From Anaeromyxobacter dehalogenans 2CP-1 (GTDB taxonomy: Bacteria; Myxococcota; Myxococcia; Myxococcales; Anaeromyxobacteraceae), in the NCBI RefSeq assembly GCF_000022145.1, contig NC_011891.1:3516501-3580500 (forward strand): a stretch of DNA of 64,000 bases. The letters are read 5' to 3'. Position 1 is the stretch's first letter. Each line of letters starts with the position of its first letter. This document shows positions 1 through 64,000 of the stretch, piece after piece. A model generated the notes under the pieces. That model did not search any database, was not told the DNA's origin, and saw only the letters and a list, made by a program, of their open reading frames with translations. Position numbers and translations under genes: made by a program.

Positions 1-1
1 G

Positions 2-505
2 AAGCTCGGCCCGGGCGCGCTGCTCCGCACCTACCTCGGCACGCTGAAGCGGGTGCGCTTCTCGCTCGTCACCATCGCGGCCATGCTGGCGCTCGGGTTC
101 ACCACGCGCTTCTCGGGGTCGGACTCGACCATGGGGCTCGCGTTCGCCTCCACCGGCCACCTGTTCCCGTTCTTCTCGCCCCTGCTCGGCTGGCTGGGCG
201 TGGCGCTCACCGGGTCCGACACGTCGTCGAACGTGCTGTTCGGCAACCTGCAGGTGGTGAGCGCGCAGCAGATCGGCATGAACCCGATCCTCGCGGCGGC
301 CTCCAACAGCTCGGGCGGCGTGATGGGCAAGATGATCGACGCGCAGAGCATCGTGGTCGCGTCGGTCGCGACCGGCCAGCACGGCCACGAGGGGATCATC
401 CTCCGCTACGTGTTCTGGCACTCGCTCGTGCTCGCCTGCCTGGTCGGCGTGGTGGTGTTCCTCCAGGCCTACGTGTTCACCGGCATGGTCCCCATCCCGC
501 ACTAG
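2..505 (+). CDS. lldP: L-lactate permease, C-terminal part (truncated by window edge)
   Basis: The frame is open from base 2 and encodes the last ~167 residues of a membrane protein. It contains the conserved LldP-family stretch with FSGSDST, the GSDTSSN motif and LFGNLQ, followed by a final hydrophobic helix near the C-terminus. LldP/LctP proteins are inner-membrane permeases that import lactate or glycolate with protons and are normally about 550 residues, so roughly the first 380 residues lie outside the window. The lutABC lactate oxidation genes follow 67 bp downstream on the same strand, so uptake and oxidation are probably co-transcribed. A GTG at 53 is internal and is not the real start. 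Substrate specificity (lactate versus glycolate) cannot be decided from this fragment. Confidence 0.9.
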
Positions 506-510
506 CGCAG

Positions 511-551
511 GCCCGCCCGCATCCCGCTTCACCGCCGGGCGGGATCCGGGC
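511..551 (+). terminator. Hairpin between lactate permease and lutA
   Basis: A G+C-rich inverted repeat pairs 511-515 with 547-551 and 521-527 (ATCCCGC) with 539-545 (GCGGGAT). There is no T-run after it, and lutA begins only 22 bp further on, so it is more likely a weak attenuator or mRNA-processing/stabilising hairpin than a full terminator. It could equally be an operator for a lactate-responsive regulator; the sequence alone does not tell. Confidence 0.3.
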
Positions 552-572
552 ACACTCGCGCCGGAGGTCCCG

Positions 573-1316
573 GTGAAGGTCGCGCTGTTCGTTCCGTGCT
601 ACGTGGACCAGCTCCACCCGCAGGTCGCTCACGCGACGGTGCGGGTGCTGGAGCGGCTCGGCGTCGAGGTCGTGTTCCCCGAGGAGCAGACCTGCTGCGG
701 CCAGCCCATGGCGAACGCCGGCTTCGCCGCCGACGCCGCGCCGCTCGCGCGCCACTTCCTGGAGGTGTTCGGGGGCTACGACCACGTGGTGGCGCCCTCC
801 GGGAGCTGCGTCTCGATGGTCCGCAACCACTACGACGCGTTCCTGTCCGGCGCCCCGGGCTTCGATCGGCTGCGGCGCGGGACGTTCGAGCTGTGCGAGT
901 TCCTCACCGACGTGCTGAAGGTGGGCGAGCTCCCGGGCCGCTACCCGCACAAGGTCGGGCTGCACCAGAGCTGCCACGGGCTGCGCGAGCTCGGCCTGGG
1001 CAGCCCGAGCGAGCGGATGGAGCCGCGGTTCAGCAAGGTCGGGCTGCTCCTCTCGCGGCTGCAGGGCATCGAGCTCGTCTCGCTCTCCCGGCCCGACGAG
1101 TGCTGCGGGTTCGGCGGCACGTTCGCGGTGGCGGAGGAGGCCGTCTCCTGTCTGATGGGGCGCGACCGGATCGCCGACCACCTGGCGGCCGGGGCGGAGG
1201 TGGTGACCGGGACCGACGTCTCCTGCCTCATGCACCTCGACGGCCTGGCGCGCCGGACGCGGCTGCCGCTCCGGTTCCGGCACGTGGCGGAGATCCTGGC
1301 GGAGGCGACCGCGTGA
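573..1316 (+). CDS. lutA: LutA/YkgE-type (Fe-S)-binding subunit of L-lactate oxidase complex
   Basis: A 247-residue protein with two CCG (cysteine-rich) domains. The first ends in TCCGQP (about residues 41-46); the second has QSCHG and DECCGFGG. This is the usual length and architecture of LutA, which with LutB and LutC oxidises L-lactate to pyruvate in the cytoplasm. It starts with GTG, preceded by GGAGGT at 563-568. Its stop overlaps the lutB start (GTGA), so the two are translationally coupled. The same CCG domain occurs in heterodisulfide reductase and glycolate oxidase subunits, but the LutB and LutC neighbours make the Lut assignment firm. Confidence 0.92.
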   Translation: MKVALFVPCYVDQLHPQVAHATVRVLERLGVEVVFPEEQTCCGQPMANAGFAADAAPLARHFLEVFGGYDHVVAPSGSCVSMVRNHYDAFLSGAPGFDRLRRGTFELCEFLTDVLKVGELPGRYPHKVGLHQSCHGLRELGLGSPSERMEPRFSKVGLLLSRLQGIELVSLSRPDECCGFGGTFAVAEEAVSCLMGRDRIADHLAAGAEVVTGTDVSCLMHLDGLARRTRLPLRFRHVAEILAEATA

Positions 1317-2689
1317 CCGGGCACGCCGAGCGCGCCGCGCGCTTCGCGGCCGACGAGCCGCGCGCGCACTGGCACGACCAGGCGCTCTGGTTCGTGCGCC
1401 TGAAGCGCGACCGCATGGCGGCGGCGGTGCCGGAGTGGGAGGCGCTGCGCGAGCGCGCCGCGGGCGTGAAGGCGCACGCCCGGGCCCGGCTGGCCGACTA
1501 CCTGGAGCAGTTCGAGCGCGAGGCCACCCGGCGCGGCATCCGGGTGCACTGGGCCCGCGACGCCGACGAGCACAACGCGGTCGTCCACCGGATCCTCTCC
1601 GAGCGCGGCGTCACCCGGGTGGTGAAGTCGAAGTCGATGCTGACCGAGGAGTGCCACCTCAACCCCTATCTGGCGTCGCGCGGCATCGAGGTGGTGGACA
1701 CCGACCTGGGCGAGCGGATCGTCCAGCTCGCCGGCGAGCCGCCCTCGCACATCGTGCTGCCCGCCATCCACAAGAAGAAGGAGGAGATCGGCGAGCTGTT
1801 CCACCGCACCCTCGGCACGACCGCCGGCGCCTCGGATCCCACCTACCTCACCCAGGCCGCCCGCGCGCACCTGCGCGAGAAGTTCCTGGCCGCGCAGGCG
1901 GGCCTCACCGGCGTGAACTTCGCGATCGCCGAGACCGGCGGGATCGTGGTGTGCACGAACGAGGGCAACGCGGACATGGGCACGCACCTGCCCCCGCTCC
2001 ACGTCGCCTGCATGGGCGTGGAGAAGATCGTCCCGCGCCTCGCGGACCTCTCGGTCTTCCTGCGCCTCCTGGCGCGCTCCGCCACCGGCCAGCCGGTGAC
2101 CACCTACACCACCCACTTCCACGCGCCGCGCCCGGGCGGCGAGCTGCACGTGGTGATCGTGGACAACGGCCGCTCGCGCCTGCTCGCCGAGGAGGAGTTC
2201 CGGGGCGCGCTGGCCTGCATCCGCTGCGGCGCGTGCATGAACACCTGCCCGGTGTTCCGCCGCAGCGGCGGGTACAGCTACGCCTGGACCATCCCCGGCC
2301 CCATCGGCTCGGTGCTCGCCCCCGGGCGCGATCCGGCCGCGCACGGCTCGCTGCCGTTCGCGTCCAGCCTGTGCGGCTCCTGCGGCGCGGTCTGCCCGGT
2401 GAAGATCCCGCTCCACGATCAGCTCCTGGCCCGGCGGCGCGAGGTGGTGCGCGCAGGCGGCCAGCCGCTCGCGAAGCGGCTGGCGATGCGCCTCGGCGGG
2501 TGGATCCTCGGGCACCGCGCCCTGTACGAGCTGGCCGGGCGCCTGGCGCGCCTCGCGCTCCGGCACCTCCCGCGCGCGCTGCTCTACGGCCGCTGGAACG
2601 CGTGGGGACGCCAGCGCGAGCTGCCGGCCGCGCCGGCCGAGAGCTTCCGCGACGCCTGGCGCCGCACCCGGGGAGGCGGCCGTGGGTAG
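1313..2689 (+). CDS. lutB: LutB-type iron-sulfur lactate oxidase subunit
   Basis: A 458-residue protein with an N-terminal LUD domain (GTTAGAS, AETGGIVV, NEGNADMG) and a C-terminal ferredoxin-like part. The latter carries two cluster motifs: CIRCGACMNTCP, and CGSCGAVCP later on. The C-terminal tail is basic and helical, as in LutB/YkgF. The protein is the electron-transfer subunit of the LutABC L-lactate dehydrogenase. The GTG start at 1313 was chosen because it overlaps the lutA stop by 4 bp; the frame stays open upstream into lutA, but that part is shadow sequence. It overlaps lutC by 8 bp at its 3' end. Confidence 0.93.
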   Translation: MTGHAERAARFAADEPRAHWHDQALWFVRLKRDRMAAAVPEWEALRERAAGVKAHARARLADYLEQFEREATRRGIRVHWARDADEHNAVVHRILSERGVTRVVKSKSMLTEECHLNPYLASRGIEVVDTDLGERIVQLAGEPPSHIVLPAIHKKKEEIGELFHRTLGTTAGASDPTYLTQAARAHLREKFLAAQAGLTGVNFAIAETGGIVVCTNEGNADMGTHLPPLHVACMGVEKIVPRLADLSVFLRLLARSATGQPVTTYTTHFHAPRPGGELHVVIVDNGRSRLLAEEEFRGALACIRCGACMNTCPVFRRSGGYSYAWTIPGPIGSVLAPGRDPAAHGSLPFASSLCGSCGAVCPVKIPLHDQLLARRREVVRAGGQPLAKRLAMRLGGWILGHRALYELAGRLARLALRHLPRALLYGRWNAWGRQRELPAAPAESFRDAWRRTRGGGRG

Positions 2690-3272
2690 CCGCGAGGAGA
2701 TCCTGGCCGCGCTCCGCCGCGCCGCGCCGCCCGATCCCGGGCTCCCATCGGAGCCGGTGCGCGGCACGCCCTACGCGGACCTCGCGCTCCAGCTCGGCGA
2801 GGCGGTGCAGGCAGTGGGCGGCGCGTTCCAGCGGGTGCCGGACGCGGCGGCGCTGCGCGAGGCCGTGGCGGCGCTCGCCGCGCGGCTCGAGGCCCGCCGC
2901 GTGGTGTCGCGGGTCGAGGAGGCGGGCGCCGGCACGCCGGGCCTGGCGGAGGTCGCCGATCCGCACCAGCTCGAGGGCGTGGACCTGGCGGTGCTCCCGG
3001 GCCGGTTCGCGGTCGCCGAGAACGGCGCGGTGTGGGTGGCCGGCGAGGACCTCGGCCACCGGGCGGTGTTCGTGATCGCCCAGCACCTCGCGCTGGTGGT
3101 CCCCGCCGCGGAGATCGTGAACGACCTGCACGAGGCCTACGCGCGCATCCGCTTCGACGGCCCGGGCTTCGGGCTGTTCGTGGCCGGGCCGTCCAAGACC
3201 GCCGACATCGAGCAGGCGCTGGTGATCGGCGCCCACGGCGCGCGCTCGTGCACGGTGTTCCTGGTCGGCTGA
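2682..3272 (+). CDS. lutC: LutC-type LUD-domain lactate oxidase subunit
   Basis: A 196-residue LUD-domain protein (LutC/YkgG family), the third subunit of the non-flavin, iron-sulfur L-lactate oxidation complex. Typical family features are the ENGAVWV segment near residue 110 and the C-terminal GPSKTADIEQ motif. It starts with GTG inside the end of lutB (8-bp overlap), preceded by GGGGAGG. It ends the operon, with a convergent gene 14 bp further on. The order permease-lutA-lutB-lutC suggests a lactate utilisation operon. Confidence 0.92.
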   Translation: MGSREEILAALRRAAPPDPGLPSEPVRGTPYADLALQLGEAVQAVGGAFQRVPDAAALREAVAALAARLEARRVVSRVEEAGAGTPGLAEVADPHQLEGVDLAVLPGRFAVAENGAVWVAGEDLGHRAVFVIAQHLALVVPAAEIVNDLHEAYARIRFDGPGFGLFVAGPSKTADIEQALVIGAHGARSCTVFLVG

Positions 3273-3286
3273 GCGCCGCGTCCCGG

Positions 3287-4429
3287 TCAGCGGCCGCGCA
3301 CCCGCCGCGAACCGCCGCCCAGGTACGCCGCCACCGCGCGCCAGGTCTCCTCGAACTGGCCGCGGGTGAAGCCGGTGCCGGAGGCCAGCCAGTCGAAGTG
3401 CGGCGGCACGTGGCGTGGCTGGCCGAAGTGGCCGATGACGTCGAGGTGATCGGCCCAGACCGCGCGGATCACGTCGCCCCAGACCTGGCTGCGCGTCGGG
3501 ACCATGCCGTCGTTGGCGCGCGCGTCGGGGATGCGCCCGTAGGCGAGCCGCAGCGGCCGCGCCTGCACGATCGAGAGCGGCGGCTCGCGGTCCAGCGGCG
3601 TGCCGGAGGCGATGCGGTAGAGCCCGACGTACATGGCGTGGGTGGCCTGCGCGTACGGCCCGAGGCCCGCCGCCAGCACGGAGCGCAGGCCAGGCGGCCG
3701 CGCCCGCGTGATCACGCAGCCGTAGCGCACCCCGGGCCGGTCCTCGGTGGTGGCGTTGAACACGTCCATGGCGGCGGGGCCGATCTGGGTGACGAGGTCC
3801 TGGTCGTCGCCCAGGCTGGCGAAGAAGTCCTCGATCTCGCGCCGGCGCTCGCCCGAGAAGTCCGCCAGCAGCTCGGAGAAGAGCTGCTCCACCACGCCGC
3901 CCGGCGGCGCCGCCGGCCGCCGCAGGAACGCCGCCAGCCGGAGCGCGGCGCCCGCGGGCAACCGCCCGGCGCGGAGCGTGTACATCGTGGCGAGGGAGAG
4001 GATCTTCAGGACCTGCTGGCCGAGCAGGTTGTTGAAGAAGTGGGCCACCGGCGTGCCGTAGTGCGGCGCGGACACCGTGACCACCGACCGCACCGCGCGC
4101 GCGCACCGCTCCACGTCGGCGTCGGTGGGGAGCGACACCTCGGGGCTGAGCAGCAGCCGCACGTCCAGCCCGCCGCTGGAGTGGCCCACCACGCTCACCT
4201 CGCCGCCGGGCCCGTCCAGGACGCGCGCGACGTCCTCGGCCAGCAGGGCGGCGCGCTTCCGCAGCGTCGCGGTGGGCGCGGTGCGCACCACCCGGATCTC
4301 GCCGTCCAGGCCGTGCGCCGGGCCGATCTCGGCGAGCAGGTCGCGCACGTGGCCGAAGTAGGTGAAGTCGCCCAGGTTGGCGAACCCGAAGAACCCCGGG
4401 ACGAGCAGGACGTGGTGACGCGGAGCCAC
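3287..4429 (-). CDS. Alpha/beta-hydrolase, triacylglycerol-lipase-like
   Basis: A 380-residue protein with an N-terminal oxyanion-type segment (LLVPGFFGF, residues ~7-15) and the nucleophile elbow GHSSGG with serine at about residue 84. A catalytic aspartate and a histidine near DVIGHFG (about residue 340) are plausible but not proven. No obvious signal peptide is seen, so it is probably cytoplasmic. The fold and motifs suggest an esterase or lipase; the substrate is unknown. It is convergent with lutC and divergent from the following methyltransferase gene. Confidence 0.7.
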   Translation of the reverse strand: MAPRHHVLLVPGFFGFANLGDFTYFGHVRDLLAEIGPAHGLDGEIRVVRTAPTATLRKRAALLAEDVARVLDGPGGEVSVVGHSSGGLDVRLLLSPEVSLPTDADVERCARAVRSVVTVSAPHYGTPVAHFFNNLLGQQVLKILSLATMYTLRAGRLPAGAALRLAAFLRRPAAPPGGVVEQLFSELLADFSGERRREIEDFFASLGDDQDLVTQIGPAAMDVFNATTEDRPGVRYGCVITRARPPGLRSVLAAGLGPYAQATHAMYVGLYRIASGTPLDREPPLSIVQARPLRLAYGRIPDARANDGMVPTRSQVWGDVIRAVWADHLDVIGHFGQPRHVPPHFDWLASGTGFTRGQFEETWRAVAAYLGGGSRRVRGR

Positions 4430-4550
4430 GGGCCGAGTCTACGCTCGGTCCGCCGCCCGCGGGCCAGGACTTCCGCGGGTGCGCCGAGCGCGTGCGCGCC
4501 CGTGTCCGCCGGGGCGCGGCGCCGTATGATGCGCGGCCGGAGGCACCGCG

Positions 4551-5240
4551 ATGGACGTGAAGCAGGTGTTCGACGGGGCCGCGGCGCGCTACGACGCGCT
4601 CCGCCGCCAGCTCATCCCGTGCTTCGACGGGTTCTACGGCGCGGCGGTGGACCTGCTGCCGTTCGGCGAGGGCCGGCCGGTGCGGATCCTGGACGTGGGC
4701 GCCGGGACCGGGCTGCTGGCGGAGCAGGTGCTGGCGCGCTTCCCGGCCGCCGAGGTGACGCTCCTCGACTTCTCGGACGAGATGCTGGACCGCGCCCGGG
4801 CCCGCTTCGGCGGGCGGACCGCCCAGGTGACGTTCCGCACCGGCGACTACCTGCGGGATCCGCTCGGCGGTCCCTGGGACGCGATCGTGTCGGCGCTGTC
4901 CATCCACCACCTCGCCGACGGCGACAAGCGAGCGCTCTACGCGCGCGCGGCGGCGGCGCTGGCGCCGGGCGGCATCCTGGTGAACGCCGACAACGTGCTC
5001 GCCGAGGACCCGGCGGTGGCCGCGCGCGACCGGGCGCTCTGGGTCCGCGCCATCCGCGCGAGCGGCCTCGCCGAGGCGGACCTCGAGGCGGCGCTGGAGC
5101 GGACGCGGGTGGACGTGCTCGCGCCGCTCGGGATCCAGCTCGGCTGGCTGCGCGCGCTCGGCCTCGTGGAGGTGGACTGCGCGTACAAGTGGCACCACTT
5201 CGCCGTCTTCTCCGGCCGGCGCCCAGTCACGGACGGGTGA
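4551..5240 (+). CDS. Class I SAM-dependent methyltransferase
   Basis: A 229-residue protein with the SAM-binding glycine motif LDVGAGTG at about residues 45-52, the acidic end of strand 2 (LLDFSDEML) and motif IV (IVSALSIHHL). The shape is that of UbiE/small-molecule methyltransferases. The ATG follows GGAGG by 8 bases. It stands alone between a divergent hydrolase gene and a TPR gene, so the context does not reveal the substrate. Confidence 0.8.
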   Translation: MDVKQVFDGAAARYDALRRQLIPCFDGFYGAAVDLLPFGEGRPVRILDVGAGTGLLAEQVLARFPAAEVTLLDFSDEMLDRARARFGGRTAQVTFRTGDYLRDPLGGPWDAIVSALSIHHLADGDKRALYARAAAALAPGGILVNADNVLAEDPAVAARDRALWVRAIRASGLAEADLEAALERTRVDVLAPLGIQLGWLRALGLVEVDCAYKWHHFAVFSGRRPVTDG

Positions 5241-5305
5241 TCTTCTGCTGGCGCGAAGGGGGTGAGTGATGCTTACATCAGCGCCCTTCCAAGAAGGAGG
5301 TCCGC

Positions 5306-5941
5306 GTGAACCGTAACACCGTCATCGCCCTCGTCGTGGGGCTCGTGGTCGGCTTCCTGATCGGCCAGCTGGCCTCGAGGCGGGATCAGGTGACGTCCGT
5401 CCCAGTGGTCGCCGCGCCCACCGGCACGCCGGCGATGCCGGCCATGCCGCCCGGCGGGATGGGCGGGCTGCCCGCGCCGATGCCCTCGCCCGGCGCCAGC
5501 ATGGACCTGCAGGCCCGCATCACCGCCGCCGAGCAGATCGTCGCGAAGGACCCCAGGAACGTCCGCGCCTGGATCCAGCTCGGCAACGACTACTTCGACT
5601 CGCGCCAGGCGCAGAAGGCGGTCGAGGCCTACGGGCGCGCGCTCGAGCTCGAGCCCAACAACCCCGACGTCCTCACCGACCAGGGCGTGATGTACCGGGA
5701 CCTCGGCAACTTCGACAAGGCGATCGCCAACTTCAAGAAGGCGAACGAGGTCGATCCGAAGCACGTGCAGAGCCTGTTCAACCTCGGCGTGGTCTACCTG
5801 CACGATCTCCAGGACGCGGACAAGGCCGCGAAGGCCTGGAACCAGGTGATCTCGGCCGCGCCGACGAGCCCGCAGGCGCAGCAGGCGCAGCAGGCGCTGA
5901 CGCAGCTCAAGGCGAACCCGCCGCCGCCGAAGAAGAAGTAG
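5306..5941 (+). CDS. Membrane-anchored tetratricopeptide (TPR) protein
   Basis: A 211-residue protein with an N-terminal hydrophobic anchor (residues ~6-24) with a small-residue GxxxGxxxG-like pattern, a Pro/Met/Gly-rich linker, then about three TPR units. The units are recognisable by WIQLGNDYFD, AVEAYGRALELEPNN and the following repeats. A Lys-rich tail ends it. TPRs bind partner proteins; similar small anchored TPR proteins serve in envelope complex assembly, including cytochrome maturation, but no partner is indicated here. GTG start with a strong AAGGAGG at 5295-5301. Confidence 0.75.
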   Translation: MNRNTVIALVVGLVVGFLIGQLASRRDQVTSVPVVAAPTGTPAMPAMPPGGMGGLPAPMPSPGASMDLQARITAAEQIVAKDPRNVRAWIQLGNDYFDSRQAQKAVEAYGRALELEPNNPDVLTDQGVMYRDLGNFDKAIANFKKANEVDPKHVQSLFNLGVVYLHDLQDADKAAKAWNQVISAAPTSPQAQQAQQALTQLKANPPPPKKK

Positions 5942-6022
5942 AGAGCCCGCCGCACCGGCCGGGGCGCCGCGACCGCGGCGTCCGGCCGCGCGGGGGCGGG
6001 CAGCGCGGCGTCCAGCCGCGCC

Positions 6023-6113
6023 GGGCTGGCGGCGCGGCTCCTGCCGCGCGGGGCTGGCGGCGCGGCTCCTGCCGCGCGGGGCTGGCGGCGCGGCTCCTGC
6101 CGCGCGGGGCTGG
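6023..6113. repeat. Three tandem copies of a 28-bp G+C repeat
   Basis: Three identical 28-bp units start at 6023, 6051 and 6079, followed by a partial fourth (GGGCTGG). Each begins GGGCTGGCGG and ends GCCGCGCG. They fill most of the 205-bp gap between the TPR gene and the ChaN-like gene. No coding function is apparent; slippage-generated intergenic repeats are the simplest explanation. Confidence 0.85.
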
Positions 6114-6146
6114 ATAGCCGCGCGAGGTGGCTTATGCTCCGGGGGC

Positions 6147-7184
6147 ATGCACCGCGCCCTCCTCCTCGTCGCCGCCCTGCTCGCCGCCGCCTGTCACCCG
6201 CGGCCGTCCGCGTCCACCCTCGTCGCCCAGCCGCTCGCGCCCGGGCGCGCCTGGATCAGCGCCGTCGATCGCGGTCACCCGCTGGTCGGACGCATCTGGG
6301 ACGTCCGCGCCGGGCGCTTCGCCGACGAGGCGGCGCTCGAGGCCGGGCTCGCCGGCGCGTCGTTGGTGCTGCTCGGCGAGACGCACGACAACCCCGATCA
6401 CCACGTGCTCCAGGCGCGCCTCGTCCGCGCGCTCACCGCCGCCGGGAGGCGGCCGGCGATCGCGTTCGAGATGCTCGCCACCGAGCAGCAGCCCGCCATC
6501 GACGCGGCGCTGGCGACGCCGCGGCCGACCCCGGAGGACGTGTCGCGCGCGGTGCGCTGGGACGAGAGCGGCTGGCCGCCGTTCGCGCAGTACCGCCCGG
6601 TGTTCGCGGCGGCGCTGGACGCCCGCCTGCGCATCGAGGGCGCGAACCTCCCGCGCGCGAAGATCCAGGCCGCGGCGCGCGGCGGCGTCCAGACCCTCCC
6701 CGCGCCGGTCCGGGCGCGCATCGAGCGGCAGGGGCCGCTCCCCGAGGCCGTGGCGCGCGAGATGCGCCAGGAGATGGCGGAGTCGCACTGCGGCGCGCTG
6801 CCGGAGTCGATGCTCGAGCCCCTGGTGACCGGCCAGCGCGCGCGCGACGCGCAGATGGCCGAGTCGCTCGCGCGCGCCGGCGCGGCCGGGGCGGTGCTCA
6901 TCACCGGCTCCGGCCATGCGCGGACCGACCGCGGGGTGGCGTCGTACCTCGACCCCGGCGCGACCGTGGCGAGCGTGCTGTTCCGCGAGGTGGTCCCCGG
7001 CCGCGAGGACCCGGCGACCTACGGCGCCGACTACGCGGGGCGGCTCCCGTTCGACTGGGTGGTGTTCACGCCGGGTGAGAAGCGGCCCGATCCCTGCGCC
7101 GAGCTCCGCGCCCACCTGAAGGCGGCGAAGCCACCCGCGAAACCGGCGCCGGCCGCGCCCGCCGCCCCGCCCGCCACGCCCTGA
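6147..7184 (+). CDS. ChaN/DUF399-family lipoprotein
   Basis: A 345-residue protein beginning with a lipoprotein signal whose lipobox is LLAAAC at the end of a 17-residue leader. The mature part carries LLGETHDNPDHH (residues ~76-87), AFEMLA and a later GSGHARTDRG motif, which define the ChaN-like family (haem-binding in the Campylobacter protein). The C-terminus is a Pro/Ala-rich tail. A role in haem or iron handling at the outer membrane is inferred from the family and fits a cytochrome-rich organism. No operon partner is evident; the next gene is convergent. Confidence 0.8.
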   Translation: MHRALLLVAALLAAACHPRPSASTLVAQPLAPGRAWISAVDRGHPLVGRIWDVRAGRFADEAALEAGLAGASLVLLGETHDNPDHHVLQARLVRALTAAGRRPAIAFEMLATEQQPAIDAALATPRPTPEDVSRAVRWDESGWPPFAQYRPVFAAALDARLRIEGANLPRAKIQAAARGGVQTLPAPVRARIERQGPLPEAVAREMRQEMAESHCGALPESMLEPLVTGQRARDAQMAESLARAGAAGAVLITGSGHARTDRGVASYLDPGATVASVLFREVVPGREDPATYGADYAGRLPFDWVVFTPGEKRPDPCAELRAHLKAAKPPAKPAPAAPAAPPATP

Positions 7185-7202
7185 CGGCGTGACGGGCGCC
7201 GC

Positions 7203-7586
7203 TCAGCCGTCCCCGCCCACCAGCGCCGCCAGCTCGCGGTAGAGCAGCGCCTCGTCGCCGAGGTTCACCTCCACCAGCCGGCGCAGGTGGGCGATGCTGT
7301 CGAGGTCGATCCCGGTGCACCGGATGCCCACGTCCTCGCCGTCGCGGTGCGCGATCACCCCGTCCATGCGGATGAGCGTGTCGCCCTGGTCGAGCTGGAT
7401 CACGAGCGCGCAGGGCTCGCCGGCCGCGCCCGGAAACGCGGCCGGGACCTCCACGCGCGCGCCCTTCAGCGACACGTCCTGGACGCCGCAGCCGACCCGC
7501 GCCGTCCCGGCGCGCAGCTCGCCGGGACGGTGGAACGCGATGCGCGAGAACCGGCGGCGCTCGGGCTGCCCTTGCACGCTGGCCAT
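7203..7586 (-). CDS. PilZ-domain protein
   Basis: A 127-residue single-domain protein with the PilZ c-di-GMP-binding signature: an N-terminal RRRFSR box (residues ~10-15) and DVSLKGARVE (residues ~37-46). PilZ proteins are cytoplasmic effectors that change partner activity when they bind cyclic di-GMP. The ATG at 7586 was chosen because it places the RxxxR box close to the N-terminus as usual; the frame is open further upstream into the divergent gene. The target cannot be told from the neighbours. Confidence 0.85.
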   Translation of the reverse strand: MASVQGQPERRRFSRIAFHRPGELRAGTARVGCGVQDVSLKGARVEVPAAFPGAAGEPCALVIQLDQGDTLIRMDGVIAHRDGEDVGIRCTGIDLDSIAHLRRLVEVNLGDEALLYRELAALVGGDG

Positions 7587-7692
7587 GGACTCCCCCCTTC
7601 CGCGGATTGTCCCGCCACCCGCTCGCCCGGCGCAAGCGCGGCGGCATCGCGGGGCTTGACCCCGGGGCCGCCGGGACCGACCGTGCCGGGTC

Positions 7693-8358
7693 ATGTCCGC
7701 CCCGGCGCGCCCCCTCGACGAGCTCGTCGCCTTCGTCCGCGCGCGCACCGCGCCCGCGCCGGTGCCGCTCGTGCCGGAGCTCGTGCTCCACCAGGCCAGC
7801 GAGCTCACCCCGCTGTGGCACGCCACCGCCGGCGACCTGGCGGGGTGGGACGACTCGCCGTTCTGGGCGTTCCCGTGGGCGGGTGGCCAGGCGCTGGCGC
7901 GGCACCTGCTCGACCGGCCGGAGCGCGTGCGCGGGCACCGCGTGGTGGACTTCGCAACGGGCAGCGGGCTGGTGGGCCTGGCCGCGGTCCGCGCCGGGGC
8001 GGCCGAGGTGGAGGCCTGGGACGTCGACCCGTTCTGCGAGGCGGCGGTGCGCGCGAACGCGGCGCTGAACGGGCTCGCGCTCCCGTTCCGGTCCGGCGAC
8101 CCCATCGGCGCGCCGCTGCCGGGCGTGGAGGTGCTGCTCGCCGGCGACGTGTTCTACGAGGGTCCGCTCGCCGCCCGCGCGCTCGCCTGGTTCCGCGCGC
8201 TCGCCGGGCGGGGCGTGACGGTGCTCGCCGGCGACGCGGGCCGCACCTACGCGCCACGCGAGGGGTTCACGGTCGTCGCGGAATTCCAGGTGCCCACCAC
8301 GGTCGAGATCGAGGACGCGGCGGTGCGCGGCGCGCGGGTGCTCCAGATCATGGGGTGA
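7693..8358 (+). CDS. Protein methyltransferase, ETFB-lysine/nicotinamide-N-methyltransferase-like
   Basis: A 221-residue methyltransferase with the SAM motif DFATGSGLVGLAA (residues ~76-88), WDVDPF after strand 2, and the pre-motif region with FWAFPWAGGQ. This combination resembles the METTL20/ETF-beta lysine methyltransferase group and its relatives annotated as nicotinamide N-methyltransferases. It probably modifies a protein side chain. No ETF genes are in the window to support the ETF-beta target. Its stop overlaps a GTG of the next frame, but the peptidase probably starts 51 bp later. Confidence 0.65.
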   Translation: MSAPARPLDELVAFVRARTAPAPVPLVPELVLHQASELTPLWHATAGDLAGWDDSPFWAFPWAGGQALARHLLDRPERVRGHRVVDFATGSGLVGLAAVRAGAAEVEAWDVDPFCEAAVRANAALNGLALPFRSGDPIGAPLPGVEVLLAGDVFYEGPLAARALAWFRALAGRGVTVLAGDAGRTYAPREGFTVVAEFQVPTTVEIEDAAVRGARVLQIMG

Positions 8359-8405
8359 GCGCCGGGCCGCGTGTTACGATCCGTCGCTGGGGAGGTCCCG
8401 CCCGC

Positions 8406-9893
8406 TTGCCCGCCCGCGCCCCGCTCGTCGTCGCACGTGCCGTCCTGGCGCTGGGCCTGCTCGCCGCGGGGCTGATCGTCGCCTTGCTGCTCGCCGGCGG
8501 GCTCGCCGCGGGGGCGGTCCTCGCCGTCCCCACCGGGCACTGGGCGCTCGGCGCGCTCTCCGCGGCGGCGGCCGCGCTCGTCATCCGCTGGCTCCTCCTG
8601 CTCCGCGTCGCGCCGGTGCGCCTCACCGGCATCGACGTGCGCGCCTCCGAGCAGCCGGCGCTGGTCGCGCTGGCGAGGACGGTCGCCCAGCGGGTGGGCG
8701 CGCCCGCGCCGCGCCGCGTGTGCCTGGTGGCCGGGGTGGAGGTGATGGCCATCGAGGAGGGCGGCGTCCTCGGCCTCGGCGCGCACCCGGTGCTCGGGAT
8801 CGGGCTGGGGCTGATCGCGCTGCTGGGCGTGTCGGAGCTGGAGGCGGCGCTGGCCCACGAGCTCGGGCACCGGCGCGCGGGCGGGCGCGCCGGCGGCCTC
8901 CTGCACCGGGCGCGCGCGGTGCTGACGCGCGCGTCGGCGCCCGGCCGCGGCGGCGTCGCCGGGGCGCCGTTCCGCCGGCTCTGCGCCGCGTACCTGCGCG
9001 CCACGCTGCACCTGGCGCGCGCCCAGGAGCTGCAGGCGGACCGGGCCGCGATCCAGGTGGCCGGGGCCGCCGCGCACCTCGCGGCGCTGGAGCGCGCGGC
9101 GCGCGGCGCGGTGCTGTTCACCGCTTTCCTGGCCGACGAGGTCGAGCCGCTCGTGGCCGAGGGGCACCAGCCGGAGAACCTGTACGACGGCTTCCGCGCC
9201 TACGAGGCCGAGCTCACCGAGCAGGGCCGCTCGGGCGCGCTGGATCGCGAGCTGGCCCGCACGCCCGCCGAGCCGGAGGGCCTGCACCCTCCCCTCGCCG
9301 CGCGCCTCGCGTTCGCGCGCGCGTTCCCGGACGCCGGCCGCCCGCGCGACGCGCGGCCCGCGCGCAGTCTCCTGCTCAACGCCGAGCGCCTGGAGCGCGA
9401 GCTCGGGGCGCGCGTGGCGGCGGAGCGCGCGGGGGAGCGGCCGCTCGCGGTGGTGCCGTGGGCCGAGGTGGGCGCGCGCGTGTACGGACCGCGCGTGGAG
9501 CGGGCCGGCCGCACCTACGCGGCCCGCGTGGCCGCCGAGTTCGGCGCGCCCGCGACCGGTCAGGGGGCGCTGGCCGCGCTGGTGCCCACGCTGGAGCGGC
9601 GGCACGACGAGGCCGCGGCGCTGGTGCTCGACCCCTCGCTCGCCTCGGTCCCGGTGGACGACCGCACGCGCCAGGTGGAGCGGATCGTCTCGCACGCGCT
9701 CGGCGCCCTGGTGGCGCTGTCGCTGGTCGAGCGCGGCGGCGCCTGGCGCAGCGAGATCGGCCGCCCGGTGGAGGTCGCGGTGGGGCGCGCGGTGGTGGCG
9801 CCGTTGCACGTCGCGGAGGAGGCGCTCGCCGACCGCTCGCGGCTCGCCGAGGTGGTGCGGCGCGCGGTGGAGACGCCGCAGGACTCGACGTGA
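8406..9893 (+). CDS. M48-family zinc metallopeptidase, membrane bound
   Basis: A ~495-residue protein with two N-terminal hydrophobic segments (residues ~8-30 and ~38-65) and the zinc site H151-E-L-G-H155, as in HtpX/Ste24-like M48 peptidases. A candidate third zinc ligand is in AQELQADRAA about 50 residues later. The C-terminal half (~200 residues) is charged and unrecognised. TTG at 8406 was chosen because GGAGGT lies at 8391-8396; an in-frame GTG at 8355 overlapping the previous stop would add 17 residues. It likely acts in membrane-protein quality control. It overlaps the kinase gene by 4 bp. Confidence 0.75.
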   Translation: MPARAPLVVARAVLALGLLAAGLIVALLLAGGLAAGAVLAVPTGHWALGALSAAAAALVIRWLLLLRVAPVRLTGIDVRASEQPALVALARTVAQRVGAPAPRRVCLVAGVEVMAIEEGGVLGLGAHPVLGIGLGLIALLGVSELEAALAHELGHRRAGGRAGGLLHRARAVLTRASAPGRGGVAGAPFRRLCAAYLRATLHLARAQELQADRAAIQVAGAAAHLAALERAARGAVLFTAFLADEVEPLVAEGHQPENLYDGFRAYEAELTEQGRSGALDRELARTPAEPEGLHPPLAARLAFARAFPDAGRPRDARPARSLLLNAERLERELGARVAAERAGERPLAVVPWAEVGARVYGPRVERAGRTYAARVAAEFGAPATGQGALAALVPTLERRHDEAAALVLDPSLASVPVDDRTRQVERIVSHALGALVALSLVERGGAWRSEIGRPVEVAVGRAVVAPLHVAEEALADRSRLAEVVRRAVETPQDST

Positions 9894-10744
9894 GCGCGGC
9901 GCCGCGGGTCCTCGCCTGCGGGCACGTCACGCTCGACCGGGCCGGCGAAGCGCAGGTGCCCGGCGGCTCCGCGTGGTACGCCGGCCACACCTGGCGCGGC
10001 CTGGGCGCGCGCGTGCGGGTGCTCACCGCGGCCGGCCCGGAGCTCCCGGCGGCGGCGCTCGCCGGGCTCGAGGCCGCCGTCCTCCCCGCGCCGCGCACCA
10101 CCGCCTTCGAGAACCGCTACGGCGCCGGCGGCGTCCGCGCCCAGCGCGTGGAGGCCGCGGCGCCGCCGCTCGACCCGGGCGCGCTCCCCCGCGGCTGGCG
10201 CGAGCCCGACGTGCTGCACCTGGCGCCGGTGCTCGGAGAGATCGACGTGCCCGCGTTCACCGCAGCGGTCCGGGCGCGCGTGGTCGGGCTGGGCATGCAG
10301 GGCCTGGTGCGCGCAGTGCTGCCCGGCGGCGAGGTGGCGCAGCCGCGCTGGGAGCCGGCGCCGGGGGCGCTCGCCGGCGTGGACGCGGTCTTCGTCGGCG
10401 AGGACGACCTGCGCGGCCAGGGCGACCTCGTGGCGCGGCTGGTCCGGGCGGTGCCGATCGTGGTGCTGACGCGCGGCGCGCGGGGGTGCGAGGTGATCGC
10501 GCGCGGGCGGGCGCGGCGGGTGGGCGTCTCGCCGGCGCGGGAGGTGGATCCGACCGGGGCCGGGGACGCGTTCGCGGCCGGGTTCCTGTTCGGGCTCGCG
10601 CGCGGCGACGCCCCGGTGGACGCCGCCCGCCTCGGCGCGGCCGCCGGCGCCATCGCGGTCGAGGCCCGCGGCGGCGGCGCGCTCGATCGCATGGGCGAGG
10701 CCCACGCGCGCGCGGCGGCGGTGCCGGTGCTCGACGGCGCGTGA
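9890..10744 (+). CDS. PfkB-family carbohydrate kinase
   Basis: A 284-residue ribokinase-fold protein. It has the N-terminal GG motif (VPGGSAWYAG, residues ~24-33) and the C-terminal signature DPTGAGDAFAAGF (about residues 222-234), where the aspartate after GAG is the catalytic base. The GTG start overlaps the upstream stop (GTGA), so it is translationally coupled to the peptidase. The family phosphorylates sugars, nucleosides or related alcohols; the substrate is not evident from motifs or context. Confidence 0.8.
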   Translation: MSAAPRVLACGHVTLDRAGEAQVPGGSAWYAGHTWRGLGARVRVLTAAGPELPAAALAGLEAAVLPAPRTTAFENRYGAGGVRAQRVEAAAPPLDPGALPRGWREPDVLHLAPVLGEIDVPAFTAAVRARVVGLGMQGLVRAVLPGGEVAQPRWEPAPGALAGVDAVFVGEDDLRGQGDLVARLVRAVPIVVLTRGARGCEVIARGRARRVGVSPAREVDPTGAGDAFAAGFLFGLARGDAPVDAARLGAAAGAIAVEARGGGALDRMGEAHARAAAVPVLDGA

Positions 10745-10749
10745 GCGCG

Positions 10750-11100
10750 CTACCCGCCCTCGCCCCTCGCCGTCGCCTCCAGCAGCGCCCAGAGCCGGCC
10801 CAGCGTCCGCCGCGGCCACGGCGCGTCCTCCTCCGGCTCGCGGTGCGCGGGCGAGACGCCGTGCAGCGCCGCGATCACCTGGATCGCGTACTTCACCACC
10901 GTGTCCTGCGCCAGCTCGCGGCTGGACACGCCGTCGCCGATCTCGCGCTCCTCCTCGCCCGGCACGAGGACGCACACCGGCCGCCAGTAGCCCGGCTCGG
11001 CGTGCGGGAGGACCGCCAGCCAGGTCCCCTCCCCCTCGCCGCCCGAGGAGAGGTCGAGCCACAGCCCGCCGTCGCGGGGGATCCACCGGAGAGGTGCCAT
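10750..11100 (-). CDS. Hypothetical protein, 116 residues
   Basis: Not recognised. The protein is acidic, has no signal peptide or membrane segment, and begins APLRWIPRDGGLWLDL. It has a central VLVPGEEEREIGDGVSSRELAQDTVVKYA and a charged C-terminal helix. The codons have the strong third-position G/C of real genes here. The ATG at 11100 was chosen; an upstream extension to 11145 would overlap the divergent gene's start. It converges with the kinase gene, 5 bp away. Confidence 0.6.
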   Translation of the reverse strand: MAPLRWIPRDGGLWLDLSSGGEGEGTWLAVLPHAEPGYWRPVCVLVPGEEEREIGDGVSSRELAQDTVVKYAIQVIAALHGVSPAHREPEEDAPWPRRTLGRLWALLEATARGEGG

Positions 11101-11143
11101 GATTCCGCATTCTACCCGGGAGATCGCTGCTAGGCTCCGCGCC

Positions 11144-12202
11144 ATGGCCCCCTCCCTCGTGATCTACGGCGCCTACGGGTACACCGGCGAGCTGGTCGCG
11201 CGCGAGGCGGCCGCCCGCGGCCTGCCGGTGGTGCTCGCGGGCCGGGACTCGGAGCGCCTGGCCCGCCTCGGCCGCGCGCTCGGCCGCCCGTGGCGCGCGT
11301 TCCCGCTCACCGACCCCGAGGCGCTCCGGGCCGGGCTGCAGGATGCGGGCGCGGTGCTGCATTGCGCCGGCCCCTACGTGGACACCTGGCGGCCCATGGC
11401 CGAGGCGTGCCTCGAGCTCCGCGTGCACTACCTCGATCTCGCCGGCGAGGCCGCGGTGTACCGCGCGCTCGCCGTCATGGGGCTCCACGCGGAGCGGGCC
11501 GGCGTGATGCTGCTCTCCGGCGCCGGGTTCGACGTGGTGCCCACCGACTGCCTCGCCGCGCACGTGGCCCGGCGCCTCCCCGGCGCCGTCCGCATCGCGA
11601 TCGCGATCGACGCGCTCGGCCGCCTCTCGCGCGGCACGGCGCGCACCGTGATGGCGCACGCGGGCGACGCCGACGCCCGGGAGCTGAACCCGCACCAGCC
11701 CGCCGCCCGGAGGTTCGACCTCGGGTCCGGCCGCCTCGAGGCGGTGCAGGTGCCGTGGCCCGAGCGCGTCGCGGTGCCGCGCTCGACCGGCATCCAGGAC
11801 GTGGCGGTGTACCTGTGCGCCTCGCAGGCGCGGCGCCTCCTGCTCCGCGCCGTCCCGGCCGTCGCGCCGCTGCTGGCGCTCCCGGGCGCGCGGGCGCTCG
11901 CGGTGCGCCTCCTCTCCGGCGGCGCCGCGGGCCCGGACGCCGAGGCCCGCGCGCGCGGCCGGAGCCGCGTGTACGCCGAGGCGGTGGACGCGGCCGGCGC
12001 ACGGGCGGCGTCGCGCCTGGCGCTGCCCGAGGGCTACGCGTTCACGGCGCACGCCGCGGTGGAGATCGCCGCGCGCGCGCTCGCCGGCTACGCGCCGCCG
12101 GGCTGGCACACCCCGGCGTCCGCCTACGGCCCCGACCTCGTGACCGCGCTCCCGGGCGTGACGCTCGAGGACCTGCCGCTCGCGCGCCCCGCGAGCCCCT
12201 AG
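11144..12202 (+). CDS. Saccharopine-dehydrogenase-like NAD(P)-binding oxidoreductase
   Basis: A 352-residue protein with an N-terminal Rossmann motif GAYGYTGELVA (residues ~8-18), then the conserved VLHCAGPY and YLDLAGE segments of trans-acting enoyl reductases and saccharopine-dehydrogenase-like proteins. These are cytosolic NAD(P)-dependent reductases, some acting in lipid modification. The ATG at 11144 puts the dinucleotide fold at the N-terminus; an earlier ATG at 11099 overlaps the divergent gene. Its stop shares a CTAG tetranucleotide with the stop of the convergent RNA methyltransferase gene. Confidence 0.8.
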   Translation: MAPSLVIYGAYGYTGELVAREAAARGLPVVLAGRDSERLARLGRALGRPWRAFPLTDPEALRAGLQDAGAVLHCAGPYVDTWRPMAEACLELRVHYLDLAGEAAVYRALAVMGLHAERAGVMLLSGAGFDVVPTDCLAAHVARRLPGAVRIAIAIDALGRLSRGTARTVMAHAGDADARELNPHQPAARRFDLGSGRLEAVQVPWPERVAVPRSTGIQDVAVYLCASQARRLLLRAVPAVAPLLALPGARALAVRLLSGGAAGPDAEARARGRSRVYAEAVDAAGARAASRLALPEGYAFTAHAAVEIAARALAGYAPPGWHTPASAYGPDLVTALPGVTLEDLPLARPASP

Positions 12203-12912
12203 CCCTCCCGGCCTCGCCCGAGCGTCCGCAGCGCCGCGAGCCACAGGCGCGCCTCGCGCCGGCCCAGCCGCGCCCGGCGCAGCGCGGCGGTGAGATCGCG
12301 GACCGCGTGGCGCTCCGGCCCGGCCAGGAAGCCCCCGCCCCGCAGCGCCGCGCGGAGCGCGTCCTCCACCGCGGTGAGCTCGGCGTCGGTCGCCCCGGCC
12401 TCGGCCGCACGCGACGGTGGCGCGGCGGCCGCGAGCGCCGCCTTGCGCAGCTCGTAGAGGTAGACGAGCGCCGCCTGCGCCAGGTTCAGCGAGGGCTGCG
12501 CCTCGCCGGCGGGGATGGCGGACAGGTCGTGGCAGCGGTGCACCTCGTCGTTCGTGAGGCCGCTGCGCTCGTCGCCGAACACGATCGCGGTCCGGCCGGC
12601 GGCGGCGCGCTCCAGCGCCTCCCGGGCCACCTCGGCCGGCGGGAGGCGGCGCTTGCCCTTCACCGTCCGCGAGCTGGTCCCGACCACCCAGGCGCAGTCG
12701 GCCACGGCCTCGTCGAGCGTGCGCACCAGCCGCGGACGATCGAGCAGCTCCTCCGCGTGCACCGCGACGCGGCGCATGGCCGCGAAGTCGTGCGTCCCCA
12801 GCTCGGCGATGGCCCAGTCGTCCGCGCCGAAGTTCTTCATGGCGCGCGCCACCGCGCCGAGGTTCTCGGGGTTGCGGGGGCGCAGCAGCACCAGGCGGAC
12901 GGGGAGGCGCAT
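12199..12912 (-). CDS. SpoU-family (TrmJ-type) RNA 2'-O-methyltransferase
   Basis: A 237-residue SPOUT methyltransferase. It shows motif 1 RNPENLGAVARAMKNFG near the N-terminus, motif 2 IVFGDERSGLTNDE and motif 3 IPAGEAQPSLNLAQAA, which form the trefoil-knot SAM site. Length and a C-terminal helical extension match TrmJ, which methylates tRNA position 32. LasT-like relatives have similar motifs, so the exact target is uncertain. The ATG at 12912 was chosen because motif 1 normally begins within the first ~15 residues. Confidence 0.82.
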   Translation of the reverse strand: MRLPVRLVLLRPRNPENLGAVARAMKNFGADDWAIAELGTHDFAAMRRVAVHAEELLDRPRLVRTLDEAVADCAWVVGTSSRTVKGKRRLPPAEVAREALERAAAGRTAIVFGDERSGLTNDEVHRCHDLSAIPAGEAQPSLNLAQAALVYLYELRKAALAAAAPPSRAAEAGATDAELTAVEDALRAALRGGGFLAGPERHAVRDLTAALRRARLGRREARLWLAALRTLGRGREG

Positions 12913-12963
12913 CGCGGCGCATGGTACCGCGCCGGCCCGGCCCGGCCGTGCTAAAGGAGGCGC

Positions 12964-13632
12964 GTGCCCCACGCCGCGCGGTTCCTCGAGAACCCGTTCC
13001 AGCTCCACGTCACGTTCGACCTCGCCGCGACCTACCTGTTCGCGGTGACGGGCGCGCTGGCCGCGATCGCCAAGCGGTACGACCTGGTGGGCGTGCTGGT
13101 GCTCGCGTTCGTCACCGGCCTCGGCGGCGCGCTGCTCCGCGACGGCCTGTTCCTGCAGTTCGGCCCGCCCGCCGTCGTCACCGACGGCCGCTACCTGGTG
13201 GCGGTGGCGCTCGGGGCGGCCACCGGCATCTTCTTCGGCCGGCGGCTGCACCGGTTCCGCATCCCGTTCCTGCTCGCGGACGCCGTGGCGCTCGGGACGT
13301 ACGGGGTGGTCGGCGCGCAGAAGTCGCTCGCGGTGGGGCTGCCGGTGGTCACCGCGCTGATGGTCGGCGCGGTGAACGCGGTCGGCGGCGGCATGCTGCG
13401 CGACGTCCTGGTGCGGGACGTGCCGCTCGTCTTCAAGCCGGGCGAGTTCTACGCGCTCGCCGCCATGGCGGGAGAGCTGGTGTTCCTCGGCCTCACCCGC
13501 GGCGCCGGGCTGCCCGGCACGCTCTCGGCGCTGATCGCGATCGCCGCCGCGTTCGCGGTCCGGATCCTGTCGGTGTGGCTGGGCTGGCGGACGGAGGCGC
13601 TGTCGGGCGAGGACGGGACAGGCGAGCGCTAG
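12964..13632 (+). CDS. TRIC/UPF0126-type membrane channel protein
   Basis: A 222-residue protein with about seven hydrophobic helices in two homologous halves. Each half has the family hallmark: GLGGALLRDG in the first and VGGGMLRDVL in the second. Prokaryotic TRIC-family proteins are trimeric cation (K+) channels; others of this UPF0126 family have been linked to glycine transport. GTG start with AAAGGAGG immediately upstream. No operon partner. Confidence 0.82.
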   Translation: MPHAARFLENPFQLHVTFDLAATYLFAVTGALAAIAKRYDLVGVLVLAFVTGLGGALLRDGLFLQFGPPAVVTDGRYLVAVALGAATGIFFGRRLHRFRIPFLLADAVALGTYGVVGAQKSLAVGLPVVTALMVGAVNAVGGGMLRDVLVRDVPLVFKPGEFYALAAMAGELVFLGLTRGAGLPGTLSALIAIAAAFAVRILSVWLGWRTEALSGEDGTGER

Positions 13633-13719
13633 TTCACTTGCCGCGGGTCAATGCCGACCCGGCAGGGGTTCCCTTAAGGTGCGCCCTCCGAGGATTCTTT
13701 CCCGCGCACAGGAGCTCCC

Positions 13720-14289
13720 ATGTCGCTCGTCCGCAGCCTGCTCGTCGCCGCCCTCGCCCTCGCCGTCCCGCTCACCACCCGCGCCGCGGGCGGTCACGAC
13801 AGCGTGGGCTGCGGCGGCTGCCACTCCATCCACACCGCGAAGGGCAAGATCATCTTCGCGGTCACGCCGAACACGAAGGCGCTCGACCCCAAGACCAAGC
13901 AGCCGTACTCCGGCACGACCGCGCTCTGCCTCGCCTGCCACGCCGACTCGAAGGACGGCGGCCAGGGCTACGCGCCGGTGTCCGGCCACATGAGCCACCC
14001 GTACGGCGTCTCCAGCGTGAACCCGAAGGTCGCGAAGGTTCCGGGCGAGCTGCTGCGAGACGGCCGCTTCGAGTGCATCGGCTGCCACGATCCGCACCCG
14101 TCCAACCCGAACTACAAGTACCTCCGCGTCGACACCGCCAAGGGCCAGCAGATGGACGCGTTCTGTGGCGTGTGCCACCCGGGCAAGGCCGACGCCGCCA
14201 CCGTGAAGCAGGCGGCGCTCTTCACCTCGATGGACGAGTCCGGCGCGAAGCGCGCCGCCGCGCCCGCCCCTGCGCCCGCGAAGAAGTAG
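13720..14289 (+). CDS. Secreted tetraheme c-type cytochrome
   Basis: A 189-residue protein with a cleavable signal peptide (about 23 residues, ending near TTRAAG) and four CXXCH haem-attachment sites at residues ~31 (CGGCH), 70 (CLACH), 119 (CIGCH) and 149 (CGVCH). Several extra histidines (for example in GHMSHPYG) could serve as distal ligands. It resembles the doubled-CXXCH cytochromes involved in periplasmic electron transfer during anaerobic respiration. The C-terminus is an Ala/Pro/Lys tail. No reductase partner is adjacent, so its redox partner is unknown. Confidence 0.88.
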   Translation: MSLVRSLLVAALALAVPLTTRAAGGHDSVGCGGCHSIHTAKGKIIFAVTPNTKALDPKTKQPYSGTTALCLACHADSKDGGQGYAPVSGHMSHPYGVSSVNPKVAKVPGELLRDGRFECIGCHDPHPSNPNYKYLRVDTAKGQQMDAFCGVCHPGKADAATVKQAALFTSMDESGAKRAAAPAPAPAKK

Positions 14290-14358
14290 CGGAGCGAGGC
14301 TCGCCGCCGCCCGTGGCCTGGCGCCGCGGGCGGCGGTGCCGTCCTCGACGGGCGGCTG

Positions 14359-16470
14359 TCAGCGCGCGACGGCCAGCGCGGCGCGGGGTCGCCAGATCTC
14401 GAGCATGCCGCTCGGCGCCGACAACCACACCGGCTCGTAGCGCGCCGCGAGATCGGCCGCGAGCGCGGCGCCGCAGGGCGTCTCCAGCAGCTCGCGCGTC
14501 GCGCCCCACACCAGCACGTAGTCGATCCGCCCGAGCCGCCGCGCGCCCCGCAGGTCGACGCACGGGGGGACGCCCTCCATCCTCCCCAGCGATCCCGCGA
14601 TGACGCGGAACGGGTTCCGGCCGGCGGGGAAGCGCACCGGGCAGTGGTCGGTGTTGGCCTGGCTGTTCTTGAGGTCCACGCCGCCGCGCGCCGCCACGAT
14701 CCAGCCGGTCGCGTGCAGGAACGCCTTGATCCGGTAGCCCATGCGCCGCCCGTGCACGTCGCGCGGCCCGTACGGCGAGAGCGCCAGCGGCAGCAGCACC
14801 CGCCCCTCCTCCACCGCCGCCGAGGCCGAGGCGTACTCCTCGAGGTAGGCCGAGAGCTGCCGCTGCTTGTCGAGCCGCACCCCGAGCGCCACCACCGCGA
14901 TGGCGGCGAGCGCGACCGCGGCGCGCCGCGCCGGGGCGGCCGGGCCCGCCGGGGCGGCGCCGATCCAGGCCGCGACGCAGAGCAGCGCGAGCAGCGCCAT
15001 CCGATCCGACACGTGCGCGCCGGCGGCCACCACGTCCGGCACGGCGAAGTACAGGGACGCGAACGCGGCGGCGGCGACGAGCCAGCCGTCGTGCGCGCGG
15101 AGGCGCGGCCCCCGTCCGGCGCGGACGAGCGCGGCGTGCACCGCGGCGACCGCCAGCACCAGCATCACCGCCATGGCGAGCGGCAGCTCGCGCCGGTCGA
15201 TGGAGACGAGCGAGTACCCGGCGGCGAGCTTCGCCGCGAGCTCCGCGAGCGGGATGCGCGCGGCGACGCGGTCGCGGTGCGCGAGGAGCCAGGCCGCGAG
15301 GAGCAGCAGGCCCGGCGCCGCGGCGGCGAGCCCCACCGCGGCGCGCCGCGCGTACGCCGCCGCCACCCGGCGGCGGCGGGCGGGGTGGCGGCGCGCGCGC
15401 GCGAGCGAGCGGGCTGCCCGCACGCCGAGCACCGCGCCCGCCACGAGCAGCGCCGCGGCGAACGCCACCGAGTGCGCGAGGTAGAGCAGCAGCGAGAGGA
15501 CCGCCAGCGCCGCGAAGCGCCCAGGCCCGAGCCGGCCGCGGGTGCGCAGCCAGAACCCCGCCGCCAGGAACGCGAGCGCGACGCCGTAGCAGAAGTTCCA
15601 GAAGCCCATGTGGAACGGGTAGGCGTGCACGAACGGGAACACCGCCAGCGCCGCCCACCAGCCGCGCGGGCCGCGCGGGAGGACCGCGCGGAACGAGATC
15701 GGCATCAGGACGGTGTACCCGCTGAGCACCAGCTTCTCCGCGGTGATCGGCGAGGCGATCGCGAGCAGCGGCGCGAGCAACGCCTGGGTGAGCCAGTTGG
15801 GCTGCGCGCCCCAGTTCGCCTCGTAGTAGCCGCGGAGGAGCGGCGACGCGCCGTGGCCGAGCAGCGCGAGCACGTTCTCGACGTGCAGCGGTCCGTCCTG
15901 GGTGGGGAAGTAGCGGACCAGCCAGATGGGCAGCACGTGCAGCGCGACGAGCGCGGCGAACAGGGTCACCGGGAGCAGGCCGCGCCCGCGCCCGCCGGCG
16001 GCGGGCTTGCGCGCCACGCCCGCGCCGGCCCAGGCCCACCGCGCGCTGCCCGCCCAGCTCCAGGCGAACGCGAGCGCGATGCCCGCGGCCTGGGCCGGCA
16101 GGCGCAGCGACCCGAGCGACGGCCACCCGAGCGCGTGGCGGGCGAGGAGCGCCAGCACCGCGAACGTGCCGAGCTGGATCGCCACGCCGACCAGGCTCAC
16201 GGCGTGGTAGCGGCCGAGCCGCGCCAGGCGCCCATGCCCTCCGCGGCGATCGCGGAAGGTGAAGGCGTCGTGGAGGAGGAAGTTGGAGAGCACGCTCGCC
16301 TCGATGGCGAGCGCGGACGCGGCCACCTCGGGCACCCCGAGCCACTGCGCCAGCGCGTGCAGGACGGCCAGGTTCACCACGACGCCGCTGCCGCCGACGG
16401 CCGCGAAGCGCGCCAGGCGGCCCGCGCCGGGCGCACCCCTCCCGTCCTCGATCCTCGAGCCGAACCTCAT
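14359..16470 (-). CDS. GtrA-domain fusion to large polytopic membrane protein
   Basis: A 703-residue integral membrane protein. Residues ~18-150 form a four-helix GtrA-like domain (FAAVGGSGVVVNL, SNFLLHDAFTF), usually a separate small protein associated with polyprenyl-linked sugar transfer. The rest (from ~165) has many membrane helices and a PTQDGPLH segment after its first helix, reminiscent of the acidic motif in the first loop of GT-C glycosyltransferases. It ends in a ~150-residue soluble domain. A role in envelope glycan assembly is inference. ATG at 16470 has AGAGGGG upstream; a GTG at 16491 would add seven residues. Confidence 0.65.
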   Translation of the reverse strand: MRFGSRIEDGRGAPGAGRLARFAAVGGSGVVVNLAVLHALAQWLGVPEVAASALAIEASVLSNFLLHDAFTFRDRRGGHGRLARLGRYHAVSLVGVAIQLGTFAVLALLARHALGWPSLGSLRLPAQAAGIALAFAWSWAGSARWAWAGAGVARKPAAGGRGRGLLPVTLFAALVALHVLPIWLVRYFPTQDGPLHVENVLALLGHGASPLLRGYYEANWGAQPNWLTQALLAPLLAIASPITAEKLVLSGYTVLMPISFRAVLPRGPRGWWAALAVFPFVHAYPFHMGFWNFCYGVALAFLAAGFWLRTRGRLGPGRFAALAVLSLLLYLAHSVAFAAALLVAGAVLGVRAARSLARARRHPARRRRVAAAYARRAAVGLAAAAPGLLLLAAWLLAHRDRVAARIPLAELAAKLAAGYSLVSIDRRELPLAMAVMLVLAVAAVHAALVRAGRGPRLRAHDGWLVAAAAFASLYFAVPDVVAAGAHVSDRMALLALLCVAAWIGAAPAGPAAPARRAAVALAAIAVVALGVRLDKQRQLSAYLEEYASASAAVEEGRVLLPLALSPYGPRDVHGRRMGYRIKAFLHATGWIVAARGGVDLKNSQANTDHCPVRFPAGRNPFRVIAGSLGRMEGVPPCVDLRGARRLGRIDYVLVWGATRELLETPCGAALAADLAARYEPVWLSAPSGMLEIWRPRAALAVAR

Positions 16471-16625
16471 CGGGCGTTCCCCTCTCGGCACTCACGCTGC
16501 GAAGCCGTGCCGGCGGGGGCATCCCGCCTCGGGAGGAACGGCCCAACGGAGGTTGCACGGGCGGCCGTACGCCTCGCGCGGGCACGACGCGCGCGGCGCG
16601 CGAGCGCCGCGCGGGGCGTTGACGC

Positions 16626-16970
16626 TCAGTTCAGGTAGCGCGGGCGCGGCGCGGCCGGGGGCGGCGCCTCTGCGCCGGCGAGCTCCAGGCCTTGCCGCGT
16701 GAGCAGGTACCGCACCGTCCCGCTCCCGCGCTCGGTGTCGAGCCTCGCCTCGAACGCCGGCCCGGTGATGGCACCGAGCTGGAGCGTCTTCTTGAGGTTC
16801 ACGATGCGGCCGCTGGCCAGGTCGCCCGCGACGGGGCCGGTCGCCGCGTCGCGCCGGTAGAGATCGAGCGCGCCCTCGTGCAGCGTCGCGGCGAGCGAGG
16901 GCGAGAGCGGGATCGAGGAGAAAAGGACCGAGATCAGGGTCCAGCGCGGCGGGGGCGCCTCGGAGGCCAT
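16626..16970 (-). CDS. Hypothetical protein, 114 residues
   Basis: Not recognised. After a short N-terminus, a moderately hydrophobic stretch (LISVLFSSIPLSPSLAATL) is followed by a basic/polar middle and a Pro/Ala-rich end. It is too polar to be a confident membrane protein. The ATG at 16970 follows the short in-frame start at GTGs upstream; codon use is typical of the window. It lies on the opposite strand to the next gene with 214 bp between them, which contains no recognised element. Confidence 0.45.
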   Translation of the reverse strand: MASEAPPPRWTLISVLFSSIPLSPSLAATLHEGALDLYRRDAATGPVAGDLASGRIVNLKKTLQLGAITGPAFEARLDTERGSGTVRYLLTRQGLELAGAEAPPPAAPRPRYLN

Positions 16971-17184
16971 CCGAACGATTGTAACCGAGCGGGCCTGCGC
17001 GCGCCCGCGCGAGCCATGTGCGAGCGACGTACGTACGCGGGATGCGCGCAGCGCGCCGGGAGGTATTGCATGGGGGAGTGGAAACCGGCGCCGAGGTGGG
17101 GCGCCGGGAGGCGCCAGGCCCACGCAGGGAGGAGCCAGCGCCCGCCAGCATGCTTACCCACCGGGCATAGGGAGGGACCTGACC

Positions 17185-18642
17185 GTGATCGAGGATCGTC
17201 CGCACCGCACCGCTGCCGAGCCGCTGACGCCCGGCGCGCTGCCCCGGCGCCTGCGCGGCTGGTTCGGCATGTCCGAGGAGCCGCCCCTCCGCTCGGCGCG
17301 GCCGGCCCGCCTCGACACCGTCCGCCGGAGCTGGGCCGCCGCCTACTGGCAGGCGCGCGTCTCGGTCCGCGCCGGCGTCCCGCTCGATGACTACCTGCGC
17401 TCGCGCCTGGCGCGCTACTCCGCGGCGCTGCCGGTGCCGCGCGCGCAGCTCCCGCTCTCGGTCGAGGTCGAGGACGGCGAGATCCTGGTCGGCGAGGCCG
17501 CCCCGGAGCGCCGCCCGGCGGAGCTCCCGGCCGACGGCGACGCCTGGCTCGCCGCGCTGGTGCACGTGGAGGGACCGGCCGTGCGCCAGGAGGTGGCGGA
17601 GCTGGAGATCCGCCTCGCCTCGATCGAGGTGGAGGCGGACGGCGCGCGCCGGCGCGCCGAGGAGCTGTCGCGCCGCCTCGCCGCCGACGTGGCGGCGGGC
17701 ACGGTGTGTGCGCCGCCGCAGGTGGAGGCCACGGCCGAGCAGCTCGGTCGGCCGCCGGTGTCGAGCGCCGCGCCGCAGGCCGGCCTGCGCGCCTTCGCCA
17801 CCGCGTCGATCGCCGCCGAGACCTGGCAGATCGCGCTGCCGCTGCTGCGCGCGGCCGGGGTGGACCCGGCCACGCTGGGCGTCTCCGCGGCGCGCAACCC
17901 CGCGGAGACCACGTTCGCGTTCGCGTTCGCGCTGGGCATCGCCGGCGCGCTCCTGGCGCTGGCCTGGGCGGGCTTCGACGCGGCCTCCGTGCTCGCCTCG
18001 GGCGAGCAGGACCTGGCGCGCCGCCGCTACTCCGCGGCGGGCGCCGCCTGCGCCGCGCTGCTGTCGATCGGGCTCGCCGCCGCGGTGGCCGCGCTGCCCG
18101 GCGGGATCGGCGGGCTGCCGCCCGCCGTGTCCACGCTGCTGCTCGCCTCGGTGCCGGTGGGCGCCGCGCTGGCGCTCCGCGCCGCGCGCTCGCTGGCCAC
18201 CCGCCGCGGGCTCGAGCTCGCCGACGCGCTGGAGTGGGATCGCACGCGGGCCCGGTCGCTCGCGGATCGCGCGCGCCGCCTCGAGGAGCTGGACTGGGCG
18301 GAGGCCGAGGAGCACGACCTCGAGCGCGAGCGCGAGGCCTCCCGGCGCCGCCTGCGGACCATCGGCGCGCGCGCCGCCGCCGCCGATCGGCTCGCGGCGG
18401 AGCCGCTCCGCCGCCGCCGCGCCGAGCTGTCGCGGGTGGCGCAGAGCCTGGTGAGCGCGCTCGAGCTCGACCGCTACGAGTTCCTGCGGCAGGCCGCCGC
18501 CCGCGGCGCCACCGACCTCATCGCCCCGCGGCGCCGCCGCGGCGGCGGGGACGGCCGCCGCGCCGAGCCGCCGCGCTCCGAGGCCGCCCCGTCGGCGCCG
18601 GTCGCGGTGCCCGTGCCCGAGGGCGGCCGGCTGGCGTCCTGA
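17185..18642 (+). CDS. Unrecognised membrane/coiled-coil protein, paralog A
   Basis: A 485-residue protein of unknown function. In order: a basic N-terminal region; a conserved DDYLRSRLARY segment (~70-80); a helical Glu/Arg-rich coiled coil (~130-170); the motif EATAEQLGRPPV at 181-192; three to four hydrophobic segments (~235-345); a long Arg/Glu-rich coiled coil with LEWDRTRARSL; and ALELDRYEFLR near the end with a disordered tail. A second gene at 23412 encodes the same architecture and motifs. GTG start with GGAGG at 17171-17175. A 129-bp tandem array follows directly. Confidence 0.7.
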   Translation: MIEDRPHRTAAEPLTPGALPRRLRGWFGMSEEPPLRSARPARLDTVRRSWAAAYWQARVSVRAGVPLDDYLRSRLARYSAALPVPRAQLPLSVEVEDGEILVGEAAPERRPAELPADGDAWLAALVHVEGPAVRQEVAELEIRLASIEVEADGARRRAEELSRRLAADVAAGTVCAPPQVEATAEQLGRPPVSSAAPQAGLRAFATASIAAETWQIALPLLRAAGVDPATLGVSAARNPAETTFAFAFALGIAGALLALAWAGFDAASVLASGEQDLARRRYSAAGAACAALLSIGLAAAVAALPGGIGGLPPAVSTLLLASVPVGAALALRAARSLATRRGLELADALEWDRTRARSLADRARRLEELDWAEAEEHDLEREREASRRRLRTIGARAAAADRLAAEPLRRRRAELSRVAQSLVSALELDRYEFLRQAAARGATDLIAPRRRRGGGDGRRAEPPRSEAAPSAPVAVPVPEGGRLAS

Positions 18643-18650
18643 TGCTGCGC

Positions 18651-19316
18651 GGGGCGGGGCGCAGCCCCGTTCGCGCGGCGCAGCCGCGCCCGCGGGGACC
18701 TCGCGCGCACCCGCGCCAGCGGGCGCGCGAGGTCACGGGACCCGCACAGCAAGTGGGGCCCCGCGGAGCTCCGCTCCGCGGGGCGGGGCGCAGCCCCGTT
18801 CGCGCGGCGCAGCCGCGCCCGCGGGGACCTCGCGCGCACCCGCGCCAGCGGGCGCGCGAGGTCACGGGACCCGCGCAGCAGGTGGGGCCCCGCGGAGCTC
18901 CGCTCCGCGGGGCGGGGCGCAGCCCCGTTCGCGCGGCGCAGCCGCGCCCGCGGGGACCTCGCGCGCACCCGCGCCAGCGGGCGCGCGAGGTCACGGGACC
19001 CGCACAGCAAGTGGGGCCCCGCGGAGCTCCGCTCCGCGGGGCGGAGCGCAGCCCCGTTCGCGCGGCGCAGCCGCGCCCGCGGGGACCTCGCGCGCACCCG
19101 CGCCAGCGGGCGCGCGAGGTCACGGGACCCGCGCAGCAGGTGGGGCCCCGCGGAGCTCCGCTCCGCGGGGCGGGGCGCAGCCCCGTTCGCGCGGCGCAGC
19201 CGCGCCCGCGGGGACCTCGCGCGCACCCGCGCCAGCGGGCGCGCGAGGTCACGGGACCCGCGCAGCAGGTGGGGCCCCGCGGAGCTCCGCTCCGCGGGGC
19301 GGGGCGCAGCCCCGTT
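18651..19316. repeat. Five-copy 129-bp tandem repeat array with internal hairpins
   Basis: Units begin at 18651, 18780, 18909, 19038 and 19167 (exact 129-bp spacing), with a partial sixth from 19296. Units differ mainly at a cAcagcaA/cGcagcaG position pair, giving the order A-B-A-B-B; unit 4 also has one G-to-A change near its start. Each unit contains several perfect dyads: GGGGC-GCA-GCCCC, CGCGGC-GCA-GCCGCG, a 12-bp stem GACCTCGCGCGC/GCGCGCGAGGTC, and a 10-bp stem CCCCGCGGAG/CTCCGCGGGG. Because 129 is divisible by three, long open frames exist on both strands. The array fills the gap between paralog A and rsmE. Confidence 0.93.
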
Positions 19317-19357
19317 CCGGTTGACAGGCGCGCAACGCTCGGCCACCGTCCGCGCGC

Positions 19358-20101
19358 GTGAACCTCCTGCTGCTCGAGCCCGGAGAGCTCTCCGCCGGCG
19401 GCACCGCCCGGCTGGCCGGTCGGCGCGCGCGGCACGTGCTGGAGGTGCTGCGCGCCGGCGCCGGCGACCGGATCCAGGCCGGGGTGATCGGCGGACGCAT
19501 GGGCGAGGCGGAGATCCTCACCGCGACGCCGGACGAGGTGGTGATCGCGGCCTCGCCCGATCGGGAGCCGCCGCCGCCCTCGCCGGTGGCGCTCCTGCTC
19601 GCCCTGCCCCGCCCGAAGATCCTGCGCAAGGTGCTGCAGGCCGCCGCCTCCATGGGGGTCAAGCGGCTGGTGCTCCTCGGCAGCTACCGCGTGGAGAAGA
19701 GCTACTTCGCGTCGCCGCTGCTCGCGCCCGACGCGATCCGCGAGCAGCTGCTGCTCGGCCTGGAGCAGGGGCGCGACACGATCCTGCCCGAGGTGGAGCT
19801 GCACCGGTTCTTCAAACCGTTCGTGGAGGACCTGCTCGACGCGCGCTTCCCTGAGCGCGACCGGCTCCTCGCGCACCCGGCCGGCGCGGCGCCGCTGGAG
19901 GCGCTCGCGCCGGCCGGCCCGCGGGCCGCGCTCGCGATCGGCCCGGAGGGCGGGTGGACGCCGTACGAGGCCGCGGCGCTGCGCGACCGCGGGTTCGCCC
20001 CGTTCACGCTGGGTCCGCGGGTGCTGCGCGTCGACGCGGCGGTGCCGTACGCCGTCGGCCAGGCCGAGCTCTGGCTGCGCGGCGCGGGCCGGCCGGCCTG
20101 A
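19358..20101 (+). CDS. rsmE: 16S rRNA (uracil-1498-N3)-methyltransferase RsmE
   Basis: A 247-residue SPOUT methyltransferase. Diagnostic segments are ALPRPKILRKVLQ and GVKRLVLLGSYRVEKSYF in the middle, AIGPEGGWTPYE (residues ~193-204), and LGPRVLRVDAAVPYA at the C-terminal knot. Length matches RsmE, which methylates U1498 of 16S rRNA in the assembled small subunit. The GTG at 19358 was chosen since RsmE proteins start with a short strand followed by the RARHVLEVLR segment. It lies directly behind the 129-bp repeat array, so its promoter must be in or next to the repeats. Confidence 0.92.
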   Translation: MNLLLLEPGELSAGGTARLAGRRARHVLEVLRAGAGDRIQAGVIGGRMGEAEILTATPDEVVIAASPDREPPPPSPVALLLALPRPKILRKVLQAAASMGVKRLVLLGSYRVEKSYFASPLLAPDAIREQLLLGLEQGRDTILPEVELHRFFKPFVEDLLDARFPERDRLLAHPAGAAPLEALAPAGPRAALAIGPEGGWTPYEAAALRDRGFAPFTLGPRVLRVDAAVPYAVGQAELWLRGAGRPA

Positions 20102-20200
20102 GCCGTGCCTGGCCAGTCGCGAGGGGCCGCAGCCCCGTAGGATCGCCCGGACGGTCGCGTCAGCCGCGACACGCACCGATCGCGGCTCACGCACTGCCGT

Positions 20201-21256
20201 TCAGGCCCGCGCCTCGTACACCACGTTGAACGGGGTCTCGGTGGCGCGCCGGAACGTGCGGAAGCCGGCCTCTGCCACCACCGCCCGGGTGCGCGCCTCG
20301 CCCGCCTGGGCACCCAGGCACGCGCCGACCTCCTGCGCGCGCGACGCCGGGGTGCAGATCATGGTCGAGGCGCAGTAGAAGACCCGGCCCACCGGGTTCA
20401 GGTTATTCTCGACCTGGTCGTTCGCGAACGGCTCGACGATCATCCAGCTCCCGTCCGGCTTCAGCATCTCCTTCACGTGGGCCGCCGCGCCGGCGGGATC
20501 GCCCATGTCGTGCAGGCAGTCGAAGCAGGCCACCAGGTCGTAGGGCTCGCCGTGGAAGTCCTTCGCGGTCGCCACCTGGAAGCTCGCGTTCGCGAGCTTG
20601 CGCCGGGTCGCCGCGCGGCGCGCCGTCCCGATCGACGGCCCGTGGTAGTCGAACCCCACGAACGTCGAGCGCGGGAACGCCTCCGCCATCAGCACGGTGG
20701 AGGCGCCGTGGCCGCACCCGACGTCGGCGACGCGCGCCCCCGCGCGCAGCTTCGCCTCGATCCCTTCCAGCGCCGGCAGCCACTCGCCCACCAGGTGCGC
20801 GGCGTAGTTCGGCCGGAAGAAGCGCTCGGTGCCCTCGAACAGCGACGCGTCGTGCTCGTCCCAGCCCACCCCGTCGCCGGTGCGGAACGCCTCGACCAGC
20901 TTGGGCGTGTCCTTCACCACCGAGCTGATGATCTGGAACGCGCCGGGGATGTACGCCGGGCTGTCCTCCACCGCGAGCGCGAACGCCTGCTCGTCGGGGA
21001 GCGTGAAGGTCCCGGCGCCCGCGTCGTACTCCACGAAGCCGCCCGCCGCCTGCGCGCACAGCCACTCGCGCACGTAGCGCGCATCGGTGTGGGTCTTCTC
21101 CGCGAGCGCCGCCGGCGTCATGGGACCGGACGACGCCATCGCCTTGTACAGCCCCAGCTGCTCCCCGACGATGACCAGCGCCGCGTTCATCGCGGCGCCC
21201 ATCTCGCCGAGCACCTTGCCCATGAACTGGTTCAGCTTGTCCTCGTTCAGCTGCAT
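20201..21256 (-). CDS. Winged-helix SAM-dependent methyltransferase (Rv2258c-like)
   Basis: A 351-residue protein with an N-terminal helix-rich/winged-helix part (LGLYKAMASSGPMTPAALAE; residues ~28-47) and a C-terminal class I methyltransferase with VADVGCGHGAST (about residues 167-178), FVGFDYHG and ACFDCLHDMG. It resembles a family annotated as regulator/methyltransferase in actinobacteria and myxobacteria. The substrate is unknown. The ATG at 21256 is preceded by GGAGGATCC. It is divergent from the aminotransferase gene. Confidence 0.8.
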   Translation of the reverse strand: MQLNEDKLNQFMGKVLGEMGAAMNAALVIVGEQLGLYKAMASSGPMTPAALAEKTHTDARYVREWLCAQAAGGFVEYDAGAGTFTLPDEQAFALAVEDSPAYIPGAFQIISSVVKDTPKLVEAFRTGDGVGWDEHDASLFEGTERFFRPNYAAHLVGEWLPALEGIEAKLRAGARVADVGCGHGASTVLMAEAFPRSTFVGFDYHGPSIGTARRAATRRKLANASFQVATAKDFHGEPYDLVACFDCLHDMGDPAGAAAHVKEMLKPDGSWMIVEPFANDQVENNLNPVGRVFYCASTMICTPASRAQEVGACLGAQAGEARTRAVVAEAGFRTFRRATETPFNVVYEARA

Positions 21257-21582
21257 CGGATCCTCCGCGTGTCCGCCTGGCGGACGCGCCCGGCGGAGTG
21301 CGGTCGAGGAGCGGAGACGCGGGCCGGCGGTGCCCGCCAACCTCACCGGCGCGCCGCATGGGGACCACGGGAAGGCGGGGTGAAAGACGACCCTTGCGCC
21401 CTGCGAATGGAAGCGGCCGGGCGGGTGAGCGCGGCGACGGTCCCGCGCGGACGAGGGTCGCCGCGAGGGGCTGCGCGGCGGCGCGAATCCCCTCCCGGGG
21501 TCGCGCGGGCCGCCGGCGATCGCGTAAGCTCGTCGACCTCCTCTCCCCAGGCCGGCCCCGCGCCGGCGCCCACGAGGTCCCC
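21257..21582. other. Intergenic region between divergent genes
   Basis: 326 bp between the divergent methyltransferase and aminotransferase starts. It must hold both promoters, but no convincing -35/-10 pair, operator or structured RNA could be picked out of the G+C-rich sequence. Confidence 0.5.
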
Positions 21583-22773
21583 ATGAGCACCCCCGTCGTC
21601 TCCGAGCTGGCGCCTCCCCTGCGCCTGCTCCTCGGCCCCGGTCCCAGCATGGTCCACCCGCGCGTGCTCCGCGCGATGTCCACCCCGCTGCTCGGCCACC
21701 TCGATCCGAAGTTCCTCGAGATCATGAACGAGGTGCAGGCGCAGCTCCGCGCCGTGTTCCGCACCGAGAACCCGTTCACCATCGCGGTGTCGGGCACGGG
21801 CTCGGCCGGCATGGAGGCGGCGCTCGTCAACCTGCTCGAGCCGGGCGACACCGCCGTGGTGGTGGTGGCGGGCGTGTTCGGCGGGCGCATGGCGGACATC
21901 GTGGGCCGCTGCGGCGCCCGGCTGGTGAAGATCGACGTGCCCTGGGGCGAGGTGTGCGATCCGGCCCGCATCGAGGAGGCGCTGAAGCGGGAGGGCAAGG
22001 TGAAGGTGGTGGCGCTGGTCCACGCCGAGACCTCCACCGGCGCGCACCAGCCGCTCGAGGGGCTGGGCGCCCTGTGCCACGCGCACGGCGCGCTGCTCGT
22101 CGCGGACACGGTCACCTCGCTCGGCGGCGTGCCGGTCGAGGTGGACGCCTGGGGCGTGGACGCGTGCTACTCCGGCACGCAGAAGTGCCTGTCCTGCCCG
22201 CCCGGGCTGGCCCCGCTGACGCTCTCGCCGCGCGCGCTCGAGGCGGTGAAGGCGCGCAAGACCAAGGTGCAGAGCTGGTACCTCGACGCCGGCATGGTGG
22301 CGGACTACTGGGCCGAGGGGAAGCGCGTGTACCACCACACCGCGCCCATCTCGATGGTGTACGCGCTCCGCGAGTCGCTCCGCCTGGTGCTCGAGGAGGG
22401 GCTCGAGGCGCGCTTCGCGCGGCACCGCCGCCACTCCGCCGCGCTCATGGCCGGCGTCGCCGCGCTCGGGTTCGAGCCGCAGGCGCAGGAGGGTCACCGC
22501 CTCCCGTCGCTGAACTGCATCAAGGTGCCGGCCGGCGTCGACGAGGCGGCCGCGCGCAAGGGCCTGCTCGCCGATCACTCCATCGAGATCGGCGGCGGCC
22601 TCGGCCCGCTCGCGGGCAAGGTGTGGCGCATCGGGCTCATGGGCGAGTCGGCCCGGCAGGAGAACGTGCTCGCGGTGCTCGCCGCGATCGAGCAGGCGCT
22701 CGCGAAGCAGGGCAAGCTCGCCCGCGCCGGCGCGTCGCTCGCCGCCGCGCTCGAGTCCTACGCGCGGTCGTAG
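21583..22773 (+). CDS. Class V aminotransferase, alanine/serine-glyoxylate type
   Basis: A 396-residue PLP enzyme of fold type I. Key features: LLLGPGPSMVHPRVL at the N-terminus, SGTGSAGMEAAL (PLP phosphate site), VADTVTSLGGVP with the cofactor-binding aspartate, and the Schiff-base lysine in GTQKCLSCPPG (K201). These match alanine-glyoxylate/serine-pyruvate aminotransferases, which interconvert glyoxylate and glycine. This could link to the glyoxylate shunt 4 kb downstream, though that is inference. The ATG at 21583 was chosen over an open upstream frame because the family starts just before the GPGP motif. Confidence 0.87.
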   Translation: MSTPVVSELAPPLRLLLGPGPSMVHPRVLRAMSTPLLGHLDPKFLEIMNEVQAQLRAVFRTENPFTIAVSGTGSAGMEAALVNLLEPGDTAVVVVAGVFGGRMADIVGRCGARLVKIDVPWGEVCDPARIEEALKREGKVKVVALVHAETSTGAHQPLEGLGALCHAHGALLVADTVTSLGGVPVEVDAWGVDACYSGTQKCLSCPPGLAPLTLSPRALEAVKARKTKVQSWYLDAGMVADYWAEGKRVYHHTAPISMVYALRESLRLVLEEGLEARFARHRRHSAALMAGVAALGFEPQAQEGHRLPSLNCIKVPAGVDEAAARKGLLADHSIEIGGGLGPLAGKVWRIGLMGESARQENVLAVLAAIEQALAKQGKLARAGASLAAALESYARS

Positions 22774-22820
22774 GCGGACGTCGCCGCGGGGTGTGCCGGG
22801 AGGAGGTGCATCCCGCGGCG

Positions 22821-23237
22821 CTACGCAGGCTGTACGAGGGTCAGCGCCGGCACCGGTACCCGCGCCAGCAACCTGCGCACCAGCTCGAGGAGCGGCGCCT
22901 CCGCGAACGGCTTGCGGATGGCGACGTCCGCGCCGGCCTCGAGGAGCGCGCGGTCGCCGCCGGCCACCCCGGAGAGCCCGACGATGGGCATGCTGCGCAG
23001 CCGCGGGTCGGGCGAGGCGCGGAGCACGCGGATGAGGTCGCTGCCCTTCATGCCCGGCATCACCTCGTCCACCACGCACAGATCCGGCGGATCGAACCGC
23101 ACCACGTCGAGCGCGCTCTCGGCCGAGTCGGCCGCGAGCGCGACGTAGCCGCCCGACTCGAGCGCCTGCGCCAGCAGCGTGCGCAGGATCTCGTTGTCGT
23201 CGACCACCAGGATCCGGTGCGGAGCCGGTGCGTCCAT
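22821..23237 (-). CDS. Single-domain response regulator
   Basis: A 138-residue receiver domain with no output domain. It has the acidic pair in ILVVDDNE (residues ~9-16), the phosphoacceptor D57 in CVVDEVMPG, a switch Ser/Thr in GLSG and K109 in IRKPF, so it looks phosphorylation-competent. Such CheY-like proteins act by protein-protein contact; the cognate histidine kinase is not in the window. It is convergent with the aminotransferase gene and divergent from paralog B. Confidence 0.9.
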   Translation of the reverse strand: MDAPAPHRILVVDDNEILRTLLAQALESGGYVALAADSAESALDVVRFDPPDLCVVDEVMPGMKGSDLIRVLRASPDPRLRSMPIVGLSGVAGGDRALLEAGADVAIRKPFAEAPLLELVRRLLARVPVPALTLVQPA

Positions 23238-23411
23238 GTAGGCAACGTAGCCCCCTCGCGAGCGGCGCAGCTATCCCGTGGCCCGGCGACGGGGCATCGC
23301 GGGGCCGGCGCCGGGCCCCCTCGTCCGATGCCGCCCCGCCGGTACCGCTGGCCCGCCCCTGGCCGCCTCCCTAGGTTCCGCGAGGACAGGGGTCGAGGAG
23401 GCGAGCGCGCG

Positions 23412-24812
23412 ATGCGTGGAGCAGGGGTGATCGCAGGCTGGGGCGGGGGCGCGGCGGGACTTCGCAGGCTGCTGGACGGGCTCGGCGACGCGGTGCGGTC
23501 GCTCCGCCCGGTGAGGATCGGCGCAGGGCGTCCGCCGCCCGCGCGGGCGCCGCGCCTGCCCCGATCGCGGCTCGGGGTGGCCCTGGAGGCGCGCCTGGCG
23601 GTGCGCTCGGGCGTGCGGCTCGAGGATTTCCTCCGCTACCGGCTGGCGCGCTACGCGGCGCGCCTGCCGGTGCCGCTCGAGGCGCTCCCGGTCTCGGTCG
23701 ACGTGGACGGCGGCGAGCCGGTGGTGCGCGCGCGCCCGCAGGCGTCGACCGCGCTGGGGCCGACGCCCTCGGGGCGGGGAGGCGAGCCGCGCTGGGTGCG
23801 CACCCTGGTGCAGCGCGAGGGCGCCGGGGCGCTGCGCGAGATCCGCGACGCGGAGGCCGCGCTGGACGCCCTGGCGGAGCGCTCGGCGGCGGCGCGCGAC
23901 CGGATCGAGGCCGCGGCGCGGGCGCTCGCCGAGGACCTGGCCCGGGGCGCCATCACGGCGCCGGTCGAGATCGAGGCCACCGCCGAGCAGCTCGGGCGGC
24001 CGCCGGTGCCGCCGCCGTTCCCGGTGATGGCGCTGCGCGGCGCGGCGCTCGCGCTGCTGCTGGCGGAGACCTGGCGCCTGGCGCGCCCGGTCCTGGGCGC
24101 GGCGGGGCTCTCGGTGGACGATCTGCCCGGGGCGCTGCAGCGCGCGCCGCTCGCGGCCGGGCTCTCGCTCGCGTTCGCGGCGGGCGCGGCCGGCGCGGTG
24201 CTGGCGCTGCTCGGCGTCGCGGTGCGCCGCGGGCTCGAGGTCGCGGACGGCGCCGCGGCCGCGCGGCGGGGCTTCCTGCTGGCCGTGGGCGCCGCCGGCG
24301 CGGCCGCGCTCGCCGCGGCGGTGGCCGCGTCGGGCGCCGCGCCCGGGCGCTGGACCGAGGCGGTGCTGCTGCTCGCCGTGCCGCTCGCGGCGGTGGCGTG
24401 CCTGCGCGAGGCCTCGCGCCGCGCGGCCGAGCGCGACGCCGCCGAGGCGGCGGCGCTGGAGTGGGACCGCGAGCGGACGCGCGACATGGTGGAGCGCGGT
24501 CGGCGCGCCGGGGTGGTCGCGGAGGCCGAGGCGGCGCTGGCGCGGGTGGAGGCGGAGCGCGAGGAGGTGCGGCGGCGGCTGCGCGCGCTGGAGCGGCGCG
24601 CGGTGGAGGTGGACGAGGCCGACGAGCGCGCGGCACGCGCCGAGGCCCGTCGCCTGGAGCGGCTCTCCGAGGCGCTCGCCGGCGCGCTCGAGCTGGACCG
24701 CTACGCCTACCTGCGCCGCGCGACCGCCGGCGCGCGCGGCGCCGCCGAGCGCCCCGCCGCCCGGCCCATCCTGCTGGAGCGCGCGGCGGAGCGGCTGGAG
24801 GTGGCCGGCTAG
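23412..24812 (+). CDS. Unrecognised membrane/coiled-coil protein, paralog B
   Basis: A 466-residue protein with the same architecture as the gene at 17185: a basic N-terminus, LEDFLRYRLARYAARLPVP (residues ~67-85), a coiled coil, EATAEQLGRPPV at ~188-199, hydrophobic helices (~210-330), LEWDRERTRDM, a long Arg/Glu coiled coil and ALELDRYAYLRR. The two proteins align over their full length but have diverged clearly. No enzymatic motif is visible; a structural or membrane-scaffold role is a guess. The ATG follows GAGGAGG. A regulator gene converges on it, 26 bp away. Confidence 0.7.
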   Translation: MRGAGVIAGWGGGAAGLRRLLDGLGDAVRSLRPVRIGAGRPPPARAPRLPRSRLGVALEARLAVRSGVRLEDFLRYRLARYAARLPVPLEALPVSVDVDGGEPVVRARPQASTALGPTPSGRGGEPRWVRTLVQREGAGALREIRDAEAALDALAERSAAARDRIEAAARALAEDLARGAITAPVEIEATAEQLGRPPVPPPFPVMALRGAALALLLAETWRLARPVLGAAGLSVDDLPGALQRAPLAAGLSLAFAAGAAGAVLALLGVAVRRGLEVADGAAAARRGFLLAVGAAGAAALAAAVAASGAAPGRWTEAVLLLAVPLAAVACLREASRRAAERDAAEAAALEWDRERTRDMVERGRRAGVVAEAEAALARVEAEREEVRRRLRALERRAVEVDEADERAARAEARRLERLSEALAGALELDRYAYLRRATAGARGAAERPAARPILLERAAERLEVAG

Positions 24813-24838
24813 GCCGGATCCGGTCCGGGGGCGCGGCG

Positions 24839-26272
24839 TCAGCGGCCCTGGACCGGCGCGTAGAACGACACGCCGCGGACGTCCGCGTTCACCTTGAGCG
24901 GATGCTGCAGCGGCGGGAACGCCCGCTGCTCGCAGTCCATCCGCTCGCACAGCCTGCACGTCAGGCCCACCGGCACCACCGCCTCGCGCGCCTCGAGGTT
25001 CACGCCGTCCGCGTAGACCAGCTCGCGGGCGCGCGAGGCCTCGCACCCCATGGCGATGGCGAGCACCGAGCGCGGCGCGTGGAACCCGCCGCCCTCGCGG
25101 TTGACGGTGCGCGCGATCCAGAAGTAGGTCGCGCCGTCGGGCATCTGCGAGAGCTGCGTGCGCACCAGGCCCGGGGTGGTGAACGCCTCGAACAGGTTCC
25201 AGCGCGGGCAGGCGCCGGAGAAGCGGGCGAAGCGGAGGCCGGAGGCGGAGAACCGCTTGGAGATGTTCCCGGCGATGTCCACGCGGACGAGGTGGAACGG
25301 GACGCCCTCGGCGCCGGGCCGCCGCAGCGTGGTGAGCCGGTGGCACACCTGCTCGAAGCTGGTGCGGAAGCGGTGGCCGAGCAGGTCGAGGTCGTAGCGC
25401 TCGGCGCGCGCCTGCTCCAGGAACGGCCCGTACGGCATGAGCACCGCCGCCGCGAAGTAGTTCGCGAGCGCCACGCGGGCGAGCGCGCGCGACGAGTCGC
25501 TGGTGAGGTGCGGGTCGGCCACGAAGCGATCGAGCACGTCCGCCTGCGTGAGCAGGCCGATCTGGTAGGCGAGCTGGAAGTTGCGGCTGCCGCGGCGGAG
25601 CAGCTCCGAGAGGGAGAGGACCTTCGCCTCGGGGTCGTAGCGCCGCACCGCGCCGCCCGCCTCGGCGGTGTGGACGATCCGCACGGTCACGCCGAGCTGG
25701 CCGAGGAAGCGCACCAGGCTCGTGTACAGGTAGTCCGGGTCGAGCCGCGCCTCGCGCCAGAGCGCCTCGCTCCCCGCCTCCAGCTCCGGGAAGTGGTTCA
25801 TGTGCCGCTGGACGAGGTCCGAGACCTCCTCGGTGGGCAGGTGCGACGAGTCCACGCCGTCGAGGTCGCCGTCGGAGAGCGTCGCGGCGAGCGTGTCGGA
25901 AGCCTCCCGCGCCCCGCGGTACGCCTGGTAGAGCGCCAGGACCGCGCGGGCGGCGGTGGGGGACGAGGAGGCGAGGTCCCGCACCTCCGCGTTGGTGACG
26001 TCGTGCGCCTCGAACAGCGGATCCCCGAACACCTCCATCAGGTCCGCCACCACCCGCGCGTGGTTCTCGGTCGAGAGCGACTTCAGGTCGAGCTGGAACA
26101 GGTCCGCGAGCTTGATGAGGAGCAGCGCGGGCAGGGGGCGACGGTTGTGCTCGATGAGGGTCAGGTAGCTCGCGGAGATGCCGAGCCGATCGGCGAGCTG
26201 GACCTGGGTGAGGTTGCGCTGGCGCCGGAGCGCCCGGACCTTGGCGCCGAGGTGCTGGCCGGGCTCGCGCAT
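24839..26272 (-). CDS. XRE/ScfR-RamB-like transcriptional regulator of acetate metabolism
   Basis: A 477-residue regulator. Residues ~9-65 form an XRE helix-turn-helix (LTQVQLADRLGISASYLTLI). The middle is the IrrE/ImmA-like domain, where the peptidase motif is not conserved, and the C-terminal DUF2083-type domain contains a cysteine group (FSGACPRW, then CRLCERMDCEQR). This is the architecture of RamB and short-chain-fatty-acyl-CoA regulators, which control isocitrate lyase and malate synthase genes in corynebacteria and mycobacteria. Here it is divergent from the glyoxylate-shunt fusion gene, which fits that role. The ATG at 26272 was chosen; the upstream extension is low-complexity. Confidence 0.85.
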   Translation of the reverse strand: MREPGQHLGAKVRALRRQRNLTQVQLADRLGISASYLTLIEHNRRPLPALLLIKLADLFQLDLKSLSTENHARVVADLMEVFGDPLFEAHDVTNAEVRDLASSSPTAARAVLALYQAYRGAREASDTLAATLSDGDLDGVDSSHLPTEEVSDLVQRHMNHFPELEAGSEALWREARLDPDYLYTSLVRFLGQLGVTVRIVHTAEAGGAVRRYDPEAKVLSLSELLRRGSRNFQLAYQIGLLTQADVLDRFVADPHLTSDSSRALARVALANYFAAAVLMPYGPFLEQARAERYDLDLLGHRFRTSFEQVCHRLTTLRRPGAEGVPFHLVRVDIAGNISKRFSASGLRFARFSGACPRWNLFEAFTTPGLVRTQLSQMPDGATYFWIARTVNREGGGFHAPRSVLAIAMGCEASRARELVYADGVNLEAREAVVPVGLTCRLCERMDCEQRAFPPLQHPLKVNADVRGVSFYAPVQGR

Positions 26273-26538
26273 GGCGGTCTCCTCGCCGCCGCGCGCGCCG
26301 CTCGGGGCGCCGTCCCCGCGCCGGGTCGGGCGGGGAGGAACGACCGCGAGCGGCGGGCTGCCGGGCGGACGGACGGTGGCCTCCCGAACATCATGGCGCG
26401 TCACGCCATTTTCAAGATTTACGGTTTGACGGCCGCGTCTTGACAGCAGGCCGACAGGTTAACCGCTCGAAATAACAGCGGCTATTGTGCTTGATCCCAA
26501 TCACGATAACGATCCGGGGCACAGGAGGAACACACACG
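26273..26538 (+). promoter_or_regulatory. Divergent control region of the glyoxylate-shunt gene
   Basis: The stretch 26400-26520 is the most A+T-rich in the window, typical of a promoter/operator. A TTGACA lies at 26440-26445, and a TTGTGC at 26485-26490 is followed about 16-17 bases later by TAACGAT. Neither gives a clean sigma70 pair, so the transcription start is unresolved. The ribosome-binding site AGGAGG is at 26522-26527. An operator for the divergent RamB-like regulator is expected here but no clear palindrome was found. Confidence 0.45.
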
Positions 26539-29874
<3,336 letters not shown>

Positions 29875-29901
29875 CGCCCCGGCCCCCGGCGCTCCGCCGC
29901 C

Positions 29902-29932
29902 CGCTCCCTCTCCGCCGCTCGGAGAGGGAGCG
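29902..29932. terminator. 12-bp perfect hairpin after the glyoxylate-shunt gene
   Basis: CGCTCCCTCTCC at 29902-29913 pairs perfectly with GGAGAGGGAGCG at 29921-29932 around a 7-base loop, starting 28 bp after the stop. There is no T-run, so it may act as an RNA-end stabiliser or a Rho-assisted terminator. Confidence 0.5.
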
Positions 29933-30042
29933 GCGCGCCGCCTCGACCTGCCTCGCGCTCCGCGCGGCCGGCCGCTCCCCTGCGGCCCCGCGCAAGTCGG
30001 TGCGCCAACGAGACCCCGCCGCCGCCGCCGGAATCGGTTACG

Positions 30043-31275
30043 TTGTCGGGCGTGCTCGATCCCACCAGAGCGGGCGAGGCGCTCGCACCCGAGCTCGTGG
30101 TCGGCGTCCCCGCGGAACCGGATCGGCTGGCGGCGAGCGAGTCGGCGCAGGCGCTCCAGGCCGCGCTGCGCGCCGCCTACCCTTCCCGGCCCGGCGTGGC
30201 GGTGGTGCTCACCGGCGACCCGCGCGGCGCGGCGCCCCCCGGCGAGCCGCTCCCCCCCTCCTCCCAGGAGGGCGATCCCCCAGCGGTCTACACCGGGAGT
30301 CACGACGGCCTGGAGGCCGCGCTGCCGACGCTGCTCGAGCTGGAGCTGACGCTCGGCGCGCCCGCCTGCGCCTTGCTCGAGCCCATGCCGCGCCCGGCGG
30401 ATCCGGCCTGGATACGCCAGCTCCTCGACCCCGTCCTGGACGGCACCTTCGACCTCGTCGCGCCGGCGTACGCCCGCGGCCGCTTCGACGGCGTGCTGGT
30501 CACCGGCGTGGTGTACCCGCTCACCCGCGCCCTGTTCGGGCAGCGCCTCCGGCAGCCGCTCGGGCGCGAGGTGGTGGTCTCGCGCGGCCTGGCCGAGCGA
30601 CTCATCGCCGACGGGGCCTGGCGCAGCGACCCGTCCAGCGCGACCGCGGACCTCTGGGTGATCGCGAAGGCCGCCGCGCACGAGACGCGCATCGCGCAGG
30701 TGTACCTGGGGCCTCGCACGCGCCCGCCGCCGCAGCCCGCCGACGTCTCGCAGGCGGTCGCGCGCGTGCTCGGGACGGTGTTCCAGGACATGGCGCAGCA
30801 CGCGCCGCGCTGGCAGCGGGTGCGCGGCTCGCGCCCGGTCCCGACGTTCGGGGAGGCGCACCTCGCGGGCGACCCGAACCCGCCGCCCGCGCCCGGTCCG
30901 CTGGTGTCGGCGTTCGGGCTGGGCTGGCAGGATCTGCGCGCGCTCTGGGGCGCGGTGCTGCCGCCCCAGACCATGCTGGCCCTGCAGCGCATCCCCCGCG
31001 ATCCGCCCGAGGCGTTCCGCATGCCCGACGCGGTCTGGGCCCGGGTGGTCTACGACTTCGCGGTGGGCTGGCGCGTGAAGATCATGGATCGGGAGCAGCT
31101 GCTGCGGTCGATGACGCCGCTGTACCTGGGATGGGCCGCCAGCTTCGTCAACGAGGTGGGCGGGCTGGGACGGCCGGAGACGGAGGCTCGGGTGGAGCGG
31201 CTGTGCGAGGCGTTCGAGGCGGAGAAGCCCTACCTCATCTCGAGGTGGCGCTGGCCGGACCGCTTCACGCCCTAG
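30043..31275 (+). CDS. GT81-like glycosyltransferase (glucosylglycerate-synthase-like)
   Basis: A 410-residue protein resembling the glycosyltransferase family that includes glucosyl/mannosyl-glycerate synthases. Supporting segments are DLVAPAYARGRFDG (~140-153), YPLTRALFGQRLRQPLG, and a central helical region with RWQRVRGSR. The classic DxD motif is not obvious, and the N-terminal nucleotide-sugar fold is diverged. If the assignment holds, it would make a compatible-solute glycoside, fitting the downstream MalQ and TreS genes. The TTG at 30043 is uncertain; GTG at 30052 is an alternative. The next gene starts 8 bp after its stop. Confidence 0.6.
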   Translation: MSGVLDPTRAGEALAPELVVGVPAEPDRLAASESAQALQAALRAAYPSRPGVAVVLTGDPRGAAPPGEPLPPSSQEGDPPAVYTGSHDGLEAALPTLLELELTLGAPACALLEPMPRPADPAWIRQLLDPVLDGTFDLVAPAYARGRFDGVLVTGVVYPLTRALFGQRLRQPLGREVVVSRGLAERLIADGAWRSDPSSATADLWVIAKAAAHETRIAQVYLGPRTRPPPQPADVSQAVARVLGTVFQDMAQHAPRWQRVRGSRPVPTFGEAHLAGDPNPPPAPGPLVSAFGLGWQDLRALWGAVLPPQTMLALQRIPRDPPEAFRMPDAVWARVVYDFAVGWRVKIMDREQLLRSMTPLYLGWAASFVNEVGGLGRPETEARVERLCEAFEAEKPYLISRWRWPDRFTP

Positions 31276-31283
31276 GAGGCGCC

Positions 31284-32006
31284 ATGTGGGAGCGCGTGCA
31301 GCAGGTGCTGGCGGAGGCGTTCGGACGGCTGGGGGCGGCGCTGGCCGCGGACCTGCCGGCGCTCGTGGCCATGGTGGTGGTGCTCGGGGGTGGTGTGCTG
31401 ATCGCCTTCGCGGTCCGCGCCGGGCTGCGCCGGCTCCTCGCCCGGGTGGGGCTCGATCGTCGGGCCCGCGAGTGGGGGCTCACCACGGGGCGCGGGATCG
31501 AGCCGCAGCACGAGCCCTCCTGGCTGGTGGCGCGCGGCGCGTTCTGGTTCCTGGTGCTGCTGGCGGTGGCGCTCTCCCTCGACGTCCTGGGCGCCGCCAC
31601 CACCACCGCCGTGGGCCACTCGCTGCTCGCCTTCCTGCCGCGCCTGGTCGTCGGCGCCGTCATCCTCATCGTCGGCATCGGCGCGGCGCGGTTCCTCGAG
31701 CGCAGCGTGCTCATCGGCGCGGTGAACCTCGGGATCCGCCAGGCGCGGCCGCTGTCGCTCGCGGTGAAGTGGTTCCTGCTCGTGCTCGCGGCGGCCATGG
31801 CGCTCGAGCACGTCGGGGTCGGCGGCGGCCTGCCGACGCTGGCCTTCGCCATCGTGCTCGGCGGGCTCGTGCTCACCGCCTCGCTGGCGCTCGGCCTGGG
31901 CGCGCGCGACGCGGTCTCCCGCGCGCTCGACCGGCAGCTCCCGGCCGAGGGGCCGCGCGGCGCCGAGGACCCCCGCGAGAACCCACGGCGCATCCAGCAC
32001 CTCTAG
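31284..32006 (+). CDS. Conserved transmembrane-helix protein related to MscS-type channels
   Basis: A 240-residue protein with four or five hydrophobic segments. The middle (LPRLVVGAVILIVGIGAARFLE, cut here to its key part, residues ~113-134) and the C-terminal glycine-rich helix (LALGLGARDAVSR) match the conserved TM-helix repeat found upstream of, or separate from, MscS channel domains. There is no MscS beta domain, so channel activity is not established. It is packed 8 bp after the glycosyltransferase gene and 7 bp before malQ, so it may respond to osmotic conditions together with solute genes. GGAGG lies just before the ATG. Confidence 0.7.
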   Translation: MWERVQQVLAEAFGRLGAALAADLPALVAMVVVLGGGVLIAFAVRAGLRRLLARVGLDRRAREWGLTTGRGIEPQHEPSWLVARGAFWFLVLLAVALSLDVLGAATTTAVGHSLLAFLPRLVVGAVILIVGIGAARFLERSVLIGAVNLGIRQARPLSLAVKWFLLVLAAAMALEHVGVGGGLPTLAFAIVLGGLVLTASLALGLGARDAVSRALDRQLPAEGPRGAEDPRENPRRIQHL

Positions 32007-32013
32007 GCCCGCG

Positions 32014-33570
32014 ATGCGCGACCGCCGCTCCGGCATCCTGCTCCACCCGACCTCGCTGCCCGGCCCCCACGGCGCGGGCGACCTCGGCGGCGCGGCGCAC
32101 CGCTTCGCGGGGTGGCTCGCCGACGCCGGCCAGCGGCTGTGGCAGGTGCTGCCGCTCGGCCCGACCGGCTTCGGCGACTCGCCGTACCAGGCGCTCTCCT
32201 CGCGCGCCGGGAACCCGCTGCTGGTCTCGCTGGAGGTGCTCCGCAACGAGGGCTGGCTCGAGGACGGCGAGCTCGCCGGGGCCCCCGCCGGCGAGCCGGG
32301 GCGGGCCGACCTCCACGCGGCGCTGGAGTGGAAGCGCGAGCGGCTGGCGCGCGCGGCGCGGGCGTTCCGGGCCGGCGCCGACGGCGAGCGCGCGGCGGAG
32401 CTGGAGGACTTCCGCGCGCGCGAGGGGGCGTGGCTGGAGGACTGGGCGCTGTTCGCGGCGCTGAAGGCGGCGCACGGCGGCCGGCCCTGGACGGCCTGGC
32501 CGGCGCCGCTCGCCCGGCGCGAGCCGAGGGCGCTCGAGGCGGCGCGGGCGCGCTTCGCGGACGAGGTGTTCGCCGAGGTGTTCGCGCAGTTCGCCTTCTC
32601 CCGCCAGTGGGCGGCGCTGCGCGCTCGCTGCCGCGCGCTCGGGATCGAGCTGATGGGCGACCTGCCCATCTACGTGGCCCACGACTCGGCGGAGGTGTGG
32701 GCGCGGCCGGAGCTGTTCCGGCTCGACGCCTCCGGCGAACCGTCGGTGGTCGCGGGCGTCCCGCCGGACTACTTCAGCGCCACCGGCCAGCGCTGGGGGA
32801 ACCCGCTCTACGACTGGGAGGCGGTGGCGCGCGAGGGCTGGCGCTTCTGGATCGAGCGCGTGCGCGGCACGCTCGCGCTGGTGGACCGCATCCGGCTCGA
32901 CCACTTCCGGGGCTTCGAGGCCTACTGGGAGATCCCCGCCGGCGCGCCCACCGCGGAGCGCGGCCGCTGGGTGCCCGGCCCGGGCGCGAGGCTGTTCGAG
33001 GCGCTCCTCCGCGCGCTCGGCCCGCTGCCGTTCGTGGCCGAGAACCTGGGCGTCATCACGCCGGAGGTGGAGGCGCTCCGGCGGCGCTTCGGCCTGCCGG
33101 GGATGGCCATCCTGCAGTTCGCGTTCGGGGAGGACCCGCAGGCGCCCACGTTCCAGCCCCACAACTACGCGCCGGACCTGGTCGCGTACACCGGCACGCA
33201 CGACAACGACACCGTGGCGGGCTGGTGGCGGGGCGGAGCGGGCGACAGCGTCCGGACGGCCGAGGCGGTGGCGCGAGAGAAGGCGTTCGCGCTCGAGTAC
33301 CTCGGGGTGGACGGGCGCGACGTGCCGGGCGCGATGATCCGCGCGGTGCTCGGGTCCGTTGCCGACACGGCCGTGTTCCCGCTCCAGGACGCGCTGGGCC
33401 TCGGCTCGGAGGCGCGCATGAACACGCCCGCCACCCTGGGCGGCAACTGGCGCTGGCGGGTGCGCGAGGACGCGCTCGACGCCGGGCTGGCCGACCGGCT
33501 GCGGCGGCTCGCGACCGTGTACGGGCGCGCGCCCGCTCAGGCGGGCTTGCGCAGCTCGAACCAGAAGTAG
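32014..33570 (+). CDS. malQ: 4-alpha-glucanotransferase (amylomaltase)
   Basis: A 518-residue GH77 enzyme. It opens with [15 protein letters not shown] and [15 protein letters not shown], has the catalytic aspartate D296 in [12 protein letters not shown], the acid/base glutamate in VAENLG (~343) and the GTHDNDT motif. It transfers glucan segments between maltodextrins. Length is normal. The last ~11 codons lie inside the 3' end of the convergent trehalose synthase gene (34-bp overlap), so the C-terminal tail is probably unconstrained. It is likely in one operon with the two genes before it. Confidence 0.93.
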
Positions 33571-35198
33571 CCGTACGGCGCGAGCGTCAGCGCGTAGGGC
33601 TGCCGCCCGATGCGCGGGAACTCGGTGTACCCGACCATCTCCACCGGCACGTAGCCCTCGAGGTGGGAGAGGTCGAGCTGCGCCGGCTGGGCGAAGCGCG
33701 ACACGTTCGCCACGCACAGGATCACGTCCTCGTCGTGGCGGCGGACGTAGGCGAGCACCTTGCGGTTCTGCACCGGCAGGAACTCCATGGTGCCGCGCCC
33801 GAACGCCCGGAACAGCTTCCGCAGCGCGATCGTGTTCCGCATCCAGTGCAGCAGCGAGGACGGGTCGCGCAGCTGGGCCTCGACGTTCACCGCCTGGTAC
33901 CCGTACACCGCGTCGGAGATGGGCGCGGAGTAGAGCCGGCCGGGATCGGCGCGGGAGAAGCCGGCGTTCCGGTCCGGGCTCCACTGCATGGGCGTGCGCA
34001 CGCCGTTGCGGTCGTGGAGGTAGATGTTGTCGCCCATGCCGAGCTCGTCGCCGTAGTAGACGATGGGCGTCCCCGGGAACGAGAACAGGAGCGAGTTGAG
34101 CAGCTCCATGCGCCGGCGGCTGTTGTCCACCAGCGGCGCGAGCCGGCGCCGGATCCCGACGTTCAGCTTCATGCGCGGGTCCTGGCTGTACGCGAGGTAC
34201 ATGTAGTCGCGCTCGTCGGCGGTCACCATCTCCAGCGTCAGCTCGTCGTGGTTGCGCAGGAACAGCGCCCACTGGCAGGTGTCCGGAATGGCCGGGGTGC
34301 GGCGCATGATCTCGACGATGGGCTCCACGTCCTCGAGCCGCAGCGCCATGAAGATGCGCGGCATGAGCGGGAAGTGGAACGCCATGTGGCACTCGTCGCC
34401 CTCGCCGAAGTACGGGCGCACGTCGGCCGGCCACTGGTTCGCCTCGGCGAGCAGCATGCGGCCGGGGAAGTGCTGGTCCACGTACGCCCGGATCCGGCGG
34501 ATCAGCTCGTGCGTGCCGGGCAGGTTCTCGCAGCTCGTCCCCTCCTGCTCGACCAGGTACGGCACCGCGTCCAGCCGGAAGCCGTCCACGCCCATCTCGG
34601 CCCAGAAGCGCAGCGCGTCCAGCACCTCGCCGAGCACCACGGCGTTCTCGAAGTTCAGGTCCGGCTGGTGCGAGAAGAAGCGGTGCCAGTAGTACTGCTT
34701 CGCCTCCGGATCCCAGGTCCAGTTCGACTTCTCGGTGTCGGTGAAGATGATGCGGGCGTCGCGGTAGCGCTCGTCGGTGTCGCTCCACACGTAGTAGGCG
34801 CGCTCCGGCGAGCCGGGCGGCGCGCGCCGGGCGCGCTGGAACCAGGGGTGCTGGTCGGAGGTGTGGTTCACCACCAGCTCCACCACCACGCGGATGCCGC
34901 GGGCGTGCGCCGCGGCCACGAGCTGGCGGAAGTCGTCCACCGTGCCGTAGTCGGGGTGGATGCCCTTGTAGTCGGCGATGTCGTAGCCGTCGTCGCGCAG
35001 CGGCGACGGGAAGAACGGCAGCAGCCAGAGGCAGGTGATGCCGAGGTCCTGGAGGTAGTCGAGCTTCTCCACCAGCCCGCGCAGGTCGCCCACGCCGTCG
35101 CCGTTGGAGTCGTAGAACGACTTCACGTGCGTCTCGTAGATGACCGCGTCCTTGAACCAGAGCGGATCGACCGCCCGCCTGCGCTGCGAGATCGCCAT
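33537..35198 (-). CDS. treS: Maltose alpha-D-glucosyltransferase (trehalose synthase)
   Basis: A 553-residue GH13 enzyme converting maltose to trehalose. Motifs: [15 protein letters not shown] at the N-terminus, [17 protein letters not shown], the nucleophile D210 in [10 protein letters not shown], the acid/base E252 in LLAEANQWP, and D318 in LRNHDEL. Length is that of stand-alone TreS without a maltokinase domain. The ATG at 35198 is preceded by GGGGAGG; a longer frame to 35255 is less likely. With MalQ it forms a glucan-maltose-trehalose route, probably for stress protection or storage. Confidence 0.93.
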
Positions 35199-35410
35199 GT
35201 GCCTCCCCGGGCCGGCCGGGCCCGCTCGTCCCTGATGCGAGTCCGTAAGGTACATCCGGACCGCCCTCCCCGCGCGGAGGACGCGCGCGCGGCGCCCCTC
35301 CGGGCCGGACGGTGGCCTGCGCGCCGCTGCGCGGGGCGGCGCCGCGCCGGCGGGCGGCCGTGCGGCGGCGGGTCCTGCGCTGCGAGGGGCGTTCCGCGCC
35401 GGCCGGCCGC

Positions 35411-35986
35411 GTGCGCAGCGTACGGCCGGTGGCGGGCGCGGCGGTCGGGCGGGCGGGGAGGCTCCGGGGGGCGGGTGCGGCGGTGGCCGCGGCCGCGGCG
35501 CTCCTGTCCCTGGCGGCCTGCGATCCGTGGCACTGCTCGTTCGAGAGCCACGGCGCCTGCGTCGAGTTCGAGTCGCCGCCCGCCGACCTCGAGGCGGCCA
35601 GGGCCAGGATGGACCGCCTGCTCGAGCTGGAGCTGCCGTTCTGGAACCTTCACTCGCTGTCCGGCTGGCGGATCCAGTACCGGGACACGACCGAGTACGT
35701 CTGCTACCTGGCCACCCGCAACGAGGGCTGCACCGACTACATCCAGCACACGCTGTCGCTGCACGTGCCGGACGACTCGGGGGGCTGCTTCGAGGCGGCG
35801 GAGCTGCTGCACGAGCTCGGGCACTACAAGCTGGGGGACCCGACCCACTCGAACCCGCGGTGGAAGGACGTGGACGCGGCGTTCGCCGGGATCGTCTGGG
35901 ACCGGCCCGACGCGCCCGCGGAGTGCCGCAAGCGGTACCAGGGCATCCGCCTCGGCATGTGGCCGGTGGGGACGGACGCGCTGTGA
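35411..35986 (+). CDS. Putative lipoprotein with HELGH metallopeptidase-like motif
   Basis: About 191 residues from the GTG at 35411; the frame is open back to a GTG at 35312. A hydrophobic Ala-rich leader ends in the lipobox LSLAAC, so it is probably an envelope lipoprotein. The mature part is Cys-rich and contains [12 protein letters not shown], an HEXXH zinc-binding motif, followed by a possible third ligand in THSNP. No named peptidase family was recognised. It stands alone between treS (divergent) and the CBS gene. Peptidase activity is inference. Confidence 0.6.
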
Positions 35987-36107
35987 CGCCGCCGCGGCCC
36001 CCGGCTGACGCGGCGCGCCGCGGTCCCCGCCCCCACCAGGCGCGCTCCGACGTGGGATGCGCGGCGGCCGCGGCCGATTAGGCCATCCTTTCACAAGGAG
36101 GCGCCCG

Positions 36108-36527
36108 ATGGCGTCGATCCACAAGCACGTGACCCGCGAGATGGTGTCCCTCGAGGCGACCGCGCCGATCCGCGAGGCGGCGCGCCTCATGTCGGAGCGC
36201 AAGATCGGCTCGGTGGCGGTCCGCGACGGGGGCCGGATCGTCGGCCTGGTGACGGAGCGCGATCTCGTCGCGACCGTGCTCGCGCGCGGCGCCGACGCGA
36301 ACCATCCCATGCGCGAGGCGATGCGCCAGGGGCTCCCGCGCGTCTCCAGCAGCGCCACCGAGGTGGAGGTGGCCGGGCTGATGCGCGACCACACCACCCG
36401 CCACCTGCTCGTCGAGGAGGGCGGCCAGGTGGTGGGCGTGGTCTCGATGCGCGACATCATCCAGCTCATGCTGGACGAGAAGCAGTTCCTCATCGAGCAG
36501 CTGCAGACGTACATCGACGGCCGCTGA
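36108..36527 (+). CDS. Two-CBS-domain protein
   Basis: A 139-residue protein made of a CBS-domain pair. The first half has AARLMSERKIGSVAVRDGGRIVGLVTERDL and the second HLLVEEGGQVVGVVSMRDI, each ending in the typical RD motif that contacts the ribose of an adenosyl ligand. Such stand-alone pairs sense AMP, ATP, NADH or SAM and regulate partner proteins. The transhydrogenase operon begins 160 bp downstream, making nucleotide sensing for redox balance a possible but unproven link. The ATG is preceded by AAGGAGG. Confidence 0.9.
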   Translation: MASIHKHVTREMVSLEATAPIREAARLMSERKIGSVAVRDGGRIVGLVTERDLVATVLARGADANHPMREAMRQGLPRVSSSATEVEVAGLMRDHTTRHLLVEEGGQVVGVVSMRDIIQLMLDEKQFLIEQLQTYIDGR

Positions 36528-36611
36528 CGCACCCGCGCCGCGGCTGCGCGACGGCGCGCAGGCATTCACCATCCGTCAACGACGCCGGCGGGACGACCCG
36601 GCTCGCCTTGC

Positions 36612-36660
36612 GGGTATTCCCCGCGTGGGGCCTTCTTTTGCCCACGTCCGGGGGATACCC
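36612..36660. promoter_or_regulatory. 49-bp inverted repeat upstream of transhydrogenase operon
   Basis: Left arm GGGTATTCCCCGCGTGGG and right arm CCCACGTCCGGGGGATACCC pair almost completely around the loop GCCTTCTTTTG; GGTAT/ATACC and GTGGG/CCCAC form the outer and inner stems. It lies between the CBS gene stop and the pntAA ATG, ending 26 bp before the start. It could be the terminator of the CBS gene, a leader hairpin controlling pntAA translation, or an operator pair. Confidence 0.6.
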
Positions 36661-36686
36661 CCGATGGACCGAGGTCTACGACGACG

Positions 36687-37784
36687 ATGCGCATCGCGGT
36701 GCTACGTGAGGGGGCGCCCGGAGAGCTCCGGGTGGCCCTGGTCCCCGAGAACGTCACACGGCTGGTGAAGCAGGGCCACGAGGTCCGCGTGGAGCGCGGC
36801 GCGGGCGAGGCCGCCGGCTTCCCCGACGCGGCCTACACGGCGGCCGGCGCGCAGGTGGGCGACGCGGCCGCCGCGCTCGACGGCGCGCGCGTGGTCGCGG
36901 CGGTGCAGCGGCCCTCCGAGGCGCAGGTGGAGCGGCTCCCGCCCGGCGCGCTGCTGGTCGGCCTGCTCGCGCCGCACGCCGCCGGGCCGCTCCTCGAGCG
37001 GCTCGCCGCGCGCGGCGTGGACGCGATGGCCATGGAGAAGGTCCCCCGCACCACGCGGGCACAGTCCATGGACGCGCTCTCGTCGCAGGCCACGCTCGCC
37101 GGCTACAAGGCCGTGCTGCTCGGCGCGAGCGCCCTCCCCCGCATCCTCCCCATGATGACCACCGCGGCCGGCACGCTCGCGCCCGCGAAGGCGTTCGTGG
37201 TCGGCGCCGGCGTGGCGGGGCTGCAGGCGATCGCCACGGCGCGCCGGCTCGGCGCCGTGGTGTCCGCGTTCGACGTGCGGCCGGTCGTGAAGGAGCAGGT
37301 GCAGTCGCTCGGCGCCGCGTTCGTGGAGGTGCCCGCGGTGGCCGCCGAGGGCACGGGCGGCTACGCGAAGGAGCTGGGCCAGTCCGAGCAGGAGCGCGTC
37401 CTCGCCGCCATCGCCGGCCACGTGAAGGACATGGACCTCGTGATCACCACCGCGCAGATTCCGGGCCGGCCGGCGCCGCGCCTGATCACCGCGGACATGG
37501 TCCGCTCCATGCGGCCCGGCTCGGTGGTGGTGGACCTGGCCGCCGAGACCGGGGGCAACTGCGAGCTGACGCGCGCCGGCGAGACGGTGGTGGACGCCGG
37601 CGTGTCGGTGATCGGCGCGGTCAACCTCCCGTCCACGGTGCCGTTCCACGCCAGCCAGATGTACGGCCGCAACGTGGTCACGCTGCTCGCCCACCTGTTC
37701 AAGGACGGGAAGGCGGACCTCGACGCGCAGGAGGAGATCGCCGCCGCCATGCTGGTGGTGCACGGCGGGAAGGTGCGGGCCTGA
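36687..37784 (+). CDS. pntAA: NAD(P) transhydrogenase subunit alpha, part 1
   Basis: A 365-residue soluble NAD(H)-binding subunit (domain I) of the proton-translocating transhydrogenase, related to alanine dehydrogenase. It shows the N-terminal RIAVLREGAPGE, the RTTRAQSMDALSSQ mobile region and the Rossmann motif GAGVAGLQAIATARRLGA at about 173. In the split form the membrane part is encoded by the next gene, as here. The complex uses the proton gradient to drive hydride transfer from NADH to NADP+. The first gene of pntAA-pntAB-pntB. Confidence 0.95.
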   Translation: MRIAVLREGAPGELRVALVPENVTRLVKQGHEVRVERGAGEAAGFPDAAYTAAGAQVGDAAAALDGARVVAAVQRPSEAQVERLPPGALLVGLLAPHAAGPLLERLAARGVDAMAMEKVPRTTRAQSMDALSSQATLAGYKAVLLGASALPRILPMMTTAAGTLAPAKAFVVGAGVAGLQAIATARRLGAVVSAFDVRPVVKEQVQSLGAAFVEVPAVAAEGTGGYAKELGQSEQERVLAAIAGHVKDMDLVITTAQIPGRPAPRLITADMVRSMRPGSVVVDLAAETGGNCELTRAGETVVDAGVSVIGAVNLPSTVPFHASQMYGRNVVTLLAHLFKDGKADLDAQEEIAAAMLVVHGGKVRA

Positions 37785-37788
37785 CCAC

Positions 37789-38088
37789 ATGCTCGAGCTC
37801 ATCCAGATCTACGTCTTCGTCCTCGCCGGCTTCGTCGGGTTCTTCGTCATCACCCGGGTCCCGGCGCTGCTGCACACCCCGCTCATGTCGGCCACCAACG
37901 CCATCAGCGCCATCTCGCTGGTGGGCTCGCTGGTGATGGCCGGGGCGGAGCGCGGGCTGCTCGCGAACGTCCTCGGGTTCGTGGCGGTCACCTCCGCGAC
38001 CATCAACGTGGTGGGCGGCTTCATCATCACCGACCGCATGCTCAAGATGTTCAAGCGCGCCGACCGGGCGGGAGGCCAGAAGAAGTGA
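37789..38088 (+). CDS. pntAB: NAD(P) transhydrogenase subunit alpha, part 2 (membrane)
   Basis: A 99-residue membrane protein with three helices, starting 4 bp after pntAA. It has LLHTPLMSATNAISAI, the family hallmark of transhydrogenase domain II, and a basic C-terminus. It supplies part of the proton channel with PntB. The stop overlaps the pntB GTG start (GTGA). Confidence 0.95.
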   Translation: MLELIQIYVFVLAGFVGFFVITRVPALLHTPLMSATNAISAISLVGSLVMAGAERGLLANVLGFVAVTSATINVVGGFIITDRMLKMFKRADRAGGQKK

Positions 38089-39479
38089 GCCCGCGCACGC
38101 TGTTCATCGAGGCGGCGTACCTCGCCGCGTCGGTCCTGTTCATCCTCGGCCTCCGCAGCCTCACTATCCCGGACAAGGCCCGCCGCGGCATGCAGCTCGC
38201 CGCCGTCGGCATGCTGCTCGCGATCGTGGGCACGCTCGTGCACCACGATGTCGTCCACTACGGGTGGATCCTGGCCGGCCTGGCGCTCGGGTCGGCCATC
38301 GGCTACCCGCTCGGCGTCTACGTCCCCATGACCGCGATGCCGCAGCGCATCGCCATCTCGCACATGTTCGGCGCGGTCGCCGCCACGCTGGTGGGCGTCG
38401 CGGAGTACTGGCACCTGGGCAACGGCGCCCAGGTGGGCCGCGGCACGATGGCGGCGCTGGGCTTCGAGGTGCTGTTCGGCGCCCTCACCATCACCGGCAG
38501 CTTCATGGCGTTCGGGAAGCTCCAGGAGCTGCTCCCCTCGCGGCCGGTCACCTTCCCCGGCCAGAACGTGGTCTCGCTGCTGATGTTCGCCGCCGCGCTC
38601 GGGCTGTTCGGCTGGCTCATCCACGATCCCGGGGCGCACCCGGCGGCGTTCTACGCCATGGTCGGGCTGGGGCTGCTGTTCGGGGTGTCGCTGGTGCTCC
38701 CCATCGGCGGCGCAGACATGCCGGTGGTCATCTCCCTGCTCAACTCGTACGCCGGCCTGGCGTCGTCCGCGACGGGCTTCGCCATCGGCAACAACGTGCT
38801 CATCATCGCCGGGGCGCTCGACGGCGCCTCGGGCTTCATCCTGTCGATCATCATGAGCCGGGCGATGAACCGGTCGTTCACGAACGTGCTGTTCGGCGCG
38901 TTCGGCTCGGCGCCGGCGGCGTCCGCCAAGACCGCCCAGGGGCTGACGGTCCGCTCCATCACCCCGGAGGACGCCGCCATCCAGCTCGCGTTCGCGCGGC
39001 TCGTGATCGTGGTCCCCGGCTACGGCATGGCTGTGGCGCAGGCGCAGCACCAGGTCCGGGAGCTGGCCCAGCTCGTCGAGAAGAACGGCGGGACGGTGCT
39101 CTACGCCATCCACCCGGTGGCGGGCCGCATGCCCGGCCACATGAACGTGCTGCTCGCCGAGGCGGACATCCCCTACGACAAGCTCAAGGAGATGGACGAG
39201 ATCAACGACGAGTTCCAGAACGCCGACGTGGCCCTGGTGATCGGCGCGAACGACGTCGTCAACCCCGCGGCGCGGAACGATCGCGCCTCGCCCATCTACG
39301 GGATGCCCATCCTCGACGTGGACAAGGCGAAGCAGGTCATCGTCATGAAGCGCTCGATGAACCCGGGCTTCGCGGGCATCGAGAACGAGCTGTTCTACGC
39401 CGAGAACACCTCGATGCTGTTCGGCGACGCGAAGGCCTCGCTCGCGAAGCTGGTGCACGAGGTGAAGCAGCAGTCCTGA
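38085..39479 (+). CDS. pntB: NAD(P) transhydrogenase subunit beta
   Basis: A 464-residue protein. The N-terminal ~280 residues hold eight to nine membrane helices (SHMFGAVAATLVG, NSYAGLASSATGFAIGNN). The C-terminal soluble domain III binds NADP(H) through GYGMAVAQAQ (~312) and HPVAGRMPGHMNVLLAEA, with KRSMNPGFAG near the end. With PntAA and PntAB it forms the complete inner-membrane enzyme. GTG start in 4-bp overlap with pntAB. Confidence 0.96.
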   Translation: MSPRTLFIEAAYLAASVLFILGLRSLTIPDKARRGMQLAAVGMLLAIVGTLVHHDVVHYGWILAGLALGSAIGYPLGVYVPMTAMPQRIAISHMFGAVAATLVGVAEYWHLGNGAQVGRGTMAALGFEVLFGALTITGSFMAFGKLQELLPSRPVTFPGQNVVSLLMFAAALGLFGWLIHDPGAHPAAFYAMVGLGLLFGVSLVLPIGGADMPVVISLLNSYAGLASSATGFAIGNNVLIIAGALDGASGFILSIIMSRAMNRSFTNVLFGAFGSAPAASAKTAQGLTVRSITPEDAAIQLAFARLVIVVPGYGMAVAQAQHQVRELAQLVEKNGGTVLYAIHPVAGRMPGHMNVLLAEADIPYDKLKEMDEINDEFQNADVALVIGANDVVNPAARNDRASPIYGMPILDVDKAKQVIVMKRSMNPGFAGIENELFYAENTSMLFGDAKASLAKLVHEVKQQS

Positions 39480-39526
39480 GCCTCGCGGCTCGCGCGCCGC
39501 CGGGCGGCGCCGGCGACGCGAGGACG

Positions 39527-39561
39527 GCACGGGCCCCGCGCACGACGCGCGAGGCCCGTGC
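39527..39561. terminator. Hairpin between convergent genes
   Basis: GCACGGGCC at 39527-39535 pairs with GGCCCGTGC at 39553-39561, with further CGCG pairing inside. It lies between the pntB stop and the convergent gene's stop, so it may serve both strands. There is no T-run on either side. Confidence 0.5.
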
Positions 39562-39581
39562 TGCCTCCGGCGCGAACGGCG

Positions 39582-40061
39582 CTACTTGTTCGAGTCCGCC
39601 TTCACCTCGATCGCCATGGGCTTGTCGCCCTTGAGGTTGAAGGACGCCTTCACGTCCTGGCCGGGCTTGAGCTGCGTGAGCCGGGCGGTGTTGCCGTCCA
39701 GCTCCACCTTGGTGTTCCGGTCGCAGTGGAGCGTCGCGGTGGTCGCGTCGTCGCGATCCAGCGTGATGGCGGTCTGCGACACCTTGGAGATCTTGCCCTT
39801 GATGTCGAAGTCCTTCTTCGACATCTCGTCCCGGCGCTGCTCGGCCTGCGCCGTGTTCTGGTGCATGCCCGGCTCGTTCGCGCTCCCGGTGCCGGTCTGA
39901 TCGCGCGTCCACTGCCCGGCGCGATCGGCCGAGCTCTTCGTGTCGCGCGCGGCCGCCTGCCCGGCCTCCTTCGTCTCCTCCTTGGTGCTCCCCAGGCGGT
40001 CGTTCGCCGCCGCCGTCCCGGCGAGCAGCAGCGCGCCCATCAACACAGCCAGTTTACGCAT
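39582..40061 (-). CDS. Secreted small protein of unknown function
   Basis: A 159-residue protein with a signal peptide (MRKLAVLMGALLLAGTAAA, cleavage after AAA). A long charged, probably disordered Lys/Glu/Gln/Asp segment follows (~20-85), then a small beta-rich domain (DFDIKGKISKVSQTAITL ... LKPGQDVKASFNLKG). The C-terminal part resembles a small OB-fold-like periplasmic domain with DxKG/GQDV segments. It is probably periplasmic. The ATG follows AGGAGGGG. No functional context is visible. Confidence 0.7.
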   Translation of the reverse strand: MRKLAVLMGALLLAGTAAANDRLGSTKEETKEAGQAAARDTKSSADRAGQWTRDQTGTGSANEPGMHQNTAQAEQRRDEMSKKDFDIKGKISKVSQTAITLDRDDATTATLHCDRNTKVELDGNTARLTQLKPGQDVKASFNLKGDKPMAIEVKADSNK

Positions 40062-40201
40062 GGTCCCCTCCTGGCGGGCGTCTGCCCGTCCGACGCAGAA
40101 GGTAGGCACGCGCCCGCACGAGCGCGACGCGCCGCGAAGGCGGCGGGGGGAGCGGGCGCCCGGGCACCGTGCGGGGGTGCGCGTCCCCCGCGCGCCGGCG
40201 C

Positions 40202-41842
40202 TCACGCGGTCTCGATGGAGGCCGCCTGCTGGAGGCCCAGCTCCTGGATGGCGGTCTCGCGCATCTTGTACTTCTGGACCTTGCCGGAGACCGTCATCGG
40301 GAAGCCGTCCACGAACTTGTAGTAGCGCGGGATCTTGTAGGTCGCGATCTTGCCCTTGCAGTAGGCGCGGACCTCCTCGCCGGTCAGCGTCACGCCGGGC
40401 CGCAGCTTCACCCAGGCCATCAGCTCCTCGCCGTACTTCACGTCGGGCACGCCGATCACCTGCACGTCGGAGACGCCCGGGATCGTGTAGAGGAACTCCT
40501 CCACCTCGCGCGGGAAGATGTTCTCGCCGCCGCGCAGCACCATGTCCTTGATGCGCCCGACGATCTTCACGTAGCCGTGCTCGTCGATGGTGGCGAGGTC
40601 GCCGGTGTGCATCCAGCGGCCGTCGTCGATGGCCTCGCGGGTGGCGTGCGGATCGCGCCAGTAGCCGAGCATCACCGAGTAGCCGCGGGTGCACAGCTCG
40701 CCCGGCGTGCCGCGCGGCACGATCCGGCCGGTGGTGGGATCGACGATCTTGATCTCGACGTGCGGGTGGACCTGGCCGACCGTGGTCACCCGCTTCTCCA
40801 GCGGATCGTCGGTGCGCGACTGCGTCGACACCGGCGAGGTCTCGGTCATGCCGTAGCAGATGGTGACCTCCGGCATGTGCATGTCCTTCTGGACCTTCTT
40901 CATGACCTCCACCGGGCAGGGCGAGCCGGCCATGATCCCGGTGCGCAGCGAGGAGAAGTCGAACGCCTGGAACTCGGGGTGATCGAGCTCCGCGATGAAC
41001 ATGGTGGGCACGCCGTACAGCGCGGTGCAGCGCTCCTGCTGCACGGTGCGCATCACCGTGAGCGGGTCGAAGTTGTCGAGCGGGATCACCATGGCCGCGC
41101 CGTGCGTGGTGATGGCCATGTTGGCGAGGACCATGCCGAAGCAGTGGTAGAACGGCACCGGGATGCACACCCGGTCGGCGTCGGTGTAGCGCAGGAACTC
41201 GCCGATGAAGAAGCCGTTGTTGACGATGTTGTGGTGCGAGAGGGTGGCGCCCTTGGGGAACCCGGTGGTGCCGCTGGTGTACTGGATGTTGATGGGGTCG
41301 TCGAACTGGAGGTCGCGCTCGAGGCGCGCCAGCTCGTCCTCGCTGAAGCGCAGCGCGTCGTGCTTGAGGGCGCCCCACTCGTCGTCGATGACGATGGTCT
41401 GGCGCAGCTCGGGGCAGCGGAGCCGCACGTCGCGCACCATGGCCACGTAGTCCGCGTTGCGGAACGTCCGCGCGAGCAGCAGCGTGGACACGCCCGACTG
41501 CTTGAGCGCGTACTCCAGCTCGTGCACGCGGTAGGCCGGGTTGATGTTGACCAGGATCGCGCCGATGCGCGCCGACGCGTACTGGATCACCACCCACTCG
41601 TACCGGTTCGGCGCCCAGATGCCGACGCGGTCGCCCTTCTTGACGCCGCGGACCAGCAGCCCGCGCGCCACCAGCGACGTCTCCTCCCAGAACTGCCGGT
41701 AGGTCGCGCGGTAGCCCTGGTACACCGACACCAGCGCGTCGCGATCCGGGAACCGCTGGACCGTGCGGCGCAGGTTCTCGCCGATGGTCTCGCCGAGGAG
41801 CGGCGTGGTGGACGGCCCGCTGACGTAGGATGGTGCGTTCAA
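40202..41842 (-). CDS. AMP-dependent acyl-CoA synthetase
   Basis: A 546-residue ANL-superfamily ligase. Motifs: the P-loop-like [11 protein letters not shown] (~188-198), the ATP-binding YGMTETSP, the hinge region [12 protein letters not shown] and [15 protein letters not shown], and the C-terminal catalytic lysine region [14 protein letters not shown] ... SGKVQK. It activates a medium- or long-chain carboxylic acid as its CoA thioester. It most resembles fatty-acyl/AMP-binding ligases used in beta-oxidation. It is followed on the same strand by the secreted-protein gene, 140 bp away. Confidence 0.9.
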
Positions 41843-41965
41843 GGCTCTGCCTCCGGGAGGGGAAACGGGGGCGGAATCCTAGACGCGCGCGGGCCCGGGT
41901 GGAAGGGTGTGCGTGCGCGACGCCGCGCGTCACGCACGATCGCCGTGAGGACCACGCCGCGCCGG

Positions 41966-42934
41966 CTACGGCTCGAGCACCAGCGAGCCCGTGGTGGCGC
42001 GCGCCTCCAGCGCGCGGTGCGCCTCGGCCGCCTGCGCCAGCGGCAGCGCGCGGCCGACCTCCACCTTCACCGCCCCGCTCCCGACCACCTCGAGCAGCTC
42101 GGCGGCGCTGCGCTCCAGATCCGCGCGCCGCGCCACGTAGGTGAACACGCTCGGCCGCGTGAGGTACAGCGAGCCCTTGCGCGAGAGCAGCAGCGGGTCC
42201 AGCGGCGGCACCGGCCCGGACGCGTTGCCGAACGTCACCATCATGCCGAGCGGCCGCAGGCAGTCGATGGAGCCGGCGAAGGTGGTCTTGCCGACCGAGT
42301 CGTACACCACCGGCACGCCCTCGCCGCCGGTGATCTCCCGCACCCGCGCCACGAAGTCCTCGCGCGTGTACACGATGGCGTGGTCGCAGCCGTGGGCGCG
42401 CGCCAGCGCCGCCTTCTCGTCGCTGCCCACCGTGCCGATCACGGTCGCGCCGAGCGCCTTCAGCCACTGGATCGCGATGAGCCCGACCCCACCTGCCGCC
42501 GCATGCCAGAGGACCACGTCGCCCGCCTTCACCGGGTAGGTGCGCCGGATGAGCACCTGCGCCGTGAGCCCCTTCAGCATGGCGCCGGCCGCGGTGCGGT
42601 CGGAGATCGCGTCGGGCAGGCGCACCAGCCGGTCGGCCGGGACCACCCGCGCCTCGGCGTAGCAGCCCGGCCCGCCGACGAACGCGACCCGGTCGCCCGG
42701 GCGGAAGTGGTCCACGCCCGCGCCCACGGCCTCCACCCGCCCCGCCGCCTCGACGCCCAGGCCGGCCGGGAGCTGCATCGGGTACAGGCCGGACCGCTGG
42801 TACACGTCCACGAAGTTCACGCCGGCGGCGGCGATGTGGAGCCGGGCCTCGCCCGGCCCGGGATCACCGACGGTAACGTCCTCCAGCTTCAGGACCTCGG
42901 GGCCGCCGTGCTCGTGGAACCGGATCGCGCGCAT
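41966..42934 (-). CDS. NADPH:quinone reductase (zinc-free MDR family)
   Basis: A 322-residue medium-chain reductase of the QOR class. It has GVNFVDVYQRSGLYP near residue 40, the cofactor motif AAAGGVGLIAIQWLKALGA (about 145-163) and the VYDSVGKTTF segment. The catalytic zinc ligands of alcohol dehydrogenases are absent. It reduces quinones or related electrophiles using NADPH in the cytoplasm. It lies upstream of the acyl-CoA synthetase gene on the same strand, 123 bp away. Confidence 0.9.
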   Translation of the reverse strand: MRAIRFHEHGGPEVLKLEDVTVGDPGPGEARLHIAAAGVNFVDVYQRSGLYPMQLPAGLGVEAAGRVEAVGAGVDHFRPGDRVAFVGGPGCYAEARVVPADRLVRLPDAISDRTAAGAMLKGLTAQVLIRRTYPVKAGDVVLWHAAAGGVGLIAIQWLKALGATVIGTVGSDEKAALARAHGCDHAIVYTREDFVARVREITGGEGVPVVYDSVGKTTFAGSIDCLRPLGMMVTFGNASGPVPPLDPLLLSRKGSLYLTRPSVFTYVARRADLERSAAELLEVVGSGAVKVEVGRALPLAQAAEAHRALEARATTGSLVLEP

Positions 42935-43040
42935 GCATCCGTCCTAACCCGGCCGGCGTGCGCTCGCACCGCCCGGTTCGCCGCAGGCGGGGCGGGCAGG
43001 CGGGCAGGCGCGGGCGGGGCGGCGTGCCGAGATTCGGCCC

Positions 43041-44285
43041 GTGCGCACCGCCCTCCCCGCCGTGCTCGCCCTCTCGCTCGCCTGCGGAGGGGGCGGCCCC
43101 GCTCCTGCGCCGCCCTCCGCGAGCCCCCCGCCGCCGGCGGCGCCGGACCCGGTCCCCACGCCGCCGTCCGCCGCGCCCGCCGCCGCGCTCACCATCGAGC
43201 GGCTGGACGCGTCCGGCGAGTGCGCCGGCCTGGTGCCGGACGGTGCGCCCGAGCCGGTGATCCTCGCGCGCGCCGCGCCGGCGGACGCGACCTGCGGGGC
43301 GGCGCTGTCGGATGGGACCGGGCAGGTGGCCGCGGCGGCGCGCGACGCCGGCGGCACGAGCTGGCAGGTGTTCGACCCGGGCGGCGCGCCCGGGCGCACG
43401 TTCCGGGCCTGGCCGCTCCTGACGCAGCCCTCGGGCTGGCTCGGGCTGGCCCAGGACGACGCCGCCCCGGGCGGCCCGGCGGTGCGCGTCGTCGCGCTCG
43501 CGAGCGACGGCGCCGCGGCGGGCGCCGAGACCGTGTCCTCCGATCCGGCGCTGGCCGTGCTGCGCGGTGCGAGCCTGGCCGGCGATCCGTCCGGCGGCGC
43601 GCTGGCGCTGGTCGCCGACACCGCCGTCGCCGGCAACCACTGGAGCGCGCTCCACGCCCAGCGCTTCGACGCGGCCGGCGCGCCGCGCTGGGCCGAGCCG
43701 GCCCGCTTCGGCGCGCGCAGCGAGTCCGACGTGACGTTCCTGGTGGGCGGCGTCTCGCGCAGCGGCGAGGCGCTCGCGGTGTGGCAGCGCTCGGCCTGGG
43801 TGGACGTGGCCTGGCTGGACGGCGCCGGCGGCGCGCTCGCCGTGGGCGAGCTGGTCGAGCGCTCCGCCGACCTCACGGGCTCGAGCGCGCTCCGGCACGA
43901 GCTGGAGCTGGTGCCGCTGCTCGACGGCGGGCTCGCCCTGCGCGCCGACGGCGCGTTCCGGCGGGTCTACCCTCGGCTGGCCACCACCAGCGCGCCGCTC
44001 CCCGGGTGGCTGGCCGGCCGCGCCGGGTGGAGCCTGCGCTTCACGCGCGGCAACGCGGGCTACGCGCTGCTGCCGCCGCCCGGCGCGGCCGCGGCGGACT
44101 GCGCCCAGGCCATCGAGCTGCGCGCGCCCTCGGGGCGCCTGTGCGGGCGGATCTGGCTGCGCCGGCCGGGCGTCGGCGCCTGCACCACCGGCGCGGTGGA
44201 CCAGGGCTGGGACGGCACGGTGTCGCAGCAGGACGCGCAGGGCGCCTGCAGCTGGCGCGTCTGGCCGCGGCTCCTGGCGCGCTGA
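43041..44285 (+). CDS. Putative lipoprotein, 414 residues, unknown function
   Basis: A GTG-initiated protein with a short lipoprotein signal (lipobox LSLAC, Cys about residue 14), then a Gly/Pro/Ala-rich linker and a ~350-residue mature domain rich in Trp, Ala and Gly. Repeated beta-strand-like segments such as GQVAAAARDAGGTSWQVFD suggest a beta-propeller-like or beta-sandwich fold, but this is only an impression. Several cysteines in the C-terminal part may form disulfides. Its TGA abuts the reverse stop of korB (TGATCA), leaving no gap. Confidence 0.65.
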   Translation: MRTALPAVLALSLACGGGGPAPAPPSASPPPPAAPDPVPTPPSAAPAAALTIERLDASGECAGLVPDGAPEPVILARAAPADATCGAALSDGTGQVAAAARDAGGTSWQVFDPGGAPGRTFRAWPLLTQPSGWLGLAQDDAAPGGPAVRVVALASDGAAAGAETVSSDPALAVLRGASLAGDPSGGALALVADTAVAGNHWSALHAQRFDAAGAPRWAEPARFGARSESDVTFLVGGVSRSGEALAVWQRSAWVDVAWLDGAGGALAVGELVERSADLTGSSALRHELELVPLLDGGLALRADGAFRRVYPRLATTSAPLPGWLAGRAGWSLRFTRGNAGYALLPPPGAAAADCAQAIELRAPSGRLCGRIWLRRPGVGACTTGAVDQGWDGTVSQQDAQGACSWRVWPRLLAR

Positions 44286-45335
44286 TCAGCGCAGCGACGC
44301 CATGATCTCCTCGAGCACCGCCGGCGGCGGCCGCACCCGCGCCTCCGGCAGCGTCGCCAGCGGCGCCTCCACCATCCGGAGCTGGTCGGTCAGCGAGGCC
44401 GCCTTCGCGTCCACGAAGAACACGCCGGTGAGCACCTCGCCGCGGGCGGACGCCTCCATCAGCCGCGCCACCGCCCGGGTCCGGTCGCGGGGGTCGAACC
44501 CCTCCTCCAGCTTCCGGAGCCGCAGGTGCGCGCCGTCGTGCAGCTCGACGTCGACCGTGGTGCCGGGATCGTAGTCCACGGTCACGTCCTCGAACGCCGG
44601 CACGTACGACAGCTCCTGCAGCGGCGCGTCGTGCTCCTTCACGTACGCGAACGAGCGCGTCGAGCCCTCGTGATCGTTGAACGTGACGCAGGGCGAGAGC
44701 ACGTCGAGCATGGCGGTGCCGCGGTGCGAGAGCGCCGCCTTGAGCATGGCCGAGAGCTGGCGCTTGTCGCCGGAGAAGGAGCGGCCGACGAAGGTGGCGC
44801 CGAGCTGGACGGCGAGCGCGCAGGTGTCGATGGGCGGCAGCTCGTTCGCGACGCCGCTCTTCAGGCGCGAGCCGACGTCGGCGGTTGCGGAGAACTGGCC
44901 CTTGGTGAGGCCGTACACGCCGTTGTCCTCGACGACGTAGAGGATGGGCAGGTTGCGGCGCATGAGGTGCGCGAACTGGCCGATGCCGATGGACGCGGTG
45001 TCGCCGTCGCCGGACACGCCCACCCCGACGAGCGTCCGGTTCGCGAGCAGGGCGCCGGTCGCGACCGCCGGCATGCGCCCGTGCACGGCGTTGAACGCGT
45101 GCGAGCGGCTCATGAAGTAGGCGGGCGTCTTGGACGAGCAGCCGATGCCGGAGAACTTGGCCACCCGCTCGGGCGGGACACCCAGGTCGAACATCGCCTC
45201 GAGCAGGCGCTCGGAGATGGCGTTGTGCCCGCAGCCGGCGCACAGGGTGGTCTTGCCGCCCTTGTAGTCCGCGATGGCGAGGCCGAGGCGGTTCTGGCGA
45301 GGGGCGGCGGCGCCGGGGGGAACGGGAGCGGCCAT
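44286..45335 (-). CDS. korB: 2-oxoacid:ferredoxin oxidoreductase subunit beta
   Basis: A 349-residue thiamine-diphosphate subunit. It has CAGCGHN (~33-39) and SGIGCSSK, cysteines that bind a [4Fe-4S] cluster, and the TPP/Mg motif GDGDTASIGIG (~108). A C-terminal extension of ~60 residues follows the core. With the alpha subunit encoded just upstream it converts a 2-oxoacid, most likely 2-oxoglutarate, to the acyl-CoA with reduced ferredoxin, or the reverse. The ATG at 45335 is 2 bp after the korA stop; a GTG just before it would overlap. Confidence 0.9.
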   Translation of the reverse strand: MAAPVPPGAAAPRQNRLGLAIADYKGGKTTLCAGCGHNAISERLLEAMFDLGVPPERVAKFSGIGCSSKTPAYFMSRSHAFNAVHGRMPAVATGALLANRTLVGVGVSGDGDTASIGIGQFAHLMRRNLPILYVVEDNGVYGLTKGQFSATADVGSRLKSGVANELPPIDTCALAVQLGATFVGRSFSGDKRQLSAMLKAALSHRGTAMLDVLSPCVTFNDHEGSTRSFAYVKEHDAPLQELSYVPAFEDVTVDYDPGTTVDVELHDGAHLRLRKLEEGFDPRDRTRAVARLMEASARGEVLTGVFFVDAKAASLTDQLRMVEAPLATLPEARVRPPPAVLEEIMASLR

Positions 45336-45337
45336 GG

Positions 45338-47176
45338 TCACCTCGCCTCCTTCGCCAGCAGCTCGTCGGTCACCGAGCGCGCGTCGAGCGGGAGCCCGTG
45401 CACGTGGGCGATGCCGCGCAGCCGCGGCACCAGCTCGGCGGGGAGATCCAGCTTCAGCAGCGCGGCGAGCTGGCCGTCGCGGTTCTGCTCGACCACGTAG
45501 ACCCGCTCGTGCGCGCGCACGAACGCCTCCACCTCCCGCGAGAACGGGTAGGCGCGGACGCGCAGGTAGTCGGCCTCGAGGCCCGCCTCGGCCGCGAGCT
45601 GCGCGCGCGCCTCCAGGATGGCGGGGTGGGAGGAGCCGTACGCGACGATGCCCACCGGCGCGCTGCCGCCGCCGTGCCGCTCCGGCGCCGGCAGGAGCGC
45701 GCGGGCCCCGTCGAGCTTCCGCGCCAGCCGGGCCATGTTCTGCTCGAACACGGTCGGGCTCTCGCTGTACGCCGACGCGTCGTCGTGGCCGGTGCCGCGG
45801 GTGAAGTACGCGGCGCGCGGGTGATCGGTCCCCGGCAGCGTGCGCCACCCGATCCCGTCGCCGTCCACGTCGCGGTAGCGGGCGAAGCCGCCCAGCCGCT
45901 CGAGGTCCTCCTTCGAGAGCACCTTGCCGCGGTCGATGGGGCGGTCGGGGTACGGGAACGGGTCCGCCATCCAGTTGTTCATCCCCAGGTCGAGATCGGT
46001 CATCACGAACACCGGCGTCTGCAGCCGCTCGGCGACGTCGAACGCCTCCACGCCCATCGCGAAGCACTCCTCCACCGAGCCCGGGAACAGCAGCACGTGC
46101 TGCGTGTCGCCGTGCGAGAGGAACGCGGTGGAGAGCACGTCGCCCTGCGACGTGCGGGTGGGCAGGCCGGTGGACGGGCCGACGCGCTGGACGTCGAAGA
46201 TCACGACCGGGATCTCGGCGTAGTAGGCGAGCCCGACGAACTCGGCCATGAGCGAGAGCCCCGGGCCCGCGCTCGCGGTCATGGCGCGCGCGCCCGCCCA
46301 GCCGGCGCCGATCGCCATGCCCACCGCCGCCAGCTCGTCCTCGGCCTGGACCACCGCGTAGGTGGCCCGGCCGTCCGCGTCCACGCGGTGCTCGCGGAGG
46401 TGGCCGATGAGCGTCTCGACCAGCGAGGACGAGGGCGTGATCGGGTACCAGGCCACCACGGTGACGCCGGCGAACAGCGCTCCGAGCGCCGCGGCGGAGT
46501 TCCCGTCCACGATGATCTTCCCGGCGGTCGCGTCCATGCGCCGGACCGAGAGGCGGTCGCGCTTCTCCAGCGTGCCGGCGTGCTCGAACCCGGCGCGCGC
46601 CGCGGCCACGTTCAGCTCGCGGGCCCGCGCCTTCTGCCCGAAGACGCGCCCGATGGCGCGCTCGACCTCGCCCATCTCGATCCCGAGCAACCGCGCCAGC
46701 ACGCCCACGTACGCCATGTTCCGCAGGAGCTTCCGGAGCCGGGCCTCGCTCGCGACCGGCGCGATCACCTCGTCGAACGGGACCGGGTAGAACACGAGGT
46801 CGTCTCGCAGCGAGGCGAGCGCGAGGGGCGCGTCGTAGACCACGGCGGCGCCCGGGGAGAGCGCGCGCACGTCCTCGCGCGCGGTCTCCGGGTTCATCGC
46901 GACCAGCAGGTCGATCTCCTTCTTGCGCGCGGTCCAGCCGTCCCGGGACGCACGCACCGTGTACCAGGTGGGCAGCCCCGCGATGTTGGAGGGGAACAGG
47001 TTCTTGCCCGAGACCGGGATGCCCATCTGGAACAGCGACCGCAGCAGCACCGTGTTCGAGCTCTGCGAGCCCGAGCCGTTCGCGGTGGCGACCTGGATGG
47101 AGAAGTCGTTGACGAGCGGAGGCTGGGACGCGCGGCCGGCCCCCGCCTCCCCCGCTGCAGTGCTGTGCTCGAGCAT
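45338..47176 (-). CDS. korA: 2-oxoacid:ferredoxin oxidoreductase subunit alpha (gamma-alpha fusion)
   Basis: A 612-residue protein. Residues ~20-195 are the gamma domain (GSGSQSSNTVLLRSLFQMG, NIAGLPTWY). From ~215 come the alpha domains with the YPITPSSS motif, QAEDELAAVGMAIGAGWAGAR and TASAGPGLSLM. The C-terminal domain includes GSSHPAILEAR and VYVVEQNRDGQLA. The fused gamma-alpha form is standard for KorA. It is co-transcribed with korB. Substrate could also be another 2-oxoacid; the absence of delta/ferredoxin subunits favours the two-subunit KorAB type. Confidence 0.9.
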   Translation of the reverse strand: MLEHSTAAGEAGAGRASQPPLVNDFSIQVATANGSGSQSSNTVLLRSLFQMGIPVSGKNLFPSNIAGLPTWYTVRASRDGWTARKKEIDLLVAMNPETAREDVRALSPGAAVVYDAPLALASLRDDLVFYPVPFDEVIAPVASEARLRKLLRNMAYVGVLARLLGIEMGEVERAIGRVFGQKARARELNVAAARAGFEHAGTLEKRDRLSVRRMDATAGKIIVDGNSAAALGALFAGVTVVAWYPITPSSSLVETLIGHLREHRVDADGRATYAVVQAEDELAAVGMAIGAGWAGARAMTASAGPGLSLMAEFVGLAYYAEIPVVIFDVQRVGPSTGLPTRTSQGDVLSTAFLSHGDTQHVLLFPGSVEECFAMGVEAFDVAERLQTPVFVMTDLDLGMNNWMADPFPYPDRPIDRGKVLSKEDLERLGGFARYRDVDGDGIGWRTLPGTDHPRAAYFTRGTGHDDASAYSESPTVFEQNMARLARKLDGARALLPAPERHGGGSAPVGIVAYGSSHPAILEARAQLAAEAGLEADYLRVRAYPFSREVEAFVRAHERVYVVEQNRDGQLAALLKLDLPAELVPRLRGIAHVHGLPLDARSVTDELLAKEAR

Positions 47177-47425
47177 GGCGCTCCGGGTGCACGAGAGATC
47201 GACGGGACGGAGATAACGGGGCGTGGGGGCCGCGCCAGCCAGCCCCCGGGTCGGTACCCGTCGGCGACCCGCGCGGGCATCCCGTGCTCGCGCCTCGCGT
47301 GCGCGTCCCGGCCCACTGGCCCCCCGGGCAGGCCCCCGCGCGTCCGCTTGCCCGGTGCCGTCGCGGCGGGCACTCCTGCCCCCGCTCGAGCCCGCGCTCC
47401 GCGGGCGGGCCCCGAGGAGCACCTT

Positions 47426-49096
47426 TTGATCCGTCTCGACCTGAGGACGTCCCTTCCCCTCGCCTGCGCGCTCGCGCTGGCCGCCTGCTCGAGCGGCGGC
47501 GGCGACGGCCCGTCCGCCGCGACGCCCGCCGTGAGCGCGCGGGGCGGGACCGGCCGCACCAGCACCGGCGGCGGTGGCGGCGCGTTCATCGTCTCCGTCA
47601 CGCCGGGCGGCGGCGTCTCGCTCCGCCCCGGCGTCGCGCCCCCCGCGCTCGCCATCCCGATCGTGCCCGCGCCCGACCTGGGCGCGAACCCGCGGACCCT
47701 CTCCTCCGACGCGACGCTGCTCGCCGCGGGCCCGATCCTGGGCGACGACGGCGCGAGCCCGGCGACCGGCCTCTGGGTGAAGGCGGGGGCGACGCTCACG
47801 CTGGATCCGGACGGATCCGCCGTGGCGTACCTGCTGGTGGACGGCGCGATCCGGGTGGACGGGACCGTCGTCACCACCCTGTACGACGCCAGCCAGTCCA
47901 CCGCGACGATCTCGCTCCGCGCCGCCGCGCTGCACGTCTCCGCGAGCGGCCGGATCGACGGCACGCCGCCGGACTCGGCCGGCGACGGGCTCGGATCGGG
48001 CGGCGTGACCGTGCGCACCTCGGGCGCCATCGTGAACGCGGGCGCCATCCTCGCGCGCGGCGGCCGCGGCACCTCCGGCGGCCACGCCGGCGAGCTGGAT
48101 CTCGGCGCCTCCGACGGGCCGCTGGTGAACACCGGGGTCATCGACGGGTCCGGCGGTGAGGGCACCGACGGCGCCGGCGGCTCCGCGATCGCCGCCTCGC
48201 TGTGGGGCATCTGGGGCGAGGCGGGCACCTGCGACGCCCACAACCTCGGCCGCATCGTCGCGCGCGGCGGGAACGGCGCCCGCGGCGGCGGCGACGGCGG
48301 GTACGTGTACCTGTCCGGCTGCGCGGTGGGCGACACCTTCAGCGCGGGCGAGCTCGACGCCTCGGGCGGCGCGGCCACCGTGGACGGCCCCGGCGGCGCC
48401 GCCGCGGGGACCGCCCTCGAGGCGTCGGACGGCCGGGCGCTCGTGGCCGGCGTGCTGCGGGCGCGCGGCGGGCGCGCGGCGAACGGGCCCGGCGGCGCCG
48501 GTGGGAGCGTGGCGGTGCTCGCGACCGGCTCGACCGGCGCGGTGCGCGCGGTGGTGCTCGCCCAGCTCGACGCGGGCGGCGGCGACGGCACCGTGGGCGG
48601 CGACGCCGGCGCGGTGGTGGTGAGGCAGGAGGGCTTCGCCGACGGCGACGTGCGCGTCGAGGTGGGGACCGGCGCGGTGGACGCGGGCGGCGGTGACGGC
48701 GCCGACGGCGGCGGGAACGGCGGCTGGATCGGGGTCGACGGCGCGAGCGCGCCGACGATCTCGCCGGCGGCGGTGGCCGCGGACGGCATCGCGATCGAGG
48801 CCGCGCTCCGCGCCGCCGGGGGCGCCGGGGGCGCCGGCGAGGGCGGCGTGGGCGGCCACGTCCACCTGGCGGGCTCGCACGTCGCCTGCGGCGCGGTGGC
48901 CGTGGACGGCGGCGCGTCGGCCGCGACGGCGGGCGGCGTCGGAGGGACCGTCGACCTGGCCTCCTCCACCGCGGCGACCGCGGTGGCGGCGCCGCTCACC
49001 GCCCGCGGCGGCGCGGGCACGCCGGCCGGCGCGGCCGGCGCGGTGACGATCGATGGAGCGGCGAAGCCGCTCGACGGCGGGGTGTACCGGCCGTAG
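47426..49096 (+). CDS. Glycine-rich repetitive lipoprotein
   Basis: A ~556-residue protein starting at TTG (weak GAGG upstream), with a lipoprotein leader ending in LALAAC. After a short Gly/Thr linker, most of the chain is made of repeated segments of Gly-rich turns and short strands (for example [39 protein letters not shown]), spaced roughly 40-60 residues. This suggests a beta-helix or beta-solenoid surface protein. The codons fit the window. Function is unknown; an adhesion or matrix role is only a guess. Confidence 0.7.
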   Translation: MIRLDLRTSLPLACALALAACSSGGGDGPSAATPAVSARGGTGRTSTGGGGGAFIVSVTPGGGVSLRPGVAPPALAIPIVPAPDLGANPRTLSSDATLLAAGPILGDDGASPATGLWVKAGATLTLDPDGSAVAYLLVDGAIRVDGTVVTTLYDASQSTATISLRAAALHVSASGRIDGTPPDSAGDGLGSGGVTVRTSGAIVNAGAILARGGRGTSGGHAGELDLGASDGPLVNTGVIDGSGGEGTDGAGGSAIAASLWGIWGEAGTCDAHNLGRIVARGGNGARGGGDGGYVYLSGCAVGDTFSAGELDASGGAATVDGPGGAAAGTALEASDGRALVAGVLRARGGRAANGPGGAGGSVAVLATGSTGAVRAVVLAQLDAGGGDGTVGGDAGAVVVRQEGFADGDVRVEVGTGAVDAGGGDGADGGGNGGWIGVDGASAPTISPAAVAADGIAIEAALRAAGGAGGAGEGGVGGHVHLAGSHVACGAVAVDGGASAATAGGVGGTVDLASSTAATAVAAPLTARGGAGTPAGAAGAVTIDGAAKPLDGGVYRP

Positions 49097-49109
49097 TGCA
49101 CGGACGGGG

Positions 49110-49144
49110 GTGAGGGGCGGCTCCGCGCGGGGGCCGCCCCTCAC
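49110..49144. terminator. Strong hairpin between convergent lipoprotein and pyc genes
   Basis: GTGAGGGGCGGC at 49110-49121 pairs perfectly with GCCGCCCCTCAC at 49133-49144 around an 11-base loop, followed by GTTTC. It begins 14 bp after the lipoprotein gene stop and ends 15 bp before the end of pyc, so it may terminate on both strands. Confidence 0.7.
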
Positions 49145-49158
49145 GTTTCAGCCGGCGA

Positions 49159-52100
49159 TCACCCGAGGACGAGCAGCAGGTCCTCCTTCTCGACCTTGTC
49201 ACCCTCCTTGAAGCGGACCTCGGCGACGCGGCAGTCGCCCTTCGCCTTGACGTTCGTCTCCATCTTCATCGCCTCGGTGACGAGCAGCACGGCGCCGGCC
49301 TTCACCTCGTCGCCCGGCTTCACGTTCACCTTCAGCACCTTGCCCGGCATGGGCGCGCCCACGTGCGCCGGGTTGCCGCGCTCCGCCTTCACCCGCGCCG
49401 CCGACGCCTGCGCGGCCGAGGCGTCGCGCACCGTGATGGTGCGCCCCTCGCCGTTCAGCTCGAAGATCAGGTCTCGGGTCCCGTCCTTCTCCAGCTTGCC
49501 CATCGAGACCAGCTTCACGATGAGCGTCTTGCCGGGCTCGATCTCGACGCTGGTCTCCTGGCCGGGCTCGAGGCCCCAGAAGAACACCGGCGTCGGGACC
49601 ACCGAGGTGTCGGAGAACGCCTCGCGGTGGCGCGAGAGCTCCGGCCAGACGTTCGGGTAGAGCAGCCAGGACACGAGCGCCTTGTCGTCCACCGGGTGCC
49701 CCACCCGCTCCGCCGCCCTGCGCCGCTCGGCCTCGAGGTCGGCCGGCTCGAGCAGCTCGCCCGGGCGGCAGGTGATGGGCTCCTGGCCGCGGAGCAGGAT
49801 CTCGCGCAGCCGCTCCGGGAACCCGCCGTGCAGCTGGCCGAGCATGCCGCGGGCGAGCCCCACCACCGACTCCGGGAACGCGAGCTCGTTCGCCTTGTCG
49901 GTGAACAGGTCCTCCGGCTCGAGCCCGTTCTTCACCAGGAACATGGCCATGTCGCCGACCACCTTCGACGACGGCGTCACCTTCACGATGTCCCCGAACA
50001 GCAGGTTCACCTTCCGGTACATGTCCTTGCACTCCTCCCACCTGTCGAGGAGGCCCAGCCCGGCCACCTGCGGCTTGTAGTTGGAGTACTGGCCGCCCGG
50101 GATCTCGTGCCGGTAGACCTCGGCCGTCCCGCTCTTCAGGCCCGACTCGAACGGCGCGTACCAGTCCCGCACCGTCTCCCAGTAGTTCGCGAGCTGCTGC
50201 AGCCCGTCGCGATCGAGCTTCGGGTCCCAGGCGCTCCCCTCCAGCACGGCCGCGAGCGAGTTCAGGTTCGGCTGCGCCGTGAGGCCGGAGAGCGGCGACA
50301 GCGCCGCGTCGACCACGTCCACGCCGGCCTTCGTCGCCTCGAGCAGCGTGGCGGAGGCCACGCCGGAGGTGTCGTGCGTGTGCAGGTGCACCGGCAGGCC
50401 GACGGCGTCCTTCAGCGCCTTCACCAGCTTCGCGGCCGCGAATGGCTTCAGCAGGCCCGCCATGTCCTTCACCGCGAGGAAGTGGGCGCCCATCCGCTCC
50501 AGCTCCTTCGCGAGCTTCACGTAGTAATCGAGCGGGTACTTGTCGCGCCTCGGGTCGTCGATGTCGCCCGTGTAGCAGACGGCCGCCTCGCACACCTTGC
50601 CCTGCCGGCGCACCGCCTCCATGGCGACCTTCATGCCCCGGGTCCAGTTCAGCGAGTCGAACACGCGGAACACGTCGATCCCCGACCTCGCCGCCTCCTC
50701 CACGAAGCGCTCGACCACGTTGTCGGGATAGTTTGTGTAGCCGACCGCGTTCGAGCCGCGGAGCAGCATCTGGAACAGGACGTTCGGGACCTCCTTGCGC
50801 AGCTTGTGCAGCCGCTCCCAGGGATCCTCGCGCAGGAAGCGCATCGCCACGTCGAACGTGGCGCCGCCCCACATCTCCAGCGAGAACAGCCCGGCGCCGA
50901 GCACGCCGGTCGCGGGCGCGATGCGGAGCAGGTCGTGGGTGCGCACCCGCGTCGCGAGCAGCGACTGGTGCGCGTCGCGCATGGTCGTGTCGGTGAACAG
51001 CAGCCGCTTCTCGGCGAGCACCCAGCGCGCCAGCCCCTCCGGACCGCGCTCCAGCAGGATGTCGCGGGTGCCCTTGGGCCGCGGCCGGGTCAGGTCCACC
51101 TTCGGCAGGCGCGGCTCACGGATGTCCGCCGGACGCGTGGCGCGCGACACGCCGGGCGAGCCGTTCACGGTCACGTCGGCGAGGTAGCGCAGCAGCTTCG
51201 TCCCGCGGTCCTTGCGCTCCGACTGCGCCAGCAGCTCGGGGTGGTCCTCGATGAAGGAGGTGTCGCAGCGGCCGGACAGGAACACCGGGTGCCGCATCAC
51301 GTTCTCGAGGAACGCGATGTTCGTCTTGACGCCGCGGACGCGGAACTCCTGCAGCGACCGGTCCATCACGTGCGCCGCGGCGTCGAGCGTCAGCCCCCAG
51401 GTCGTGATCTTCACCAGCAGCGAGTCGTAGTGCGGCGTGATCACCGCGCCGGTGAACGCCGAGCCCGCGTCGAGCCGCACGCCGAAGCCGCCCGGCGAGC
51501 GGTACGCCTTCAGCACGCCGTAGTCCGGCGCGAAGCCGTTCTGCGGGTCCTCGGTGGTGATGCGGCACTGCACCGCGAACCCGCGCCGCTGCACGTCCTG
51601 CTGCCGCGCGATCCCGATCTCCGGGTCGGAGAGCCGCCTGCCCTGCGCCACCAGGAGCTGCGCCTGCACCAGGTTCCGGCCGGTGATGCTCTCGGTGACC
51701 GTGTGCTCCACCTGGATGCGCGGGTTGACCTCGATGAAGTAGTGGCGCCCCTGCGGGTCCACCAGGAACTCCACCGTGCCGGCGTTCCGGTAGCGCACCG
51801 ACCGCGCGATCTTCAGCGCGTCGCCGCAGATCGCCTCGCGCTGCGCCTCGGTGAGCGCGAGCGAGGGGGCGAACTCGACCACCTTCTGGTGGCGGCGCTG
51901 GATGGAGCAGTCGCGCTCGAACAGGTGGACGAGCTCGCCGTGGTGGTCGCCCAGCACCTGGACCTCGATGTGCTTGGGGCGCTCGATGTAGCGCTCCAGG
52001 AACACCGCCGCGTTGCCGAACGCGGCGCGCGCCTCGCTGCGCGCCGAGACCAGCCCCTCCAGCAGCTCCTTCTGGCTGCGCGCCACGCGCATGCCGCGGC

Positions 52101-52605
52101 CGCCGCCGCCGGCGCTCGCCTTGATGATGATGGGGTAGCCGTGCTGCTTCGCGAAGATGAGCGCCTCCTCGTCGTGGAGGATGGGCTCGGGGGTGCCGGG
52201 GACCACCGGCACGCCGGCGGCCTGCGCGGCCTTGCGGCCGGCCACCTTGTCGCCCAGCTTGCGCTGCATCTCGGAGGTCGGGCCGACGAACGCGATGCCG
52301 GCGCGCTCGCACGCCTCGGAGAACTCCGGGTTCTCCGAGAGGAAGCCGTAGCCGGGGTGGATCGCGTCCACCTCCAGCCGCCTCGCCAGCTCCACGATCT
52401 CCTCGATGCCGAGGTAGGCGTCGATGGGCGGCTTCCCCTTGCCCACCAGGTAGGCCTCGTCGGCCTTGTAGCGGTGCAGCGAGAGGCGGTCCTCCTCCGA
52501 GTAGATCGCGACGGTCTGGATGCCGAGCTCGGTGCAGGCTCGGAAGATCCGGATCGCGATCTCGCCGCGGTTCGCTGCCATCACGCGCTTGAACGGGATC
52601 GTCAT
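49159..52605 (-). CDS. pyc: Pyruvate carboxylase
   Basis: A 1,148-residue single-chain enzyme that makes oxaloacetate from pyruvate and bicarbonate with ATP. Residues ~1-460 are biotin carboxylase (ANRGEIAIRIFRA, ASAGGGGRGMR, EVNPRIQVEHTVTE). Residues ~540-1000 are the carboxyltransferase (TDTTMRDAHQSLLATR, HLHTHDTSG). The C-terminal biotinyl domain carries K1114 in EAMKMET. All three domains look complete and length is standard. It replenishes the TCA cycle during growth on lactate. A strong hairpin follows its end. Confidence 0.97.
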   Translation of the reverse strand: MTIPFKRVMAANRGEIAIRIFRACTELGIQTVAIYSEEDRLSLHRYKADEAYLVGKGKPPIDAYLGIEEIVELARRLEVDAIHPGYGFLSENPEFSEACERAGIAFVGPTSEMQRKLGDKVAGRKAAQAAGVPVVPGTPEPILHDEEALIFAKQHGYPIIIKASAGGGGRGMRVARSQKELLEGLVSARSEARAAFGNAAVFLERYIERPKHIEVQVLGDHHGELVHLFERDCSIQRRHQKVVEFAPSLALTEAQREAICGDALKIARSVRYRNAGTVEFLVDPQGRHYFIEVNPRIQVEHTVTESITGRNLVQAQLLVAQGRRLSDPEIGIARQQDVQRRGFAVQCRITTEDPQNGFAPDYGVLKAYRSPGGFGVRLDAGSAFTGAVITPHYDSLLVKITTWGLTLDAAAHVMDRSLQEFRVRGVKTNIAFLENVMRHPVFLSGRCDTSFIEDHPELLAQSERKDRGTKLLRYLADVTVNGSPGVSRATRPADIREPRLPKVDLTRPRPKGTRDILLERGPEGLARWVLAEKRLLFTDTTMRDAHQSLLATRVRTHDLLRIAPATGVLGAGLFSLEMWGGATFDVAMRFLREDPWERLHKLRKEVPNVLFQMLLRGSNAVGYTNYPDNVVERFVEEAARSGIDVFRVFDSLNWTRGMKVAMEAVRRQGKVCEAAVCYTGDIDDPRRDKYPLDYYVKLAKELERMGAHFLAVKDMAGLLKPFAAAKLVKALKDAVGLPVHLHTHDTSGVASATLLEATKAGVDVVDAALSPLSGLTAQPNLNSLAAVLEGSAWDPKLDRDGLQQLANYWETVRDWYAPFESGLKSGTAEVYRHEIPGGQYSNYKPQVAGLGLLDRWEECKDMYRKVNLLFGDIVKVTPSSKVVGDMAMFLVKNGLEPEDLFTDKANELAFPESVVGLARGMLGQLHGGFPERLREILLRGQEPITCRPGELLEPADLEAERRRAAERVGHPVDDKALVSWLLYPNVWPELSRHREAFSDTSVVPTPVFFWGLEPGQETSVEIEPGKTLIVKLVSMGKLEKDGTRDLIFELNGEGRTITVRDASAAQASAARVKAERGNPAHVGAPMPGKVLKVNVKPGDEVKAGAVLLVTEAMKMETNVKAKGDCRVAEVRFKEGDKVEKEDLLLVLG

Positions 52606-52911
52606 GTCGGGCTCCGGGACGACGGGGCGGCGCGCGCACGCGAGGCGTGCGCCGTTGGCGGGGTCGAGGGTCGATGGCGATCGCCGTCCGCTCGGGGCGG
52701 GCGAGGAACGGGGCGTCGAGGATCAAGTCGGGCGTCGCGGGCTCGGCTCGGTCCAGCGGTTCGGCGTCGGGGGCGAAGTGGAGCACAGCCTGCCGCACCG
52801 TGTCGAGGGGCGTCGCAGGGCTCCCGCCTGATTCTCCGGTCGGCGACCGGAGCGGTCGACGAGACCGATCGTGAACGCGCCGGAGCGGACCGCGGCGGCG
52901 CGGGCGCCGAG
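52606..52911. other. Intergenic region upstream of pyc
   Basis: 306 bp between the pyc start and the end of the first hemerythrin gene, both on the minus strand. It must contain the pyc promoter, but no clear -35/-10 pair or operator stands out. A short inverted repeat (GCGCACGC ... GCGTGCGC) near 52630-52650 is the only structure noticed. No gene is supported here. Confidence 0.5.
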
Positions 52912-53313
52912 CTACCCGCGCGCCAGCAGGTACCGCCCGAGCTCCTGGTCCACGCCGGCGATGTGGCGGCGGAGCCAGTCGGAGATCCAGTTGTGCAGCG
53001 TGAGCGCGGCGAGCGGGCTGGCGCCGCTGCGCTGGACCTCACCCGCGAGATCCTCGAAGTCGCGCCGGAACGCGTCGTGGGCCGCCTTGTGCGCGGCGTA
53101 CTCCGGGAACCCCACCGCGCGCATCTCCCGCTCCTCCGCCTCGAAGTGCTCGACCACGTAGTCGGCGAGGAACTCGAGCAGCGGCTGGACCTCGGACCGG
53201 TCGCCGGCGCGCAGCGCCACGATCAGGCGCTCGGCGCGGCGGAACAGCTCCTGGTGCTGGGCGTCGATCTCGGCCACCCCCACCGAGAGCGACGGCGTCC
53301 ACTCGATCACCAT
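52912..53313 (-). CDS. Bacteriohemerythrin (second of tandem pair)
   Basis: A 133-residue single-domain hemerythrin. The di-iron ligands are visible: EIDAQHQELF with the first His, the EHFEAEEREM segment with the HxxxE pattern, HKAAHDAF and WISDWLRRHIAGVD near the C-terminus. It binds O2 reversibly at a non-haem di-iron site in the cytoplasm and may store, buffer or sense oxygen. It is 61 bp downstream of a similar gene on the same strand. The ATG at 53313 was chosen from the family's short N-terminus. Confidence 0.92.
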   Translation of the reverse strand: MVIEWTPSLSVGVAEIDAQHQELFRRAERLIVALRAGDRSEVQPLLEFLADYVVEHFEAEEREMRAVGFPEYAAHKAAHDAFRRDFEDLAGEVQRSGASPLAALTLHNWISDWLRRHIAGVDQELGRYLLARG

Positions 53314-53374
53314 GGGGCGCCCAGTATCCCCGGTCGCGGTCCCGGACGCCACGGCCCCGGCGCCGCAGCCCCGC

Positions 53375-53776
53375 TCACCGGCTTGCCCGCAGGTGCCGCG
53401 CCAGGTGGGCGTCGGTCGCGCCGATGTGCGTGGCCAGCCAGTCGGCGATCCAGGTCTCCGCCCGCACCGTGATGGCGGCGCTCGGCCCGGCCCGCTCGAA
53501 CAGCTCGCGGAGCGCGTGGTACTCGCGCACGAAGCGGTCGTGCGAGGCCTTGTGCACGGTCAGGCCGGGGAAGCCGGTCTCGGACATGAGCCGCTCCTCG
53601 TCCGCGAAGTGCTCGACCACGTAGCTGCCCAGGAACTCGAACAGCGGCGCCACCTCGGCGCGGTCCCCGCGCGCCATGGCCTGCACCAGCGACTCGTACC
53701 TGCGGAACAGCTCCTGATGCTGCCGGTCGATCACGTCGTGACCGAGCTCCAGCGCCGGGCTCCAGCGCGCGCTCAT
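53375..53776 (-). CDS. Bacteriohemerythrin (first of tandem pair)
   Basis: A 133-residue hemerythrin with all expected motifs: DVIDRQHQELF, VEHFADEERLM, HKASHDRF and WIADWLATHIGATD. The length is identical to the downstream gene, and the two are clearly paralogous but well diverged, so the duplication is not recent. It is the first gene of a two-gene unit and is divergent from the large FAD/Fe-S dehydrogenase. This position could couple oxygen buffering to flavoprotein expression, which is inference. Confidence 0.92.
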   Translation of the reverse strand: MSARWSPALELGHDVIDRQHQELFRRYESLVQAMARGDRAEVAPLFEFLGSYVVEHFADEERLMSETGFPGLTVHKASHDRFVREYHALRELFERAGPSAAITVRAETWIADWLATHIGATDAHLARHLRASR

Positions 53777-53835
53777 CCGGTTTCCCCCTCGACTCCCCCG
53801 GCGGCACAGTCCCCCGGCCGACGCATTCGGGGTAG

Positions 53836-59244
<5,409 letters not shown>

Positions 59245-59270
59245 GCTCGGGCGCAGGCACGGTCTGAGAG

Positions 59271-59300
59271 GGGCCCGGCGGCGACGCCGGGCCCTTTCTG
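59271..59300 (+). terminator. Intrinsic terminator of gdhA
   Basis: GGGCCCGGCG at 59271-59280 pairs perfectly with CGCCGGGCCC at 59285-59294 around a GCGA (GNRA) tetraloop, followed by TTTCTGTTTCTT. It begins 27 bp after the gdhA stop. It is the clearest Rho-independent terminator in the window. Confidence 0.92.
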
Positions 59301-59675
59301 TTTCTTCGGGCAATGAGGGTGCGACGGGGGTCGGGGGCGGTGCTGCTGGCCGTGGGCGGGGCCGCGGGATCGGCTTGCGAGAGGCGAGCGGGCGGGGCGT
59401 TGGGCGCGGGGACGCGTGCGGGGGCGGCGTGGGTGGTCACCGTGAGTGACTGTTTGCGGCCCAACGGGAACCTTCTTCGCGCTTGACGGCGTCGGCCTGG
59501 AGAGCGGCTTGCGCGAGCGGAATTGCTGGGGCGCAGGGCCCTGGAGCGTTCATAGGGCGCGGCTGAGGCGCTGGAGGACGTGGCGAGGGGTCGCGGAGGT
59601 CTGGGTGCGTTCGCGCGGCTGAGGCGATCCTCACGCGTTTTACGGAGGGCGGAATCCGCGTGCGATGCTTCGTCC
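59301..59675. other. Intergenic region before the HNH gene
   Basis: About 375 bp with no convincing gene. Composition changes to a less uniform G-rich sequence with TTGACGGCG at 59484 and a GTTTTACGG near 59637 that could belong to a promoter of the HNH gene. Open frames here lack the third-position bias of real genes. It may contain remnants of transferred DNA, but no recognisable element was found. Confidence 0.4.
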
Positions 59676-61115
59676 ATGGACACCGCACTCGAGTTCACGA
59701 AGCGTCTCGCCGCCCTGCTCCGCTCCGAGCGCCACGCCATGGCGGAGTTCCTGGTCGCGCTCGCGGAGTTCGACCGGCGGGCGCTTTGGCAGCAGCGCGG
59801 GCACACGTCGCTGTTTTCGTTCCTGCGTCGCGAGCTGGGGCTGTCCGCCGGCGCGGCGCAGTACCGCAAGACGGCGGCGGAGCTCATCCAGCGGTACCCG
59901 GCGGTCGAGGGTGCGCTCCGGGACGGGAAGCTGTGCCTGTCTTCCGTCTGCGAGCTGGCGAAGGTGGTGACCACCGAGAACTGCGCGGAGATCCTGCCGC
60001 GGTTCTACGGGCTGTCGAGCCGGGACGCGGCGGAGGTGGCCGCCTCGATACGGCCCGTGGAGAACCCGCCCCGGCGCGAGGTCGTCGTGCCGGTTCGGGC
60101 GGTCTCGGTCGCCTCGGCAGTGACGGCGCCTGCCGCGGAGCCGGTTCTATTTCGGGCGCCCGAACTGAATGTACCCGGCCGGGCTGAGCCCGCGGGTCAT
60201 CTGGAGGCCGTTCCCAGTGAGGCAGAGTGCGCTCGCAGTGGCCCGGAGTCCGCTCGCAGTGAGCCTGTCGACCTGCGAGCTGCGACCCCTGCCGCGAAGC
60301 CCAGCTCCGTCGACTGGCTCGATGGGGATTCGGCGCGCATGCACCTCACCGTCTCCAAGGCGTTCCTGAAGAAGCTCGAGGCGGCCCGGGATGCGCTCTC
60401 CCATGCCATGCCGGGCGCGTCCCGCGAGAACGTCCTCGAGGCTGCGCTCGACCTGCTCCTCGCCGACCGTGACCGTCGCAAGGGGCTCACCGCTCGGCCG
60501 CAGACGAAGCGTCGTCCCTCCAAGCCCGATCACGTTCCCGCCGACGTTCGCCGCGAGGTCTGGCGACGGGACGGCGGGCGGTGCACCTTCGTCCTTGCGT
60601 CCGGCGAGCGCTGCGGCTCCACCCACCAGCTCGAGCTCGACCACATCGTCCCGCGAGCGCGCGGCGGGGCCTCCACCGCGGGCAACCTTCGCATCCGTTG
60701 TCGTGGCCACAACCTCGAGGAGGCGCGGCGGGCCCTCGGCGACGGCCTGATGGACGCCTACGCTCCGCGGCCAGGGCGGGGCAACGGCCTACCGCCGCGG
60801 CAACGTGATCGGCACCTCGATCCGCACGGGCTCGCCCTCGAAGCGCGGGAACGCCATCTGACGCGCGGCGGACTTCAGGCAGGCGCCGAGCTCGGTGGAG
60901 CCGATCGTCACGTCGTCGAACGTCGGGTACGTGGCCGCGCCGGCGGAGGTGATGGCGACGCGCAGGTTCACGGTGCGTCCATCCAGCGTCAGCCCGCGGC
61001 CGGGCCGGGCCTCGGCGAGGCACGCGTCGAACCGTGGGCGCGAGGCCGCGATCACCTGCTGGATGCGCTCGGGGGTCAGGGTGCCGGACGCGTCGGCAGG
61101 GGCGGCGGGGGGTGA
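59676..61115 (+). CDS. HNH-endonuclease-domain protein, frame runs into convergent gene
   Basis: The recognisable protein spans about residues 1-370. It has an N-terminal helical region (ALWQQRGHTSLFSFLRRELG, KTAAELIQRYP), a variable linker with short internal repeats (SARSEP-like), and a C-terminal HNH nuclease domain (VWRRDGGRCTF, CGSTHQLELDHIVPRARGG, NLRIRCRGHN). After the HNH domain the frame continues ~110 codons antisense through the end of the zinc-ribbon gene before a stop at 61115 (327-bp overlap). These last residues look like shadow sequence, so a lost stop or a frameshift near 60750-60790 is likely. DUF222-like HNH families are often multicopy and mobile. Confidence 0.7.
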   Translation: MDTALEFTKRLAALLRSERHAMAEFLVALAEFDRRALWQQRGHTSLFSFLRRELGLSAGAAQYRKTAAELIQRYPAVEGALRDGKLCLSSVCELAKVVTTENCAEILPRFYGLSSRDAAEVAASIRPVENPPRREVVVPVRAVSVASAVTAPAAEPVLFRAPELNVPGRAEPAGHLEAVPSEAECARSGPESARSEPVDLRAATPAAKPSSVDWLDGDSARMHLTVSKAFLKKLEAARDALSHAMPGASRENVLEAALDLLLADRDRRKGLTARPQTKRRPSKPDHVPADVRREVWRRDGGRCTFVLASGERCGSTHQLELDHIVPRARGGASTAGNLRIRCRGHNLEEARRALGDGLMDAYAPRPGRGNGLPPRQRDRHLDPHGLALEARERHLTRGGLQAGAELGGADRHVVERRVRGRAGGGDGDAQVHGASIQRQPAAGPGLGEARVEPWARGRDHLLDALGGQGAGRVGRGGGG

Positions 61116-62072
61116 GGCCGGCGCGCGTGAAGGGCGTGGGGGCTCGGCGGCGGGGCGGGCGGGTTCGGCGCGCTCGGGCGCGGGCGCGGGGGCCGTGGCG
61201 GGGGCCTCGGTGCCGGGTGCGGGTGCAGCGCCGGGGGTCGGCTCCGCGGCTGCGGGTGCCTGGGCCGGGCCGGGCGGGGCCACGGGCGCCGGCGCGGCCT
61301 CGGGGGCCTTCGCGGCGGGCGCGCTGGCGGGACCGGGCTGGCGTGCGGGCGCGGTGCGGCCGGCGCCGCGCCACACGGCCACCGCCACGATCCCGAGCAT
61401 CACCAGCACGCCGATCCCGATGAGCTTCAGCGGGGCGCCGCGCTGCTCGGTGGGTGGCCGGGGAAGGTCGGGAACGCGAGGCATGGGCAGCGGCGGCGCG
61501 GGGGGCACCGCAGGCTCGGTCTCCACCGCGGGCAGCTCTCCGGTCCCCTCGTCACCGGACGGCGGCGGGCCGGAGCGGGGACCGCGGGCGAGCGGGAGGC
61601 CGGTGCCGTCGCCCAGCGAACCCTCCTCGAAGAGATCGACATAGCCGGCGTCGGTGGGCTCGACCTCGGCGCGCGGGTCGGGAGCGGGCGCGGCGGGGAC
61701 GGGCCTGGCACCGCTCTCGTCGAGCGCCTGGGGCAGCGACGGCTCGGCCGGCGGCGCTGGCGCGGCGGGGGGAGGCTCGACGGCATCGACCGCGGGCCGG
61801 GGCGCGATCTCGCGCTCGGGAACCGGCTGGGACGGGATCTCCGCGGTGGCGGTCGGCACCGGGGTCGGCGCGGGCCGCGGCGGTGCGGCGGCGGGAAGAA
61901 CCGCCGCGCGACGCGGCGGCGCGCCGGCCGGGGTGCCGTCCGCACCGGCGGCGGGCCCCTTCAGCACGATGACGTGCCCGCACGCACGGCACTTGAGCTT
62001 GTACACGCGCCCGGGCACGGGCGTGTCCGCGGTCGCGTACCGCTTGCCGCACCGGTCGCAGGAGAATTTCAC
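60789..62072 (-). CDS. Zinc-ribbon protein with TonB/AgmX-like C-terminal domain
   Basis: A 427-residue protein. The N-terminus is an MJ0042-type zinc ribbon (CDRCGKRY ... CRACGH, residues ~5-32). A long Pro/Ala-rich disordered stretch follows, with one membrane helix (LIGIGVLVMLGIVAVAVW) at ~235-255. The C-terminal ~95 residues form a domain like that at the end of AgmX/TonB-type proteins (RFDACLAEARPG, LDGRTVNLRVAI). Such proteins in myxobacteria are linked to gliding motility or envelope energy coupling. GTG start. The topology suggests the zinc ribbon is cytoplasmic and the C-terminal domain periplasmic. Confidence 0.72.
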   Translation of the reverse strand: MKFSCDRCGKRYATADTPVPGRVYKLKCRACGHVIVLKGPAAGADGTPAGAPPRRAAVLPAAAPPRPAPTPVPTATAEIPSQPVPEREIAPRPAVDAVEPPPAAPAPPAEPSLPQALDESGARPVPAAPAPDPRAEVEPTDAGYVDLFEEGSLGDGTGLPLARGPRSGPPPSGDEGTGELPAVETEPAVPPAPPLPMPRVPDLPRPPTEQRGAPLKLIGIGVLVMLGIVAVAVWRGAGRTAPARQPGPASAPAAKAPEAAPAPVAPPGPAQAPAAAEPTPGAAPAPGTEAPATAPAPAPERAEPARPAAEPPRPSRAPASPPAAPADASGTLTPERIQQVIAASRPRFDACLAEARPGRGLTLDGRTVNLRVAITSAGAATYPTFDDVTIGSTELGACLKSAARQMAFPRFEGEPVRIEVPITLPRR

Positions 62073-62184
62073 GCGGGGATCCTACCGGCGCGATCGCGCG
62101 CGGCGCAAGCAACGGTCCCTGTCGCATGCCCGCGGGACCGCTCCGCCCCGGGCTACCCCGCCCTCCTGCCGCACCATGACGGCC

Positions 62185-62411
62185 TCACCGAGCACCTCGC
62201 CGGCGCACGGGGACGGCGAACCCGGTCGCCTGGAACCGCAGCGTGGCGCGGGGCTCGCCGTGAGTCGAGCTGCGGGCCAGCGCGGCGACCGGCGGCAGCG
62301 CGAGCGCTCCAGCGCCTCGGCCACGGCCTCGGAGCACGCCGCGGCCGCGAGCGCGACGGTCACCTCCTGCAGGCCGTCCAGCCGCTCCGGCCGGAGCTGG
62401 TCGTGACCCAC
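62185..62411 (-). pseudogene. Probable frameshifted small gene
   Basis: A GTG at 62411 follows GGGAGGGG and opens a frame (VGHDQLRPERLDGLQEVTVA...) with strong third-position G/C to about 62305. From there the codon bias moves to another frame, which continues ALALPPVAALARSS ... RATLRFQATGFAVPV and stops at 62185. Together the two halves would make an ~75-83-residue protein. A one-base change near 62300-62310 would explain this. Product unknown. It could be a sequencing error or true decay. Confidence 0.4.
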
Positions 62412-62544
62412 CGTGAATCCCCTCCCGCCGGGCCCCACCCTCGGCCGGCTCGCCCGGGGTGGATCGGGTTCCTTTCGGGCGCGCGCAGAGGGGGCGTCCG
62501 GGCCTGGCGCTGCCCCGCGGGCCGTGCGGCGTTATCGGCTCGGG

Positions 62545-64000
62545 ATGACCGCCTTCCATCAGGATCCCCCGATCCTGCCGCACGCCTTCGACGCCGACCC
62601 GCTCCTGCAGGAGTATCTCGCGAGGACGCTGCCGCCCGAGGTCCTGTCCGAGATCTCGCCGGAGCTGCGCGAGCTTGGCGCGCTCGCATCGGGCCCGCTC
62701 GCGGCGCAGCAGCTCGCCGAGCGGCTGGTGGAGCCCACCCTGGTGCAGTGGGATCCCTGGGGGCGCCGCGTGGACCGCATCGAGCCCACGCCGCTCTGGC
62801 GCGAGGCGGCCCGGCTCGCCGCACGCCACGGGCTCGTGGCCGCGGCCTACGAGCGGCGCCACGGCATCCTCTCGCGCGTGCACCAGATGGCCATGGTGTA
62901 CCTGCTCGAGCCCTCGATGGACGTGTACGCGTGCCCGCTCGCCATGACGGACGGCGCGGCGCGCACGCTGCTCGACCTCGCCCCGCGCGCGCTGGTGGAG
63001 CGGGCCGTCCCGCGGCTCACCTCCCGCGATCCGGCGCGCACGTGGACGAGCGGCCAGTGGATGACCGAGCGCGCCGGCGGCTCCGACGTGTCCGGGACCG
63101 AGACGGTGGCCCGCCCCGACGGCGAGGCGTTCCGGCTCTGGGGCACGAAGTGGTTCAGCTCCGCCACGACCGCGGAGATGGCGCTCGCCCTGGCGCGCCC
63201 CGAGGGCAACCCGCCCGGCTCGGCGGGCCTGGCCCTGTTCTACCTGGAGACGCGCTTGCCGGACGGCGCGTCCAACGGGATCCTGGTGAACCGGCTGAAG
63301 GACAAGCTCGGCACGCGCAAGCTCCCCACGGCCGAGCTGACGCTGGACGGGGCGCTGGCGCTCCCGGTGGTGGGGCTCTCCGGCGGCGTGCGCGCGATCA
63401 GCCCCATGCTGAACGTGACCCGCACCTGGAACGCGCTCGTCGCGGCCGCGTACATGGCGCGCGCGGTGGCGCTGGCGCGCGACTACGCCGGGCGGCGGCG
63501 CGCCTTCGGGACGCCGCTGCGGGCGCGCCCGCTCCACGCCGACACCCTGGCGGCGCTCGAGGCCGAGCGCGAGGCCGGGTTCCTGCTCGCGTTCCGCGCG
63601 GTGGAGCTGCTCGGGCGCGCCGAGGCGGGCGAGGCCGATGCGGGCGCGCGCGCGCTGCTCCGCGCGGTGACGCCGCTCGCGAAGCTCACCACCGGGAAGC
63701 AGGCGGTGGCGGTCGCCTCGGACGCGATCGAGGCGTTCGGCGGCGCCGGCTACGTGGAGGACACCGGCCTGCCGCGCCTGCTCCGCGACGCGCAGGTGCT
63801 GCCGATCTGGGAGGGGACCACGAACGTCCTCGCGCTCGAGGCGCAGCGCGCGCTCGCCGCCGAGGGCGCGGCCGAGGCGCTCGCGGCGGAGATCCAGGAG
63901 CGGCTCTCGCAGGCGCGCGACCCGGCGCTCCGCCCGGCGGTGCAGGCCGCCACCGGCGCGCTCGCCCGGGCGCGGGCCGCGCTCGCGGCGGGCGACGCGC
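62545..64000 (+). CDS. Acyl-CoA dehydrogenase, AidB-like (truncated by window edge)
   Basis: The frame is open from the ATG at 62545 to the last base (485 codons), so the C-terminus lies outside. AidB/ACAD features: QWMTERAGGSDVSGTET (flavin/substrate region), TKWFSSATTAEMALALARPEG, GYVEDTGLPRLLRDAQVLPIWEGTTN with the catalytic-region Glu and the ARDYAGRRRAFG helix. The long N-terminal ~150-residue region is typical of the AidB class rather than short-chain acyl-CoA dehydrogenases. It probably oxidises or binds an acyl-CoA with FAD. It may belong with the fatty-acid genes at 40-43 kb in function, though not in one operon. Confidence 0.88.
   Translation, partial: MTAFHQDPPILPHAFDADPLLQEYLARTLPPEVLSEISPELRELGALASGPLAAQQLAERLVEPTLVQWDPWGRRVDRIEPTPLWREAARLAARHGLVAAAYERRHGILSRVHQMAMVYLLEPSMDVYACPLAMTDGAARTLLDLAPRALVERAVPRLTSRDPARTWTSGQWMTERAGGSDVSGTETVARPDGEAFRLWGTKWFSSATTAEMALALARPEGNPPGSAGLALFYLETRLPDGASNGILVNRLKDKLGTRKLPTAELTLDGALALPVVGLSGGVRAISPMLNVTRTWNALVAAAYMARAVALARDYAGRRRAFGTPLRARPLHADTLAALEAEREAGFLLAFRAVELLGRAEAGEADAGARALLRAVTPLAKLTTGKQAVAVASDAIEAFGGAGYVEDTGLPRLLRDAQVLPIWEGTTNVLALEAQRALAAEGAAEALAAEIQERLSQARDPALRPAVQAATGALARARAALAAGDA

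Follow-up and report, generated by a model that had tools for sequence, protein, structure and literature searches.

The window analysed here is a 64,000-nucleotide stretch of the Anaeromyxobacter dehalogenans 2CP-1 chromosome, and we focused on a tandem array on its forward strand at 18644..19317, for which TRF gave a period of 129 bp, 5.2 copies and 98% matches. It is preceded by the stop codon of an unnamed gene of 485 aa (17185..18642, + strand) and followed by rsmE, which codes for the 16S rRNA (uracil-1498-N3)-methyltransferase (19358..20101, + strand; Pfam PF04452, and NF008700 over its cut-off). Genes were called with a home-made codon-usage caller trained on the sequence itself, and Pfam and NCBIfam searches with the upstream gene returned no match. 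Comparison of the units placed five of them, all on the + strand, at 18651..18779, 18780..18908, 18909..19037, 19038..19166 and 19167..19295, in agreement with the exact 129-bp spacing described in a first-pass annotation of this DNA. A partial sixth copy, which is one more P4 hairpin (see below), closes the array at 19296..19317 (+). The units differ from one another at two or three bases only: units 1 and 3 (type A) show no base difference, units 2 and 5 (type B) carry changes at unit positions 96 and 102 relative to type A, and unit 4 is type B with a further change at unit position 8. The A-B-A-B-B order reported earlier is correct, the two diagnostic bases at positions 96 and 102 being its basis. 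Between the P4 end of the array and rsmE, a TTGACA at 19321..19326 (+) is kept in three relatives and is a possible -35 box. A consensus scan around the array found no sigma-70 promoter pair, and no intrinsic terminator, a G+C-rich stem followed by a T run, was found at 18400-19500.

In the given orientation, the element reads H1, P1/P2, an unpaired ACGGG bulge, CCCCGCGCAGCAGG, P3, P4 and GT. H1 is either GCGCGGC-GCA-GCCGCGC or an AGGGG-type hairpin with one further hairpin ahead of it, P1/P2 is CGCGGGG followed by a long hairpin, and P4 is GGGGC-GCA-GCCCC followed by GT. Within the array, the first of six P4 hairpins is at 18656..18668, and unit 1 continues on the + strand with H1 (18673..18689), the long P2 hairpin (18697..18734), the ACGGG bulge (18735..18739), a conserved linker CCCGCgCAGCArG that pairs with P1 (18740..18755) and P3 with its 11-bp arms (18758..18784). 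The bulge, which is invariant or nearly so in the alignment, and the GCAGCAGG linker are the conserved unpaired motifs of the element. The perfect dyads noted earlier in each unit are real: the arms measure 12 bp in P2 (GACCTCGCGCGC/GCGCGCGAGGTC) and 11 bp in P3, and the H1 and P4 hairpins each have a GCA loop. When the fold of a unit was compared with dinucleotide-preserving shuffles, z was -6.1 on the + strand and -3.9 on the - strand, and none of 200 shuffles folded as well.

Both P2 and P3 are backed by covariation as well as by the fold. Across copies, core positions are nearly invariant and stems vary pairwise. Among 20 copies, double (compensatory) changes were found in 8 of 32 modelled pairs, and among 82 distinct copies in 25 of 32, with 261 double-changed cells vs 57 in shuffles vs 11-41 in slid controls; because the 82-copy alignment was fitted to a covariance model and the copies are related, these numbers lean towards structure. 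The arms of P2 come in many paired versions, such as GACCTCGCGCG, GACCGCTCGCG, GAACCTGCGCG and GAACGGTCGCG, each with its complement, and a second composite type has a different P2 and a similar bulge and holds the linker-P3-P4 module in common with the first type. In copies from A. oryzisoli, the 5' half is a linker-hairpin-hairpin module resembling the 3' half, so the fuller form of the element looks, on the aligned copies, like module-core-module. These comparisons demonstrate that pairing in the predicted hairpins persists through sequence change and that copies swap whole hairpins. The earlier suggestion of a structural element is thus borne out by covariation for the pairing, and any function of that structure is putative. 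G-U pairs slightly exceed A-C on the given strand (8 to 3), an excess too weak to pick an RNA strand.

The unit is not confined to the array. With one unit as the blastn query, 52 matches were found in the 2CP-1 genome at about 45 separate places, and the family there comprises about 50 intergenic loci, including a second array at 1,955,539-1,956,025. The previously proposed mobile palindromic repeat family fits these dispersed loci and their presence or absence between relatives. A covariance model of the element, R1, was used for genome searches and gave 18-59 matches in each well-assembled Anaeromyxobacter genome. Across 117 genomes of the order, R1 matched 12 genomes of four genera, all of the same family; the three genera other than Anaeromyxobacter have few copies each, and R1 matched nothing in the further families of the sample. 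An exact-core scan of one genome per species (84,980 species) returned Anaeromyxobacter and a single further hit in Planctomycetota, which was dismissed as a chance match on finding no similarity beyond the core. Exact-core searches of viral contigs found no element, nor did a search of plasmids. In Rfam, the window and five other copy-bearing loci gave no match above the gathering score, and the array itself gave chance-level scores only. A motif pair that has been ascribed to CRISPR in A. dehalogenans 2CP-1 (PMC5217627) does not match the element. Along the 2CP-1 chromosome, 24 of 50 dispersed elements fall between about 3.86 and 5.03 Mb, within 23% of its length.

We examined how the dispersed elements lie relative to genes, and none of 49 was found inside a called gene. 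The stop codon of the P4-side gene faces the element at 40 of the 49 loci, where about 45% is expected from the interval types (p-value = 2e-7). In these 40 cases, the distance from the P4 end to the stop codon has a median of 3.5 nt and is within 15 nt in 32, the element edges being hand-set and accurate to within a few bases. On the H1 side, a stop codon faces the element at 27 of 49 loci, and there is no such preference. Intervals between genes of the same direction show the polarity 18 to 6 (p-value = 0.02), and the six include the focal array, which is arranged like the minority: its upstream neighbour ends ahead of it, and its P4 end faces the region upstream of rsmE, a gene in the same direction. 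P4-side genes often end in Phe and stop (10 of 40 vs 7 of 242 in the background). A link to outer-membrane proteins, suggested by these endings, was rejected because Pfam shows mostly unrelated enzymes, and the Phe-stop excess therefore seems to reflect a preference for certain DNA where gene and element meet.

When read along the P4-side gene, a typical junction is ..TTC TGA TCTGAC GGGG or ..TGAC GGGG. Stop codons of type TAG are depleted on this side (3 of 32 genes vs 97 of 242 in the background, p-value = 4e-4), and the H1 side resembles the background with 9 of 17. A malic-enzyme gene ends in TGA in four genomes where the site is filled and in TAG in five where it is empty, with the terminal Phe kept (p-value = 0.008 for Fisher test), although the genomes are related and the independent events fewer than these counts. 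At two further sites, empty alleles end in TAG and filled ones in TGA or TAA, and at two others base changes create TCTGAC. The TAG depletion and the comparison of filled with empty sites together indicate that the P4 terminus, TCTGAC, often supplies the stop, and we conclude that in many cases it takes the place of the gene's own stop codon. According to Di Nocera et al. (PMC3733652), GTAG REPs too are a frequent source of stop codons, so stop supply is a habit common to both and is exercised here with a different tag.

At the array locus itself, the site is empty in one relative (G006), holds one copy in another (G001) and holds five in 2CP-1. Searching the whole genome and sister genomes for the unit, as had been advised, showed it to be neither unique nor constant in number, and the 0/1/5 series supports the recent expansion inferred earlier. 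The single copy in G001 has a P4-like hairpin at both ends, 133 bp apart, a spacing close to the 129-bp period, and this pair probably served as the starting material for tandem growth. On the simplest account, the five-copy array would have arisen by unequal recombination or slippage involving hairpins of this kind on either side of a single copy. Duplication of a two-unit block, as first suggested, is possible, but its basis is two bases, and recombination or slippage between flanking P4 hairpins is the clearer account. Arrays with other periods occur in G001, G005 and G006, so tandem growth recurs.

We compared 2CP-1 with G001 at further sites. Six sampled sites are filled in 2CP-1 and empty or nearly so in G001, and others are common to both. 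Where both have a copy, most of P2 is gone from G001 at 310,138, a different yet still paired P2 stands at 4,839,044 and P3 is replaced by a CCCTTCGG..CTCAGGG hairpin at 13,055; the hairpins therefore behave as exchangeable modules. As far as their strongly diverged flanks allow, the six filled/empty pairs show no consistent target-site duplication and no clean insertion boundary. Since differences at several empty sites extend over tens of bases, some apparent insertions may be replacements. The sister genomes compared are different species rather than strains of one, so any present-day mobility is putative.

In behaviour, the family resembles REP/BIME repeats, which are dispersed extragenic palindromes near gene 3' ends with a mosaic grouping of hairpins (PMC3733652); as in the present case, with no element in a gene and 40 of 49 facing a stop, they lie downstream of genes, and the terminal tag of GTAG REPs often gives the stop codon. 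The details differ. In the GTAG superfamily, GTAG stands at the foot of the palindrome, whereas the element here has AC, often TCTGAC in the sense of the adjacent gene, and 89 distinct P4 flanks conserve G and then T/C after the hairpin rather than GTAG. In the CGTC superfamily, CGTC lies 5' of an 8-9 bp stem beginning with A-T pairs; here, CGTC-like letters come after the P4 hairpin, not before it, and the P4 stem is G-C only. REP/BIME palindromes are simple, 20-40 bp, often in inverted pairs and in more than 100 copies, in contrast to the element here, which measures about 110-190 bp, strings together several different hairpins in a single orientation, has conserved unpaired motifs and exists in fewer than 100 copies. 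Finally, a cognate RAYT gene flanked by repeats accompanies REPs, unlike the situation here. With the tests of tag, unit form and RAYT linkage failing, we regard the family as REP/BIME-like in behaviour and not a member of the GTAG or CGTC superfamily. It is apparently undescribed in the open literature that we searched, and its novelty is provisional since subscription papers lay outside that search.

There are also more distant parallels. In E. coli, REPs that lie 15 nt or less from a stop codon are reported to lower translation (PMC12306157, citing earlier work); the strong hairpin right after the stop is alike here and its position compatible with translational control, but the E. coli sequences are unrelated and a role of this kind is putative here. 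REPINs and MITEs (PMC3116915) are likewise short, non-autonomous, dispersed repeats forming hairpins, but no target-site duplication, terminal inverted repeat or mobilising enzyme was established for our family. Hairpin-forming elements of sponge mitochondria are intergenic repeats that invade compact genomes (PMC2800124), but these are organellar and unrelated in sequence. The family here differs in another respect also: its copies sit at stops with a set polarity, and stop-codon anchoring is not known for the repetitive elements in sponge mitochondria.

Taken together, our preferred reading, with a probability of roughly 0.68, is that the array is a local tandem amplification of a lineage-specific, composite palindromic intergenic family that is modular, lies at gene 3' ends and behaves as mobile DNA. 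The comparisons demonstrate a modular chain of predicted hairpins, H1-[P1/P2 with ACGGG bulge]-linker-P3-P4, intergenic and present or absent at orthologous sites, whose P4 end abuts the 3' end of a called gene and whose terminus (TCTGAC when read along that gene) in many cases gives the stop. The family is probably non-autonomous mobile DNA and acts, if at all, as 3'-end hairpins. The elements would spread perhaps via a single-stranded hairpin form. On the host side, hairpins just past stops would act as 3'-UTR structures, with candidate roles in termination, mRNA 3'-end protection and stop-codon-proximal translational control, all of which are reported for REPs. Our best inference for function is mobile hairpin DNA that is tolerated at gene ends and may have 3'-UTR effects.

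We think it unlikely that the element is primarily a host cis-acting RNA (a terminator, mRNA stabiliser or regulator) selected at 3' ends, with dispersal secondary. Such an RNA would explain the 3'-end polarity, the placement within 15 nt of stops, the strong covariation with invariant unpaired motifs and the slight G-U excess, but orthologous genes in close relatives go without the element, the P4-side genes are functionally unrelated, and neither a T-tract terminator (18400-19500) nor an Rfam family was found. In addition, the strand abutting the stop would be the reverse complement, opposite to the one that the weak G-U bias points to. It seems quite improbable that the element is a classical REP/BIME mobilised by a RAYT (Y1 tyrosine) transposase encoded in the same genome. 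The extragenic hairpins near stops, the tag that supplies stops and the presence of Y1_Tnp genes in the genus would suit such a system, as would junctions that follow a CT dinucleotide in several filled sites, where E. coli TnpA-REP is also reported to cleave (PMC8266576). However, no element was seen within about 1.5 kb of the genus's 28 Y1_Tnp loci (the best R1 match had an E of 0.18, not significant), so linkage to RAYT was rejected; the tag is TGAC/AC rather than GTAG, units run head to tail and not as inverted pairs, and a different repeat (GGTGCCGGAGTCAGTC) lies beside one RAYT-like gene. Mobilisation by a reverse transcriptase was also set aside, with no RVT_1 match in the 2CP-1 genome.

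It is very improbable that an inert local repeat or a misassembly accounts for the array. GC-rich tandem repeats misassemble easily, and in the draft relative G006 a contig ends 282 bp ahead of rsmE, but the empty site of G006 is covered from the stop codon to the start of rsmE, and the units of the array are not all identical. The 2CP-1 genome (G000) is a single finished-size contig of 5,029,329 bp, and similar arrays occur elsewhere in it and in other assemblies (L022, L125, L126, L127), which together make an artefact unlikely. A bolder reading that we put forward tentatively and think unlikely is that the family is a third kind of tagged palindromic repeat, (TC)TGAC-tagged and with no known transposase, which would insert at stops and put its own TGA in place of the native one, with templated copying of whole hairpins between copies preserving pairing alongside selection. 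If the preferred reading is right, it brings to the myxobacteria a REP-like family that is apparently undescribed and stands out by its unusual terminal tag, its clear polarity and its replacement of stop codons, and the interest of the repeat lies in its frequent supply of a stop codon to the neighbouring gene and in pairing kept despite sequence change. The filled/empty allele pairs and the 0/1/5-copy alleles in sister species would make insertion, amplification and 3'-end effects directly testable.

Other repeats were observed near these loci. At L059 (1190-1345), a RAYT-like Y1_Tnp gene of 225 aa is immediately preceded by several copies of another repeat (GACCTGGTGCCGGAGTCAGTCGG), possibly the REP family of that gene. 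The window holds a second tandem array at 5974-6113 (28-bp unit CGCGGCTCCTGCCGCGCGGGGCTGGCGG, 4.9 copies, 92% matches), and just 3' of rsmE, at 20124-20137, there is a solitary P4-like hairpin GGGCCGCAGCCCCG followed by GTAGGATCG, with the remainder of the element absent. A CCCTTCG-(ACA/GCA)-AGCTCAGGG palindrome replaces P3 at L042/L147, L048, L052, L208 and L218 and is also solitary nearby (for example at L139), in at least two species. At L139 (G001 near 4.784 Mb), which is the site of the 2CP-1 element at 4,804,213, an HNH-endonuclease-like frame is found instead, adjoined by repeated CGCTCGCCCTGAGC..GTCGAAGGGCG palindromes.
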